The notes beneath the pieces are model-generated. The model ran no database searches, was not told the DNA's origin, and was given only the letters and a program-made list of their open reading frames with translations. DNA of 50,583 nucleotides from a virus. The stretch is taken from the IMG/VR virus record IMGVR_UViG_3300017917_003765, positions 1-50,583 of that record. One strand, 5' to 3'. Numbering within the stretch: position 1 is the stretch's first letter; every line of letters begins with the position of its first letter. Below, piece after piece: positions 1 to 50,583 of the stretch. The position numbers were made by a program, and so were the translations under genes.

Positions 1-1
1 A

Positions 2-52
2 ATAGACGCAAACGACGACTATTTTTATCAGGACCTTAAGCTAGCCGCTTAA
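2..52 (+). CDS. C-terminal end of an upstream protein (partial)
   Basis: The frame beginning at base 2 is open from the window edge to a TAA at 50-52 and reads as an acidic/aromatic tail ending in LKLAA. A second frame (from base 1) is also open, to 37-39, but it reads as a very basic, less protein-like peptide. With only 16 codons visible, no function can be given. The choice of frame rests on composition only. Confidence 0.35.
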   Translation: MDANDDYFYQDLKLAA

Positions 53-58
53 ACCTGA
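28..58 (+). other. Imperfect stem-loop after the upstream gene, possible weak terminator
   Basis: TCAGG (28-32) pairs with CCTGA (54-58) and TTAAGC (36-41) pairs with GCTTAA (47-52), with a five-base loop and a small internal bulge. AGGGGTTTT follows at 59-67, so the T-run is only four bases, weak for an intrinsic terminator. It overlaps the possible stop codon of the partial upstream gene. Confidence 0.4.
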
Positions 59-67
59 AGGGGTTTT

Positions 68-99
68 GGTAGTTCTTCCTTTTTACCCAAAGAACTACC
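68..99 (+). other. Ten-base-pair stem-loop upstream of the first complete gene
   Basis: GGTAGTTCTT (68-77) is perfectly complementary to AAGAACTACC (90-99), with a 12-base pyrimidine-rich loop. No T-run follows on either strand, so it does not look like a standard terminator. It lies 25 bases before the ATG at 124 and could be a transcript-stabilising or processing structure in the 5' leader; this role is inference. Confidence 0.5.
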
Positions 100-123
100 C
101 AATCTAATTATACAAAATAAAAT

Positions 124-753
124 ATGAAACAGGCAATTGATCAAAATTTTTCAGACTATGGATTTTCTGTAATACAAAATGCAATCGCAGAAGAAACTGC
201 GGAACTGTGCATTACACAATTTCAGATGCATGCGAATTATTTGCATAGAAAGCATAATGCTCAAGTAGATGAGTATCGTTGGGCAGATGAACAGGTAAAC
301 AATAGTTTTGCTGCTTATGGTCAAAGCTGGGCAGATAGTTTGATGCTTATTCTTTTGCCCAAGGTAAGCAGCATTACAGGCATTACTTTATTGCCCTGTT
401 ATACTTATGCCAGGATGTATTATCCTGGCGCCATAATGCACAAACATACTGATAGACCCAGTTGTGAAATAAGTCTTACGCTTACACTAGGGGTGCAGGG
501 TGATATTTGGCCTATCTACATTGAGGGCTACGATAAACAACCAATTGAATTAATTCTGGCTCCTCGCAGTATGTTGGTTTACCGTGGAACTGAATTATCG
601 CATTGGAGGAACGAACTTTCATCTAGAACCAAAGTACAGTATCAGTTGTTTTGTCATTATGTTGATGCCAAAGGGCCTTATAATTACCATGTTTTTGATG
701 GAAGACCAGTTCTAGGCATATCAAGATTTGGACCTGAACCGCATGATACTTAA
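124..753 (+). CDS. 2-oxoglutarate/Fe(II)-dependent oxygenase-like protein
   Basis: Protein of 209 residues with the jelly-roll signature of 2OG-Fe(II) oxygenases: an HxD metal-binding pair (H108-T-D110, in MHKHTDRP), alternating hydrophobic strands, a distal histidine at H160 (ELSHWR) and a following arginine (about R168) suited to binding the 2-oxoglutarate carboxylate. Such enzymes hydroxylate proteins, nucleic acids or small molecules; the substrate cannot be read from the sequence. They are common in T4-like phages of aquatic bacteria. The ATG at 124 is the first in frame; the leader is AT-rich without a strong Shine-Dalgarno. The 3' end overlaps the next oxygenase gene by 11 nt, so the two are probably co-translated. 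Confidence 0.8.
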   Translation: MKQAIDQNFSDYGFSVIQNAIAEETAELCITQFQMHANYLHRKHNAQVDEYRWADEQVNNSFAAYGQSWADSLMLILLPKVSSITGITLLPCYTYARMYYPGAIMHKHTDRPSCEISLTLTLGVQGDIWPIYIEGYDKQPIELILAPRSMLVYRGTELSHWRNELSSRTKVQYQLFCHYVDAKGPYNYHVFDGRPVLGISRFGPEPHDT

Positions 754-1309
754 CCAAAAACCTCTGATACAAATAGTTCCTAATTTTTTAAATACTAGAA
801 TTTGTAACTATTTTTTAAATCATGATTGGAAGTGGCAGAAAAGTTTAGGTTTCGATCATGATTCACAAGCAGCTAGAGATACAGCGCATAGGGTCAGCTC
901 TACAGTTTTTATATATGATCAATTCAACATAGATTTCGTAAATTATACAAAATCTAAAGTATCACATTATTTTAACATACCTTCTAGACACATAGAAGCA
1001 CTCCAGATGGCCAGATATTCTGCTGGCGGATTTTACAAACATCATCATGATTATTTCTTTTCGGGCAAAGAGGCTGAAAATAATCGCGTCAAAACTGTAA
1101 TAATTTACCTTAACGATAATTTTATAGGCGGTTGCACAAGGTTCACTAAACTAGATATTGACATAAAACCTGTATCTGGTTCGGCATTATTTTTTCAGTA
1201 CGATTATGATTCTGATACTAATATATTGACAGAACATAGTGCTGAGCCTATAATAGAAGGAGAGAAGAATATAGTTACAGCATGGATTAGAGGTTCTGTT
1301 TGGAGATAA
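743..1309 (+). CDS. Prolyl-4-hydroxylase-like 2OG-Fe(II) oxygenase
   Basis: The core matches the P4H family in order: Y-S-A-G-G-F-Y-K-H-H-H-D with the HxD iron ligands H101/D103, the conserved GG-T-F turn (G129, G130, T132, F134), a distal iron-ligand histidine H165 (TEHSAEP) and K175 (GEKN), which in P4Hs binds the 2-oxoglutarate C5 carboxylate. All catalytic residues are therefore present. The frame stays open upstream to a TTG at 728, but the ATG at 743 (188 aa) fits the compact overlap with the preceding oxygenase better. Bacterial and phage P4H-like enzymes act on proline-containing peptides or other substrates; the Pro-rich structural proteins elsewhere in this window are candidates by inference only. 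Confidence 0.85.
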   Translation: MILNQKPLIQIVPNFLNTRICNYFLNHDWKWQKSLGFDHDSQAARDTAHRVSSTVFIYDQFNIDFVNYTKSKVSHYFNIPSRHIEALQMARYSAGGFYKHHHDYFFSGKEAENNRVKTVIIYLNDNFIGGCTRFTKLDIDIKPVSGSALFFQYDYDSDTNILTEHSAEPIIEGEKNIVTAWIRGSVWR

Positions 1310-1312
1310 ATA
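1305..1312 (+). promoter_or_regulatory. T4-type late promoter (GATAAATA)
   Basis: Matches the T4-like late -10 element NATAAATA and overlaps the stop codon of the P4H-like gene. The predicted start of transcription falls near 1319, where a CGGC-TTTA-GCCG hairpin (1319-1330) would form the extreme 5' end of the message, followed by a good AAGGAG ribosome site and the ATG at 1348. A 5' hairpin could stabilise this mRNA. Confidence 0.6.
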
Positions 1313-1347
1313 ATCAACCGGCTTTAGCCGACACACAAGGAGACACA

Positions 1348-1890
1348 ATGAAGAAGACTATCTTAGCATTAGCTTTAGCTATGGCTGCTACAGCATCTCA
1401 GGCAGCTAATTATGTAAGTTTCGATGTAGATCAGGTAAAAGACACTCGCAATGGTGCCAACAGCACGGCTCAGTATCTTAGAGCAGGCAAGGACATGGCA
1501 GGTCTCAATTTTGATCTGCAGGCTCGAACAGCAGTATTTGACAAAGGCGGAATGCTTAACAGTGTTGAAGTTACTGCAGGAAAAAATATTTCTGGTTTGA
1601 ATGCCTTTGGCGGAGTAGGTTATGACAATGGATTTAATGGTAAAGTTAATGGCGATTTCACCTATGGATTGGTTGGTGTCAAGGCAGGAATGCCTGTTGG
1701 ACCATTATTTGCTTTTACTGGTGTAAAAACACGAGTAAATTGGGATAATGATAACCCTAAACAAACTGTTACCTGGGCAGGTGTTAGCATGCCTCTTAAC
1801 AAAGCAGTAAGCGTTAGTGCAAGCATGAGTCGTTCATTGCAGGATATTCAGGAAAAAGCAGTTGGTGTTGGTTTAAGAATTTCCTACTAA
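1348..1890 (+). CDS. Secreted outer-membrane beta-barrel-like protein
   Basis: The ATG at 1348 follows AAGGAG by six bases and begins a classic signal peptide (MKK, hydrophobic stretch, cleavage after ATASQA), so it is preferred to the in-frame ATG at 1300 inside the previous gene. The mature ~160 residues alternate polar and hydrophobic residues in short strands with Gly/Asn turns and end in an aromatic (LRISY), as outer-membrane barrels do for BAM recognition. It lacks cysteine. It probably inserts into the host outer membrane late in infection. Possible roles are receptor masking/superinfection exclusion or envelope modification; none is proven. The signal and body resemble small host-type OMPs, suggesting acquisition from a bacterium. 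Confidence 0.7.
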   Translation: MKKTILALALAMAATASQAANYVSFDVDQVKDTRNGANSTAQYLRAGKDMAGLNFDLQARTAVFDKGGMLNSVEVTAGKNISGLNAFGGVGYDNGFNGKVNGDFTYGLVGVKAGMPVGPLFAFTGVKTRVNWDNDNPKQTVTWAGVSMPLNKAVSVSASMSRSLQDIQEKAVGVGLRISY

Positions 1891-1902
1891 GGAAATAGGT
1901 CC

Positions 1903-1920
1903 GGCGGTGCCTTATCCGCC
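1903..1920 (+). terminator. GC-rich hairpin after the OMP-like gene, possible terminator
   Basis: GGCGG (1903-1907) pairs with CCGCC (1916-1920) over an eight-base loop, just after the OMP-like stop codon. The run after it (ATTAACAC) is not T-rich, so it may act as a 3' stabiliser rather than a true terminator. Confidence 0.4.
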
Positions 1921-1946
1921 ATTAACACACAAACACAGGAGATAAC

Positions 1947-2216
1947 ATGTCAAACATGTCACCATTCGAAATTAGGTTAGAGCTACTTAAAATGGCTCAA
2001 ACCATGCTTGAACAAGACTACTTCGGTAAGCGAGATTCTATTTCCAACGATTGGACTACTAAAGTAGAAAACGCACGCCACGCTGGTACACAACCTCCAG
2101 ATCATCCTGGATTTCCCAGCTATCCCACCGAAGCTGAAATCATACACAAAGCGCAAATTCTTAACGGCTTTGTTTCTCAACTTCCGCAGACCTTAGAGAA
2201 ACCTTCTAAGAAGTAA
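1947..2216 (+). CDS. Small conserved phage protein, function unknown
   Basis: An 89-residue protein starting at ATG 1947 after an AGGAG ribosome site. The N-terminal half (FEIRLELLKMAQTMLEQDY) is an amphipathic helix; the middle is Pro/His-rich (about residues 45-60) and a second helix follows. Proteins with this helix plus short-linker layout are frequent in T4-like phages of aquatic bacteria and are annotated only as hypothetical, as far as I can recall. It sits alone between two hairpins (1903-1920 and 2222-2237), so it may form a one-gene unit. Confidence 0.8.
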   Translation: MSNMSPFEIRLELLKMAQTMLEQDYFGKRDSISNDWTTKVENARHAGTQPPDHPGFPSYPTEAEIIHKAQILNGFVSQLPQTLEKPSKK

Positions 2217-2221
2217 TCTAA

Positions 2222-2237
2222 AGGGGGTTCGCCCCCT
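2222..2237 (+). terminator. UUCG-tetraloop hairpin terminator
   Basis: AGGGGG (2222-2227) pairs with CCCCCT (2232-2237) around a very stable TTCG loop, five bases after the stop of the 89-aa gene. The trailing CTTGG is poor in T, so termination may be partial, or the hairpin may protect the 3' end. Confidence 0.6.
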
Positions 2238-2249
2238 CTTGGAGCTTAC

Positions 2250-2783
2250 ATGGAACGCGCAATCAAACTAGCATTATTAGCATTCGCTGCATATTTGTCA
2301 GTAAATCTAATGCTAAAAGTAGTTGATTATAAATTTAACTATCTCAAAAATAATCCCACGGATTATTATAGCACAGTTACAGCCAAAGAAAGAGAACGCC
2401 AACTAGAATGTTTGGCGCAAAACATTTACTATGAAGCAGCCAAAGAACCCTTCGAGGGCAAGGTAGCAGTAGCACAGGTTACTTTAAATAGAGTCGAAAG
2501 TGGATTGTTTCCAGCTGACATCTGTAAGGCCATTTATCAGAAAAATGTCTTCTTTGATAAAGTAGTTTGTCAGTTTAGCTGGTACTGTGATAAAGCAGCT
2601 ACTAGAAAACCTGTACATACTCCTTCATACGATGAATGCTATACAGTAGCCAAGAAAGTTCTTTTAGAAGGGTTTAGGTTAGAAGGTCTTACCGAAGCTC
2701 TATACTATCATGCAAACTATGTGAATCCTGGTTGGAAGAAGCAAAAAATCGCTACCATTGGCAACCATATCTTCTACAAATAA
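2250..2783 (+). CDS. SleB-like cell-wall hydrolase with N-terminal membrane anchor
   Basis: A 177-residue protein. Residues 5-22 form a hydrophobic anchor. Residues 52-177 match the SleB / Hydrolase_2 family: CLAQNIYYEAAKEP with the catalytic-type E62, the VAQVTLNRV helix, the FPADICKAIYQ segment, the CQFSWYCD motif (107-114) and the closing IGNHIFYK. The family cleaves peptidoglycan glycan strands. The membrane anchor suggests export to the inner membrane/periplasm and an endolysin-like role in lysis; the holin encoded at 7509-8090 on the other strand would be a partner. Several cysteines (C54, C92, C107, C113, C130) may form periplasmic disulfides. Confidence 0.85.
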   Translation: MERAIKLALLAFAAYLSVNLMLKVVDYKFNYLKNNPTDYYSTVTAKERERQLECLAQNIYYEAAKEPFEGKVAVAQVTLNRVESGLFPADICKAIYQKNVFFDKVVCQFSWYCDKAATRKPVHTPSYDECYTVAKKVLLEGFRLEGLTEALYYHANYVNPGWKKQKIATIGNHIFYK

Positions 2784-2784
2784 C

Positions 2785-3138
2785 ATGAACATACTACAAC
2801 GTTTTAAAGAATCTAATTCTAAAATTCATCTTTCTGAAATCATAAACCTGCAAAAGATTTCAGAATTTTGTAGAACAAAACTTACAGCAGCTACTGCTGA
2901 AACCATTGCCTGGATTGGATTGATTCTAATACATGCTGCTACTGTACCTACGCTCTTGGCAGTCATGAGCGGCTTGACCGAAAAAATGCCGCCGGTTGAT
3001 CTTGTTCTATTTGTTTGGGCAGGTCTATCGCTTTTCTTTGTGAGAGCTGCTATACTCAAGGACATGGTAATGGTTATTACCATTGGTTTTGGATTCGTAG
3101 TACATGCAGCGATGCTAGCCCTTATTACTTTTAAATAA
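2785..3138 (+). CDS. Small membrane protein with three predicted transmembrane helices
   Basis: The ATG at 2785, one base after the SleB-like stop codon, gives 117 residues and is preferred to an in-frame TTG at 2758 inside the hydrolase gene. A polar N-terminus of about 38 residues precedes three hydrophobic helices (roughly residues 42-62, 70-88 and 92-114). No enzymatic motif is visible. Lying directly after an anchored cell-wall hydrolase, it could be a lysis accessory (holin or antiholin-like) protein, but a plain phage membrane protein is equally possible. Confidence 0.75.
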   Translation: MNILQRFKESNSKIHLSEIINLQKISEFCRTKLTAATAETIAWIGLILIHAATVPTLLAVMSGLTEKMPPVDLVLFVWAGLSLFFVRAAILKDMVMVITIGFGFVVHAAMLALITFK

Positions 3139-3139
3139 C

Positions 3140-3391
3140 ATGGATGAAATAACAGACAGCCTGGTAATTACCAAAAAATTTAAGAACCCTACAGAGTTCA
3201 GTATTTACATAGAAAACAAGGTCATGGAAACCAAGGCAGGTTACATGGACTGTATTATATCATACTGCACCGAGGCCGACATTAACATAGAAAGTATTGC
3301 CAAACTGGTGAATAGCACTCTAAAGGAAAAAATTAGATGTGAAGCCGAAGAGCAAAATTACATGAAACCACGTACCAAGTTACCTATATAA
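3140..3391 (+). CDS. gp33: Late transcription co-activator gp33
   Basis: 83 residues. The pattern TKKFKNPTEFSIYIEN... YMDCIISYCTE... LVNSTLKEKIRCEAEEQNYM followed by a KLP tail matches the small gp33 proteins of T4-like aquatic phages in length and residue spacing. gp33 bridges host RNA polymerase and the sliding clamp, and with the gp55 sigma factor activates NATAAATA late promoters; six such sites lie in this window. It starts two bases after the membrane protein stop and shares a TAATG overlap with gp59, a pairing also seen in T4, where genes 59 and 33 are neighbours. Confidence 0.85.
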   Translation: MDEITDSLVITKKFKNPTEFSIYIENKVMETKAGYMDCIISYCTEADINIESIAKLVNSTLKEKIRCEAEEQNYMKPRTKLPI

Positions 3392-4161
3392 TGGATAGTT
3401 TTACAGTATACAAAACTTATTTGGCTCTTAGAGCACATTTTACAACTGATAATTATAATATATTTGAAATGCAGGGTCGAGTCAGAGCCAGCAAGAAAGC
3501 ATTTTCCAATAGAAAAGATTTATTTAGTATAGAAAAGATCAGTAAGAAATATTCTGATGCCGAAGTAGTGAATCTTTTAGTTGCTAATTTTGTTTCAGGC
3601 AATCGTTGGGGCGGGGTTTTCGATGGCGACGCACATGAAGTTTATCTTAATTGGTTAGGCATTCAGGAAAGACTTCATTATCAGTTTAAACAGGATCTGG
3701 ATACTTTGATTGAATACACTGATGATTGGAACGATCTTTGTGAAGGTACAGGGCATCCATATATAATAAAGGCCTACCTGGGTCAGAGAATATGTTTAGA
3801 AACACTTTGTATTCTGGATCAGTTAACTGACTCGGGCATATCTGATCTGGACATAGATGATGCTGTAATATGGCCTGATCTTAAACGGTTAATTATTAAA
3901 TATAAACCTTTTTTAAAGTATGATTCCAACAGATATGGAAAAGATTTTAGATCAAGAATTAGATTTAACTCAGACCAGGTTAAGAGCCATGGAGGAGCAT
4001 CTAGTTCAAATGCAGGAGCAGCAGACTGTAGTTCAAGAACAAATCGTAAACATGATGTTGAGCATCAAAGAAACACAACGATACCTAATAAAACTGGCAA
4101 AAAATCAACAAGATTTAACCAAGAGAATTTCTCAGTGGCCCTATCTAACTATTTCCAATAA
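3391..4161 (+). CDS. gp59: Helicase loader gp59 with an unusual C-terminal extension
   Basis: Residues 1-180 follow the gp59 family: VYKTYLALRAHF at the start, the RVRASKKAFSNRKDLF segment, LVANFVSGNRWGGVFDGDA, and a C-terminal helical half ending with DLKRLIIKYKPFLKY. gp59 loads the gp41 helicase onto gp32-coated DNA at forks and recombination intermediates; gp32 is three genes downstream. T4 gp59 is 217 residues; here the frame runs to 256. From about residue 178 on the sequence becomes Ser/Asn/Arg-rich and low complexity, exactly where another frame (3920-4171) reads as a clean coiled coil. The tail is therefore probably a by-product of, or secondary to, that overlapping gene. Confidence 0.85.
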   Translation: MDSFTVYKTYLALRAHFTTDNYNIFEMQGRVRASKKAFSNRKDLFSIEKISKKYSDAEVVNLLVANFVSGNRWGGVFDGDAHEVYLNWLGIQERLHYQFKQDLDTLIEYTDDWNDLCEGTGHPYIIKAYLGQRICLETLCILDQLTDSGISDLDIDDAVIWPDLKRLIIKYKPFLKYDSNRYGKDFRSRIRFNSDQVKSHGGASSSNAGAADCSSRTNRKHDVEHQRNTTIPNKTGKKSTRFNQENFSVALSNYFQ

Positions 4162-4171
4162 TGAAGAATAA
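3920..4171 (+). CDS. Coiled-coil protein overlapping the end of gp59 in another frame
   Basis: An ATG at 3920 (alternative ATG at 3935) opens an 83-residue frame, +1 relative to gp59, with strong heptad character: repeated Leu/Met/Val/Ile at a/d positions and many Gln/Glu/Lys (LDLTQTRLRAMEEHLVQMQ, then IKETQRYLIKLAKNQQDL). No strong ribosome site precedes it, though AAAG lies close before the ATG; translation may be coupled to gp59. Small coiled-coil proteins are common in this location class, but I cannot name a family. Its protein-like composition, against the low-complexity gp59 frame over the same bases, is the main evidence that it is real. Confidence 0.65.
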   Translation: MIPTDMEKILDQELDLTQTRLRAMEEHLVQMQEQQTVVQEQIVNMMLSIKETQRYLIKLAKNQQDLTKRISQWPYLTISNNEE

Positions 4172-4176
4172 ATAAC

Positions 4177-4368
4177 ATGAAGCACAAGGATTTTGAGGTT
4201 GATCGTGAACCAAAATTACATAAAGTCCAAAAAGGCATGGGTTCTAGGATTGACAAACACAAGAAACTTATATATAATCTGGCATCATCCTATAGAAAGG
4301 GTGGTGTCGATTTAGATGATGAGTATGATGCAAATTTATATTATGATACACATACTAAACGACGTTAA
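4177..4368 (+). CDS. Small basic protein, function unknown
   Basis: 63 residues beginning MKHKDF, rich in Lys/Arg/His in the first half (KLHKVQKGMGSRIDKHKKL) and acidic with tyrosines in the second (DLDDEYDANLYYDT). A similar basic-then-acidic small protein occurs near gp32 in related aquatic T4-like phages, as far as I recall. It starts six bases after the coiled-coil stop and 33 bases before gp32, so it is in the same transcription unit. The basic helix could contact nucleic acid; this is inference only. Confidence 0.75.
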   Translation: MKHKDFEVDREPKLHKVQKGMGSRIDKHKKLIYNLASSYRKGGVDLDDEYDANLYYDTHTKRR

Positions 4369-4400
4369 TACAGCTAATACATCAAATACGGAGAAATACC

Positions 4401-5342
4401 ATGGCATTTACAAGCCTTTCAGATCTGCGCCGCAGCCGCGGTGGTTTTGATCAACTAGTCAAAGAAGTAGAACGTATCAGCACACCAGCCGGTGAATCTA
4501 ATAAAAACGATGATCGTTTTTGGACACCCGATGTCGACAAAGCTGGTAATGGTTATGCAGTAATTCGTTTCCTCCCACCATCCAAAGGCGAAGAATTTCC
4601 CTTCGTTCGTGTTTGGAAGCATGCGTTCCAGGGACCGACTGGAAAATGGTACATTGAAAATAGTTTGACTACTATTGGTCAAAATGACCCAGTTGGTGAG
4701 TTAAATCAGGAACTTTGGAATTCAGGAACCGAAGCCAACAAAGAAGTTGCTCGCAAGCAGAAACGCAAACTGGAGTATATTACTAATATTCTGGTTGTTA
4801 CTGACAGCAAGCGTCCTGAAAACGAAGGCAAAGTTTTCCTGTTCAAGTTTGGTAAAAAGATCTGGGACAAGATCAAAGACGTAACCGAGCCACAGTTCGA
4901 AGATGAAAAGCCCATCAATCCCTTTGATTTCTGGGAAGGCGCTAACTTCAAACTAAAAATTCGCAATGTTGAAGGTTATCGTAACTATGATAAGTCTGAA
5001 TTTGACAAACCAAGTTCAGTTAGCGAGTCTGATGCCGATATTGAGAAAATTTGGTCTCAGCAACATAGTTTGACAGACTTTCATCATGCACGCCATTTCA
5101 AGAGCTATGATGAGCTTAAGAAGAAATTAGATTCAGTTTTGAATGCATCTGGTTCAGTTCCACGCAGAGCCGAGCAGATGAATTTAGATGAGGATGAAGT
5201 CGAAGTACCTTCAACTCGTTTTGGATCAGCAGAAAAAGCTTCCGCCCCAGCTAAAGCCAAGGCTACAGCACCCAGGAAGGAAGAAGATTTTGATGATACC
5301 GAAAGTCTCTCGTACTTCGCTAAACTAGCCAACGATGACTAG
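4401..5342 (+). CDS. gp32: Single-stranded DNA-binding protein gp32 (zinc-ligand cysteines absent)
   Basis: 313 residues with the gp32 architecture: a basic N-terminal cooperativity region (SLSDLRRSRGG), the OB-fold core including AGNGYAVIRFLPP (48-60), WKHAFQGPTGKWYIEN (72-87), the LEYITNILVV strand and ENEGKVFLFKFGKKIWDKI, then WEGANFKLKIRNVEGYRNYD, and an acidic C-terminal tail for protein contacts. It coats single-stranded DNA in replication, repair and recombination and works with gp59. T4 gp32 binds zinc with three Cys and one His; here the protein has no cysteine at all, with Ser, Asp and Gly at the Cys-equivalent places, while H74 remains. Similar loss is typical of cyanophage-type gp32. 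GGAG precedes the ATG by eight bases. Confidence 0.95.
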   Translation: MAFTSLSDLRRSRGGFDQLVKEVERISTPAGESNKNDDRFWTPDVDKAGNGYAVIRFLPPSKGEEFPFVRVWKHAFQGPTGKWYIENSLTTIGQNDPVGELNQELWNSGTEANKEVARKQKRKLEYITNILVVTDSKRPENEGKVFLFKFGKKIWDKIKDVTEPQFEDEKPINPFDFWEGANFKLKIRNVEGYRNYDKSEFDKPSSVSESDADIEKIWSQQHSLTDFHHARHFKSYDELKKKLDSVLNASGSVPRRAEQMNLDEDEVEVPSTRFGSAEKASAPAKAKATAPRKEEDFDDTESLSYFAKLANDD

Positions 5343-5356
5343 AGTCAGACTGATGA

Positions 5357-5390
5357 GCAGCACCAAGCGCCCCATGTGTAGCCGTGCTGT
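5357..5390 (+). other. Stem-loop in the gp32 3' untranslated region
   Basis: GCAGCAC (5357-5363) pairs with GTGCTGT (5384-5390), one G-T wobble included, closing a 20-base loop. It lies 15 bases after the gp32 stop, within the 92-base gap before the next gene, and is followed by CCTAATGTAG rather than a T-run. It may protect the gp32 message or be a processing site. No known RNA family was recognised. Confidence 0.45.
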
Positions 5391-5434
5391 CCTAATGTAG
5401 GCCAACATCGATTTTCAAACTAAAAGGAAATAAA

Positions 5435-5656
5435 ATGAAATTTATTATCGCATTGTTTGCTGCCTTGGGTCTGTCTGTAGCCGTCGCTGCTGACGCCAAG
5501 AAAGAAGAACCCAAGAAAGACGCTCCTAAAGCTGAAGCCAAGAAGGAAGAGGCCAAGAAGGAAGACAAACCCAAAGTCAAGCCTGTTGGTAAAGATGGCA
5601 AACCTGTCGAAGAAAAGAAAGACGACAAGAAACCAGCTGAACCTGCCAAGAAGTAA
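5435..5656 (+). CDS. Small secreted Lys/Glu/Ala/Pro-rich protein
   Basis: 73 residues: a signal peptide (MKFIIALFAALGLSVAVA, likely cleavage before ADA) followed by a low-complexity mature part built from KKEE/KKDA/PKAE-type repeats, with almost no hydrophobic residues. It should be exported to the periplasm and be intrinsically disordered. AAAAGGAAAT precedes the start. Very similar AKKEEPKK-type small exported proteins are common in freshwater Burkholderiales, so it may be host-derived. A function in envelope shielding or lysis is possible but not supported by any motif. A hairpin terminator follows directly. Confidence 0.75.
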   Translation: MKFIIALFAALGLSVAVAADAKKEEPKKDAPKAEAKKEEAKKEDKPKVKPVGKDGKPVEEKKDDKKPAEPAKK

Positions 5657-5661
5657 GGAAT

Positions 5662-5680
5662 GGGGCGCGAGCCCCATTTT
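5662..5680 (+). terminator. Rho-independent terminator (GCGA tetraloop plus T-run)
   Basis: GGGGC (5662-5666) pairs with GCCCC (5671-5675) over a GCGA loop and is followed by ATTTTTAT. It lies six bases after the stop of the secreted Lys-rich protein, a textbook intrinsic terminator ending the gp32-side transcript. It overlaps an upstream in-frame ATG (5660) of the next ORF, which argues against that ATG as start. Confidence 0.8.
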
Positions 5681-5683
5681 TAT

Positions 5684-5887
5684 ATGCACAATTTAAAATA
5701 CAACGATCTAAGTGCTGCCTACATGTCCATTTGTTTGGCCAAGTCACGAAATGCCTTTACAGCTGAAGAGCTTAAAGGTGTAGATGAGGTTATAGTTAAG
5801 TTATATGAGTTTTTAGAATCAATCAAGACTGATATCGAGAACAGAACTACTTATATAACTGATTTAGATTTAGAATCTGAAGATTAA
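5684..5887 (+). CDS. Small acidic protein, function unknown
   Basis: 67 residues from the ATG at 5684 (MHNLKYNDLSAAYMSI). The in-frame ATG at 5660 lies inside the terminator stem and is rejected. The protein is largely helical, with an ending rich in Asp/Glu (TDLDLESED). No motif is recognised; small proteins of this type are frequent in T4-like phages. There is hardly any leader after the terminator, so expression may depend on read-through. Its TAA and the TAA of the convergent gene on the other strand share the palindrome TTAA at 5884-5887. Confidence 0.65.
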   Translation: MHNLKYNDLSAAYMSICLAKSRNAFTAEELKGVDEVIVKLYEFLESIKTDIENRTTYITDLDLESED

Positions 5888-7509
5888 TAAAAAGCAACAC
5901 GATCTATGTACCTAGTCAAGGTACTGTCTTCAGGCCTAATCTGCGGTTTAAGTGGAATAAGGCTAGGCGTCTGAGGCCCTGATCCTGTAGTACTGTTATT
6001 GTTTATAATGGTAGTACCAGCATTACCTTCAGATGCCATGTCTCTATTAGCCACGCTATAAGCAGATATAACATCACCAGATCTTGATGTATATGCAGGA
6101 TTTAAATTCATAGCTCCTGTATCAGATCCCATTAATTTAGCATTAGAAAGTTTTTCCTGAATTTTACCAAGCCCTAGCTGCTCTCTTACAGTCTGGTATT
6201 CTTTTTCGGTAACTTCTTTACTATTAATATAATACTTGCCGTCACGGTATTCACCTGAAGTAGTAATACCATTGTCCTGCACAGTAAAGTTACCTGAAGA
6301 TTTTTTATTGGTAGCCTGTATGTTATTTACTTCTTTATTACTGTCACCGCCAAACAAATTGGCGATCCTACCACCAATATTTCCTGCGGCTTCGCCAATG
6401 CTTCCGCCGGCCATGTAGCCCAAAGCGCCACCAGCCAGTCCCCCAACTACAGTACCAGCTGGTCCAAAGAATGTACCAAAGCTAGCTCCTAGTTTAGCGC
6501 CAGCAATTGCGCCACCGAATCTACCAATACCACCACCAACACCTTCACCCAGTGTAATGGTTGATTTCTTATCAGCCTCAGCTACTTTCTGGTTAAATTC
6601 TTGCTTAGAAATTTCACCGGCCTTTAACTGATCTGTAGCTGCCATGACTTCGGCTTGCTTTTCATTGCTTGCCTGATTGTATTTTTCATAGTAATGCAGT
6701 CCACCACCCAAGGCACCTGCTGCACCTGCGGTAATAAGACCTCCAGCTCCACCCATGAATCTAGCAGCCCCTGCCATGAATTCGCCTGCTGCAGGGGCTG
6801 GCGCAGTTGTTGGTAATTTGCTACCTGCTGATATACTGATGTCAGGCAATCCACCCATTATACCTTTTTCTTCGGCTACTGATGCTGTTATAGGCTCAGT
6901 GACAGTTGTAGTAGTTGTAGTAGTTACTGTTGGTTTACTATTAGCAGGTGTTGCTACGGTTGCACTGGGCTGCAATTTTTCTGCTGGTTTACTGGCTATG
7001 CTGGATTTGCTTGGTTTAACGTACCTACCCGTAATTAAATCACGATACTTACTGCCCTTGGCACCCTTTTCGAATTTAAGGCTACCTTCGGTTATTCTAC
7101 GCAACAGAGTAATTTCCGATAAAATGCCTTCCAATATATTCTGGCTTTTTACAGATGCCAGTAGCTGATCCTTCATGTTTTTATTTTCAGCTACTTTATT
7201 AATCTTGGCCTTTTCGGTATCGGCCTTAATTTTAGATTCTTTTTCGGGCTCTTTGGCTTCTACTTCGCCCCCGGTTTTCCACCAATTGCCCAGCTTGTCT
7301 AAAAGGTCTTTGGATGCTCCCTTGAGAGCGTCCCTGATACTCATTTCTTTGATATCAAGGCCTTCTAGCTTCTTTAGCACTTCTCTATCATAAACAGGCA
7401 GACCACCAGGAGGCGTAAGCGGCGCCCCCTGTGTACCCAAAACATTTTTTAAAATTTCAGCAATAAAGGGTATATTATTGGATTTAGATGTTTTGGGTTT
7501 TCTGGCCAT
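5884..7509 (-). CDS. Probable tail tape-measure / hub-length protein (gp29-like)
   Basis: 541 residues. The N-terminal third is charged and helical (about residues 80-150 rich in Lys/Glu, then ILEGILSEITLLRRITEG), followed by YRDLITGRYV, a Pro/Thr/Ala linker with a poly-Thr run, and a long Gly/Ala-rich hydrophobic section (about 250-395) able to form membrane helices. The end (NNNSTTG, then RPEDSTLTRYIDRVAFY) is of the type seen at the C-terminus of myovirus tail-assembly proteins. T4 gp29 is 590 residues and sits beside hub genes 26, 51, 27 and 28; here it lies downstream of gp26 and gp51. The hydrophobic core would suit a protein injected into the inner membrane. The assignment is from architecture and place, not from close similarity. 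Confidence 0.6.
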   Translation of the reverse strand: MARKPKTSKSNNIPFIAEILKNVLGTQGAPLTPPGGLPVYDREVLKKLEGLDIKEMSIRDALKGASKDLLDKLGNWWKTGGEVEAKEPEKESKIKADTEKAKINKVAENKNMKDQLLASVKSQNILEGILSEITLLRRITEGSLKFEKGAKGSKYRDLITGRYVKPSKSSIASKPAEKLQPSATVATPANSKPTVTTTTTTTVTEPITASVAEEKGIMGGLPDISISAGSKLPTTAPAPAAGEFMAGAARFMGGAGGLITAGAAGALGGGLHYYEKYNQASNEKQAEVMAATDQLKAGEISKQEFNQKVAEADKKSTITLGEGVGGGIGRFGGAIAGAKLGASFGTFFGPAGTVVGGLAGGALGYMAGGSIGEAAGNIGGRIANLFGGDSNKEVNNIQATNKKSSGNFTVQDNGITTSGEYRDGKYYINSKEVTEKEYQTVREQLGLGKIQEKLSNAKLMGSDTGAMNLNPAYTSRSGDVISAYSVANRDMASEGNAGTTIINNNSTTGSGPQTPSLIPLKPQIRPEDSTLTRYIDRVAFY

Positions 7510-8090
7510 TATACGGGTCTACGAACAGTTGGACGAGGCATACCATCTTCAGCAGTGCTTGTAGCAATTGGCTGACTTAGTGGCATGTTGGAAGTGGGAT
7601 CAGCATAACTAACGGTTTGCGGAATTGGTGCTCTTGGAGCCATGTTTTGTTGAGCAGGCATAACTCCACCAGACATCATGCCAGACGGAGGAGTAGAACC
7701 TGGTGTGAACTTAGGAGGCTCTGAACTCAGGGTTGGTGTTGCTACACCACCGGCTGCGCCAGCTATCTTTTCCTGTGTACGACCAAATGCACTAACACCT
7801 AATACTGCACCCATGGCTACGTGGAACAAACCACCACCCTGCAGTGTTATGGGTACCCATTGTCTAAAGGCATCATTAGCTGCCTGTGTTTCCCAGAACT
7901 GCACTATGGTAAACATAATGGGGAAGATGGCGAAGTCAGCCAAACAGCAAATCATGTACATGATGGCCATCATGGGACGCCATTTTTTGGTCATCCAATC
8001 TTCTTTGTTAGCCTCGGCGGTTTCGTCTTTTTTAGGTTCTTCTTCCACCTTTGTTTCCTCTTTCTTTTTAGTTCCAAATTGAAATCCCAT
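7509..8090 (-). CDS. Holin of the 3TM (GTA-type) family
   Basis: 193 residues: an acidic/basic N-terminus (1-30), then WMTKKWRPMMAIMYMICCLADFAIFPI and the QGGGLFHVAMGAVLGVSAFGRTQEK motif, which match the 3-transmembrane holin family first described in gene transfer agents. Helices lie at about residues 38-66 and 82-103. The Pro/Met-rich tail (110-193) is probably cytoplasmic and disordered. Holins open the inner membrane at the set time so that cell-wall hydrolases act; the SleB-like anchored enzyme at 2250-2783 and the spike hydrolases are candidates. It lies between gp51 and the tape measure in the late leftward operon, start ATG at 8090 with an AAGGAG ribosome site. Confidence 0.8.
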   Translation of the reverse strand: MGFQFGTKKKEETKVEEEPKKDETAEANKEDWMTKKWRPMMAIMYMICCLADFAIFPIMFTIVQFWETQAANDAFRQWVPITLQGGGLFHVAMGAVLGVSAFGRTQEKIAGAAGGVATPTLSSEPPKFTPGSTPPSGMMSGGVMPAQQNMAPRAPIPQTVSYADPTSNMPLSQPIATSTAEDGMPRPTVRRPV

Positions 8091-8091
8091 G

Positions 8092-8262
8092 TTAAACTCC
8101 TTGTTGTGCAGCTATACGTCTCATGTTAGCTTTTTGATTTTCTTCCTGAATATGTACTATGAGTAAATCTATGTATGCGGCCCGCTCCCAAGGTAACATG
8201 TTTTCTAGTACATCTAAATTATAACCATGAAATTGCATTAAGGCAAAATTTGTTCTAAACAT
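8092..8262 (-). CDS. gp51: Baseplate hub assembly protein gp51 (56 residues)
   Basis: Reading the reverse strand from the ATG at 8262 gives a 56-residue protein: MFRTNFALMQFHGYNL, LENMLPWERAAYIDLLIVHI, QEENQKANMRRI. The pattern (xFALMQxHxYxLxxLENMxPWER, helical, ending with a charged IQEEN stretch) is that of the short gp51 proteins of aquatic T4-like phages. gp51 is needed for hub assembly and sits next to gp26 in T4. The gene fills the gap between gp26 and the holin. Conserved-looking residues (LGLSQESLEN) continue upstream in frame without ATG, GTG or TTG, so the start may be non-standard (a CTG lies there). Confidence 0.75.
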   Translation of the reverse strand: MFRTNFALMQFHGYNLDVLENMLPWERAAYIDLLIVHIQEENQKANMRRIAAQQGV

Positions 8263-8288
8263 GTTTTCCAGACTTTCTTGAGACAGGC

Positions 8289-8984
8289 CTAGACGAAAAA
8301 ATGATCTAGTCCTTCTAGTTTTAAATCATGGTGTTTGTTGCAGTTTGGACAATCTTTAACTATATCCAAATAAACTCTGGGCATGGTTACAAAAAATGTC
8401 ATTAATTTTTCTAGTTGTTTGGTGTTTAAATTTTCTAAAAATTCTCTGATCTCTTCGGCTGTACTTTCACGTGTATCATGAAACTCGTTGTCCTGATGTA
8501 TGCCTACTATGCACTTGCCCAGAACTTCCAGTGTCTTTTCAACATCATTAGTTGTATAAGCTTCTAGTCCTTCGTATAGATTTGGATACCTTAAATCTAT
8601 GTAGATACTTTTGGTTAATTCTATGCGACTGGTATGATTCGCTGATCTATCGGTTTTAACGTTAGTCAAATTGACTTCGGTTTCTATTCTGGTACCACAT
8701 TCACAGTTTATAACAAGTTCAAGGTTTTCACCTATGCTAACTTTTCTTAATTCAATGAACATATGCACCAGGTCAAAAAATGCTAATTCCTGCGCTTTAA
8801 TTTTATGAAATGTGCAGTTTTCTATGACATCACAAACTACTCTGTGTATTTCTCTGTTATCTGCTTCTTTGAGCATTAACAGGACCTTGTGTTCTTTAAC
8901 TAAAAACGGTCTATATCGGACTGGTTTATTGTTGCTAGGTAAAACTGTTTCATAGGTAGGCACATCAAGTACTGGTAAAGGCAT
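8289..8984 (-). CDS. gp26: Baseplate hub subunit gp26 with a zinc-ribbon-like motif
   Basis: 231 residues matching the T4 gp26 baseplate hub family: N-terminal LPSNNKPVRYRPFLVKEHKVLLML, central INCECGTRIE, and the C-terminal CPNCNKHHDL. Two cysteine pairs (C94/C96 and C212/C215) probably bind zinc. gp26 helps build the central hub under the tail tube. Its start codon shares an ATG/stop overlap with the tail-tube-like gene upstream at 8984, and gp51 follows, the same hub gene company as in T4 (25-26-51-27). The acidic segment near residues 130-185 is helical. Confidence 0.9.
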   Translation of the reverse strand: MPLPVLDVPTYETVLPSNNKPVRYRPFLVKEHKVLLMLKEADNREIHRVVCDVIENCTFHKIKAQELAFFDLVHMFIELRKVSIGENLELVINCECGTRIETEVNLTNVKTDRSANHTSRIELTKSIYIDLRYPNLYEGLEAYTTNDVEKTLEVLGKCIVGIHQDNEFHDTRESTAEEIREFLENLNTKQLEKLMTFFVTMPRVYLDIVKDCPNCNKHHDLKLEGLDHFFV

Positions 8985-9652
8985 TATCTACTCCTTAGGG
9001 GTAAGCCACTCCTTGGATCTAAAAGTCTAAAAGCCGTGCTGGCTGGTTGTCTAACAATACTATTTTTATCTTCGGTATTCAGACCAGTTACACCTGTTTG
9101 TTTGGTAACTGGTGCCTGAGTTTCATACCAGCGTCTGAATCTAAAATTTACAGTATGCAGATGCGTTGCATTCTGTAGACTATGATTTAAATCTAGCTGC
9201 ACCTGTCCAGCCGGAAAAGCTTCTTCAAGAACAATGCTGTATGTGGCAGCATCTAAATCGTTCAATTGCGTTATTTTAATGGCTGGGCACAGATAGTCAC
9301 GCTGATAGCTAACTGTATATTGTGTACCATCTACTATGGTCTGCATCCAGGTATCGAACAATCGTTTGATCTGCATGGCCTGATCCAAATGAAACTGGAT
9401 AACCATGAACCCGCCATAGTTTATGCTCTTGGGTCTGTGTATGGCCGGTCCCCAGATCTGTTGCAGCTCAGCATTTATAGATAGCTCGGGAAAAACTGCG
9501 CTTTCAGCTAATAGACTGATGTCTCGTTGATCTATTTCTATGACCTGGGCTACTAAAGGTGGTACACTAAGTTCAACTTCGAACCTATTCTTTTTGGCCA
9601 GTCCTTTGTTAAGTACCGTGGCTCTAAAATTATCTACGCTAAATGTTGCCAT
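8984..9652 (-). CDS. Tail-tube-fold protein, probably baseplate tube initiator gp54
   Basis: 222 residues with the layout of the gp19/gp54 tube fold: KKNRFEVELSVPP near the start, FDTWMQTIVDG in the middle, and a C-terminal EEAFPAGQVQLDLNHSLQNA followed by VNFRFRRW, matching the conserved 'P...G.L.LD....I.TF.V....Y' strand pattern of T4 gp19. A 40-residue tail follows. It would nucleate tail-tube polymerisation on the hub (gp54 role) or be the tube itself; the place next to gp26 and gp4 and away from a sheath gene favours gp54. The exact paralogue cannot be decided from sequence alone. Confidence 0.65.
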   Translation of the reverse strand: MATFSVDNFRATVLNKGLAKKNRFEVELSVPPLVAQVIEIDQRDISLLAESAVFPELSINAELQQIWGPAIHRPKSINYGGFMVIQFHLDQAMQIKRLFDTWMQTIVDGTQYTVSYQRDYLCPAIKITQLNDLDAATYSIVLEEAFPAGQVQLDLNHSLQNATHLHTVNFRFRRWYETQAPVTKQTGVTGLNTEDKNSIVRQPASTAFRLLDPRSGLPLRSR

Positions 9653-10212
9653 TAGTATTTTTTACTTGAATCTTTCCATACAGCGGTTTTAGTGGCACCA
9701 ACAAATTGCTCGACTGGCAATTGGCTAGCAGTTACCCAATCTGGATATGCAATGTTAAGGAACCTGCTCTGTACATGATTGGCCAGATAATGCTTAACAC
9801 AGGCCTGTAGTGGTTTAAGTGTACTTACACTGGTCAATAGTGCCCAGCTTAGCCTAACCTTGGTTGTAATATCATGGTTGTCATTGTTTGTAAATTCATC
9901 TAGTTTGGATAAAATTTTAAACCGCATCAGATATGGTAAATAGTGCAGGTTGAGCCCATAAAAACCATCGGGTATGATTCTGTAGGGCAATACCAAAGGG
10001 AACATGTCATAGTATGGCAAAGTATCTTTGTGCTTGGGATCATAGTGAAACAGATACATGCGACCCGGAACAATTTTACTGACCAGTTGCCCTGAAGCAG
10101 TCATCATGCGTTCAGTCTGTCCACGGACATTTCTTAATTTTCTAATCTCACGCTGATACCATTGGTAACTGGCCTGAGGATCGGGTGTAATGTTGTCGAA
10201 TACCGAAGCCAT
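9652..10212 (-). CDS. Conserved T4-type structural/assembly protein, name uncertain
   Basis: 186 residues: a charged helical N-terminus (YQWYQREIRKLRNVRGQ), the well-formed core GRMYLFHYDPKHKDTLPYYD, then FPLVLPYRIIPDGFYGLNLHYLPYLMRF, and a C-terminal PDWVTASQLPVEQF segment. I recognise this as a recurring family of T4-like aquatic phages beside gp4, but cannot recall a T4 gene number with confidence. The conserved aromatic/Pro/Gly core suggests a small compact structural protein, perhaps head-tail joining. Its ATG lies three bases after the gp4 stop codon and its stop overlaps the start of the tube-like gene, so it is translated with both. Confidence 0.8.
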   Translation of the reverse strand: MASVFDNITPDPQASYQWYQREIRKLRNVRGQTERMMTASGQLVSKIVPGRMYLFHYDPKHKDTLPYYDMFPLVLPYRIIPDGFYGLNLHYLPYLMRFKILSKLDEFTNNDNHDITTKVRLSWALLTSVSTLKPLQACVKHYLANHVQSRFLNIAYPDWVTASQLPVEQFVGATKTAVWKDSSKKY

Positions 10213-10215
10213 GTA

Positions 10216-10677
10216 TTATTTATCTTTGACTAGACCAAGGTCTTTTTCGGTTAGAATTAAAAATTTCATGTTTCTATCTTCGCAAAACTCAAAGGCTGCT
10301 TTCCATTTAGCTTCATTAACACCGTACTGGAAAACTTCATCTATGAATTTTTTGGTTATGCGTTTAGGTTTGGTAGGCGGTTTAGTAAATTTTTCGGGTT
10401 TAATTTCTACTAGGTATTTTTTAGTAACACCAGATTTATCCAATACCTTCATGTAAAAATCTACAAAATATCTGTGTACACGTTTATCAACAGGACTTAT
10501 ATAGGGGATAATTACAGTCTCAGACCCCCATTCAAGCACTGAAGGATTAAAATCACACCATTTCATGAATCTTAACTCCCAGGTACTTCGATAAACTATT
10601 TGAGTAATATCGCCCTTGTACTTGGCAGCATGTTCAACTCTGTAGGTGCCCTTATATGTGTTGTTATAATTAGCCAT
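10216..10677 (-). CDS. gp4: Head completion protein gp4
   Basis: 153 residues, close to T4 gp4 (150). The protein has the nuclease-like fold pattern of the family: YRSTWELRFMKWCDFNPSVLEWGSE with a conserved E/W, then VHRYFVDFYMKV with D near the core, YLVEIKPEKF (E-x-K), and KWKAAFEFCEDRNMKFLILTEKDL. gp4 completes filled heads so that tails can join. First gene of the leftward operon; its ATG codon lies inside the opposing late promoter, and its own CATAAATA promoter is 22 bases upstream on the minus strand. Confidence 0.9.
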   Translation of the reverse strand: MANYNNTYKGTYRVEHAAKYKGDITQIVYRSTWELRFMKWCDFNPSVLEWGSETVIIPYISPVDKRVHRYFVDFYMKVLDKSGVTKKYLVEIKPEKFTKPPTKPKRITKKFIDEVFQYGVNEAKWKAAFEFCEDRNMKFLILTEKDLGLVKDK

Positions 10678-10682
10678 AAATA
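10675..10682 (+). promoter_or_regulatory. Late promoter CATAAATA for the rightward baseplate operon
   Basis: T4-type late -10 element on the plus strand, 21 bases before the ATG of gp48 (10704). Its first three bases are the reverse complement of the gp4 start codon. Confidence 0.75.
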
Positions 10683-10698
10683 ATCAATAATTTAATAC

Positions 10699-10706
10699 TA
10701 TTTATG
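10699..10706 (-). promoter_or_regulatory. Late promoter CATAAATA for the leftward gp4 operon
   Basis: Mirror copy of the rightward promoter on the minus strand, 21 bases between its end and the ATG of gp4 (10677). Its CAT is the reverse complement of the gp48 start codon at 10704. Confidence 0.75.
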
Positions 10707-11942
10707 GCTGTCATGGATAACAACTACAAAACTACTGATTATGCCAAACGAAAAGAGCTTGATGATAAGCGTCGATTTCTAAATCCTCAGTCAGATTCTA
10801 CGTCCAATAAACGTGGAAAATACAACATATCGTCCTTTAGTTTTCCAGAAAATGTTAATAGCGATGATTACCCACATTATGTTAGTTTTTTTATTAACAT
10901 ACGTGGCAAAAGTCAGTTCAACCAGGACAACAGATTTAAAGATCAGGCTATTTCTAGGCCACCGGATGCTGGGCTCACGCCCGATGAAATTAACCAGGGT
11001 ATAAACCTAGCTGCTGCTGGTGCAGGAGCGGTTCTGGGTGTCGGTGCAGTTAAAAAATTAGCTAGTATCAAAGCAGGGCAGCAAGTCAAATCTGCTAGTG
11101 GTACGCAAAAGCAAGTAAATCTAGCCAGTCAAAATGCCAGACCCAGTGGGGCTGGACAAACATTTGGTGCTGCTGCTGGCCTGGGTGCTGGATTTGGTGT
11201 ATCCTGGTTAGCTACCAAATATGGACCAGATATTTTAAAACCAGACCAGAGTTTTAGAATAAGCGATGTAATTACATTAGCTGCACAAGAACCACCTAGT
11301 GTTAGTTATAATGCCAAATGGAATGAAACAAGTCTGGGTACTTTTTTGGGCGCTTTGGGCAAGACCGCTGGTATGTTTGAACAAGGTCGAGCATTATCAA
11401 CCTTAGCAGAAGCTGGAGCACTGGGGTTGGGTACTTTGGCTGGCGCAGCCATAGGCGGAAAGTTACAAGGTGCCGTAGGAGCTGGATTGGGTGGAGCATT
11501 AGCAGCAGGCGGTATGACTGGTTCGGCCATGCAGGCCATGACTAAAATGGTAACCAATCCATTCAGAGAAATGCTTTTTGAACATATGAATTTTAGGAGT
11601 TTTAGATTTAATTATAGATTTTTGCCTAAAAATAAAGCCGAAGTTGAAAATATTAAAAAGATAATTGATCTGTTTAAATTTCACATGCACCCGGAACTCA
11701 GTGCAGGTAATTTATTTTTTATCTACCCTGCAGAATTTCAAATTGTATATTATTTTAAAGGTGTAGAAAATACCTATTTTCAGAAAATTGCTCCCAGTGC
11801 TCTAACCAATCTAGATGTTACATATGGTGGTGCAGGTGGTATGAGCTCTTTTCATGATGGTACACCAACAGAAGTTAACCTCAAATTAGATTTCCAAGAA
11901 CTAGAAACCATAACCAAAGAAAAAGTACAATTAGGATATTAA
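10704..11942 (+). CDS. gp48: Baseplate tail-tube cap gp48
   Basis: 412 residues. The N-terminus (DDYPHYVSFFINIRGKSQF) and the C-terminal part (FRSFRFNYRFLPKNKAEVE, KFHMHPELSAGNLFFIYPAEFQI, then LTNLDVTYGGAGGMSSFHDG) match gp48 proteins of T4-like aquatic phages: a tube-like domain that caps the hub and on which gp54 and the tail tube build. The middle (about 90-280) is Gly/Ala-rich with several hydrophobic stretches, an insertion common in this group. A second ATG three codons later (10713) is possible, but 10704 matches the promoter spacing. Confidence 0.85.
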   Translation: MAVMDNNYKTTDYAKRKELDDKRRFLNPQSDSTSNKRGKYNISSFSFPENVNSDDYPHYVSFFINIRGKSQFNQDNRFKDQAISRPPDAGLTPDEINQGINLAAAGAGAVLGVGAVKKLASIKAGQQVKSASGTQKQVNLASQNARPSGAGQTFGAAAGLGAGFGVSWLATKYGPDILKPDQSFRISDVITLAAQEPPSVSYNAKWNETSLGTFLGALGKTAGMFEQGRALSTLAEAGALGLGTLAGAAIGGKLQGAVGAGLGGALAAGGMTGSAMQAMTKMVTNPFREMLFEHMNFRSFRFNYRFLPKNKAEVENIKKIIDLFKFHMHPELSAGNLFFIYPAEFQIVYYFKGVENTYFQKIAPSALTNLDVTYGGAGGMSSFHDGTPTEVNLKLDFQELETITKEKVQLGY

Positions 11943-11943
11943 C

Positions 11944-12678
11944 ATGTACTTTGAAAATTTTCCTACTTTATATTATACACTAGACGATAATCGTACTGGT
12001 CAGTTAGTTCAGGACATTTTTAGGCGCATAGTATTAAGTGCCGAAGTTAAAAACAATAATGTTCTCTATGAACTTTATGATATCGAAGATGGTGATACAC
12101 CAGAAATTTTGGCTGATAGATTTTATGACGATCCTAGTCTTTATTGGGTAATACTAATAACAAATGAAATTTTTGATCCCAGATTCGGATGGCCCATGGA
12201 CTGGTACAGGTTAAATCGCTTTATAGAAAGAAAATATCCCTGTAATCTATACTTGAACGGCAATGTATCTGTTAACTACTACAAAGGTGAAACTGTAAAT
12301 ACTGCAACAGGTTCAGCTCGTATCCTGGCATCCGATGGCAACAGATTAAGTGTTATAAACATAGACGGATCTTTTAACAATTCTCAGACTTTGTATGGGC
12401 AGGTTTCGGAATATAGCAGTAATTTAAAAACTACAGGCACAGTATTTGACAATACTCCTGATCAAATTAGATATTATGCTTATTTGGCCAACAGTACAGT
12501 CATAGATAGTTTACAGTTTGAAGATGGGAATGAGGTAGGTAACAGTTTAGATCTAGAGTCGGTTTCTAATAGAGAATATGAAATCAGACAAAATGATGCT
12601 AAACGCAGCATAAAAATTCTTAGAGCAGAATTTGTATCTAGAATACTGGATGAATTTAAAAAATCAGTTAACGCATGA
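11944..12678 (+). CDS. gp53: Baseplate wedge gp53
   Basis: 244 residues. The segment YELYDIEDGDTPEILADRFYDDPSLYWVILITNEIFDPRFGWPM is the LysM-like part typical of gp53 (D-GDTPE-LA-R-YDDP-LYW-I---N---DP), seen also in T4 gp53 as the NPQLYWVLLMCNDNYDP region. The C-terminal half carries an added beta-rich part before a conserved helical ending (REYEIRQNDAKRSIKIL). gp53 joins wedges to the hub. Starts two bases after gp48 and overlaps the hub gene by four bases (ATGA), so it is co-translated. Confidence 0.85.
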   Translation: MYFENFPTLYYTLDDNRTGQLVQDIFRRIVLSAEVKNNNVLYELYDIEDGDTPEILADRFYDDPSLYWVILITNEIFDPRFGWPMDWYRLNRFIERKYPCNLYLNGNVSVNYYKGETVNTATGSARILASDGNRLSVINIDGSFNNSQTLYGQVSEYSSNLKTTGTVFDNTPDQIRYYAYLANSTVIDSLQFEDGNEVGNSLDLESVSNREYEIRQNDAKRSIKILRAEFVSRILDEFKKSVNA

Positions 12679-14021
12679 ATACCCCTGCTAAATTAGAAAA
12701 TCCAGGCCAGTACGATCTAGAATTATTGCAACTAGTCAGCACTAGGGGGCTGGTTGTTAGTTTAGCTGACTACATGGTCGAATTCAATCTATACGAAGAT
12801 ATTTTTAGCCCAAGTCTCATGGGTACTATTGTCATTACAGACAAACTTAATCTCATAGAAAAGATGCCCATAGTCGGTGAAGAATTGCTGGTAGTTAAAA
12901 TTACTACACCAACATTTCCGACCAGCATAGAAAAGACTTTTAGGGTAACTAGGATTTCTGACAAGCATATTGTACAGGGGCAGAACGCACATTTTTATAC
13001 CCTGCATTTTGTTAGTCAAGAATTAGTTTTGGACATGAATGCACCAATTTACAGAAGCTTCGAGGGCAATATAGACGATGTAGCTGTAAGAATTTTTGAA
13101 GATTATGTTGCAATGAGCAGGACTCTAAATGAAGATCAAAAACGATTAGTAGAAAGTAACGAAGATACTCCGCTTAAAATTTTAACCGAAACTAAAAACA
13201 AAGTTAAATTTGTAAGTCCAGGCTGGACTGCTTTCAAGTGTTTGAATTGGTTGGCCAGTAAAGCCATACCCAAAGATGGTGAAGCCTGTAATTTTTTATT
13301 CTGGGAAAGTAATAAATGCTTTTATTTTGCCAGTTTAGAAACTATCTTTAGAGATGTGCATAGAGAAAAACGATTTGTTGGTACCTATACCTTTTCACCC
13401 AACAACATACGAACAGGGCCTGAACGGGATACCATTAGAGAAATGTTTTTGACTGACAGTGTGGAAACAGTTCAAACTGTTGATCATGCAAAAAACTATA
13501 CCAGTGGTTATCTTGCTAATCGCCTTATAGAATTAGATCTTGTAAATAAGAAATATGAACTGGTTGATTATGATCATGTTTATAAATTCTATGATTATCA
13601 TCACATGAGCGGACAGACTGAAAAAGAAGTATTACCCTTTTTTGCGTTAGACAGTATGCGTAATGCAGAATGCAATATTATGTTTTATCCTAAACATACT
13701 AAACTTTTCGACAATGCCGATGATAATGTTAATGAAGTCTATCGTGATATACATGGTAATAGAAAAAGTAATCTGTTAGAATTAGATAATTTTAAACTTA
13801 ACATCAATGTCCCGGGGCGTACTGATGTTGAATGCGGGCAGATGATTTACCTAAAATACCCAGCCATTGAACCAAAAGATACGCAGGATAAAAATAAAGA
13901 GAAATTAGATCCTTTATATTCAGGAGCGTATCTAATAACTGCCATAAGACATCAGTTCAATGGTATAAGACATAAAATGATTTTAGAACTAACCAAAGAT
14001 AGTTTGTCAGGTAATTTGTAA
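12675..14021 (+). CDS. Baseplate hub protein, gp27-like
   Basis: 448 residues with the gp27/VgrG-N hub layout: an N-terminal beta-barrel (SLADYMVEFNLYEDIFSPSLMGTI...), a central helical region (SPGWTAFKCLNWLASKA), a second barrel, and the closing SGAYLITAIRHQFNG strand that is common to hub proteins of myoviruses. As a trimer it forms the ring between tube and spike. It sits directly before the gp5-like spike gene, as hub and spike genes do in related phages, and shares a TAATG overlap with it. Confidence 0.75.
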   Translation: MNTPAKLENPGQYDLELLQLVSTRGLVVSLADYMVEFNLYEDIFSPSLMGTIVITDKLNLIEKMPIVGEELLVVKITTPTFPTSIEKTFRVTRISDKHIVQGQNAHFYTLHFVSQELVLDMNAPIYRSFEGNIDDVAVRIFEDYVAMSRTLNEDQKRLVESNEDTPLKILTETKNKVKFVSPGWTAFKCLNWLASKAIPKDGEACNFLFWESNKCFYFASLETIFRDVHREKRFVGTYTFSPNNIRTGPERDTIREMFLTDSVETVQTVDHAKNYTSGYLANRLIELDLVNKKYELVDYDHVYKFYDYHHMSGQTEKEVLPFFALDSMRNAECNIMFYPKHTKLFDNADDNVNEVYRDIHGNRKSNLLELDNFKLNINVPGRTDVECGQMIYLKYPAIEPKDTQDKNKEKLDPLYSGAYLITAIRHQFNGIRHKMILELTKDSLSGNL

Positions 14022-15139
14022 TGCATAATTATATTTTTAATAGAGATGGTTTTAACTGGTGGATCGGAGTAGTAGAAGATAGAAATGATCCTGAGAAAAT
14101 GGGGCGATGCAGAGTCCGTATTTTTGGTTATCATCCTACCCAAAAAGAAGAATTAGCTACAGAGGATTTGCCCTGGGCCTGGCCCATACAGCCTATCACC
14201 AGTGCAGGGATCAGTGGCAAAGGTAGTAGTCCATTGGGACCCTTGCCTGGCACATGGGTAGTTGGTTGGTTTTTAGATGGCCCAGATATGCAGCAACCAG
14301 CATTTTTTGGCGTCTTGAGCAGTATGGCAGGCGGGAAAACATTCGAGCCTACCAATGAAACTGCTGAGCCAACTGAACAGCCCAGTAACACTAATAATCC
14401 AAATGATGGAATATTAAGAGACAGTTCGGGCAATCCAGTACTTGATAGCCAGGGAGAGCCTATTAGATCGGGTAGACCTAATGTGGCTGATTGGGTATTA
14501 GGAAAAACATCTGAAAGATTTGAAAGTGGTGGTCGTGGACCAGGTGTTATAAATGATTATACTGGAAAATCTGCAGGAGATTATGGCGGAGCCAGTTACG
14601 GGATATATCAATTCGCCAGTTATTTGCCAGCTGTTTCTAAAACAGGTAAATCTAGACCATCTGCCAAGAATAGTCCAGTAGAGTCCTTCATAAACCGTAG
14701 TAAATTTGCCAACGAATTTCGTGGTCTAACACCAGCAACTAGCGCCTTTGATACTAAATGGAAAGAAATTGCCAGTAAAGATCCTGATGGGTTTAGGAAA
14801 GATCAGCACGATTATATTAAATCAAATTATTATGATGTAATGGTAACTAATCTAAAACGTTATGGATTCGATGCCGGTAAATATGGTCCAGGCGTGCAGG
14901 ACCTAATCTGGAGCACAGCAGTTCAGCTAGGTCCAAACAACACATCGGTGTTTACTGAACCTCTTAAAGGTAAAAGTACCTTAACAGACAAAGACGTAGT
15001 TAATCTGGTAAGTGAATACAAGAAAGCCAGAGTAGATGTGTTGTTTAGAAGCTCATCGAATGACATTAGGCAAAGTCAAAAAAGCCGGTTTGAAAATGAA
15101 AAGATTGTTTTACTTCAATTATGTGAGGGTAGAGCATGA
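14021..15139 (+). CDS. Spike-base protein gp5-like: OB fold plus muramidase-like domain
   Basis: 372 residues. Residues 10-100 form the gp5 OB fold (WWIGVVEDRNDPEKMGRCRVRIFGYHP, then LPGTWVVGWFLDGPDMQQPAFFGVL). After a Pro/Asn/Thr linker (105-155) comes a lysozyme-like domain: ERFESGGRGPG with the likely catalytic E168, GGASYGIYQFAS, then the QHDYIKSNYYD helix and VQDLIWSTAVQLGP. This motif set (FESGG and SYGxYQ) is found in tail and VgrG-linked muramidases rather than in T4 lysozyme. It opens the host cell wall during injection. T4 gp5 also carries the beta-helix needle, absent here; the needle is the next gene, overlapping by four bases. Confidence 0.85.
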   Translation: MHNYIFNRDGFNWWIGVVEDRNDPEKMGRCRVRIFGYHPTQKEELATEDLPWAWPIQPITSAGISGKGSSPLGPLPGTWVVGWFLDGPDMQQPAFFGVLSSMAGGKTFEPTNETAEPTEQPSNTNNPNDGILRDSSGNPVLDSQGEPIRSGRPNVADWVLGKTSERFESGGRGPGVINDYTGKSAGDYGGASYGIYQFASYLPAVSKTGKSRPSAKNSPVESFINRSKFANEFRGLTPATSAFDTKWKEIASKDPDGFRKDQHDYIKSNYYDVMVTNLKRYGFDAGKYGPGVQDLIWSTAVQLGPNNTSVFTEPLKGKSTLTDKDVVNLVSEYKKARVDVLFRSSSNDIRQSQKSRFENEKIVLLQLCEGRA

Positions 15140-17532
15140 TAAACTCCAACGCTTTAAATGATGCTATCTCACTACAGTTTGTTGAATGGATAAGCCAAAA
15201 TCAGGAACGTTTAGGGCTAGGTGGAGTACCTGAAGGATACCTTACAGAAACCCTGCGTGCTATCTTACCAACTCTAGTAAACGATTATACGGCTAGTGTC
15301 TATACTACTACTAATCAGGGCATAAATCAAGGTCCCCGAGAACTTATAGGCCAGATCAATCCATACAATACAGTAATTAATAACAGCCCTGCTCTAAGCA
15401 TTGCTTCTGCAATACTAAATCGATTGGGCATGGATGGGAAATTAGGAATACAGACAAATGTTATAAGTGGATTAGTAAGTGGACTTCAGTCAAATCTCGG
15501 AAGTTTTGGTAACAGTGTAGATTATTCTTTATTGTCTAGTTCACTTACAGCTTTTATTGGACCGTTTTTAGACAAAGTTAATACCGATGTAAGTACTAAT
15601 TTTATAAATGGTGTACTTAACAACGGATTCGAGTCCCCAGATTACATAGAAATACAAGATCTAGATTTTGGTGTTGTAACCGATCCCGAAACAGACTTGG
15701 AAGAACTAGATCTAGATTATACAAAAAATGCTACTAATCAATTCCTAACTGAAAGTAAAAATTTTAATATTCAGGAAGATGAAAATGTTGAAAAACTTAT
15801 AGCAACAAAATTGGGGTTTGTAGATCCTACAGCTACATACCCAACCAAAGAATATGCTGGTCAGAGTGAAGTAAACAAATTAGCCAAAGGCGAGCCAACA
15901 AATAGTCTGGTTCAGGCCAAAGAACAGAATAGAATGCAGGCTGCACCTTTACCTGGAAATCAGAGTTTTAATGAGCCAGGTAGTGCCTACAAGGCCGTGT
16001 ATCCTTACAACAAGGTCACTGAAACAGAAAGTGGTCACGTCATAGAAATTGACGATACCCCAGGTGCTGAAAGATTACACGTTTATCATAAAGCCGGAAC
16101 CTATATAGAAATCGATCGTGACGGTAACATGATCTGCAGACGCAAGGGATCTGATTATCAGATCATAGACAAAAATGGATATGTGAGTGTAGCTGGGCAT
16201 CTTAATCTAAGTGTAGCAGGCAGTGTAAATTTGTTTGCTGGTAATAGTGCCAATGTTGAAATCATAGGTGATGCAGTATTGACTGTGCATAATGATTTTA
16301 TATTACAAAGCGGTGGTAATATACATCTAAGTGCAAATGATACTATTAGTTTACATGCTAATAATATTAGAGCCGAAGCAGACAATGACTATGATCAGCA
16401 AGTCGATGGTATTCTAAGACAGCGAGCCAATGTTGTACATAGTATAAGTAAAAATGAAACCTATGTTGAGGTAGGTAAAAACTATAATGTTACAGGCAAT
16501 GCAGCTGCTGCTATTTTCTTTGCCGAAGATTATACAGTAAAAAGTGATAAAAAGATCAAACACAAGGGTAAAACTGGTGTACAGCAATCTTCCTCCTCGG
16601 GCGCTGTAACCAGTAAATCTCCAGCTGGTGGCATGAACATGGACACATCTGGATTTAGTATCAGAAGTGCTGGACTGTTAAATCTTGATGCTACATTTAT
16701 TAACATGCAAGAAAACATGGCTACCCCCATAAACGGTCTTGATTTTAACATAGACGACCCAACCAGACCAGAAGGAGCCAAAAATAGTTTTGCTGGTTTG
16801 TTGTCGGGCAGAAAAGACTACGTGGCTGTTGACATGAAAGATTCTGTAAGCATAGGTCTTGCAGATAATATATGTTTAACAGCCGAAGAACAGGCAGATA
16901 CACCAGAAGCTCGACAAAAACTACGTGAAAATCTTATAGCCAAAGGACTTATATCCGAAGCGGATTTAGACAAAGCACCAGTTGCTCAGACTGATGTAAA
17001 GTCTGTTAGCACCAGTAATAAACAAGTAGTCATGCCCAGTGATTTTTGTCTGGGTCTGACCGAAGCTCCTGATGGATTCAAGTTAAGTCCTAATTTTACT
17101 TTAGGGCAGTTAACCAGCCGTAGTGCCTGTAGTGCTACACCACTGGTTGCTCAGGCCGGATTGTCCTATGGGCAAATACTGCAGAATCTTCAGGCTCTAG
17201 CCCTAAATGTCTGTGAGCCAGTATTTAATCTGTATCCTAGCATGTACATTACCAGTGGGTTTAGAAGAACAGGCGACAATCCAACCAGTCAACACCCTAA
17301 AGGTCAGGCTGTAGACATACAGTTCAAAGGTATTCCACAGAGCGATTATTTTAAAATTGCTAATTTATTGGCTCAAAGTTTAAATTATGATCAGTTGCTA
17401 CTTGAATATAGCGCCTATACCAAAAATCCCTGGATTCACATAAGTTTTTCATTCAATAGTAGAAATCGCAACCAGGTGCTAACGTTTTGGAACAATAAAA
17501 CACATGCACAAGGTCTAGTACAGTTAGCCTGA
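15136..17532 (+). CDS. Tail-spike needle with C-terminal M15A peptidase
   Basis: 798 residues. A helical/linker N-terminus (1-285) is followed by the gp5/VgrG-type beta-helix needle: YPYNKVTETESGHVIEIDDT, GAERLHVYHKAGTYIEIDRDG and a ladder of short strands (about 305-480). After a linker comes a peptidase M15A domain (about 640-798): conserved TSGFRR, H720-P-K-G-Q-A-V-D727, E757 and W766-I-H768, the zinc ligands and catalytic Glu of D-Ala-D-Ala-carboxypeptidase-like enzymes. It cleaves peptidoglycan peptides, complementing the muramidase of the preceding gene. Starts at an ATGA overlap. Confidence 0.85.
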   Translation: MINSNALNDAISLQFVEWISQNQERLGLGGVPEGYLTETLRAILPTLVNDYTASVYTTTNQGINQGPRELIGQINPYNTVINNSPALSIASAILNRLGMDGKLGIQTNVISGLVSGLQSNLGSFGNSVDYSLLSSSLTAFIGPFLDKVNTDVSTNFINGVLNNGFESPDYIEIQDLDFGVVTDPETDLEELDLDYTKNATNQFLTESKNFNIQEDENVEKLIATKLGFVDPTATYPTKEYAGQSEVNKLAKGEPTNSLVQAKEQNRMQAAPLPGNQSFNEPGSAYKAVYPYNKVTETESGHVIEIDDTPGAERLHVYHKAGTYIEIDRDGNMICRRKGSDYQIIDKNGYVSVAGHLNLSVAGSVNLFAGNSANVEIIGDAVLTVHNDFILQSGGNIHLSANDTISLHANNIRAEADNDYDQQVDGILRQRANVVHSISKNETYVEVGKNYNVTGNAAAAIFFAEDYTVKSDKKIKHKGKTGVQQSSSSGAVTSKSPAGGMNMDTSGFSIRSAGLLNLDATFINMQENMATPINGLDFNIDDPTRPEGAKNSFAGLLSGRKDYVAVDMKDSVSIGLADNICLTAEEQADTPEARQKLRENLIAKGLISEADLDKAPVAQTDVKSVSTSNKQVVMPSDFCLGLTEAPDGFKLSPNFTLGQLTSRSACSATPLVAQAGLSYGQILQNLQALALNVCEPVFNLYPSMYITSGFRRTGDNPTSQHPKGQAVDIQFKGIPQSDYFKIANLLAQSLNYDQLLLEYSAYTKNPWIHISFSFNSRNRNQVLTFWNNKTHAQGLVQLA

Positions 17533-17546
17533 CATCTGGAAAATAA

Positions 17547-18344
17547 ATGACAACCTGGTACAGAATTTTACCCGATAAGCTTAGCATAAATGAAAGCGGA
17601 CTTTTTAGAACTGTTACATTTACTGTTCTAACTGCAAATGTAAATAACGGCACAGTATTATACTGGAATAACATAGGCAGTACACAGGCTAGCGATTTTA
17701 CTGATGGAAATAATAGTGGTAATGTAATTGTAACCAGCAATAGCGGTTCTTTCTCTAGAACGCTGGTAAATGATCTAACTACAGAAGGCAATGAAACTAT
17801 AATTATGCAGTTAAGGACTGGTAGTCCTTCTGGAAATATTGTAAACGTTTCACCTACTGTTACTGTTGTAGATACCAGTACAACACCGGCTCCTCCATCA
17901 CCACCCCCTAGCCCACCCCCATCACCACCCCCTGGTCCACCTCCACCACCAGGGCCTCCACCATCTCCACCAAGTCCACCTCCGAGTCCTCCACCTCCAC
18001 TGCCAGTGCCAGCGCCCCCACCAGCGTTGCCCGAAGGATATTCATATTACAGGGCCAATGTATTCTTCTTGGTTGGCCTGAACAACAGCAGAAAAACTTC
18101 GGTTAATGTGTTTAGAAAACCAGGACCAGTGCCCGATATCAATACACAAACTGGTTACGGCCCCGAAGATATAGACCCTAATGCTAACGGTGGACAGCAC
18201 GTGGGGATCTTCATACTTTCGGATTTTCATACACCGGTTGAGAAATTAGTTGCAGCTCGCAGTCTAGGAGAAGCCATAGCTTTGTTTAACGTAACATATG
18301 GAGCCCAAAACATCTTAGATACTCCTCAGATAGTAGAATTTTGA
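17547..18344 (+). CDS. Calx-beta domain, proline-rich linker and unknown C-terminal domain
   Basis: 265 residues in three parts. Residues 1-110 are one complete Calx-beta-like domain (SINESGLFRTVTFTVLTANV, then DLTTEGNETIIMQLR, closing TVVDTS). Residues 113-165 are an extensin-like Ser/Pro run (SPPP and PPPGPP units, more than 35 prolines). Residues 166-265 form a compact alpha/beta domain without a recognised family. Calx-beta domains bind calcium and mediate adhesion; the proline run is a stiff spacer. It sits between the spike and gp25, so it is likely a baseplate-borne adhesin or tether. The proline run could be a substrate of the phage P4H-like enzyme (inference). Confidence 0.7.
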   Translation: MTTWYRILPDKLSINESGLFRTVTFTVLTANVNNGTVLYWNNIGSTQASDFTDGNNSGNVIVTSNSGSFSRTLVNDLTTEGNETIIMQLRTGSPSGNIVNVSPTVTVVDTSTTPAPPSPPPSPPPSPPPGPPPPPGPPPSPPSPPPSPPPPLPVPAPPPALPEGYSYYRANVFFLVGLNNSRKTSVNVFRKPGPVPDINTQTGYGPEDIDPNANGGQHVGIFILSDFHTPVEKLVAARSLGEAIALFNVTYGAQNILDTPQIVEF

Positions 18345-18357
18345 TCCATATAACACA

Positions 18358-18365
18358 TATAAATA
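18358..18365 (+). promoter_or_regulatory. Late promoter TATAAATA before gp25
   Basis: Perfect match to the T4 late promoter consensus, in the 33-base gap before the ATG of gp25 at 18378. The short distance (12 bases) implies a very short leader, or use mainly for downstream wedge genes. Confidence 0.7.
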
Positions 18366-18377
18366 TTTTATACTAAC

Positions 18378-18767
18378 ATGGCTCGTACAACAAGAACATA
18401 TTCAGATATAGATTTTGCTTTTAGCAGAGCTGCTAATGGCGATCTTTCTGTGAAATACGATGAAAACGCAGTTAAACAGTCTATTAGAAATCTCGTACTT
18501 ACAGCCAATTATGAAAGACCGTTTCATCCCGAAATAGGATGCCAGGTTTATAATCAACTGTTTGAAAATTTTACGCCAATAACAGTAACCATAGTTAGGC
18601 AAACAGTTTACAATGTGTTGTTAAAATTTGAGCCAAGAATATTGGTCTTAAATATAGATGTGGACTCAAAACCAGATTACAACAGTTTAGGTGTAACTGT
18701 TACATTCAGATTTACTAACGATCCTAGACCTATAACAGTTACTACATTTTTAAATAGAGTCAGATAA
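18378..18767 (+). CDS. gp25: Baseplate wedge gp25
   Basis: 129 residues; T4 gp25 is 132. The family hallmark is present: ESxxNLL-type helix (KQSIRNLVLT), then ERPFHPEIGCQVYNQLFENFTP, a conserved strand RILVLNIDVDS, and VTVTFRFT near the end. gp25 is the universal core of contractile-tail wedges (also in type VI secretion) and seeds the sheath. Ends directly at the ATG of gp6. Confidence 0.95.
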   Translation: MARTTRTYSDIDFAFSRAANGDLSVKYDENAVKQSIRNLVLTANYERPFHPEIGCQVYNQLFENFTPITVTIVRQTVYNVLLKFEPRILVLNIDVDSKPDYNSLGVTVTFRFTNDPRPITVTTFLNRVR

Positions 18768-20648
18768 ATGGCTAATTTTAGAATCACCGAGCTGGATTTT
18801 GACAGCATAAAAAGTAATCTAAAAGATTTCTTGCGCCAGCAAGATACACTGAATAGCTATGATTTTGAAGGTAGCGCTTTAAGTGTACTTATAGATTTAC
18901 TGGCATATAATACTCATTACAATGCCTATTTGGCCAATATGCTGGCTAATGAAATGTTTTTAGACAGCGCAGTAAAAAGAGAAAGTGTAGTTAGCATAGC
19001 CAGACATCTTGGCTTTGTGCCACGCAGTGCCCGAGGCGCTGTAGCCAAGGTTAATTTTAGTATTGCAGACAATACAACTGGTGCAGCAGTAGCGACATTA
19101 GAAAAATATAGCTTGTTTAATTTTACCATTAATGGCAAGACCTATCCCTTTGTTAACATAGATGCTGTAAACAGCTTTGGCATAGGCAATACCTATAATT
19201 TTACCAATGTTGAGCTTAAACAGGGCACACCTGAAATCTACAGATTTACTGTAAGAAATCCTGGACCCGATGAGAAGTATGTTATACCCAATGATAATAT
19301 AGACACAACCAGTATTTCGGTTAGCGTTCAGTCCAGTGCCACTGATACAACAACTACAACATACAAACTGGTCAGCAGCATAGATGGCGTAGACGGTACC
19401 TATCAAAAGGGTAGGGTTTGCTTTCTAGAAGAAAATCAATTTGGAAAATATCAGCTTTACTTTGGCGATGGAGTAGTAGGCTACAAATTAACTGCAGGAA
19501 ATATCATCAATGTTGAATATGTAATAACTAGAGGTGCTGAATCCAATAGTTTACCTACCGAAGAAGTTGCCTTTACTTTAAACACTGTACCTACTAATCT
19601 TACTACTAGTACTCTACTTACCAGAACAGTTTTGTCTAAACCCAACTATGGTTCGGCCAAACAGACCATAAATGAAATAAAGTTTTTAGCGCCATTAATT
19701 CGTGCAGCGCAGGATCGAGCAGTTACTAAAAATGATTATGAAGCTTTAATTTTAAACAATAAGCCGCAGATTGAAAGCATAAGTGTCTGGGGCGGCGAAG
19801 AAAATGATCCTCCTGTTTATGGTAAAATTTTTATAAGTGCCAAACCAATAGTTGGTCAGGTACTTAGCGAAGCAACCAAAGAAGAAATAAAAAACGATAT
19901 TTTAGCAACCAGAAAGGTTTTAGCTCTAACGCCCGAAGTAGTTGACCCAGACTATCTTTACGTTGGACTCAACATAACTGTAAAATTTAATAGCAACGTA
20001 GCTGGTTCTAGTGCTTCTAAATTAAATAGCTTGATTAGGCTCAAGACAGAGAACTATTTTAACAATGAACTTGAAAAATTTAACAAGAAATTTATTTATT
20101 ATAAATTTTTAAATGAAATCGATAGCTTGGATGAAAGCATAACCAGCATACTGACTAGTATAAAAATACAACGAAGATTAGATCTAAGACTGAATACTAC
20201 TAATGAATTTAGCAGATTTAATAGTATTAAAATGTATAATAAAATACATCCTAATAGTGTTCGTAGTACGTATTTTACCTATCAAGATTTAGATGGTGTT
20301 TTAAGATCTGCTTATTTTAAAGACAATGGTGGTTTAAATCCTGATTACAATGGTTCTGGTACATTAGAACTATGGACCATAAATCCCATAACCAATGTTT
20401 CCTCATTAGCTCTTCCAAACCAGGGACTGGTAAACTATGCTACTGGTGAAATAAGCACCAAGAGTTTCATTCCCAGAGGTTATCCTGCTGCTTTAAACGA
20501 TTTTAGATTTACTGCTGATGTGCAAGAGGCAAATTATGATGTCACAGTATCTAAAAACATTTTAATCACTTTAGATGATAGTTTATTTGTACCAACTGCT
20601 GGTTTATCTGCTGGTTTAAATATTTCGGTCATTTCAGTAAGCGAATAA
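18768..20648 (+). CDS. gp6: Baseplate wedge gp6
   Basis: 626 residues, near T4 gp6 (660). The N-terminus is diagnostic: FRITELDFDSIKSNLKDFL, YDFEGSALSVLIDLLAYNTHYNAYLANM, RESVVSIARHLGFVPRSARGA, followed by the Baseplate_J-like region (RAVTKNDYEALI, KIFISAKPIVGQVLSEATKEEI). gp6 makes the inner ring connecting wedges. No gap to gp25 and a TAATG overlap with gp7 imply one translational unit. Confidence 0.95.
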   Translation: MANFRITELDFDSIKSNLKDFLRQQDTLNSYDFEGSALSVLIDLLAYNTHYNAYLANMLANEMFLDSAVKRESVVSIARHLGFVPRSARGAVAKVNFSIADNTTGAAVATLEKYSLFNFTINGKTYPFVNIDAVNSFGIGNTYNFTNVELKQGTPEIYRFTVRNPGPDEKYVIPNDNIDTTSISVSVQSSATDTTTTTYKLVSSIDGVDGTYQKGRVCFLEENQFGKYQLYFGDGVVGYKLTAGNIINVEYVITRGAESNSLPTEEVAFTLNTVPTNLTTSTLLTRTVLSKPNYGSAKQTINEIKFLAPLIRAAQDRAVTKNDYEALILNNKPQIESISVWGGEENDPPVYGKIFISAKPIVGQVLSEATKEEIKNDILATRKVLALTPEVVDPDYLYVGLNITVKFNSNVAGSSASKLNSLIRLKTENYFNNELEKFNKKFIYYKFLNEIDSLDESITSILTSIKIQRRLDLRLNTTNEFSRFNSIKMYNKIHPNSVRSTYFTYQDLDGVLRSAYFKDNGGLNPDYNGSGTLELWTINPITNVSSLALPNQGLVNYATGEISTKSFIPRGYPAALNDFRFTADVQEANYDVTVSKNILITLDDSLFVPTAGLSAGLNISVISVSE

Positions 20649-23600
20649 TGTCTGCAGAATTTTTAGAAAATAGAATAAGTTCACTGGCTCCAAGCCAGTT
20701 GCCCGATCATGTTCGTCATGAGTATGAAAATTTTGTATTCTTTGCCGAAGCATATTACGAATATCTTGAACAGAAAAAATTACCCCAAGAAATAATTCAA
20801 AATATTACTGATTATGCAAATATTGACGATACTATTGATGAATTTATAAATTATTTTTATAAAAATTATTGCGCTGATATACCAACTAACCCAGAAGCCA
20901 ATAAAAAACTTACTCTTAAAAAGATAAATGAACTCTACAACCATAAGGGTTCAGAAAAAGCAGTACGATTGCTTTTTAGATTATTATTCAATAATGATGT
21001 CGGGTTTTATTATCCAGAAATACAGGTTTTAAAGGCCAGTGGTGGTAGGTGGTCCCAGCGGTTATCTATAAAAGTTTCTGGAAATTGGGATAGTGTTAAA
21101 AATCTTATTGGCCATAAAGTAACTGGACTTGTTTCTGGTGCAACTGCACGAGTAGTTAATGCTGAATATCAAACAGGTACGGGCATTACAGAATTGTTTT
21201 TAGATAGGAAAACTTTAAACGGTACTTTTGTGCCCTATGAAGACGTATCTGGAAATTTACCTGGTCAAAGCAACGAGTTGTTTTTAGGTAGAATTTTTAA
21301 TGCGTTTTTAGGTAGAGATCCAACAGAAACAGAACTAGCAGCATATTTGAGTGATCTAGTCTCGTTAACCTCTGAACCTCGTGATATAATTCAGGAAATA
21401 GCCCAATCTGAAGAATGCGAATCTTACCTGGTAGCCAATCTAGATTTTATGAAAACGTTAATCATTACCTGTACGGGGGATGAGTTAACTATTTCGGATT
21501 ATGTGTCTAATTATGGACCCAGACTAACATCTGGTGTTAGCCGGTCTACCATTACAACCGAGGTCTTAAATTTAAAATCTAGTGTAGAATATCTCAGATA
21601 TGTTTTAAGAAACAATGATAGTATAATAATATCTGCTAATATTAGACCCATAGTAAGCAATGTTACTGTTCTTGATAGAGGCTATAATTATAATGTTGGT
21701 GATATTGTAACCATTGATACAGACGTCAAAGGTAATAATGGTGTTTTGGGTACAGTTACAGAAATTAGTTATTTTACCAAACCAAACTATGACGGTAACA
21801 TTGCCAATGGGAATCCAATAATTAATGGCATAGTTAAAATAGATTTAGATAACTATGACGCGGTTAATGTTACCTATGCTAACGCAAATTTAATTCTAAG
21901 TAGATTTGATTTAAGCGGTGTAAATGTAATTCGGCGAGGGCAATGGCAAAATAATATGCCTGCATTACATAGTAATATAGTTTCTGGAAACAGTAGTTTA
22001 AGTTTTGGTCAAAGAGCAAATCTCAAGGCCTATATTGGTGCCATGTGCGAATACTCGGGTACCTGGAAAAGAGATAAACGCAGTAAAGTTCAAGAAGGTG
22101 TTATAAGTTTACCGGAAAGCAAATTTGGTGGTATGGTGCTGCGTGGTAGAAGAGACGATGGCTCACTAGAAGATGATTTAAACAGATTTATATCCGATGT
22201 TTATTTTTATTTGTTGAATCGTACGCCATCTACTGATGAGTATCAAAACTATAAAAGTGTAATTAAACGTGGCGATATTAAAAACATAGGACAATTATTC
22301 AGTGATGTAATCGTCGAACTTGCTGACAAGGCTGAATTTAGGGATACAAAGAAATACAAAGATAGTACTATATTTTTAGAAACAATATATCAGATTTGTG
22401 TGGGTAGATATCCTGAGTCTGAAGGGTTTAAATTTTGGTATAGTATTTTAAGATCCAATGGGTTTTCTAGGGAAATAAAATCCGATGTAGTACGGCAAAT
22501 AAGTTCAAGCGAAGAGGCCTTAGCATATTTTAGAAAGACTTACAACCCAGAGATACTGATCACTGATGATGTTTACTATCAACCCTTTAGCTACGAATTA
22601 CAGACCAGTGAAAATATAAATGTCTGGCGCGAAATAGTAAAGAAACTAGTACATCCTGCTGGCCTAGTATTTTTTGGTAGAACAAAAATATCAAACCCAG
22701 CTGCTAAAATTGACGATACTCCAGGAAAGATAGAAGCAAAGGTTCGTGGTATAGGCAGCATAAGGGGTATCTATAACTATCTTAATGTTGCTATTCGAGT
22801 ATTAAAAACTTTACCTACTTTAGCTCCAGTTCCTGTTCAGTATGCTATTAAAGAGAAAAGAATCTTTTCTAGTGTAACAGGAGCTAATGCCAATATTAGT
22901 TATATAGGTTCTGGTCCTAGATATGCAACCATAGATCGTTGGAAGTTTAGCTATAGTGCTACTGTTGATGGTCAGGATGAGATGTATGCACAGGTATTGG
23001 CTAACATTACTTTGGATAGGTTTGATGCTGACAATATTCGCAGCAAATATGATATTACACCACCATTATATACAGCCATTTCAAATCTAAGTCCATGGAC
23101 CTTTAGTGTTGTTCCTAGCGCTAATGAAATAGCCGAAGGCAGAGTTGTAACATTTAATATTATAACAGCAAATGTTCCAGATGGAATCTCAGTACTTTAC
23201 TTAATTGAGCGAGTAACTGCTGACGAAACTCTTGTACTAGAAGATAATAATAGTTTCTTACTTGAAAATAGTTCAGTTTTAGAATTGGAATCAGCAACTA
23301 GTGAGATCGCTAATAATTCTCCGCGTACAGACATTGGTTATTTGCTAGATGGTTTAACACAACAAGATCCAGTTGCCAATGCTTCTCATTTATTATATCA
23401 GAACCCTAGTATTAACAATGGAAACTATTATATAAATTGGAGCAATAACGCTTTAATCAATAATGCGGTTCTTACATACTGTGATATGAATGCAGGCAAT
23501 GTTAATAGTTCTGCCAACGGCTGGATGTTAATTGATACCACCATGCTCAATGTTTATGATTCTGCTATGGGTGTTGGTTTGAGAAACATGACAAGATCTG

Positions 23601-24064
23601 GTTCCCAATATAATGCTAATAGTTTTGACGGTATAAAAATAATGAGTATACCTATACCAAGAAAAATTCGTGGTATTCGTGTTGAATACATAGAATTAGA
23701 AAACATAGGTTTCGCTGGAGGCACTGTTAACAGACTTGATCTAGATACTGTTTATAATGCTAGCATTGGACTTAGTGTTACGCTAGGTTCTGGATTTGAT
23801 CATTTTGGTGTTAGTGTTCATAGTTCTAATAACATGGGCAATACATACTTAAGTCTTAGCACTATAGCTAATTTGCAAAATACCTTCCAGGGTGTCAAGT
23901 TGTTCGGTAACGAAGGGTATGCTCACAAACGTGGAAATGCTAATTTGGTATATTTCACACAAACCGATAATGTTGGTTTCGATATAGACCGAATCGTCAT
24001 AAGTCAAAGCGATGGACTAAACAAACAAATTAACATCAGAGACATGAGAATCTGGGTCCGATAA
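20648..24064 (+). CDS. gp7: Baseplate wedge gp7 with DUF4214-like repeats and a C-terminal adhesion module
   Basis: 1138 residues. Residues 1-140 match gp7 of aquatic T4-like phages (YYEYLEQKKLPQEII, IDEFINYFYKNYC, YNHKGSEKAVRLLFRLLF). Three DUF4214-like helical repeats follow at about 209-262, 512-560 and 572-628 (FLGRDPTETELAAYLSDL, LLNRTPSTDEYQNY, CVGRYPESEGFKFWYSIL). Residues 817-855 read as the first half of a Calx-beta domain (EIAEGRVVTFNIITANVPDG) and then stop matching. Residues 857-1138 form a different module whose NYYINW...TYCDMN...GWMLI pattern resembles fibrinogen-like domains. The wedge part builds the baseplate arm; the C-terminal module may bind the host surface. Confidence 0.85.
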   Translation: MSAEFLENRISSLAPSQLPDHVRHEYENFVFFAEAYYEYLEQKKLPQEIIQNITDYANIDDTIDEFINYFYKNYCADIPTNPEANKKLTLKKINELYNHKGSEKAVRLLFRLLFNNDVGFYYPEIQVLKASGGRWSQRLSIKVSGNWDSVKNLIGHKVTGLVSGATARVVNAEYQTGTGITELFLDRKTLNGTFVPYEDVSGNLPGQSNELFLGRIFNAFLGRDPTETELAAYLSDLVSLTSEPRDIIQEIAQSEECESYLVANLDFMKTLIITCTGDELTISDYVSNYGPRLTSGVSRSTITTEVLNLKSSVEYLRYVLRNNDSIIISANIRPIVSNVTVLDRGYNYNVGDIVTIDTDVKGNNGVLGTVTEISYFTKPNYDGNIANGNPIINGIVKIDLDNYDAVNVTYANANLILSRFDLSGVNVIRRGQWQNNMPALHSNIVSGNSSLSFGQRANLKAYIGAMCEYSGTWKRDKRSKVQEGVISLPESKFGGMVLRGRRDDGSLEDDLNRFISDVYFYLLNRTPSTDEYQNYKSVIKRGDIKNIGQLFSDVIVELADKAEFRDTKKYKDSTIFLETIYQICVGRYPESEGFKFWYSILRSNGFSREIKSDVVRQISSSEEALAYFRKTYNPEILITDDVYYQPFSYELQTSENINVWREIVKKLVHPAGLVFFGRTKISNPAAKIDDTPGKIEAKVRGIGSIRGIYNYLNVAIRVLKTLPTLAPVPVQYAIKEKRIFSSVTGANANISYIGSGPRYATIDRWKFSYSATVDGQDEMYAQVLANITLDRFDADNIRSKYDITPPLYTAISNLSPWTFSVVPSANEIAEGRVVTFNIITANVPDGISVLYLIERVTADETLVLEDNNSFLLENSSVLELESATSEIANNSPRTDIGYLLDGLTQQDPVANASHLLYQNPSINNGNYYINWSNNALINNAVLTYCDMNAGNVNSSANGWMLIDTTMLNVYDSAMGVGLRNMTRSGSQYNANSFDGIKIMSIPIPRKIRGIRVEYIELENIGFAGGTVNRLDLDTVYNASIGLSVTLGSGFDHFGVSVHSSNNMGNTYLSLSTIANLQNTFQGVKLFGNEGYAHKRGNANLVYFTQTDNVGFDIDRIVISQSDGLNKQINIRDMRIWVR

Positions 24065-27000
24065 TGGGAACAAATGTAATAGCTAGTTTGGGCAGCGTAA
24101 CCATAACCAATAATGTTGCAGCTGTACCAGTATATTTTAGAAAAGATGCTCTGACCGAAGGAACAGAAACTTTTAGATTTGTGCTATTAGCCAGCAGAGA
24201 TTATGCACTATATTCTAACATAGTCTCTACTGTTACAGTTTATGATAACAGCATAGCTCGCACTTTGGTATTAACAACAACAGCTACGGCTAATACTGCT
24301 AACGAAGGTGAAAGTTATATTGTCAACATTTATACAACAGAAATGGATGATGGTACTACTTTACAATGGCAAATTGATGGTGTTGACCAATATGATTTAG
24401 CTACTGCGTTGAACGGTAATGTGGTTTTAGTAGACAACTATGCTAACGTAAGGGTAGCTACAGTTCGTGATAGAAATACCGAAGGTCCCGAGACTGTGTA
24501 TTTTAGAATTTTATCTAATACACACCCCAGTGTAGAAATACCTAACAATGTTTACGCTAATGTCAGTCTTGTTGACACCAGCAGAACACCAAACTTTTAT
24601 TTGTATTCAAATGTGGTTACCTGTAATGAAGGTGATGCTGTAGAGTACATTCTTGAAACAGCTAATCTTGAAACTAATGTTATTTTTACCTATAACATAG
24701 AAGGCATAAGTCAAAACGATCTAGCCTTTGGTACAGTCACTGGCAAATTTGCACATAATAGTTATAGTGGTAACGCATTTGGAAACGGTAACGTTGTAAT
24801 TAGATTTGCCAAAGACTTTATTACTGAAGGTAATGAAACTGCTAGGTTTAATATTTTTCCAGATCCTAGCATAAAATTACTTACCAATCTTTATGCCAAC
24901 GTAGTAGTTGTTGACAGTAGTCGTACACCATCTTATAGTTTGTCTGCAAATGTTTTACAATTACAAGAAGGCTCAACAGCTTTATTTACATTGACAGGAG
25001 CTAATGTTGATAATAATGTTAGTTTTAACTATGTAATTGAAAACGTTAACGCTGCTGATTTAGTTGGCGGCTCAGCTGTACTAAAAGGCGACATGCTGTT
25101 TATTAGTAATGATGGCGGCTTTACTGGAACTGCTACTAAAGCAATAGGCATGGCTCGTGACAAAACAACAGAAGGCACAGAAACACTAGTATTTAAAGTA
25201 TTGGCCAATCCACAATACCGACTGAATACCAATCTAAGTGTCCAAATTTCTGTTCTAGATACCAGTAAGTATCCAACCTTATCTTTAACTGCCAACAGAT
25301 CTGATGTTAGAGAAAATGGTGTCGTGCAATTTAATATAACTTCTACAGACATCGACAATGGCACTAGCATAGAATATCTTGTGTCTCCTATAGCAGATGT
25401 TAATAGTCATGTTAGTGCTGCAGTCTATACAACAACTTCTGGTCAGTTTGTTGTAAATGCAACAGGTCAATCCAGTATTATTGTTAACATGAAAGAAGAT
25501 TTCATTACCGAAGGTACTGAATATCTGACCATAACTGTTCCTGCCATACCTAACATGTATTTGGATGGCAGATCAGTTACAATACCTATTATAGACAGTA
25601 GTCAAACACCATCTTTAAGTTTTAGCAAGGACAAGGATCCTGTTGATGAAGGCGATCAGGTTACCATAACTGTAACTGGTACTAATATACCTAACGGTAC
25701 TACCATAAGTTGGAGTATAACAGCAGGTTCTAGCGACGTTACCCCAACTAGCGGTTCGTTCATACTAACAGCCGGGCCTAATTGGCCAACTTCTAGTAAT
25801 TCCATAGTTCTTACAGCCATAGCGGATTCTACTACAGAAGGTTGGGAAAATTATACTATTACTACTGGAGCAGTTGCTGCTATAGGTATGCCCAGTTACA
25901 CAGTTACTGGCAGCATTAACGATACCAGTGTGGCACCACCACCTCCACCGGTCAGCCCACCACCAGCTAGCACGCCGCCACCTCCAGGTGCAGTATTAAA
26001 TACATTTTTTAATGGTAATTTCGAATTTACTAGCCCAGTGTCTACAGTGGGTACAACAGTAAGCATACCAGGTTGGAAGATTTATCAAGAGTCTCTAAGG
26101 CTCAATGGCTTTAGCACTATCTTAAACTTTCCAACTCCACAGGATCCTACACCCAGTCCTCGTAGTGCTCCAACACCTTACGGTGACGAACCTGCTACAA
26201 GCATGGCCTATAGTTATGAGTTCGTCACAGACAGTATAGGTGATTTTGGTGGCCAGACAGTACTAAGATTAATTAGTAATGGGGGTACAGCGTCACCATA
26301 CGGCATTTCGAGAGGTCCTTATGTTGTAAGCGATTATGCTATTACTACAGCCATAGGTGATAAAGTAGTATTTCACTGGAAAGCCGAATATGGTAGTGAT
26401 GACTACGATGTATTTGCCTATCTAATTAATGAAACAACTGGACAAATCATATTGCTTTTAGACGACAATGGTTATACTACTAGCGGCTGGCAGCGAGTAG
26501 AAAAGACCATAGGTGCAGGTGAAACAGGTACCTTTAAATTTGTATTCATTTGTGGAAGCTATGATGCATCAGGTGGCATGGCACTTGGTGCTAGCCTTTA
26601 TCTGGACAACATAGACATCATAAAAGCAGTATCAGCACCACCGCCAGCACCACCTGCTGTACCTCCTGCACCCATAGCATCAGCTCCAGCTGCACCTGCT
26701 GCAATAGTTGTTAGTTGCTCCAGTGCCAGTGTAGTAGCTGACATAGGCAGTCGAGGTCCAGGTTGGTATATATTTGACATAGATTGTGGTGTGTTGACTG
26801 GTACTTTCTCTATTAATTTAGATTTTCTAAATAATTATGATTTCGCTGAACTTAATTGGAATGGTAACACTGTTGATACAGGCATCAGCAAGGGAATAAA
26901 AACTCTTTCAATTAACAAAACAGCATCAGCACCAAATAGCATACGGTTGCAGATCAATAGAAATAATATTACTGTTACTAATCCTTCTCAATATTCATCG

Positions 27001-27444
27001 GGCGAATGGAATACTGGTGGCTGGTGGAATGGCAGCGGCTGGAATGTACTAAGTGTTAGTTGCCCCAGTACTAATCCAACACCACCCCCTACTGCTCCGT
27101 ATTCACCGTTACCTGACGGCACAGTAACCTGCCCAGCACTATACAATGGTGTTAGCTTAACTGGAACTGGTACTTTTACCAATGGGGTTGCTTTGGTTAC
27201 AGGTAGCCTTAATGGCGGAACCGTATGGGGAAATAATACTCAAGGCTACACTGACGACAGCGACTTTAGACGGGCAGTTGTTCATGCAGGACTTTTAAAC
27301 CCAGGGCAGTCTGGAATTATTACATTCACGCCCCTGGGTTTCAGAACTAATTACAATGGTACAACAAGCAATGGCGTAACTACTACTGACTGGCCTTCGG
27401 GTTGGTGCGGTGTTCAGTTATCATTGTTTAGTTTAGTTACTTAA
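24064..27444 (+). CDS. Multidomain baseplate adhesin: Calx-beta repeats, carbohydrate-binding-like and LCCL-like domains
   Basis: 1126 residues. It begins with only the second half of a Calx-beta domain (FRKDALTEGTETFRFVLL), followed by five full Calx-beta repeats (about 76-620), each with a TEGxE motif and a VxDxSxTP boundary. A Pro-rich linker (622-645) leads to a jelly-roll-like domain (NGNFEF, PGWKIYQ, SLYLDNIDIIK; 647-855), a second Pro/Ala linker, a domain with WYIFDIDCG, and an LCCL-like C-terminus (VWGNNTQGYTDDSDF, RRAVVHAG, YNGTTSNGV). It is probably a long flexible calcium-binding fibre attached to gp7, to which it is joined by a TAATG overlap. All domain names are from motif reading. 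Confidence 0.75.
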   Translation: MGTNVIASLGSVTITNNVAAVPVYFRKDALTEGTETFRFVLLASRDYALYSNIVSTVTVYDNSIARTLVLTTTATANTANEGESYIVNIYTTEMDDGTTLQWQIDGVDQYDLATALNGNVVLVDNYANVRVATVRDRNTEGPETVYFRILSNTHPSVEIPNNVYANVSLVDTSRTPNFYLYSNVVTCNEGDAVEYILETANLETNVIFTYNIEGISQNDLAFGTVTGKFAHNSYSGNAFGNGNVVIRFAKDFITEGNETARFNIFPDPSIKLLTNLYANVVVVDSSRTPSYSLSANVLQLQEGSTALFTLTGANVDNNVSFNYVIENVNAADLVGGSAVLKGDMLFISNDGGFTGTATKAIGMARDKTTEGTETLVFKVLANPQYRLNTNLSVQISVLDTSKYPTLSLTANRSDVRENGVVQFNITSTDIDNGTSIEYLVSPIADVNSHVSAAVYTTTSGQFVVNATGQSSIIVNMKEDFITEGTEYLTITVPAIPNMYLDGRSVTIPIIDSSQTPSLSFSKDKDPVDEGDQVTITVTGTNIPNGTTISWSITAGSSDVTPTSGSFILTAGPNWPTSSNSIVLTAIADSTTEGWENYTITTGAVAAIGMPSYTVTGSINDTSVAPPPPPVSPPPASTPPPPGAVLNTFFNGNFEFTSPVSTVGTTVSIPGWKIYQESLRLNGFSTILNFPTPQDPTPSPRSAPTPYGDEPATSMAYSYEFVTDSIGDFGGQTVLRLISNGGTASPYGISRGPYVVSDYAITTAIGDKVVFHWKAEYGSDDYDVFAYLINETTGQIILLLDDNGYTTSGWQRVEKTIGAGETGTFKFVFICGSYDASGGMALGASLYLDNIDIIKAVSAPPPAPPAVPPAPIASAPAAPAAIVVSCSSASVVADIGSRGPGWYIFDIDCGVLTGTFSINLDFLNNYDFAELNWNGNTVDTGISKGIKTLSINKTASAPNSIRLQINRNNITVTNPSQYSSGEWNTGGWWNGSGWNVLSVSCPSTNPTPPPTAPYSPLPDGTVTCPALYNGVSLTGTGTFTNGVALVTGSLNGGTVWGNNTQGYTDDSDFRRAVVHAGLLNPGQSGIITFTPLGFRTNYNGTTSNGVTTTDWPSGWCGVQLSLFSLVT

Positions 27445-27450
27445 TCAACA

Positions 27451-27458
27451 CATAAATA
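27451..27458 (+). promoter_or_regulatory. Late promoter CATAAATA before gp8
   Basis: NATAAATA element in the 38-base gap before gp8 (ATG 27483). The leader holds the palindrome GATGATCATC and the weak ribosome site GAGG. Confidence 0.7.
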
Positions 27459-27482
27459 ATAGATGATCATCACGAGGCTACA

Positions 27483-28847
27483 ATGGCTGCAATCATAACC
27501 AACTATTATCGTTTATTCAATGCCAAACAATTCATAGAAAGTGTAAAGGAACCGTTTGCTGGTGGCGATGCCAATGCAAATGCCATACACTATGTGTTTA
27601 TTGGCAGGCCGCAGAGCTGGTCCAACGATAATTTACCCCCTACCCCGGTTGACACAGTAAATCTTCAGTTCGAAGTCTATAAAGACATGGTGGCCCTGAA
27701 GAAAGTTACTGCTTCCGAAGTATCGCATGTTATACCCAGAGAAGATTGGGTTTCAGGTACAGTTTATGACGAATATGATCATGCCATGTCGTCTACCAAT
27801 CCTGCTTATAGCGGCGCAACATCATTGTTCCTTAGTAACTTTTACGTACTTACCGACGAATACAAAGTATATAAATGTTTATTCAATAATGGTAATGGTG
27901 CTAGCACTGTAAAACCAACAAGTACTAGTACAACACCAGTTACCTTGGCAGATGGTTATATATGGAAATACATGTATACCATAGACACAGATAGTGTCTT
28001 AAACTTTCTAACTCCAGAGTTCATGCCTGTAAAGGCCTGCACAACGGTGCAAGCAGCAGCAGTTGATGGCGCCATAGAAATAATTAAGATAGTAAGCGGC
28101 GGAAGTGGTTATGTTAGTACACCAACAGTTTCCATAGTTGGTGACGGAAATGCTGCAGTATCAGCTGTTGCTACTAGAGTTGGCGGTAACATTGCTAATA
28201 TTACAGTTCAGACAGCTGCCAATGGTTGGCATGTAGCCAACGTTACATTGGTTGGTGGTGCACCCAACGCCAATGCTACTGCTCGTGCCATACTTAGCCC
28301 GCCAGGTGGACATGGTAGTAATCCTGTTGACGAATTAGGCGGGTACTATGTAATGATGACCAGCAGACTACAGTATAATGAAGGAGCAGGAGACTACCCA
28401 ACAACCAATGACTTTAGACGCATAGGTATTCTTGTAGATCCTTTATTTTATACCAATGGCAACGTAAGAGCTAATGCGAATACTCTTAGCGCTACCTGGA
28501 GTATTACAACATCAAACACAACAGCCGCTTTTGCTATAGATGAAGTAATTCGAGGCAATGTTAGTGGGGCTAATGCTAGAATATTAACTACTACAGATCC
28601 TGTTATAGGTGGAAACAGCATAACCAGATATATCCAACCCATTGACGATACATCGTCAAATCAGACAACATTCCAGGTAGGAGATTATGTTACAGGAGTA
28701 ACCAGCGGTACTATAGGCATAGTTACTCAGGTTAGTCCACCAGAAGTCAAACCACATTCTGGTAGTGTAATTTATGTAGATAATAGAAAGCCAATTAGCA
28801 GAGCAGCGGATCAGGCAGAAAGTATTCACATTGTTGTAGAATTCTAA
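27483..28847 (+). CDS. gp8: Baseplate wedge gp8
   Basis: 454 residues. The N-terminus AAIITNYYRLFNAKQFIESV, then YVFIGRPQSWSND...PPTPVDT, the YKVYKCLFNNGNGASTVKP motif and DGYIWKYMYTID match gp8 of T4-like aquatic phages (T4 gp8 has 334 residues). The extra length comes from Gly/Val/Asn-rich repeats between residues 195 and 270 and 310-430 (SGGSGY-type turns). gp8 dimers form part of each wedge. Has its own late promoter. Confidence 0.8.
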   Translation: MAAIITNYYRLFNAKQFIESVKEPFAGGDANANAIHYVFIGRPQSWSNDNLPPTPVDTVNLQFEVYKDMVALKKVTASEVSHVIPREDWVSGTVYDEYDHAMSSTNPAYSGATSLFLSNFYVLTDEYKVYKCLFNNGNGASTVKPTSTSTTPVTLADGYIWKYMYTIDTDSVLNFLTPEFMPVKACTTVQAAAVDGAIEIIKIVSGGSGYVSTPTVSIVGDGNAAVSAVATRVGGNIANITVQTAANGWHVANVTLVGGAPNANATARAILSPPGGHGSNPVDELGGYYVMMTSRLQYNEGAGDYPTTNDFRRIGILVDPLFYTNGNVRANANTLSATWSITTSNTTAAFAIDEVIRGNVSGANARILTTTDPVIGGNSITRYIQPIDDTSSNQTTFQVGDYVTGVTSGTIGIVTQVSPPEVKPHSGSVIYVDNRKPISRAADQAESIHIVVEF

Positions 28848-28856
28848 GGTTTAATA

Positions 28857-31800
28857 ATGTACATAGCTAATACATTCCCTTATTACGATGATTTTGATCC
28901 CCAAAAGGGATTTCATAGAATACTGTTTAGGCCTGGCCGAGCTGTTCAGGCTCGTGAACTTACTCAGCTGCAGACCATTCTACAAAATCAGATTGGTACA
29001 TTGGGTAGACATTTATTTAAAGAAGGCAGTCTGGCCTTTCAGGGCGAACCTATAGTTTATAGGGCTAATATAGACTATGTTAAATTAGAATCTACTTATA
29101 ATGGTATAGATGCCGATGATGTTATTAAAAATCTCATAGGCGAAAAAATTCAAAGCAATAACAGTATTATAGCTACTGTTGTTGCTGCTGAATTGAGCAC
29201 TAATACAGACCCAGCAACTGTCTACATTAGTTACGAAAGTAAAGCTACTGACGGGTTCACAAAATTTTTTACAAATGGCCAAATCTTAACACAGTATGTT
29301 GGTGCTAATGCCAACATACAAATCAAGGCAGTAAATACAGGTAATGCTACTGGGCAGGGAAGTGCTGTTGGTCTTAGTAATAATTATATTTTCATTAAAG
29401 ATAATTTTGTTAAAATAAACAACGAACTTAGCATAGTAGGTAAGTATAATAAATTAACTTCCAATAGCATTGGGTTTAGAGTTTTTGAAGATATTGTTAC
29501 TTATGCTGACGATGGTAGTCTAAGAGATCCAGCAGTATTAACAGAGGGAAGTGCAGATAGCAATTATTATGCCTTAGGTGCTGACAGATATCATCTGAGA
29601 GTTAAACTTGAAAGTAGACCGTTACTGGATACAACTTCTGATATAGATCCAAACTTCTTCGAATATATTCGTGTAGAAAACGGTCTACCTAACTGGGTTC
29701 GTGAAGAAGTAATTTATGATGTCCTAAACAAAGAACTAGCCAGAAGAACATTTGAAGAAAGCGGTGATTATTCGGTTGATTGTTTTCCACTACAGTTGAT
29801 GGAGCATAGTAATTCTAGTAATGTTCAGATTACCGGATATTATACTAGCAATGGTTTAAGTAATGCCATGGTTTCTGTAATGGGCCCTGGATTGGCCTAT
29901 GTAAAAGGCTATAGAACAGAAACTAGATTTCCAACTCCTTTGACCGTATACAAACCCCGTGATACTGCTAATGCTAGAGCCACGTTAAATCTAGATCGTG
30001 GATCATATGTAATCATAAACAGTATGATGGGTTTACCAAATCTTGTATCTGATTTAGAAGAAATTTCATTACAAGATACCTATAAGCCGAACTGGTATAA
30101 GAAAACCAGTTCTGGTAATAAAGTAGGTACAGCCAGAGCACGACACATAGAATTATACTCAGGCACACCAGGAACTGAATCAGCTCAGTATAAGTTATAT
30201 TTCTTTGACATAAACATGAACCCTGGAACATCTGTAAGAAATATAAAAAGTTTCTACAGTACTGGCGCAGGAAGTGCAGGATTTACAGCTAATATTGTTC
30301 CCGCTTTTGGTCTTTTGACGGGTACAGCAGTAACTACAAACACCAGCAATATTGTTACTGGTATTGCTACTGCTTTTGAATTAGAACTAGCAGATCCCAC
30401 GGATTATTCATCGTATAAAGATTGGGTAACAGTCAGAGGTGCATCAGAACAAGTATTCGAAGTAAACAGCACTCAGGGAAATAATCAATTTACCGCTAAT
30501 GCCCCTGCTACTGCCAGTATTACAGGTCCTGCTTATGTTCATTACATAGATGTAAAAGATGCAGACAGATATAACTACCTGTATCCGTTTAATTATAATT
30601 ACATAAAAACTGTTGATGCTAATAATACTAGCACTGTATATACAGTTAAAAACTTTAGTAGCGCTACATTATCAGGTAATACTACAACTTTAACTATAAG
30701 CGGTGGAACCAACGAAACCTGGCAAACACCCACTAATGAATCTAGTTTACTCCTAGTTACTTCTGGTGCTAAAGCAGGAAACCTATATTCAGCAGTTGGG
30801 CATATAACCAGATCAACCAATCAGAAAACACTAACTGTTGATTTGTCAGACATATCAGGTGTGGCCACAGCAGACATAGTTGTTATGAATCCTAAGGTAA
30901 AAACTCTAGATAGAGCTGCTAGAAGAACTAAGAGTAAAGTAACCAACGCTACATATGATATATCAGATTCAACTATCTATAATAAAGATTCTATAAATTT
31001 AAACAGAGCCGATGTAATTAGAATAGTTAGTGTTTCACAGTCTGCATTGGGTAGTGGTAGCTATTCTAGCATTGGTGCCTCGGATATCTCTAATTATTAC
31101 GACTTTGATAATGGTCAACGTGAAACCCATTATGCACTTGGTAGAATAATTAGAAAACCCGGAACACCTGTACCACAGTCGCCTATAAGAATTACTTTTG
31201 ATTATTACAGCCATGGTGGTTATGGTGATTATTTTAGTGTAGATAGTTATACAGATAATAGTATAGATTTTGCAGACATTCCTTCAATAAAAACTGTTAA
31301 TGGTGAAGTGTATTTGTCTGATGTTATAGATAACAGACCAGTTATTAATCAGGCCGGTACTGGTTTTAGTGGTTCAGGTTCAGTTAAACCAGAATTTTTT
31401 GATCAATCAGATAGTTTTGTAACAGATTTAGAATTTTATTTGGCAAAGAATGCTCTAGTAGCCATAAACAACACTGGTAAATTTATAGTTAAACAGGGTG
31501 CTAGTGCTCCTTATGGTCAGGCAAGTGATCCAGAAGTACCTGATGACAGTATGCCATTGTACATATTGAGGATGAAACCTTATGTTAGAGATATTTCTAA
31601 AGATGTAAATATTGAAAACTTGTGCATAGCCAGATATACCATGAAAGACATAGGTAAGCTGGATAGAAGAATAACTAACTTAGAATACTATACCTCACTA
31701 AATTTGCTTGAAAAACAAACCGAAAGTCTACAAATCAAAGATGCCTATGGCCTAGATAGATTTAAAAATGGTTTTATTGTAGACAATTTTACTGGGTTTG

Positions 31801-31883
31801 GTGTAGCAGATACAACCAGTACCGTTGCAATCGATTTCAGAACTAACGAACTTAGACCCAAGTTTATTAGAAGAACTTTCTAA
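28857..31883 (+). CDS. DUF4815-type baseplate/wedge structural protein, first part
   Basis: 1008 residues. It starts with the DUF4815 signature (FHRILFRPGRAVQARELTQL, QTILQNQIGTLGRHLFKEGS) and ends with the family's conserved helical stretch LDRRITNLEYYTSLNLLEKQ followed by GLDRFKNGFIVDNFTGFG. In related phages this family, usually placed where T4 has gp9/gp10, continues in the same polypeptide; here a stop falls 38 residues after that motif and the expected continuation is in the next two genes. The middle is beta-rich. A nine-base gap separates it from gp8. Confidence 0.8.
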   Translation: MYIANTFPYYDDFDPQKGFHRILFRPGRAVQARELTQLQTILQNQIGTLGRHLFKEGSLAFQGEPIVYRANIDYVKLESTYNGIDADDVIKNLIGEKIQSNNSIIATVVAAELSTNTDPATVYISYESKATDGFTKFFTNGQILTQYVGANANIQIKAVNTGNATGQGSAVGLSNNYIFIKDNFVKINNELSIVGKYNKLTSNSIGFRVFEDIVTYADDGSLRDPAVLTEGSADSNYYALGADRYHLRVKLESRPLLDTTSDIDPNFFEYIRVENGLPNWVREEVIYDVLNKELARRTFEESGDYSVDCFPLQLMEHSNSSNVQITGYYTSNGLSNAMVSVMGPGLAYVKGYRTETRFPTPLTVYKPRDTANARATLNLDRGSYVIINSMMGLPNLVSDLEEISLQDTYKPNWYKKTSSGNKVGTARARHIELYSGTPGTESAQYKLYFFDINMNPGTSVRNIKSFYSTGAGSAGFTANIVPAFGLLTGTAVTTNTSNIVTGIATAFELELADPTDYSSYKDWVTVRGASEQVFEVNSTQGNNQFTANAPATASITGPAYVHYIDVKDADRYNYLYPFNYNYIKTVDANNTSTVYTVKNFSSATLSGNTTTLTISGGTNETWQTPTNESSLLLVTSGAKAGNLYSAVGHITRSTNQKTLTVDLSDISGVATADIVVMNPKVKTLDRAARRTKSKVTNATYDISDSTIYNKDSINLNRADVIRIVSVSQSALGSGSYSSIGASDISNYYDFDNGQRETHYALGRIIRKPGTPVPQSPIRITFDYYSHGGYGDYFSVDSYTDNSIDFADIPSIKTVNGEVYLSDVIDNRPVINQAGTGFSGSGSVKPEFFDQSDSFVTDLEFYLAKNALVAINNTGKFIVKQGASAPYGQASDPEVPDDSMPLYILRMKPYVRDISKDVNIENLCIARYTMKDIGKLDRRITNLEYYTSLNLLEKQTESLQIKDAYGLDRFKNGFIVDNFTGFGVADTTSTVAIDFRTNELRPKFIRRTF

Positions 31884-31898
31884 GGGTCAGGAGCTAGC

Positions 31899-34688
31899 AT
31901 GTTAAGAGAATTGTTAATTACGCCTGATGAGCCAAAATCTATACTAGACAATAAGCTACGTGAGGCGTATATCAGAATTGTTGGGCGCGAGCCTGACATG
32001 GAAGGCCTTATGTATTTCTCCAATGCTATAAGCAGAGGTGAAAAAACATTTGCTGACATGATTACTGATCTTAATTATGGACTTGACACAGAATTAGGAC
32101 AATATGTAGCTCAGGGCAATGGTAACCCCATAAACAATATCATACTAAGAGACAATGATGGTACAGTAGAGCCCTATGAAGCTGCGTTCAATACCAATCT
32201 TCAAAGAAAACAAGATTTATTTTATGTAAAAACTGGTGATATAATAAGCCTGCCTTATACACACCAGATATATCTTCAAAATAAGTTAGCCAGCGGCACT
32301 GTTAACATTAACCCTTATGGTGTATCGACTTTTGTTGGATTGCTGAGTTTAAACCCACCAGATAATAGTTTAGAACATTCATCAACCAGCACTCCAACAG
32401 TTGTAAACGATCCAAACGACAATTATAAATCTCTGGTAGATAGTTATAAGACTTCAATAGCCAATAAAGAAGGCAAAACTATAACACAAGATGATAGCGC
32501 AGGGTTCTATGGTTCATACTATGGTGAATGGGAGTTATTAAGTCAGGGTACTCAAGAATTAGACCCAAAAGATAATAAAGTTAAACGTGTAGATGACTAT
32601 GGTAAGTATAAAATTGAATTTAGTATCAAACCACAAACAACAACATCTTTGCGATCTGGCGTACGTCGTGACATAGTATACGATCAAAATCTGAATCCTA
32701 AAATGAACGATATAAACATAGGATTCTTTGCAACAGGCATGAAACCAAGAACACGGATTTATGCTTTCTTTGGCGACAGAGATGTCACCAATATGTGTAT
32801 ACAACATAATGAGGTATTACCGGATCTAGATGTTGGTTTCGACATGCCCAGTAAAAGGCTTATTACTGATTCTAAAGGCGAAATCAGAGGCACGTTTAGT
32901 TACAGACAAAGTGATTTGAACTTTGATGCAGGCATTTATTTACTGCATTTATCAGATAGCTTGAATAATTCGGATAATAGAACTACATATGCTTCGGCGC
33001 CGTTCAATGGACTTGGTTTGACTGGTTATGGCACCGAGGAATTTAGAACCAGAATTGGTGTATTCGGTTCAAATAAAACATCTACTGTTGCTGTAAGGGA
33101 TCCAAGAACAGTTGTTGTAGCCGATGGTCCACCACCTCCACCACCAGAAGCACCAGATCCACCGCCTGCTGCAGAATCAACTTTAGATATTATTGATTTT
33201 TGTTTTGTGTATGGATTTGGCAGAAAACCCAGTCAAGCAGAAAAAGCTGGAATTTATGACAAATGGCAAGGTTATGGCGTTGGTGACATGACCACATGGA
33301 ATGGAATTGTTAATAAAAACCCGACTAATGATGCCAACACAGACGGTTCTGAAATGTGGTATACCGTTGGTTGGCCAGTTAACCACGAAATTATGACCTA
33401 TGTAGATAGAGCCATATCTGTGGTTCCTAATGGTTCTGATAGCTCCGATCTTAGAAGCAAATATTTAGCAGCTGTAACATATCCTTATGGTCGTTGGACC
33501 TGGTGGTATTATAAAAACAATCCTGCGTTATTTCCTCCTACCATAAATTATACTCAACTTATTAACACAGATCAAAACGTAGCATTAACTGCACCATGGG
33601 AAACAGATTTACCCTATGATAGTTTTAACATAGAAGGTAAAAAAGTATTTGATGCATTAGTTCAGTTTCCACTTGATGTTCATGCCATAAATGGAGGCCT
33701 AAAAGCAACTGATTACCAGGGAGTAATGGGATTTTATGCTAGGTTATTTGGATACATTTATCTTGATTCAGACAATAATCCACAATTCGGCACAGCCCCA
33801 CAGTTGCCCAAGACCTATACACTGTTAAAAAATATTCCAGAAGGCGGTGCAAATGTACACGTCATAACAACTGTTTGGGATAGTATTGGTAATGATTGCA
33901 TGCAACCATATAAAGCTACAGTTGTTACATCAACACCAGAACAAGGCTCAAATTTAAATATTACCATAAGTTCAGCATTAGGATATTACACGCACTATAG
34001 TTGGGTGTTAATAGATAGTGCCAATGTCTATGGTAATTTAAAAGTGCCGCGAGGAACCATGACAGGCTCTGGTAAAGGCGCATTATGGACAGTAAATCAA
34101 CCCGATTATCCATTGTCTCTTAGTTTTGGTAACTACTTATCTGGTAAAAGCAACGTAAACGTCTTTAATGGTTCTAATGCTTTCAATTGGGCTCATACCG
34201 ATGAAGAATTCTTGACATTTGGAACTACAAGCACCTTAGCAGTAGGTGGAAGTGAAGGAAGCCCATTAATAAGTGGCACACCCTATGTTCTTGCTGGTGT
34301 ACATTATGCACAAACCAACGGCATAAAAACTGCTGCTAAGGTCCAAATAGCCATAGCCATAAAAGAAGGTGAAGTTGGTCTTTCTACCAATTTACCTATA
34401 ACAGTGAAAATTAAAAATACAAGTGCAACTTATAATACTTGGATACCCGGAACTGGTGGCGCAGGATACTGGGACGATCTAACTAGTTCTTCTAATTTCG
34501 TTGACATTTATCCTGAAGGCACAGATCCTTTGGGTCTAATACCTTTACTAACCAGTCAGCAACCATTTACTATAGAAATTTCAACTAGAAGTGTGGCTGC
34601 TGCTCCACCGCCACCACCGGATACTACATATTTCGATAGCAATACTGGCGGTAATGATGTAGGTGATATTTCAGGAGGCCCCCTATAA
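31899..34688 (+). CDS. DUF4815-protein second part with DUF4214-like and adhesion insertions
   Basis: 929 residues. Residues 18-65 are DUF4214-like (LREAYIRIVGREPDMEGLMYFSNAI). Residues 65-385 match the continuation of DUF4815-type proteins: GDIISLPYTHQIYLQNKLAS, VNINPYGVSTFVGLL, and IGFFATGMKPRTRIYAFFG. Then a Pro-rich linker (GPPPPPPEAPDPPP, about 408-425), a further DUF4214-like stretch (FVYGFGRKPSQAEKAGIY) and an unassigned beta-rich module (about 470-910) ending in another short poly-Pro run. AGGAG precedes the ATG, so it has an independent start. The module after 400 looks inserted into an older structural protein. Confidence 0.7.
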   Translation: MLRELLITPDEPKSILDNKLREAYIRIVGREPDMEGLMYFSNAISRGEKTFADMITDLNYGLDTELGQYVAQGNGNPINNIILRDNDGTVEPYEAAFNTNLQRKQDLFYVKTGDIISLPYTHQIYLQNKLASGTVNINPYGVSTFVGLLSLNPPDNSLEHSSTSTPTVVNDPNDNYKSLVDSYKTSIANKEGKTITQDDSAGFYGSYYGEWELLSQGTQELDPKDNKVKRVDDYGKYKIEFSIKPQTTTSLRSGVRRDIVYDQNLNPKMNDINIGFFATGMKPRTRIYAFFGDRDVTNMCIQHNEVLPDLDVGFDMPSKRLITDSKGEIRGTFSYRQSDLNFDAGIYLLHLSDSLNNSDNRTTYASAPFNGLGLTGYGTEEFRTRIGVFGSNKTSTVAVRDPRTVVVADGPPPPPPEAPDPPPAAESTLDIIDFCFVYGFGRKPSQAEKAGIYDKWQGYGVGDMTTWNGIVNKNPTNDANTDGSEMWYTVGWPVNHEIMTYVDRAISVVPNGSDSSDLRSKYLAAVTYPYGRWTWWYYKNNPALFPPTINYTQLINTDQNVALTAPWETDLPYDSFNIEGKKVFDALVQFPLDVHAINGGLKATDYQGVMGFYARLFGYIYLDSDNNPQFGTAPQLPKTYTLLKNIPEGGANVHVITTVWDSIGNDCMQPYKATVVTSTPEQGSNLNITISSALGYYTHYSWVLIDSANVYGNLKVPRGTMTGSGKGALWTVNQPDYPLSLSFGNYLSGKSNVNVFNGSNAFNWAHTDEEFLTFGTTSTLAVGGSEGSPLISGTPYVLAGVHYAQTNGIKTAAKVQIAIAIKEGEVGLSTNLPITVKIKNTSATYNTWIPGTGGAGYWDDLTSSSNFVDIYPEGTDPLGLIPLLTSQQPFTIEISTRSVAAAPPPPPDTTYFDSNTGGNDVGDISGGPL

Positions 34689-34704
34689 GGGATAAGGGAT
34701 AAAG

Positions 34705-36939
34705 ATGGCAATTCAAATTCAATACGAAGATGCATGTTCGTTAAGAGCAGTAGTTAGTACTGGTTCTACGTTATTTACATATTTGGTTGGCGCAAACTAT
34801 AGACGTTTAGGCTCTGAAAGTAATACTACCAATGGTACCATAGCACCTTCTGCAGGAGAACGGGGTTATGGGATATTGCAGGATAGACCCAGACTAGCTG
34901 ACGGTTATGATATTGATTCCCCAACTACTAGTTTTATAAATGCAGCTGGAGGCAAAGAGCCCTGGCCCTGGTATAAAAATGCTCGTGAGGCCTGGTTTTC
35001 GGGTATCAATAGAAACGTAACCGATACAAATTATAGACTGTGTCAGGCCGGAGGTGGGTCATTAACAGTCGCTGATCCAATTGCCCAAAGTTTCTTTGTT
35101 GTTGGCAAAACAATCACACTTACTAAACTAGATGTGTATTTCAAATCTAAAGATAGTACGTTGCCAGTAATTTGCGAACTAAGAAAAAATGTTAACGGTT
35201 ATCCTGGTCCAGAAATTATACCTTTTAGTTCAACAGTAGTTTATCCAGAAACCATAGTAGTTAGCGATGATGCTAGCAAGCCCTGCACATTTCTTATGAA
35301 TGGTCTGGTTCATCTTGAAGAGGGTGAGTATAGTATTGTTCTTAGGTCTGACAGCCTGAAGTATGAAGTTTGGGTAAGCACAATCAATGAAATAGATGTG
35401 CAGAGAAAAGTAAAAATATCAACGCAGAATCAGTTAGGAAGTTTTTTCAAGAGTCAAAATCTAAGTACCTGGACGCCAGATCAACTTACAGATCTAAAAT
35501 TTACTTTGTATAGAGCATCTTTTGATACATCAGGTATTGGTTATCCAACTTTTGGTATACATCCAGTGCATTTTAACAGCATGGCATTGCAAGAAAATCC
35601 CTTGGAATTTTACCCTAACAGCAGAAATATTAGGGTACTAGCTCCCGGGCATGGCATGAAAAATGGTGATAATGTATACTTGGATGCTAAACTATTTACA
35701 AATAGTAATTTCGTAGAAAATGTTAGTAGATTAAGTGGCAATTACAAGGTAAAGGCTTATGACAATGATACATTTATCATAAGCGGTGTAGCATTGGCAA
35801 ATACTGCTATATCTAGACCAACCAGAACAGGTGGTGCAGGTATACAAATAACCAACAGTCATAACATAGTTTATGATACCATTTATTCCGAAGTTCCTTT
35901 TTACGCTCCATCGGGATCTAATGAATTTGGTGTAGGTGGCGGACAGGCTTTGTACAAGGTTTTGGATGCTAATACTAGACTTACTGAAATTGGATGGTTG
36001 CCTGTAAATAGAGAGTATACATTTGACACAACTAAAGTTGTTTTAAATCCTAAGGCGAATAATTACGTTGCATATTATCATCCAGATGCTTTGCGTCCTG
36101 GTCTGCAGGGTTTTGACACCTTTGCCATAAGTTTCCCCCTGGTAAGTAATGACACGTTCGCTAGTCCGCTCCTAGATGTTAAGAAACTAAAAATTAATCT
36201 TATTAAAACTACAGGTGATAATGCTAGTTTTACAGCTTCGCATCTAATCCCAGAAGATTATTTAGCTATTTCTGCAAATAGCGTTACTACTTCAATTTTC
36301 AAAGTTAATGATTCGAACATTTTGGGCCGTGTTTTACTAACAAATGCTTCTGATGTGTCAAATGCTTTGACTGTAACTCCAGGCGGTTACCTAACTATTA
36401 GTGCTCCAAATGTTTTGGGTATGTATAGAATAGTTAGTACTGACACAAACAACTCTAATGCAAATATTTACATAGCAAAAATAAGTAATACTTCAGCTAA
36501 TGTTTTTGCATTCACACCCAACGCAGTATCAGGTGCTAGAGTCAATATGATTTACGGTACAAAATTTATTGATGAGCTTTCATCCAGAAATGGTAGTGCC
36601 AAGAACAAATACATTACCAAAGAAATTAAATTTGCCAATCCAAGTTCTAGCATATTCTTAAAACTTGATGTCTGCAGACCTAAAAATACTAACCTGAGAT
36701 TTTTCTATAGAACAAAGTTAACTACAGACATCAAAGATATTACTGAAAAAGATTTTATAGAATTCCCTATAGTCTCCATGCCGCAAGCTGCTGACAGTAA
36801 TGAATTCATTGAAGTAGAAACTCAAGTCGATAATCTGCAAGCATTTGAAAGCCTTCAGATTAAGATAGTATTTTATATGGATGAATTTGCTGGTAGACCT
36901 CCCAAGGTTAAAAATCTAAGAGTAATAAGTTTAGCATGA
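34705..36939 (+). CDS. DUF4815-protein third part (fibre-attachment region)
   Basis: 744 residues. Residues 120-280 match the C-terminal part of DUF4815-type proteins in related phages: VADPIAQSFFVVGKTITLTK, LDVYFKSKDSTLPVICELR, NVNGYPGPEIIPFS, LVHLEEGEYSIVLRSDSLKYEVW, then LGSFFKSQNLSTWTPDQLTDL. It ends with RFFYRTKLTTDI and PKVKNLRVI. It probably forms the outer wedge part that receives fibres. A purine-rich repeat AGGGATAAGGGATAAAG gives the ribosome site. The gene overlaps the next small gene by four bases. Confidence 0.75.
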   Translation: MAIQIQYEDACSLRAVVSTGSTLFTYLVGANYRRLGSESNTTNGTIAPSAGERGYGILQDRPRLADGYDIDSPTTSFINAAGGKEPWPWYKNAREAWFSGINRNVTDTNYRLCQAGGGSLTVADPIAQSFFVVGKTITLTKLDVYFKSKDSTLPVICELRKNVNGYPGPEIIPFSSTVVYPETIVVSDDASKPCTFLMNGLVHLEEGEYSIVLRSDSLKYEVWVSTINEIDVQRKVKISTQNQLGSFFKSQNLSTWTPDQLTDLKFTLYRASFDTSGIGYPTFGIHPVHFNSMALQENPLEFYPNSRNIRVLAPGHGMKNGDNVYLDAKLFTNSNFVENVSRLSGNYKVKAYDNDTFIISGVALANTAISRPTRTGGAGIQITNSHNIVYDTIYSEVPFYAPSGSNEFGVGGGQALYKVLDANTRLTEIGWLPVNREYTFDTTKVVLNPKANNYVAYYHPDALRPGLQGFDTFAISFPLVSNDTFASPLLDVKKLKINLIKTTGDNASFTASHLIPEDYLAISANSVTTSIFKVNDSNILGRVLLTNASDVSNALTVTPGGYLTISAPNVLGMYRIVSTDTNNSNANIYIAKISNTSANVFAFTPNAVSGARVNMIYGTKFIDELSSRNGSAKNKYITKEIKFANPSSSIFLKLDVCRPKNTNLRFFYRTKLTTDIKDITEKDFIEFPIVSMPQAADSNEFIEVETQVDNLQAFESLQIKIVFYMDEFAGRPPKVKNLRVISLA

Positions 36940-37157
36940 AGCTGAAGGTTCAGGATCATCCTGGCCTTTATAGAGATAGTAAAAGTAAAGCCATTGTTAG
37001 TGAAGATAAGTCTGCTCTAGAAAGATATCTGGCAGAACGAAGCTACAGGCAAAACCTTATTACTACTAATAAAGGCCTTGAGGACCAAATAAATAATTTG
37101 AAATCCGAAGTTGACGAACTTAAAGATTTGGTCCTTAAACTAATCAAAGATCGCTGA
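36936..37157 (+). CDS. Small coiled-coil protein next to the fibre genes
   Basis: 73 residues. The N-terminus (QDHPGLYRDSKSKAIVSEDKSALERYLAER) is a recurring sequence of T4-like aquatic phages; the C-terminal half (NKGLEDQINNLKSEVDELKD) is a clear coiled coil with Leu/Ile heptads. Such proteins are annotated only as hypothetical or virion protein, as far as I know. Sits between the wedge protein and the first fibre with ATGA and TGATG overlaps, so it may be a fibre-to-baseplate connector or chaperone; this is inference from position. Confidence 0.8.
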   Translation: MKLKVQDHPGLYRDSKSKAIVSEDKSALERYLAERSYRQNLITTNKGLEDQINNLKSEVDELKDLVLKLIKDR

Positions 37158-40100
37158 TGCCAGTCACTTACGTTTATACCGAAAACACCATAGCAGAATG
37201 GCGTACCTATTTCAACATAATGGGCGCCAACGTAGGTGATCTAGAGCGTTTAGATCTTCCTTACCCATCTAATGTTGATTTAGTGACTGCCATCAATGCT
37301 CTGTATTCTGGAGCCATGGTGCCAGTTGGTTTGCTGACCAATAATAATATTTCTATTGTTGGTGCAGTAAATGAGCTTTGGTCAAACATAGGGCCATTGC
37401 CCAATTTAATAACACCCAACAAAGCCAACATAGTAGCTGCCATAAACGATGTATGGACCAAGGCTAATTCTGGTGTTTTTGATGGCAATGTTGTCATACA
37501 TGGTAACCTGCAGGTAGATTATGGTATTAGGGCCGACGGCAACATAGACGGTTACAGCGATTTTAATCTGTTCGGTAATGCTAAAGTAAACGGTGATTTA
37601 AGAGTCAACGGCGACTACATCTTTTTAAATAGCAACAACATCTATATGATGGACCCTATCCTAAGGGTAGGGACTGCTGAGGATGGTGCAGATTATCCAG
37701 GCGATGACCAAAGGGATCGCGGTATTAGTTTTGGTTATTTTGATGCAGGATTGCCTAGATCTGGTTTCTTTGGATTTGACCGAAATAAAAAGGCATATTA
37801 TTTTTTAAACGATGCCTACGAAACCGATGGCTATGTAATATTAGGTAATCTAGCCAATCTAAATGCTGATTATTATTTTGTTAGTGGTAAAGTTTTACCC
37901 AATACTCAACCCAGTAGTGGTCAGGTTCTAGTAGATATTGGTGAATTTTATAATAGATTTTCCAACATCTATGCCAATAATATTGTTACTGGCAATGCCA
38001 ATATAGAATTTAGTGCCAACATTTATAAAGATTTAACTGTTGGTAATATTATATTGCCAGCAACTACGCTCAATGTAGACATAGGTTCAGCCAATCTAAG
38101 ATTTGACAACATCTATGCCTATGGCATGAATGTCCTATATCTGGATCTAGATCTAAGTGGCGCACAGGCATTGGTCAATAGCCTAGTAGCCAACACCACA
38201 TTGCCTAATTTAATTGTTGATGATGCAAACCTTCGTATCAATGATTTGTGGGCCAACGGTAATGTATTATTCAATGATAGCCTCATAGAACTTGCTGCTA
38301 ATAATTTAGTAGCCGATGAGCTAGACATTGGTTTTTACGGATTGTATGCAGACACTGCAGGCCCTAATACCATAATAAGATCAGCTGGTCTTTATCGTGA
38401 TGCTTCTACTGATGACAAGCGCTTTAGATTCTTTGCTAATTTAACACCCGAAGTAACCATAGCCAGCGAATTCATGCTGGAACTCGAGGAAAATAGCAAT
38501 GTAATCTACCTGGAAAGTAATGCCCCCATCATAAACGAAAATTTCGTTCCTGGGCCATTCTTAGCCAATAACAGAGTCAATAGCAATATACTTTTAGATG
38601 GTGATGTTACTTATGCGTTGGCCAATGTCGAAGCCAAGTATTTTATAGGTAATTTGTCTGGTTATGCTGATTGGGCTCACCATATTTACAGTAAAAACGT
38701 CATAGAAAATGGCGACACCAGCAATGGTTATGTATTCTTTAGTAACACTAGATCTAGACTAGCAGTAAGTAACACAGGTGTTGGGCTTAACTATAACAAA
38801 GTCGCTGGCATCTTTAGTTTAGATGTTGCTGCCATAGGTACAGGCAATGGTGGCGTATTTGACATAGCCAACACTGATATGTTGGCTGAAGGTTTAACTA
38901 ATCTTTACTATACCAATAATCGAGCACAGGCCTGGTTTGAAAGTTATTTTACTGCAGCTACTCCGCTAACATTTAGTAACGGAGTATTGGATCTTACTGC
39001 GCTTACTACAGATGACATACCCGAAGGCGCTACCAATTTTTATTATACAGATGCCAGAGCTCGCCAGGCCATAAGTGCTGGCGACGATAGTGTTATCTAT
39101 GACCCTCAAACCGGTGTTTTAACTGTAAATATATCGCAACTAGAAGGTGTAACCAGCGTTAATGGTAATACCGGCGATGTAACATTAACCAGTGATGATG
39201 TAGATGAAGGTACCATAAATTTATACTTTACCGAAGAGCGTTGGGATGAATATGTTAGTCTGCTAACAACCGACGACGTTGCTGAAGGCAATACTAATTT
39301 TTATTTTAGTAATGCCCGAGCCTTAGCAGCTCTACATCCCGATGGTACATTGGATTATGATACAAATACAGGTAACCTAAGTGTTAATGTAGCTGGTATC
39401 TGTAACCTGGTTGTCACCAGTGTAAATGGCAAGACTGGTAATGTTACACTATATACATCAAACATTATCGAGAATGGCAACACTACAACCGGTAATGTTT
39501 ATTTTAGCAACTCTCGCGCACGCGCAGCTATTTCTGTAACTGGTGCAGGCACCTATGACCAGGCCAATGGCATAATATCTGTTCCAGGTCCCTATGGCCT
39601 AGATTTCAAAACTTTTGTTTTTACTTTAGCTGCTCCTTCGACTGTTATATCTGGTACTGATGATTTTGGCAAAATTCTAAACATTGGCATGACCAGTGCT
39701 TTAGATGTATTTGTAAATGGTGTTAGAGCCATAGCAAATGTAGACTACAATGCCTACAACAATATGGCCAGCAGCAATGTAACGTTTACCAGTACAGTTC
39801 CTGCAGGTACAGAAATAACTATTCGTGAAATTACTGGAAATATAGCAGTAAGTCAGGGTTATATAACACAAAACGTAACTGATTATCTTGAAGTTTTAAA
39901 CAGTATACCAACTTCTGCTTCTGTAAGTCTTGATTTAAATTATGGCCAAAATACTAATTTTTATGTTAATGTTACTCAGTCAACTACCATAACCTGGGTG
40001 AATGTGCCTGTATCAGCTGGAAAAGTGCTAGTATTTACCATATTTTTAAATTTTGGAGCTGGCAACGCTGGTGAATGGGAAATAACCTGGCCCGCATCAG

Positions 40101-40234
40101 TAAGGTGGGATGATAATAGTCCACCAATATTTACAGCTATACCTGACCGTCTGGAGGCTGTTACATTCTTTACCATAAATAGTGGAACACTTTTTTATGG
40201 TTATAAGAATTTGAGTGGTGCACCTAACAGTTAA
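37157..40234 (+). CDS. Tail fibre with AEGxTNxYFTxARA repeats
   Basis: 1025 residues. Residues 1-105 form an attachment region with AINALYSG / AVNELWSN / AINDVW helices repeated three times. Then come beta-rich fibre segments with NGDLRVNGDYIFL-type and ILRVGTAEDG...RDRGISFGYFD elements common to marine phage fibres. From about 575 several AEG-TN-YYT-ARA fibre repeats (AEGLTNLYYTNNRA, PEGATNFYYTDARA, AEGNTNFYFSNARA) appear. The C-terminus (DVFVNGVRAIANVDY, then GEWEITWPASVRWD) is a receptor-domain type seen at fibre tips. Starts at a TGATG overlap with the coiled-coil gene. Confidence 0.85.
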   Translation: MPVTYVYTENTIAEWRTYFNIMGANVGDLERLDLPYPSNVDLVTAINALYSGAMVPVGLLTNNNISIVGAVNELWSNIGPLPNLITPNKANIVAAINDVWTKANSGVFDGNVVIHGNLQVDYGIRADGNIDGYSDFNLFGNAKVNGDLRVNGDYIFLNSNNIYMMDPILRVGTAEDGADYPGDDQRDRGISFGYFDAGLPRSGFFGFDRNKKAYYFLNDAYETDGYVILGNLANLNADYYFVSGKVLPNTQPSSGQVLVDIGEFYNRFSNIYANNIVTGNANIEFSANIYKDLTVGNIILPATTLNVDIGSANLRFDNIYAYGMNVLYLDLDLSGAQALVNSLVANTTLPNLIVDDANLRINDLWANGNVLFNDSLIELAANNLVADELDIGFYGLYADTAGPNTIIRSAGLYRDASTDDKRFRFFANLTPEVTIASEFMLELEENSNVIYLESNAPIINENFVPGPFLANNRVNSNILLDGDVTYALANVEAKYFIGNLSGYADWAHHIYSKNVIENGDTSNGYVFFSNTRSRLAVSNTGVGLNYNKVAGIFSLDVAAIGTGNGGVFDIANTDMLAEGLTNLYYTNNRAQAWFESYFTAATPLTFSNGVLDLTALTTDDIPEGATNFYYTDARARQAISAGDDSVIYDPQTGVLTVNISQLEGVTSVNGNTGDVTLTSDDVDEGTINLYFTEERWDEYVSLLTTDDVAEGNTNFYFSNARALAALHPDGTLDYDTNTGNLSVNVAGICNLVVTSVNGKTGNVTLYTSNIIENGNTTTGNVYFSNSRARAAISVTGAGTYDQANGIISVPGPYGLDFKTFVFTLAAPSTVISGTDDFGKILNIGMTSALDVFVNGVRAIANVDYNAYNNMASSNVTFTSTVPAGTEITIREITGNIAVSQGYITQNVTDYLEVLNSIPTSASVSLDLNYGQNTNFYVNVTQSTTITWVNVPVSAGKVLVFTIFLNFGAGNAGEWEITWPASVRWDDNSPPIFTAIPDRLEAVTFFTINSGTLFYGYKNLSGAPNS

Positions 40235-40239
40235 TTGTC

Positions 40240-43200
40240 ATGGCTATTAGCAGATCAAGAAAGGCTCGCAAAACTCCGCCGGATTTAAGATACTACCCTT
40301 ATTTTCCTTTGGCCTATCGCGAGTTCATCAAAACAGTTCCCTATGAATTTAGAGTCCACGTAAAAAAAGAAGTTGATGGCGGAAGCGACATTGATGGCGA
40401 CGGCTCGTTTGAGAAACCCTTTGCCAATGTCGAATATGCTATAAATTACGTAGTTAATAAAACTGTTGCAGCTCCCTGGACCAAATGGGGATTTATAATC
40501 TACCCTGGAACCTATACAGCCAAGGGTACCGTCAATCCCAAACGCAATAAACATCCAGATTATAGAGTCAATTTATTTACTGACACCTTTCAAAATCCTA
40601 TTCCAAAATTACCGGATTCTCAAAGATATACAATCACAACTACAACTACTACCAGCAAATCCGGTAAAGAGATTGTAAAGACTACAAAAACAGATAATTA
40701 TGCTGGGCATGCTTTCATGTCCACACCAGAATGGACCTATAATTTTCAGTTTATAGGTGCAGGCGGTAACACCAGAATAGATTTTCAAACCTACCCTTAT
40801 TATTACAACCCTTCAACTAAAAAGTTTTGGAATGTTAATGAAGCCATAGCCGGAAACGAAAAACTAGCCTATCTTGGAATCTATCCAAAATTTTATAATA
40901 CTGCAAATAGAGCTAATGTACAGGGCGGTTTTACCATCACAGAACAAAACTTCAGCAACGTAGCCATACCCTTTACGGTAGCTGAAGATGGTAATTATGT
41001 TTTCAGATATTATACAGAACGCAGAGCAGACAATACTCTATACAGAATTCCAACACACTATGGCAATACCCTACAAAAAGGACTGTTCTTTGACGAACGC
41101 CATGCCTGGTACTATTTAAATACCACTAATACCAACCCTACAGGTAATTCCGAATTATTCGAAACCGGCAACATTTACATTAATGGTACTGCTTCAATAG
41201 AATATGATACAGGAAAATTTGGTAACTGCCTAAGTTTGAACGGCGGTGGTTTTTATGTACCCTACGAAGCCAATAGTATTTTAGATTTTGGCACTGGCGA
41301 TTTTACCATAGAAATGTATGTAAAATTAGGTCGTGGCACAGTTACTGGACCATTGTTTTCTAATTATAGAAGCATGACTCGTGAATTTAGTTATGAAGCT
41401 TCTATTAGTAGTGAAGCACTGCGTATACGAATGTATCATTTAAATAGTGTAACATCTGCCAGAACTACTACACTAAGATCTAAAAGATTAAGTCGCGATG
41501 TTTGGTATCATGTAGCATTTGCACGTTCAGGAACAACTGCGTATTTGTTTTTGAACGGCGCATTGGTTGATACGCAGACTACCTTTAGTGGTACTGGAGT
41601 AACTAGAACGCCAGTTACCTATAGTTTTCCTACCAATCGTCCTGGTACATTTTATGTTGGTTCGTCGCAAACAAGTACTATACAACTATTTTTATACAAT
41701 AGATCTGGTAATGTTTTTGTAGATGAGGTCAGGGTTTCGAATGTATTCAGATATCTGCCAGGAAACGTTACAGTACCAACTACAGCTTTTTTAAATGATA
41801 ACAATACAGTGGCGCTGTTTAGCCTAGACAAAAACCTTAGCGACAATAACAGTCCAGATACACGTGTAGAAACCATACAAATTTTACCACCACGCGGAAC
41901 TGCTGTAATAACCCCATATGCGTTCAATAACGAATCTGGTAATGTAGCCAATAGTATTCTTACTAAAACAGGCTCATGGCTCAACGTAGATTATAATTCT
42001 AGACACAATTTAAACAACATATTTACCATAGAGTTCTGGGCACTAGTACCAAAAACGATAAATGGTACTGTGGCTATCATTAGTAAAGATGGAACACCCA
42101 ATAAAAAATCCTTTGCTATTGAATTGGGTCCTTATATTCGCATCAAATTAAGTTACTATGGTACTGCCTGGGATCTAGATCATACCTTTTATGACAGAAG
42201 TTTTTTTAACACGTTCAATCACTTTGTTATAAGCAAAAGCGGTGGACAAGTTAGGTTATTTAAGAATGGTTACTTACTATCGACTGTTAATACAGTCGAT
42301 GTTCCATTATTTGCTAGCGATGCAAATGTATACATAGGATCTTCTAACGATACTGGTACTAACAGTGACACTATAGTTATTAATAATCTTAGAATAGCAG
42401 ACAATGTCTATATTGATAGTAACTATACTTTACCTGCTGCAGACCTAAGCCCAACGGAACATACTGATACTGTCTTGCTCATAGGGCAGACGGGCAATGT
42501 TCTTACTGATGCTAGCCCTGTTAATAACATAGTTAGGAATAAAACCAAAAATTCTCAAAATTTTGTTGGCTTAGGTTCAAATGTAGCAGCCATACCAGTA
42601 GTGCCTTTCGCTATATCTGGTTATAGTGCTTATTGGCCAGGTACAACAAATACATACTATTCTATTGATTCAGGCTCAGTAAGTATAATAGCAGAATCTA
42701 CCTGGACAATTGAAGGGTTTTTTAGGTATACAAATTACCCTCGAAGCAGTTATGTTACTTTGGCTACTAATTCGTCTAATGATAGAATTATAAGAAACCA
42801 GTTTAAACTTTATGTTGATGGTGAAACTTTAAAACTAAATGTTATAAGATCCATTCTAACTGCCGACGAAGCACAGGCAACTGGATTTGACAGAGCTATA
42901 CCTTTAGACTCTGATTGTGGTACTATTTTAAATGGCTGGAATCATTTCGCCTTAGTTAATGATGTTGGCGTCTTGAAAGTTTTTCTAAATGGTGTGCAGA
43001 CCATTACTTTGAATGCAGGATTCGGCACTGGTATTAGTGTAAATAGCTTACCAGTAGAGCTTATTTATAGTCAAGGGCTAATCATAGGCAGAGGTAAAAA
43101 TCTTTCTAGATCAGGTAATTTTAACGGTTATATTAGTAATTATAGAATAAGTGATATTGCGCAATATAATACTAATTTTACAGTACCTAATACTCAATTT

Positions 43201-45759
43201 GCTCCTAGTGCATCAGATGTACTGTTAATTTTAAACAACAATAACTGGCGCAGCACTGTTCCAGGACTAGTTGAGTTTGGTACTATAACTGATACTACAG
43301 TGTCCCCTTTCTCAGCTCTAGAAAGTTCTGGATCACATCTTCTTTTAAAAACAGAACTAGTAAGCGCCAATAAAAAAACGGAAACTGTGGCCTTAGGAAC
43401 AGGCGATTTTACTATAGAAGGTTATTATTACAAATACGGGCAGGTCTGGGACGATAAAACTTATTTCTTTTCATTGCGCGGAGCCAGTATTGCTGGTCAA
43501 AAATTTCAAGGATCAGTTTTTAACGTAGAGGTTTCTATAATCAACAGAACCTCTGAAAAGGGTTACTACATAGTTGTACCCAACGGCGCTTATGCTGACA
43601 AAACTAGTTCAATGTTTGTTGAAGTCTACAAGTATACTACATTACCACCAACAAATAAATGGATTCATGTAGCTTTGGTTAGAAAAGATGCTGTCATGAC
43701 ACTGTTTATTGATGGTGTTGCTATCTGGATGCAGGTAGATCAAGGATTTAATCTGGTCAAATCTTATGTGGTCATTGGTGGTAAAGAAACAGAAAATAAA
43801 TTTGCTGGTCTAGTATCTAATTTTAGAATATCTAAAACTGCAAGATATTCTTCCTTAGTTAATATTTCGCAAGATCCTTTTGTAAGTAACTCTATCATAG
43901 ATCCGTATTATGAGAATGTGGGTGTGCTTGCGCATTTTGAAACTGAGAATTACAAAAGAAGACCTGCTGCTAGCCCTAAGAATTCTCCCTTAGTAAATTA
44001 CGGACATAGTAACAATATTTTTCTTCAAAGTGCAGTAACACATACACTGTATACAAGTGCATATAATTTTAATTATCAGGGTGTATTTGGTTTTGATGTA
44101 ACCGATAAAAACAATAAAGTTATTTTTGAAAGCAGAAACTTGCCACGAGATCATAATTTAGGATTAATGTTACATCCTGAATCATCGGTCAGAGGTATAC
44201 ATGTTAGATACGATGCTGCTAAGGCGTTTTACTATCAGCATGCTTTATTTAATTCGCATAGTGTTGGCCCGGGCCCAAGAATGTGGATACCACCTAAACG
44301 CACCAAGGGTGGTAAATACGACCCCAAAGGACCAGGTGCCAAGGGCATGTATCCATCCATGGTTACCCTTAAAAAGAAAGATCCTGCTACTGGTACAACA
44401 GTAACTGTTACAGAACAAGGGCTTAAATCTTTAGATCTCAAAAGTCAATTATATGGTAAATTTATTAATGTTGGTATAGAAGGAGTAGAATTAACTCTAA
44501 AGTCTGCTGGCGGTGGTGGTCCCATACTCATGGATCGTTGTACATTTAGATTTGCTAATACATCCTATTTTCCAACCTACAATATAAACGTGACTGGTGT
44601 TATGGACATAGGGCCATCAGCAAATCAGGGTAATCTTTATATTACAAATAGCGTGTTTGGTGGTCCTGATGCTAACAGCCTTCCTCGCTCTAAATTCCAA
44701 TCTAATTACATTACAATTGGGGCCGAATGGTGGAAAAAACCTAAATGGCCAAGGTTTGCCTTTAAACCAGATTTAAATCAACGTGTCCCTGTAATTAGAA
44801 AAACGTTCTTTGGAGCCAATATAGCTGCCAATACATTTACCATTGTAAATAGTCCCATACCACCAGGTTTTACCATAGCAGGACTTACATTTAAAGTTGG
44901 TAGAAATCCATCGGAACGATATGTAAACGATGCTTCAGCAGTACGTACTCTTATACCTGCCATACTTAAGGGAGCAACTACAGTAGGATTTAGAGATGCT
45001 AATGCCAATGTTCTATTGCATGGTACAGCCAGCACAGGCTCAGGCAGTCTGTATTTTCCGCCTACAACTGACACTTTAACTCCAACACAGCAGTTAGCTC
45101 TGCTATCAGGCTATCCTTATGTTGTAACAAATTCTTCATTACAGAATAATACTGGTAATTGGAAAATTAGTTTGCATCTGTATCACCTAGGACCATTCTT
45201 GGGTACTCTTAGATACGAGACTATTTTTATTTCTGGACGTTATGTTCCACCAGGTAAGGGTATTGTATTTGGAGATTTAGTGCCTGGAAGCTGGCAACTA
45301 AGTGCCAGATCATATGCTGCTCCTTTGCCAGTGTCAGCAAAAAATCCTGTATTTGTTCCGGCTACATCTAGATTCCAGCTAGAGCTTTATAGAAAAGGAA
45401 CTCCACAGTCTGGAGATAGAGGTAAGTTTAGTCTGATTGGTGGTGATTTTAGACCTAATACCTGGTACAAAGTAGACATAGAATTCAACAATACTGTGGT
45501 TGGTTTATATGTAAATAATGCTCTAATAAAGGAAACCGAATATTCTGATGATATCATAAAATATCCAAATCAGGACTACTCAATAAACAGTCAGTATTTG
45601 TTTTACTTGGGCAAACCTCCTCTGTATGGACAGTTTTGGTCGCCCTTTAGAACCAGAAGTTGGACCGGATACATACAGTATGTCAGAACATTTAGCGGTG
45701 AGGATCTAACTAATAATGATGTTGGTGTATATTCGGGCGCCTATAAATGGGTCCTTTGA
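40240..45759 (+). CDS. Giant adhesin: parallel beta-helix with five LamG/ConA-like domains
   Basis: 1839 residues. Residues 46-70 (DGGSDIDGDGSFEKPFANV) start a pectate-lyase-like beta-helix with a calcium-binding DxDxDGS loop. LamG (concanavalin-like) domains follow at roughly 315-520, 585-735, 800-1000, 1040-1215 and 1640-1839, each with a FTIE(F/G/M) strand, a W-H(V/F)A(F/L) strand and an LF-NG turn. Between the fourth and fifth the beta-helix resumes (GIHVRYDAAKAFYY, MDRCTFRFANTSYF). LamG domains bind glycans or proteins, so the protein is probably a receptor-binding fibre or a glycan-binding spike. No catalytic motif recognised. Preceded by the first fibre gene and followed by a late promoter. 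Confidence 0.8.
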   Translation: MAISRSRKARKTPPDLRYYPYFPLAYREFIKTVPYEFRVHVKKEVDGGSDIDGDGSFEKPFANVEYAINYVVNKTVAAPWTKWGFIIYPGTYTAKGTVNPKRNKHPDYRVNLFTDTFQNPIPKLPDSQRYTITTTTTTSKSGKEIVKTTKTDNYAGHAFMSTPEWTYNFQFIGAGGNTRIDFQTYPYYYNPSTKKFWNVNEAIAGNEKLAYLGIYPKFYNTANRANVQGGFTITEQNFSNVAIPFTVAEDGNYVFRYYTERRADNTLYRIPTHYGNTLQKGLFFDERHAWYYLNTTNTNPTGNSELFETGNIYINGTASIEYDTGKFGNCLSLNGGGFYVPYEANSILDFGTGDFTIEMYVKLGRGTVTGPLFSNYRSMTREFSYEASISSEALRIRMYHLNSVTSARTTTLRSKRLSRDVWYHVAFARSGTTAYLFLNGALVDTQTTFSGTGVTRTPVTYSFPTNRPGTFYVGSSQTSTIQLFLYNRSGNVFVDEVRVSNVFRYLPGNVTVPTTAFLNDNNTVALFSLDKNLSDNNSPDTRVETIQILPPRGTAVITPYAFNNESGNVANSILTKTGSWLNVDYNSRHNLNNIFTIEFWALVPKTINGTVAIISKDGTPNKKSFAIELGPYIRIKLSYYGTAWDLDHTFYDRSFFNTFNHFVISKSGGQVRLFKNGYLLSTVNTVDVPLFASDANVYIGSSNDTGTNSDTIVINNLRIADNVYIDSNYTLPAADLSPTEHTDTVLLIGQTGNVLTDASPVNNIVRNKTKNSQNFVGLGSNVAAIPVVPFAISGYSAYWPGTTNTYYSIDSGSVSIIAESTWTIEGFFRYTNYPRSSYVTLATNSSNDRIIRNQFKLYVDGETLKLNVIRSILTADEAQATGFDRAIPLDSDCGTILNGWNHFALVNDVGVLKVFLNGVQTITLNAGFGTGISVNSLPVELIYSQGLIIGRGKNLSRSGNFNGYISNYRISDIAQYNTNFTVPNTQFAPSASDVLLILNNNNWRSTVPGLVEFGTITDTTVSPFSALESSGSHLLLKTELVSANKKTETVALGTGDFTIEGYYYKYGQVWDDKTYFFSLRGASIAGQKFQGSVFNVEVSIINRTSEKGYYIVVPNGAYADKTSSMFVEVYKYTTLPPTNKWIHVALVRKDAVMTLFIDGVAIWMQVDQGFNLVKSYVVIGGKETENKFAGLVSNFRISKTARYSSLVNISQDPFVSNSIIDPYYENVGVLAHFETENYKRRPAASPKNSPLVNYGHSNNIFLQSAVTHTLYTSAYNFNYQGVFGFDVTDKNNKVIFESRNLPRDHNLGLMLHPESSVRGIHVRYDAAKAFYYQHALFNSHSVGPGPRMWIPPKRTKGGKYDPKGPGAKGMYPSMVTLKKKDPATGTTVTVTEQGLKSLDLKSQLYGKFINVGIEGVELTLKSAGGGGPILMDRCTFRFANTSYFPTYNINVTGVMDIGPSANQGNLYITNSVFGGPDANSLPRSKFQSNYITIGAEWWKKPKWPRFAFKPDLNQRVPVIRKTFFGANIAANTFTIVNSPIPPGFTIAGLTFKVGRNPSERYVNDASAVRTLIPAILKGATTVGFRDANANVLLHGTASTGSGSLYFPPTTDTLTPTQQLALLSGYPYVVTNSSLQNNTGNWKISLHLYHLGPFLGTLRYETIFISGRYVPPGKGIVFGDLVPGSWQLSARSYAAPLPVSAKNPVFVPATSRFQLELYRKGTPQSGDRGKFSLIGGDFRPNTWYKVDIEFNNTVVGLYVNNALIKETEYSDDIIKYPNQDYSINSQYLFYLGKPPLYGQFWSPFRTRSWTGYIQYVRTFSGEDLTNNDVGVYSGAYKWVL

Positions 45760-45761
45760 TC

Positions 45762-45769
45762 CATAAATA
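45762..45769 (+). promoter_or_regulatory. Late promoter CATAAATA before the last fibre gene
   Basis: Late -10 element three bases after the stop codon of the LamG adhesin, 20 bases before the ATG at 45790. The leader ATTAAAATAATCTCGTAGACC lacks a strong ribosome site. Confidence 0.7.
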
Positions 45770-45789
45770 TTAAAATAATCTCGTAGACC

Positions 45790-48700
45790 ATGCCATCACA
45801 GTCACTCACCCTAGCTACTCTTTTAGATTCCGATGGATCGTTGGCCAATCTAAGCATCACCGAAGATGCTTTGGCTAATGGGATCATCACATCTCGTACT
45901 ATAAATGTAGCCAGTGTAACTACTGACTTTGTTAGTGAGGGATTCGCTAATCTTTATTATACCGATGCACGTGCACGCCTGGCCATTAGCGTCATAGGAG
46001 CCGGTAGTTATGACAATGCCAATGGTATTATAAACATTGGCGGCAACAGTCTTAATACCTCCAATGTTTCCGAAGGCGCCAACCTCTACTTTACAAATGC
46101 TCGAGCTCGAGCTGCTATTTCCGCATTTGACAACACCATAATTTACAACGAAGCAACAGGTGCTATAAGTGCCAATGCTGCTGCTTTGGGTGGTGTTGGT
46201 GGTGGTCCTAATGTTATAAGTGTAAATGGTCAGGTTGGTGTAGTTACACTTCAGACCGATGACATCGCTGAGACGACTAATTTATATTTTACAAATACTC
46301 GAGTTCGTGCAGCCTTAGACCCCGATGAAACCATTTTATATAATTCTTCCAATGGTTGGTTAAGCATTGGACAAAATGTAACACCTGAAAGTAATGTAGT
46401 ATTCAATGAAGCCAATTTAAAAATATTGATCATTGAAGATGAAAACTATTTTGGCAACGGTACAATAAGTTTTAGCAATAATACTAATGCCTTTGTTTTT
46501 AGTAACACAATAATACCTGCTACAGATAATCTATACAATCTAGGTACTACAGGCATTGTCTGGAATACCCTGCATGTACATACCATAAATTCAAACATTA
46601 TTAATGTTAGCAATACTGTCATAGCAGACAACTTTGTTGGTAGTTTTACTGGCGATTTTATTCGTACTATTATAGTAAGCAGTGATCTTAATAGCATTGT
46701 TATAGATCAAGAAAGTAATCCGTCCCTGTTCTTACCCAAAGGATCTAATGTAGTATTTGATCTTAGTAATCCTTTGTTAAATGGTATTGGCTTTGAGATA
46801 GGTTATGATACTAACCCCCTAGGTAATAGCGAAGATGTTCTGGGTATCACCTATGTTGTAAATGGCCTAGTAACAACACGTGAAGATTATACCAGTAGTT
46901 TTAATGCCAGCAACACCAGACTCATGTACTTTAATGTGCTACAAAGTACTGGTAATAGTCTGGTATACTATAGCCCTGAATATCCCACCTGGAAAGCTCC
47001 ATTGGTGGTTGCGCCTCCAGCCAATACAGATGAGGTTGTAGAAGGCGATCAAAATCTTTACTATTCCGAAGAAAGAGTACAGCAGGTACTCAGCTCTGTT
47101 GCCGATGGCAATGTTGGTATTATCTATGACGAAAATTTAAATCTTCTTACTTTAAGTCAGGACATTACGGCTAATGCTGACATAGAGTTTAGAACTGTAA
47201 CTGCCAATGTTGCTTTTTATGGTGACATCTATGGTAATTTGTATGGAAATATTTTTGGGTTCGTAGCTAACCTAGATAATTTTACTACTGATGATATTGT
47301 AGAAGGCAGCAACAATGCCTATTTTACTAACCTAAGAGTACGCCAGAGTTTAAGCGCAGGAGCAGGTCTTGATTATAGTCCCATATTAGGGCAATTTAGT
47401 TTACCTTCCATAGCAACAGTTAATGCTAACGTATATGGTGGCACAACTGTAATACCAGTTATCAATGTTGATTCCAAAGGTAAAGTAGTATTTGTTACCA
47501 ATGTACTTCCAAACTATAGCAATGTAACTACCAATGTAGCACCCAATGTTAACGGGGTCTTAAATCTTGGTACCAGCACCAGACGCTGGAAAGACATTTA
47601 TTTGTCTGGTAATAGCATATATCTAGGCAATTCAACTATTAGAGAATCTAGTGATGGTAATATTACTATTGTAAATGCCATTACTAATCTACCAGCCGAT
47701 CTAGTAGTTAACACCGGTGCATTAGTTGAAACTGGTACCAATTTATTTTTTAGTAATGATAGAGCAATAGCTGCAGTTTCATCTTTGCCCATAACAAATG
47801 TTACTGCACAGGTAATTACTACAGGAAATACCATAATAAACGATAACAGCATTACCACTGTTACGATTACAGGTAATCTTGTAGGTAATGTTACAGGTTA
47901 TGTTAGCAATATTGATAATTTTAGCACTACAAATCTAAAAGAAGGTGCTAATCTATACTTTACAAATACTAGGGCTAGAGGTGCTTTAAGTCAAAATTCT
48001 GGTCAGGCAAATTACAATGATAGCACTGGTGTTATAACTATACCAACAACAACTTCGCACATAGCCGAAGGTGCAAATCTTTACTTTACTAATAACAGAG
48101 TTTGGAGTAATGTTGGAGCGAACATTGGTCTTATCTGGGACACGCTAGACAATATTACAACTGGTACTGGTGCCAATGCTATATCAACCAGTAATGTCGC
48201 TGAAGGTGCTAATTTATACTTTACCAATGCCCGTGTATTGGCAGCATTAACTAATACTACATCCAATCAAGCCAACATTAGTGTCAAGGGCATAGAAGTA
48301 AAGGACAGGATTTTCTTATCTAGTTCTACTGGTGCCATAGAATTTGATCCAAATGGCATGAATGATTATGCCAACATTAAACTGGTTGATAATGCAGGGG
48401 TAGCTAGACTTACATTCTATGTTGGTGACAATACTGTAGATGGTATAGATTTTAGAGTTCCTAGTTCTAACAACGGTGTACAAATCAATGATTATCAGGT
48501 CTGGCACGCTGGGAACGATGGTTCGGGGTCAGGTCTTGACGCAGACTTGTTGGATGGTCTAGATTCTGCATCATTCCTTCAGACTGGAACTACAACAACC
48601 AGCATAGGAGAAGGCACTAATCTATATTTCACCAACGAAAGAGTTTGGGCTAATGTTGGACCCAACATAGGTAGTTTATGGTCTACTATTACAGGAATTA

Positions 48701-50583
48701 CTACAGGTTCTGGTGCAGGAGCCATAACAACCAGTAATGTAGCCGAAGGCGCCAACCTATATTTTACTAATGCCAGAGCTCGTACTGCGTTGTCTGGTGG
48801 TACTGGTGTAGACTACAATCCAAGTACAGGAACTATAAGTTTATTCCAAAATGTTAGTACACATAGTGATGTAACATTTGCCAATGTAATTATCACAGGT
48901 AATCTATCAGTACAAGGCAACGCTTTATTATTTGAATCGAATTCATTACTAATCAGCGATCCGTTATTTCAAATAGGCAAAAATCCCATAGAAGGCGATG
49001 CTGTTGATTTAGGATTTTTCGCGCACTACAAAGATACTGGTGATATAGAACGTCATGCTGGTCTGTTCAGAGATGCAACAGATGGTCAGTTCAAATTATT
49101 CGCCAATCTAGATCCTGAACCAGTTAACACTGTTGATATTAGTAACCTAAGTTACGAAAAAGCCAATCTTGTTGTCGAATATTTGGTTGGTAAAGTTACT
49201 GATATTTCAAATCATACAACAACAGAATTAGCCGAAGGCGCAAATCTTTATTTTACTGATGACAGAGTCTGGGCCAATGTTGGCTCTAACATAGGAAATA
49301 TTTGGTCGACTGTTACTGGAATTACTACAGGCAATGGTTTTGGTGCTCTAACAACCAGTATAGTAGCCGAAGGTTCTAATCTTTATTTTACCAATGCCAG
49401 AGCTCGTGCTGCTATAAGTGTTTTAGGTACTGGTAGCTATGACGAAGCCAATGGTATCATCAATATAGTTGGTGGTGTTGAGTCTGTAAATGGTCTTACT
49501 GGTAACGTTGTACTAACAACAGCCAACATTGCCGAAGATTCTAATCTTTACTTTACTAATGCCCGATCGGTTGCAGCCTTAGGCGGACAGTTGGTTGGCG
49601 TAAGCAATGCTGTTAGTTTCGCCAATGTTACAGCCAATATTTTCTATGGTAACGTTGGTGGCGGAGCCAATAATCAGCTGTTATATCAAACAGCTACAGA
49701 TGTTACAGGCTTCATAGCAGCACCTAATGTCAATTATACATTCCTTAGATATGATAGCGCTAATGGTATAGTCTGGTCAGAGTTACCAGGTGCAAATACT
49801 ATTTCCTATCTGGCTAATAGCATAGCACTTGATCCTAGCTACGGAACCTATAATTCAGGTAATGTTCTTAGTATACAGACTGTTGGTGATTACAATCTTG
49901 ATGCAAATAATTATTACAGCATCAACGAAACTGCAACTACACCAGGTTACATAGCCTACATAGATTTTAGCAACGTTCAGATTTTCAATAGAATCGTCAT
50001 TAACCTATTCTATACACAAAATTCTGCACATGTCATTTATGTTGATTTATGGAACATTACTACATTAGCCTGGGATAGTTTTGGTACCTACAACGGTCTA
50101 GGTTCTTATTATCAGTTTGCATTGGCAGTTTTAAATCCAGACAAATATATTGAAGCCAATGGTTTGGTTGAGATGCGTCTGTATCATGCCAGCCCAGGTA
50201 ATACTGGTCATAATCATAGAATAGATTATGTTGCTCTGGAATATAGTTCACAAGGACCTCAAGGTCCCAAGGGTACTACGGGTTCTACAGGAGCTACAGG
50301 AGCAGGTGTAGCAACTGGCGGCACAGAAGGACAAATTCTTTACAAAGCCAATAGTACTAATTATGCTACTTACTGGGGCAATCTAATAACCAGCAATGTA
50401 GCCGAAGGTGCTAATCTTTATTTTACCAATACCAGAGTACAAAGCTATTTGTCTAATGTAGATGGTAATATAATACCAGCTACAGATAATTATTACAATT
50501 TGGGTTCACCAACAAATTGGTGGAAGTCCTTATATCTGTCAGGTAGCACCATTTACTTTAGAGAAGGTGGTAATTTATCTGTA
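45790..50583 (+). CDS. Long tail fibre with VAEGxNLYFTNAR repeats (partial, cut by window edge)
   Basis: An uninterrupted frame of 1598 codons from ATG 45790 to the window end, with no stop. It contains about 14 copies of the fibre repeat (V/I)AEGxNLYFTNxR, three almost equal 62-residue double repeats (see separate entries), the fibre motif VWHAGNDGSGSGLDADLLDG near residue 904, a DPLFQIGKNPIEGDAVDLGFF segment shared in type with the first fibre, and a collagen-like Gly-X-Y stretch of six triplets near residue 1489 (GPQGPKGTTGSTGATG). It is the distal receptor-binding fibre or a major part of it. The C-terminal receptor domain lies outside the window. Confidence 0.85.
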   Translation, partial: MPSQSLTLATLLDSDGSLANLSITEDALANGIITSRTINVASVTTDFVSEGFANLYYTDARARLAISVIGAGSYDNANGIINIGGNSLNTSNVSEGANLYFTNARARAAISAFDNTIIYNEATGAISANAAALGGVGGGPNVISVNGQVGVVTLQTDDIAETTNLYFTNTRVRAALDPDETILYNSSNGWLSIGQNVTPESNVVFNEANLKILIIEDENYFGNGTISFSNNTNAFVFSNTIIPATDNLYNLGTTGIVWNTLHVHTINSNIINVSNTVIADNFVGSFTGDFIRTIIVSSDLNSIVIDQESNPSLFLPKGSNVVFDLSNPLLNGIGFEIGYDTNPLGNSEDVLGITYVVNGLVTTREDYTSSFNASNTRLMYFNVLQSTGNSLVYYSPEYPTWKAPLVVAPPANTDEVVEGDQNLYYSEERVQQVLSSVADGNVGIIYDENLNLLTLSQDITANADIEFRTVTANVAFYGDIYGNLYGNIFGFVANLDNFTTDDIVEGSNNAYFTNLRVRQSLSAGAGLDYSPILGQFSLPSIATVNANVYGGTTVIPVINVDSKGKVVFVTNVLPNYSNVTTNVAPNVNGVLNLGTSTRRWKDIYLSGNSIYLGNSTIRESSDGNITIVNAITNLPADLVVNTGALVETGTNLFFSNDRAIAAVSSLPITNVTAQVITTGNTIINDNSITTVTITGNLVGNVTGYVSNIDNFSTTNLKEGANLYFTNTRARGALSQNSGQANYNDSTGVITIPTTTSHIAEGANLYFTNNRVWSNVGANIGLIWDTLDNITTGTGANAISTSNVAEGANLYFTNARVLAALTNTTSNQANISVKGIEVKDRIFLSSSTGAIEFDPNGMNDYANIKLVDNAGVARLTFYVGDNTVDGIDFRVPSSNNGVQINDYQVWHAGNDGSGSGLDADLLDGLDSASFLQTGTTTTSIGEGTNLYFTNERVWANVGPNIGSLWSTITGITTGSGAGAITTSNVAEGANLYFTNARARTALSGGTGVDYNPSTGTISLFQNVSTHSDVTFANVIITGNLSVQGNALLFESNSLLISDPLFQIGKNPIEGDAVDLGFFAHYKDTGDIERHAGLFRDATDGQFKLFANLDPEPVNTVDISNLSYEKANLVVEYLVGKVTDISNHTTTELAEGANLYFTDDRVWANVGSNIGNIWSTVTGITTGNGFGALTTSIVAEGSNLYFTNARARAAISVLGTGSYDEANGIINIVGGVESVNGLTGNVVLTTANIAEDSNLYFTNARSVAALGGQLVGVSNAVSFANVTANIFYGNVGGGANNQLLYQTATDVTGFIAAPNVNYTFLRYDSANGIVWSELPGANTISYLANSIALDPSYGTYNSGNVLSIQTVGDYNLDANNYYSINETATTPGYIAYIDFSNVQIFNRIVINLFYTQNSAHVIYVDLWNITTLAWDSFGTYNGLGSYYQFALAVLNPDKYIEANGLVEMRLYHASPGNTGHNHRIDYVALEYSSQGPQGPKGTTGSTGATGAGVATGGTEGQILYKANSTNYATYWGNLITSNVAEGANLYFTNTRVQSYLSNVDGNIIPATDNYYNLGSPTNWWKSLYLSGSTIYFREGGNLSV
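48064..48249 (+). repeat. 62-codon fibre repeat, copy 1
   Basis: Encodes AEGANLYFTN, then RVWSNVGANIG, ITTGTG, TSNVAEGANLYFTNAR. Same length and layout, without gaps, as copies at 48607 and 49231. Confidence 0.85.
48607..48792 (+). repeat. 62-codon fibre repeat, copy 2
   Basis: Encodes GEGTNLYFTN, RVWANVGPNIG, ITTGSG, TSNVAEGANLYFTNAR; aligns gap-free with copies 1 and 3. Confidence 0.85.
49231..49416 (+). repeat. 62-codon fibre repeat, copy 3
   Basis: Encodes AEGANLYFTD, RVWANVGSNIG, ITTGNG, TSIVAEGSNLYFTNAR; aligns gap-free with copies 1 and 2. Confidence 0.85.

Follow-up and report, generated by a model that had tools for sequence, protein, structure and literature searches.

The DNA analysed here, referred to throughout as the window, is a 50.6 kb virus record fragment from an uncultured T4-like phage. 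Its baseplate region runs gp6 (18768–20648), gp7 (20648–24064), an open reading frame termed ORF2 (24064–27444) and gp8 (27483–28847). The assignment of gp7 follows from its homology to PHROG 17744 and PF23786 and from its gp6 and gp8 neighbours, which were identified by both PHROG and Pfam. The wedge protein also contains two DUF4214 domains. ORF2 opens with a 63-aa partial repeat, continues through five intact repeats of 109–115 aa and carries an LCCL domain at its C terminus. LCCL domains occur mostly in eukaryotic extracellular proteins; the ORF2 of the related contig L085 has one too, slightly under the Pfam cut-off. The features of the locus are as follows.

20648–24064, plus strand: gp7-type baseplate wedge protein of 1138 aa with a C-terminal extension, between the gp6 and gp8 homologues (PHROG 17744 baseplate wedge, E 5e-48; PF23786; DUF4214).
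23099–23233, plus strand: N-terminal part of the split Calx-beta domain, gp7 residues 818–862, strands A–C (profile positions 4–48 of 113, 30 bits).
23234–23323, plus strand: linker from the N-terminal half to the inserted module, far shorter in L085 by alignment.
23324–24061, plus strand: inserted module, tentatively fibrinogen/collagen-C-propeptide-like, ending in ...RIWVR (44–45% identical module in L085; weak COLFI and collagen C-propeptide matches).
24062–24066, plus strand: TAATG, the gp7 stop overlapping the ORF2 start, read from the sequence and the same in L085 (same junction type at gp6/gp7, 20648).
24064–27444, plus strand: ORF2, a Calx-beta-repeat protein of 1126 aa with a C-terminal LCCL domain (ORF list, Pfam, repeat profile).
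24082–24252, plus strand: C-terminal part of the split Calx-beta domain, ORF2 residues 7–63, strands D–G (profile positions 51–113, 29 bits).
24253–25929, plus strand: five intact Calx-beta-like repeats (24253–24582, 24583–24921, 24922–25266, 25267–25602 and 25603–25929; repeat profile).
27217–27396, plus strand: LCCL domain of ORF2 (PF03815, E 3.4e-6).

The original prediction held that gp7 and the next gene each encode part of one Calx-beta domain, and a profile of the repeats bears this out. The 11 intact repeats behind the profile comprised five of ORF2, five of the L085 orthologue and one of L003; both halves were left out. The gp7 segment matches positions 4–48 (30 bits, iE 2e-8 for 1000 sequences) and the ORF2 segment positions 51–113 (29 bits, iE 4e-8 for 1000 sequences), so that the two parts do not overlap, together cover one domain and are both intact. 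Joined, they span positions 4–113 at 76 bits, and the maximum for the shuffled joined sequence was 10.9 bits (n=300). When orthologue pairs were held out in turn, the joined halves scored 70–83 bits in the window and 68–77 in L085, and intact repeats 46–85. Since the joined halves score like held-out intact repeats, neither half has decayed. The gp7 and ORF2 halves are one complete, undegraded Calx-beta-like domain. The L085 halves are likewise complementary, at positions 4–43 and 52–113.

The N-terminal half had been placed correctly but drawn too short, at residues 817–855 (23096–23215) as against 818–862 in the profile match, and the next gene does begin at 24064 with the C-terminal half. 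The halves are separated by 276 gp7 codons, of which the module takes up ~246. Some 282 codons of fibrinogen-like module with a stop and a new start had been described, and the module, stop and start are all present; behind the fibrinogen label are weak matches, to COLFI (E 0.07) and to the collagen alpha-1(III) C-propeptide (E 0.24). The module also has YCDM...GW motifs, which we take to be fibrinogen-like, and a fibrinogen-like identity judged from these features is plausible, not proven. Matches of the module to RecA were rejected as chance, being ~7 bits per copy summed over artificial RecA fusions.

The intact repeats are predicted to adopt a Calx/NCX CBD-type beta-sandwich. Repeat 1 of ORF2 was modelled at a pLDDT of about 92 (AF2, 16 natural rows), with strands A (67–72), A' (78–80), B (84–92), C (99–105), D (117–121), E (126–133), F (143–149) and G (164–170). 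Foldseek matched this model to 3e9t, 3ead and 2dpk with E values of 5e-4 to 3e-3. The best single-domain PDB matches are CALX CBD1, for which 3e9t and 3ead give a TM of about 0.65 by target. No ORF2 repeat is called by Pfam above the PF03160 gathering score, and related phage proteins reach 17.7–20.9 bits, under the cut-off of 27. Because this cut-off is not reached, 'Calx-beta-like' is the safe wording; the Calx-beta identity is based on structural similarity to CALX/NCX CBD1 together with the sub-threshold PF03160 matches in related phage proteins. The repeats share with known Calx-beta domains (PF03160; CALX/NCX CBD1 and CBD2) the predicted beta-sandwich and the EG and D..TEG.E motifs, whereas their sequence is too distant for the Pfam cut-off and one copy is split over two genes. 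Acidic motifs occur in both halves of that copy, and any Ca2+ binding is putative. A further Calx-beta-like domain, complete and followed by a long PPPSPPP stretch, lies in a small protein at 17547–18344 of the window, flanked by gp5-like and gp25-like genes.

On the predicted fold the split falls in one surface loop, the C–D loop, between strands C and D of repeat 1. Modelled with shallow alignment in ORF2 1–173, the C-terminal half forms strands F and G, and strands D and E are absent. Their absence hints at an incomplete domain. The possibility that each half belongs to a complete separate domain is thus disfavoured for the C-terminal half, and the AF2 model of the gp7 tail (809–1138), at a pLDDT of 43, was set aside.

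The junction is shared by a second phage. L085 (IMGVR 3300025732_000480) is an independent uncultured contig and the one relative found to span the junction, so that the arrangement is known from two phages, both uncultured contigs. L085 is 62–65% identical to the window in gp7 (core 62%) and 74% in gp6, and it keeps the N-terminal half, module, TAATG and C-terminal half in the same order. Because L085 has the identical arrangement, the split is older than the divergence of the two lineages. The C-terminal half is 57% identical between them with a codon pos2/pos3 ratio of 0.35, like repeat 1 and more constrained than repeats 2–5 (0.53–0.60). The N-terminal half is 50% identical, over 40 residues only, with a ratio of 0.55. 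Both halves have thus been kept under constraint, although conservation of each half is also expected if each pairs with another partner.

The gp7 and ORF2 genes lie in different frames. The window has TAATG at the gp6/gp7 boundary and at position 14021 as well, and L085 has it at 4659 and 6539. Since the same junction recurs in this way, we take the gp7/ORF2 stop/start as an ordinary boundary for this phage group, and it is probably translation-coupled. In L085 the module is split as well: gp7 ends in ...YYVDWTV*, followed by TAAGATG at 9266–9272 and a next ORF beginning MSNPVLIYC... In a simulation, ~5% of random one-base indels gave an in-frame ATG that near the stop; the break is possibly a real second gene break, or else a one-base indel error. 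An extra repeat in the L085 ORF2 (892–931 / 1013–1052) holds an in-chain extra stretch in the same loop as the split. With a weak match for its N-part (4 bits), this is suggestive only of an in-chain insertion there.

The proposal that a single gene was interrupted by a mobile cassette found no direct support. IMG/VR was scanned with gp7, the gp7 tail, the module, ORF2 and the stretch immediately upstream, and no fused or module-free relative came up; L085 alone covers the junction, and the L002 and L086 contigs stop short of it. GTDB genomes likewise contained no such relative. In INPHARED, tblastn gave no match to the gp7 tail and one weak match to ORF2, and in the cultured relatives Cr30, Melnitz, Mosig, RHph_I1_18 and BUCT-ZZ01 no significant Calx-beta lies close to gp7. 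The fused relative that had been called for was thus not found, but with one relative covering the site this carries little weight. Nor does a recent interruption fit: L085 shares the split and its identical arrangement, neither half has decayed, and the event is old.

In other relatives, cassettes do move at such sites. L024, L025 and L026 are about 91% identical; at the gp7/Calx-beta gene, L026 (5251–6708) is without a cassette, and an S8 protease, different in each, is present in L025 and L024. In L025 (3510–5660) the protease has a truncated Calx copy on one side and a full one on the other, the opening ~258 bp of the Calx gene being present on both sides, and in L024 (11317–13886) a different S8 subtilase ORF, inserted near the same gene start, ends within a Calx repeat. 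Movement of cassettes at the Calx-beta sites in the gp7 region is therefore real in these three contigs, and by analogy may extend to the window locus. Gene division at Calx-beta repeats also recurs. In L022, L026, L028 and L034, gp7 consists of two adjacent ORFs, and in L022 (11851–14676) and L026 (3874–6708) the second ORF holds the gp7 HPAG C-terminal region. Freshwater-type relatives carry the second half of gp7 in an ORF beginning with three Calx-beta repeats. As in the window, the gp7 region of L022, L026, L028 and L034 spans neighbouring genes that meet at Calx-beta repeats; unlike in the window, their second ORF opens with complete Calx-beta domains and no half-domain.

The second reading offered by the original prediction, that the two halves still complement each other, is strengthened at the level of sequence, since both halves are as canonical as intact repeats and the C-terminal half ranks with the best-conserved stretches of ORF2. 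We favour, at a probability of about 0.5, an old conserved split in which the module entered the C–D loop, the gene split where the module ends, the two halves come together again across chains and ORF2 is thereby anchored to the wedge. An ancestral Calx-beta repeat adjoining the gp7 C terminus would have received the fibrinogen-like module in its C–D loop. Fission would have come later, TAATG dividing the gene between the last residues of the module and strand D; this order, insertion and then fission, is our inference. As they stand, gp7 ends with strands A–C and the module, and ORF2 opens with strands D–G ahead of its five intact repeats. The coupled genes would be translated in succession, the N-terminal half-domain of ORF2 completing the gp7 half non-covalently. 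The Calx-beta-rich ORF2 would in this way dock to the baseplate wedge, the module looping out where the two meet.

The main rival is that modular shuffling left two unpaired half-domains, each folding by itself into a small beta-structure or packing against its neighbour. Gene breaks and domain truncations are indeed common in the region, as in the L024 ORF that ends inside a Calx repeat and the truncated Calx before the L025 protease, and the lone C-terminal half still forms strands F and G in the ORF2 1–173 model. Yet leftover halves would not be expected to score like intact repeats, to include, at a distance that leaves gp7 only 62% identical, one of the best-conserved stretches of ORF2, or to have edges that agree within a few residues in the window and L085. 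We consider this rival unlikely, if the most serious. Less probable again is that the halves pair with other copies or partners, for example on neighbouring wedges or in the Calx-beta protein at 17547–18344. The baseplate contains several copies of gp7, and that protein supplies another intact Calx domain; its domain is, however, already complete, and the adjacency of the genes and their overlapping stop and start favour pairing of gp7 with ORF2. We regard as improbable a single chain, produced by programmed frameshifting or stop bypass and giving a domain-in-domain fusion. Strand D does follow within a few residues of the module's end, as it would in a nested insertion, but TAATG is an ordinary junction in this phage group, no slippery heptamer was seen by eye at the gp7 stop, and a clean stop and ATG are kept in two divergent phages. 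An assembly or sequencing artefact, conceivable for a metagenomic contig, is refuted by L085, an independent contig with the same stop, start and domain order, and scarcely merits consideration.

The old conserved split would place the locus among natural cases of fragment or strand complementation, such as donor-strand pili and split inteins. The likeness is that two chains would complete one fold; the differences are that each part here is about half a beta-sandwich, rather than one strand, and that no splicing is implied. Domain-in-domain insertion and mosaicism have been described for phage tail proteins, with modules shuffled into tail and baseplate proteins (PMC10684548). The present locus adds a gene break within the host domain, and that break is conserved, a case for which a term search of that source gave no counterpart. 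A literature search for Calx-beta in phage baseplates found no paper.

That phage tails shuffle domains is well established, but a gene boundary is usually assumed to be a domain boundary too. More tentatively than the split itself, we propose that this is a natural inter-protein split Calx-beta domain that serves as a docking joint, two coupled genes rebuilding one beta-sandwich with a third module looped out; as the L085 module is also divided, there may be two consecutive split domains in that phage. Domains spanning two ORFs are missed by gene-by-gene annotation and folding. If true, a conserved gene boundary inside a domain would offer a simple, testable route from a fusion protein to a two-part assembly, and such split-domain pairs may be a source for linking proteins.
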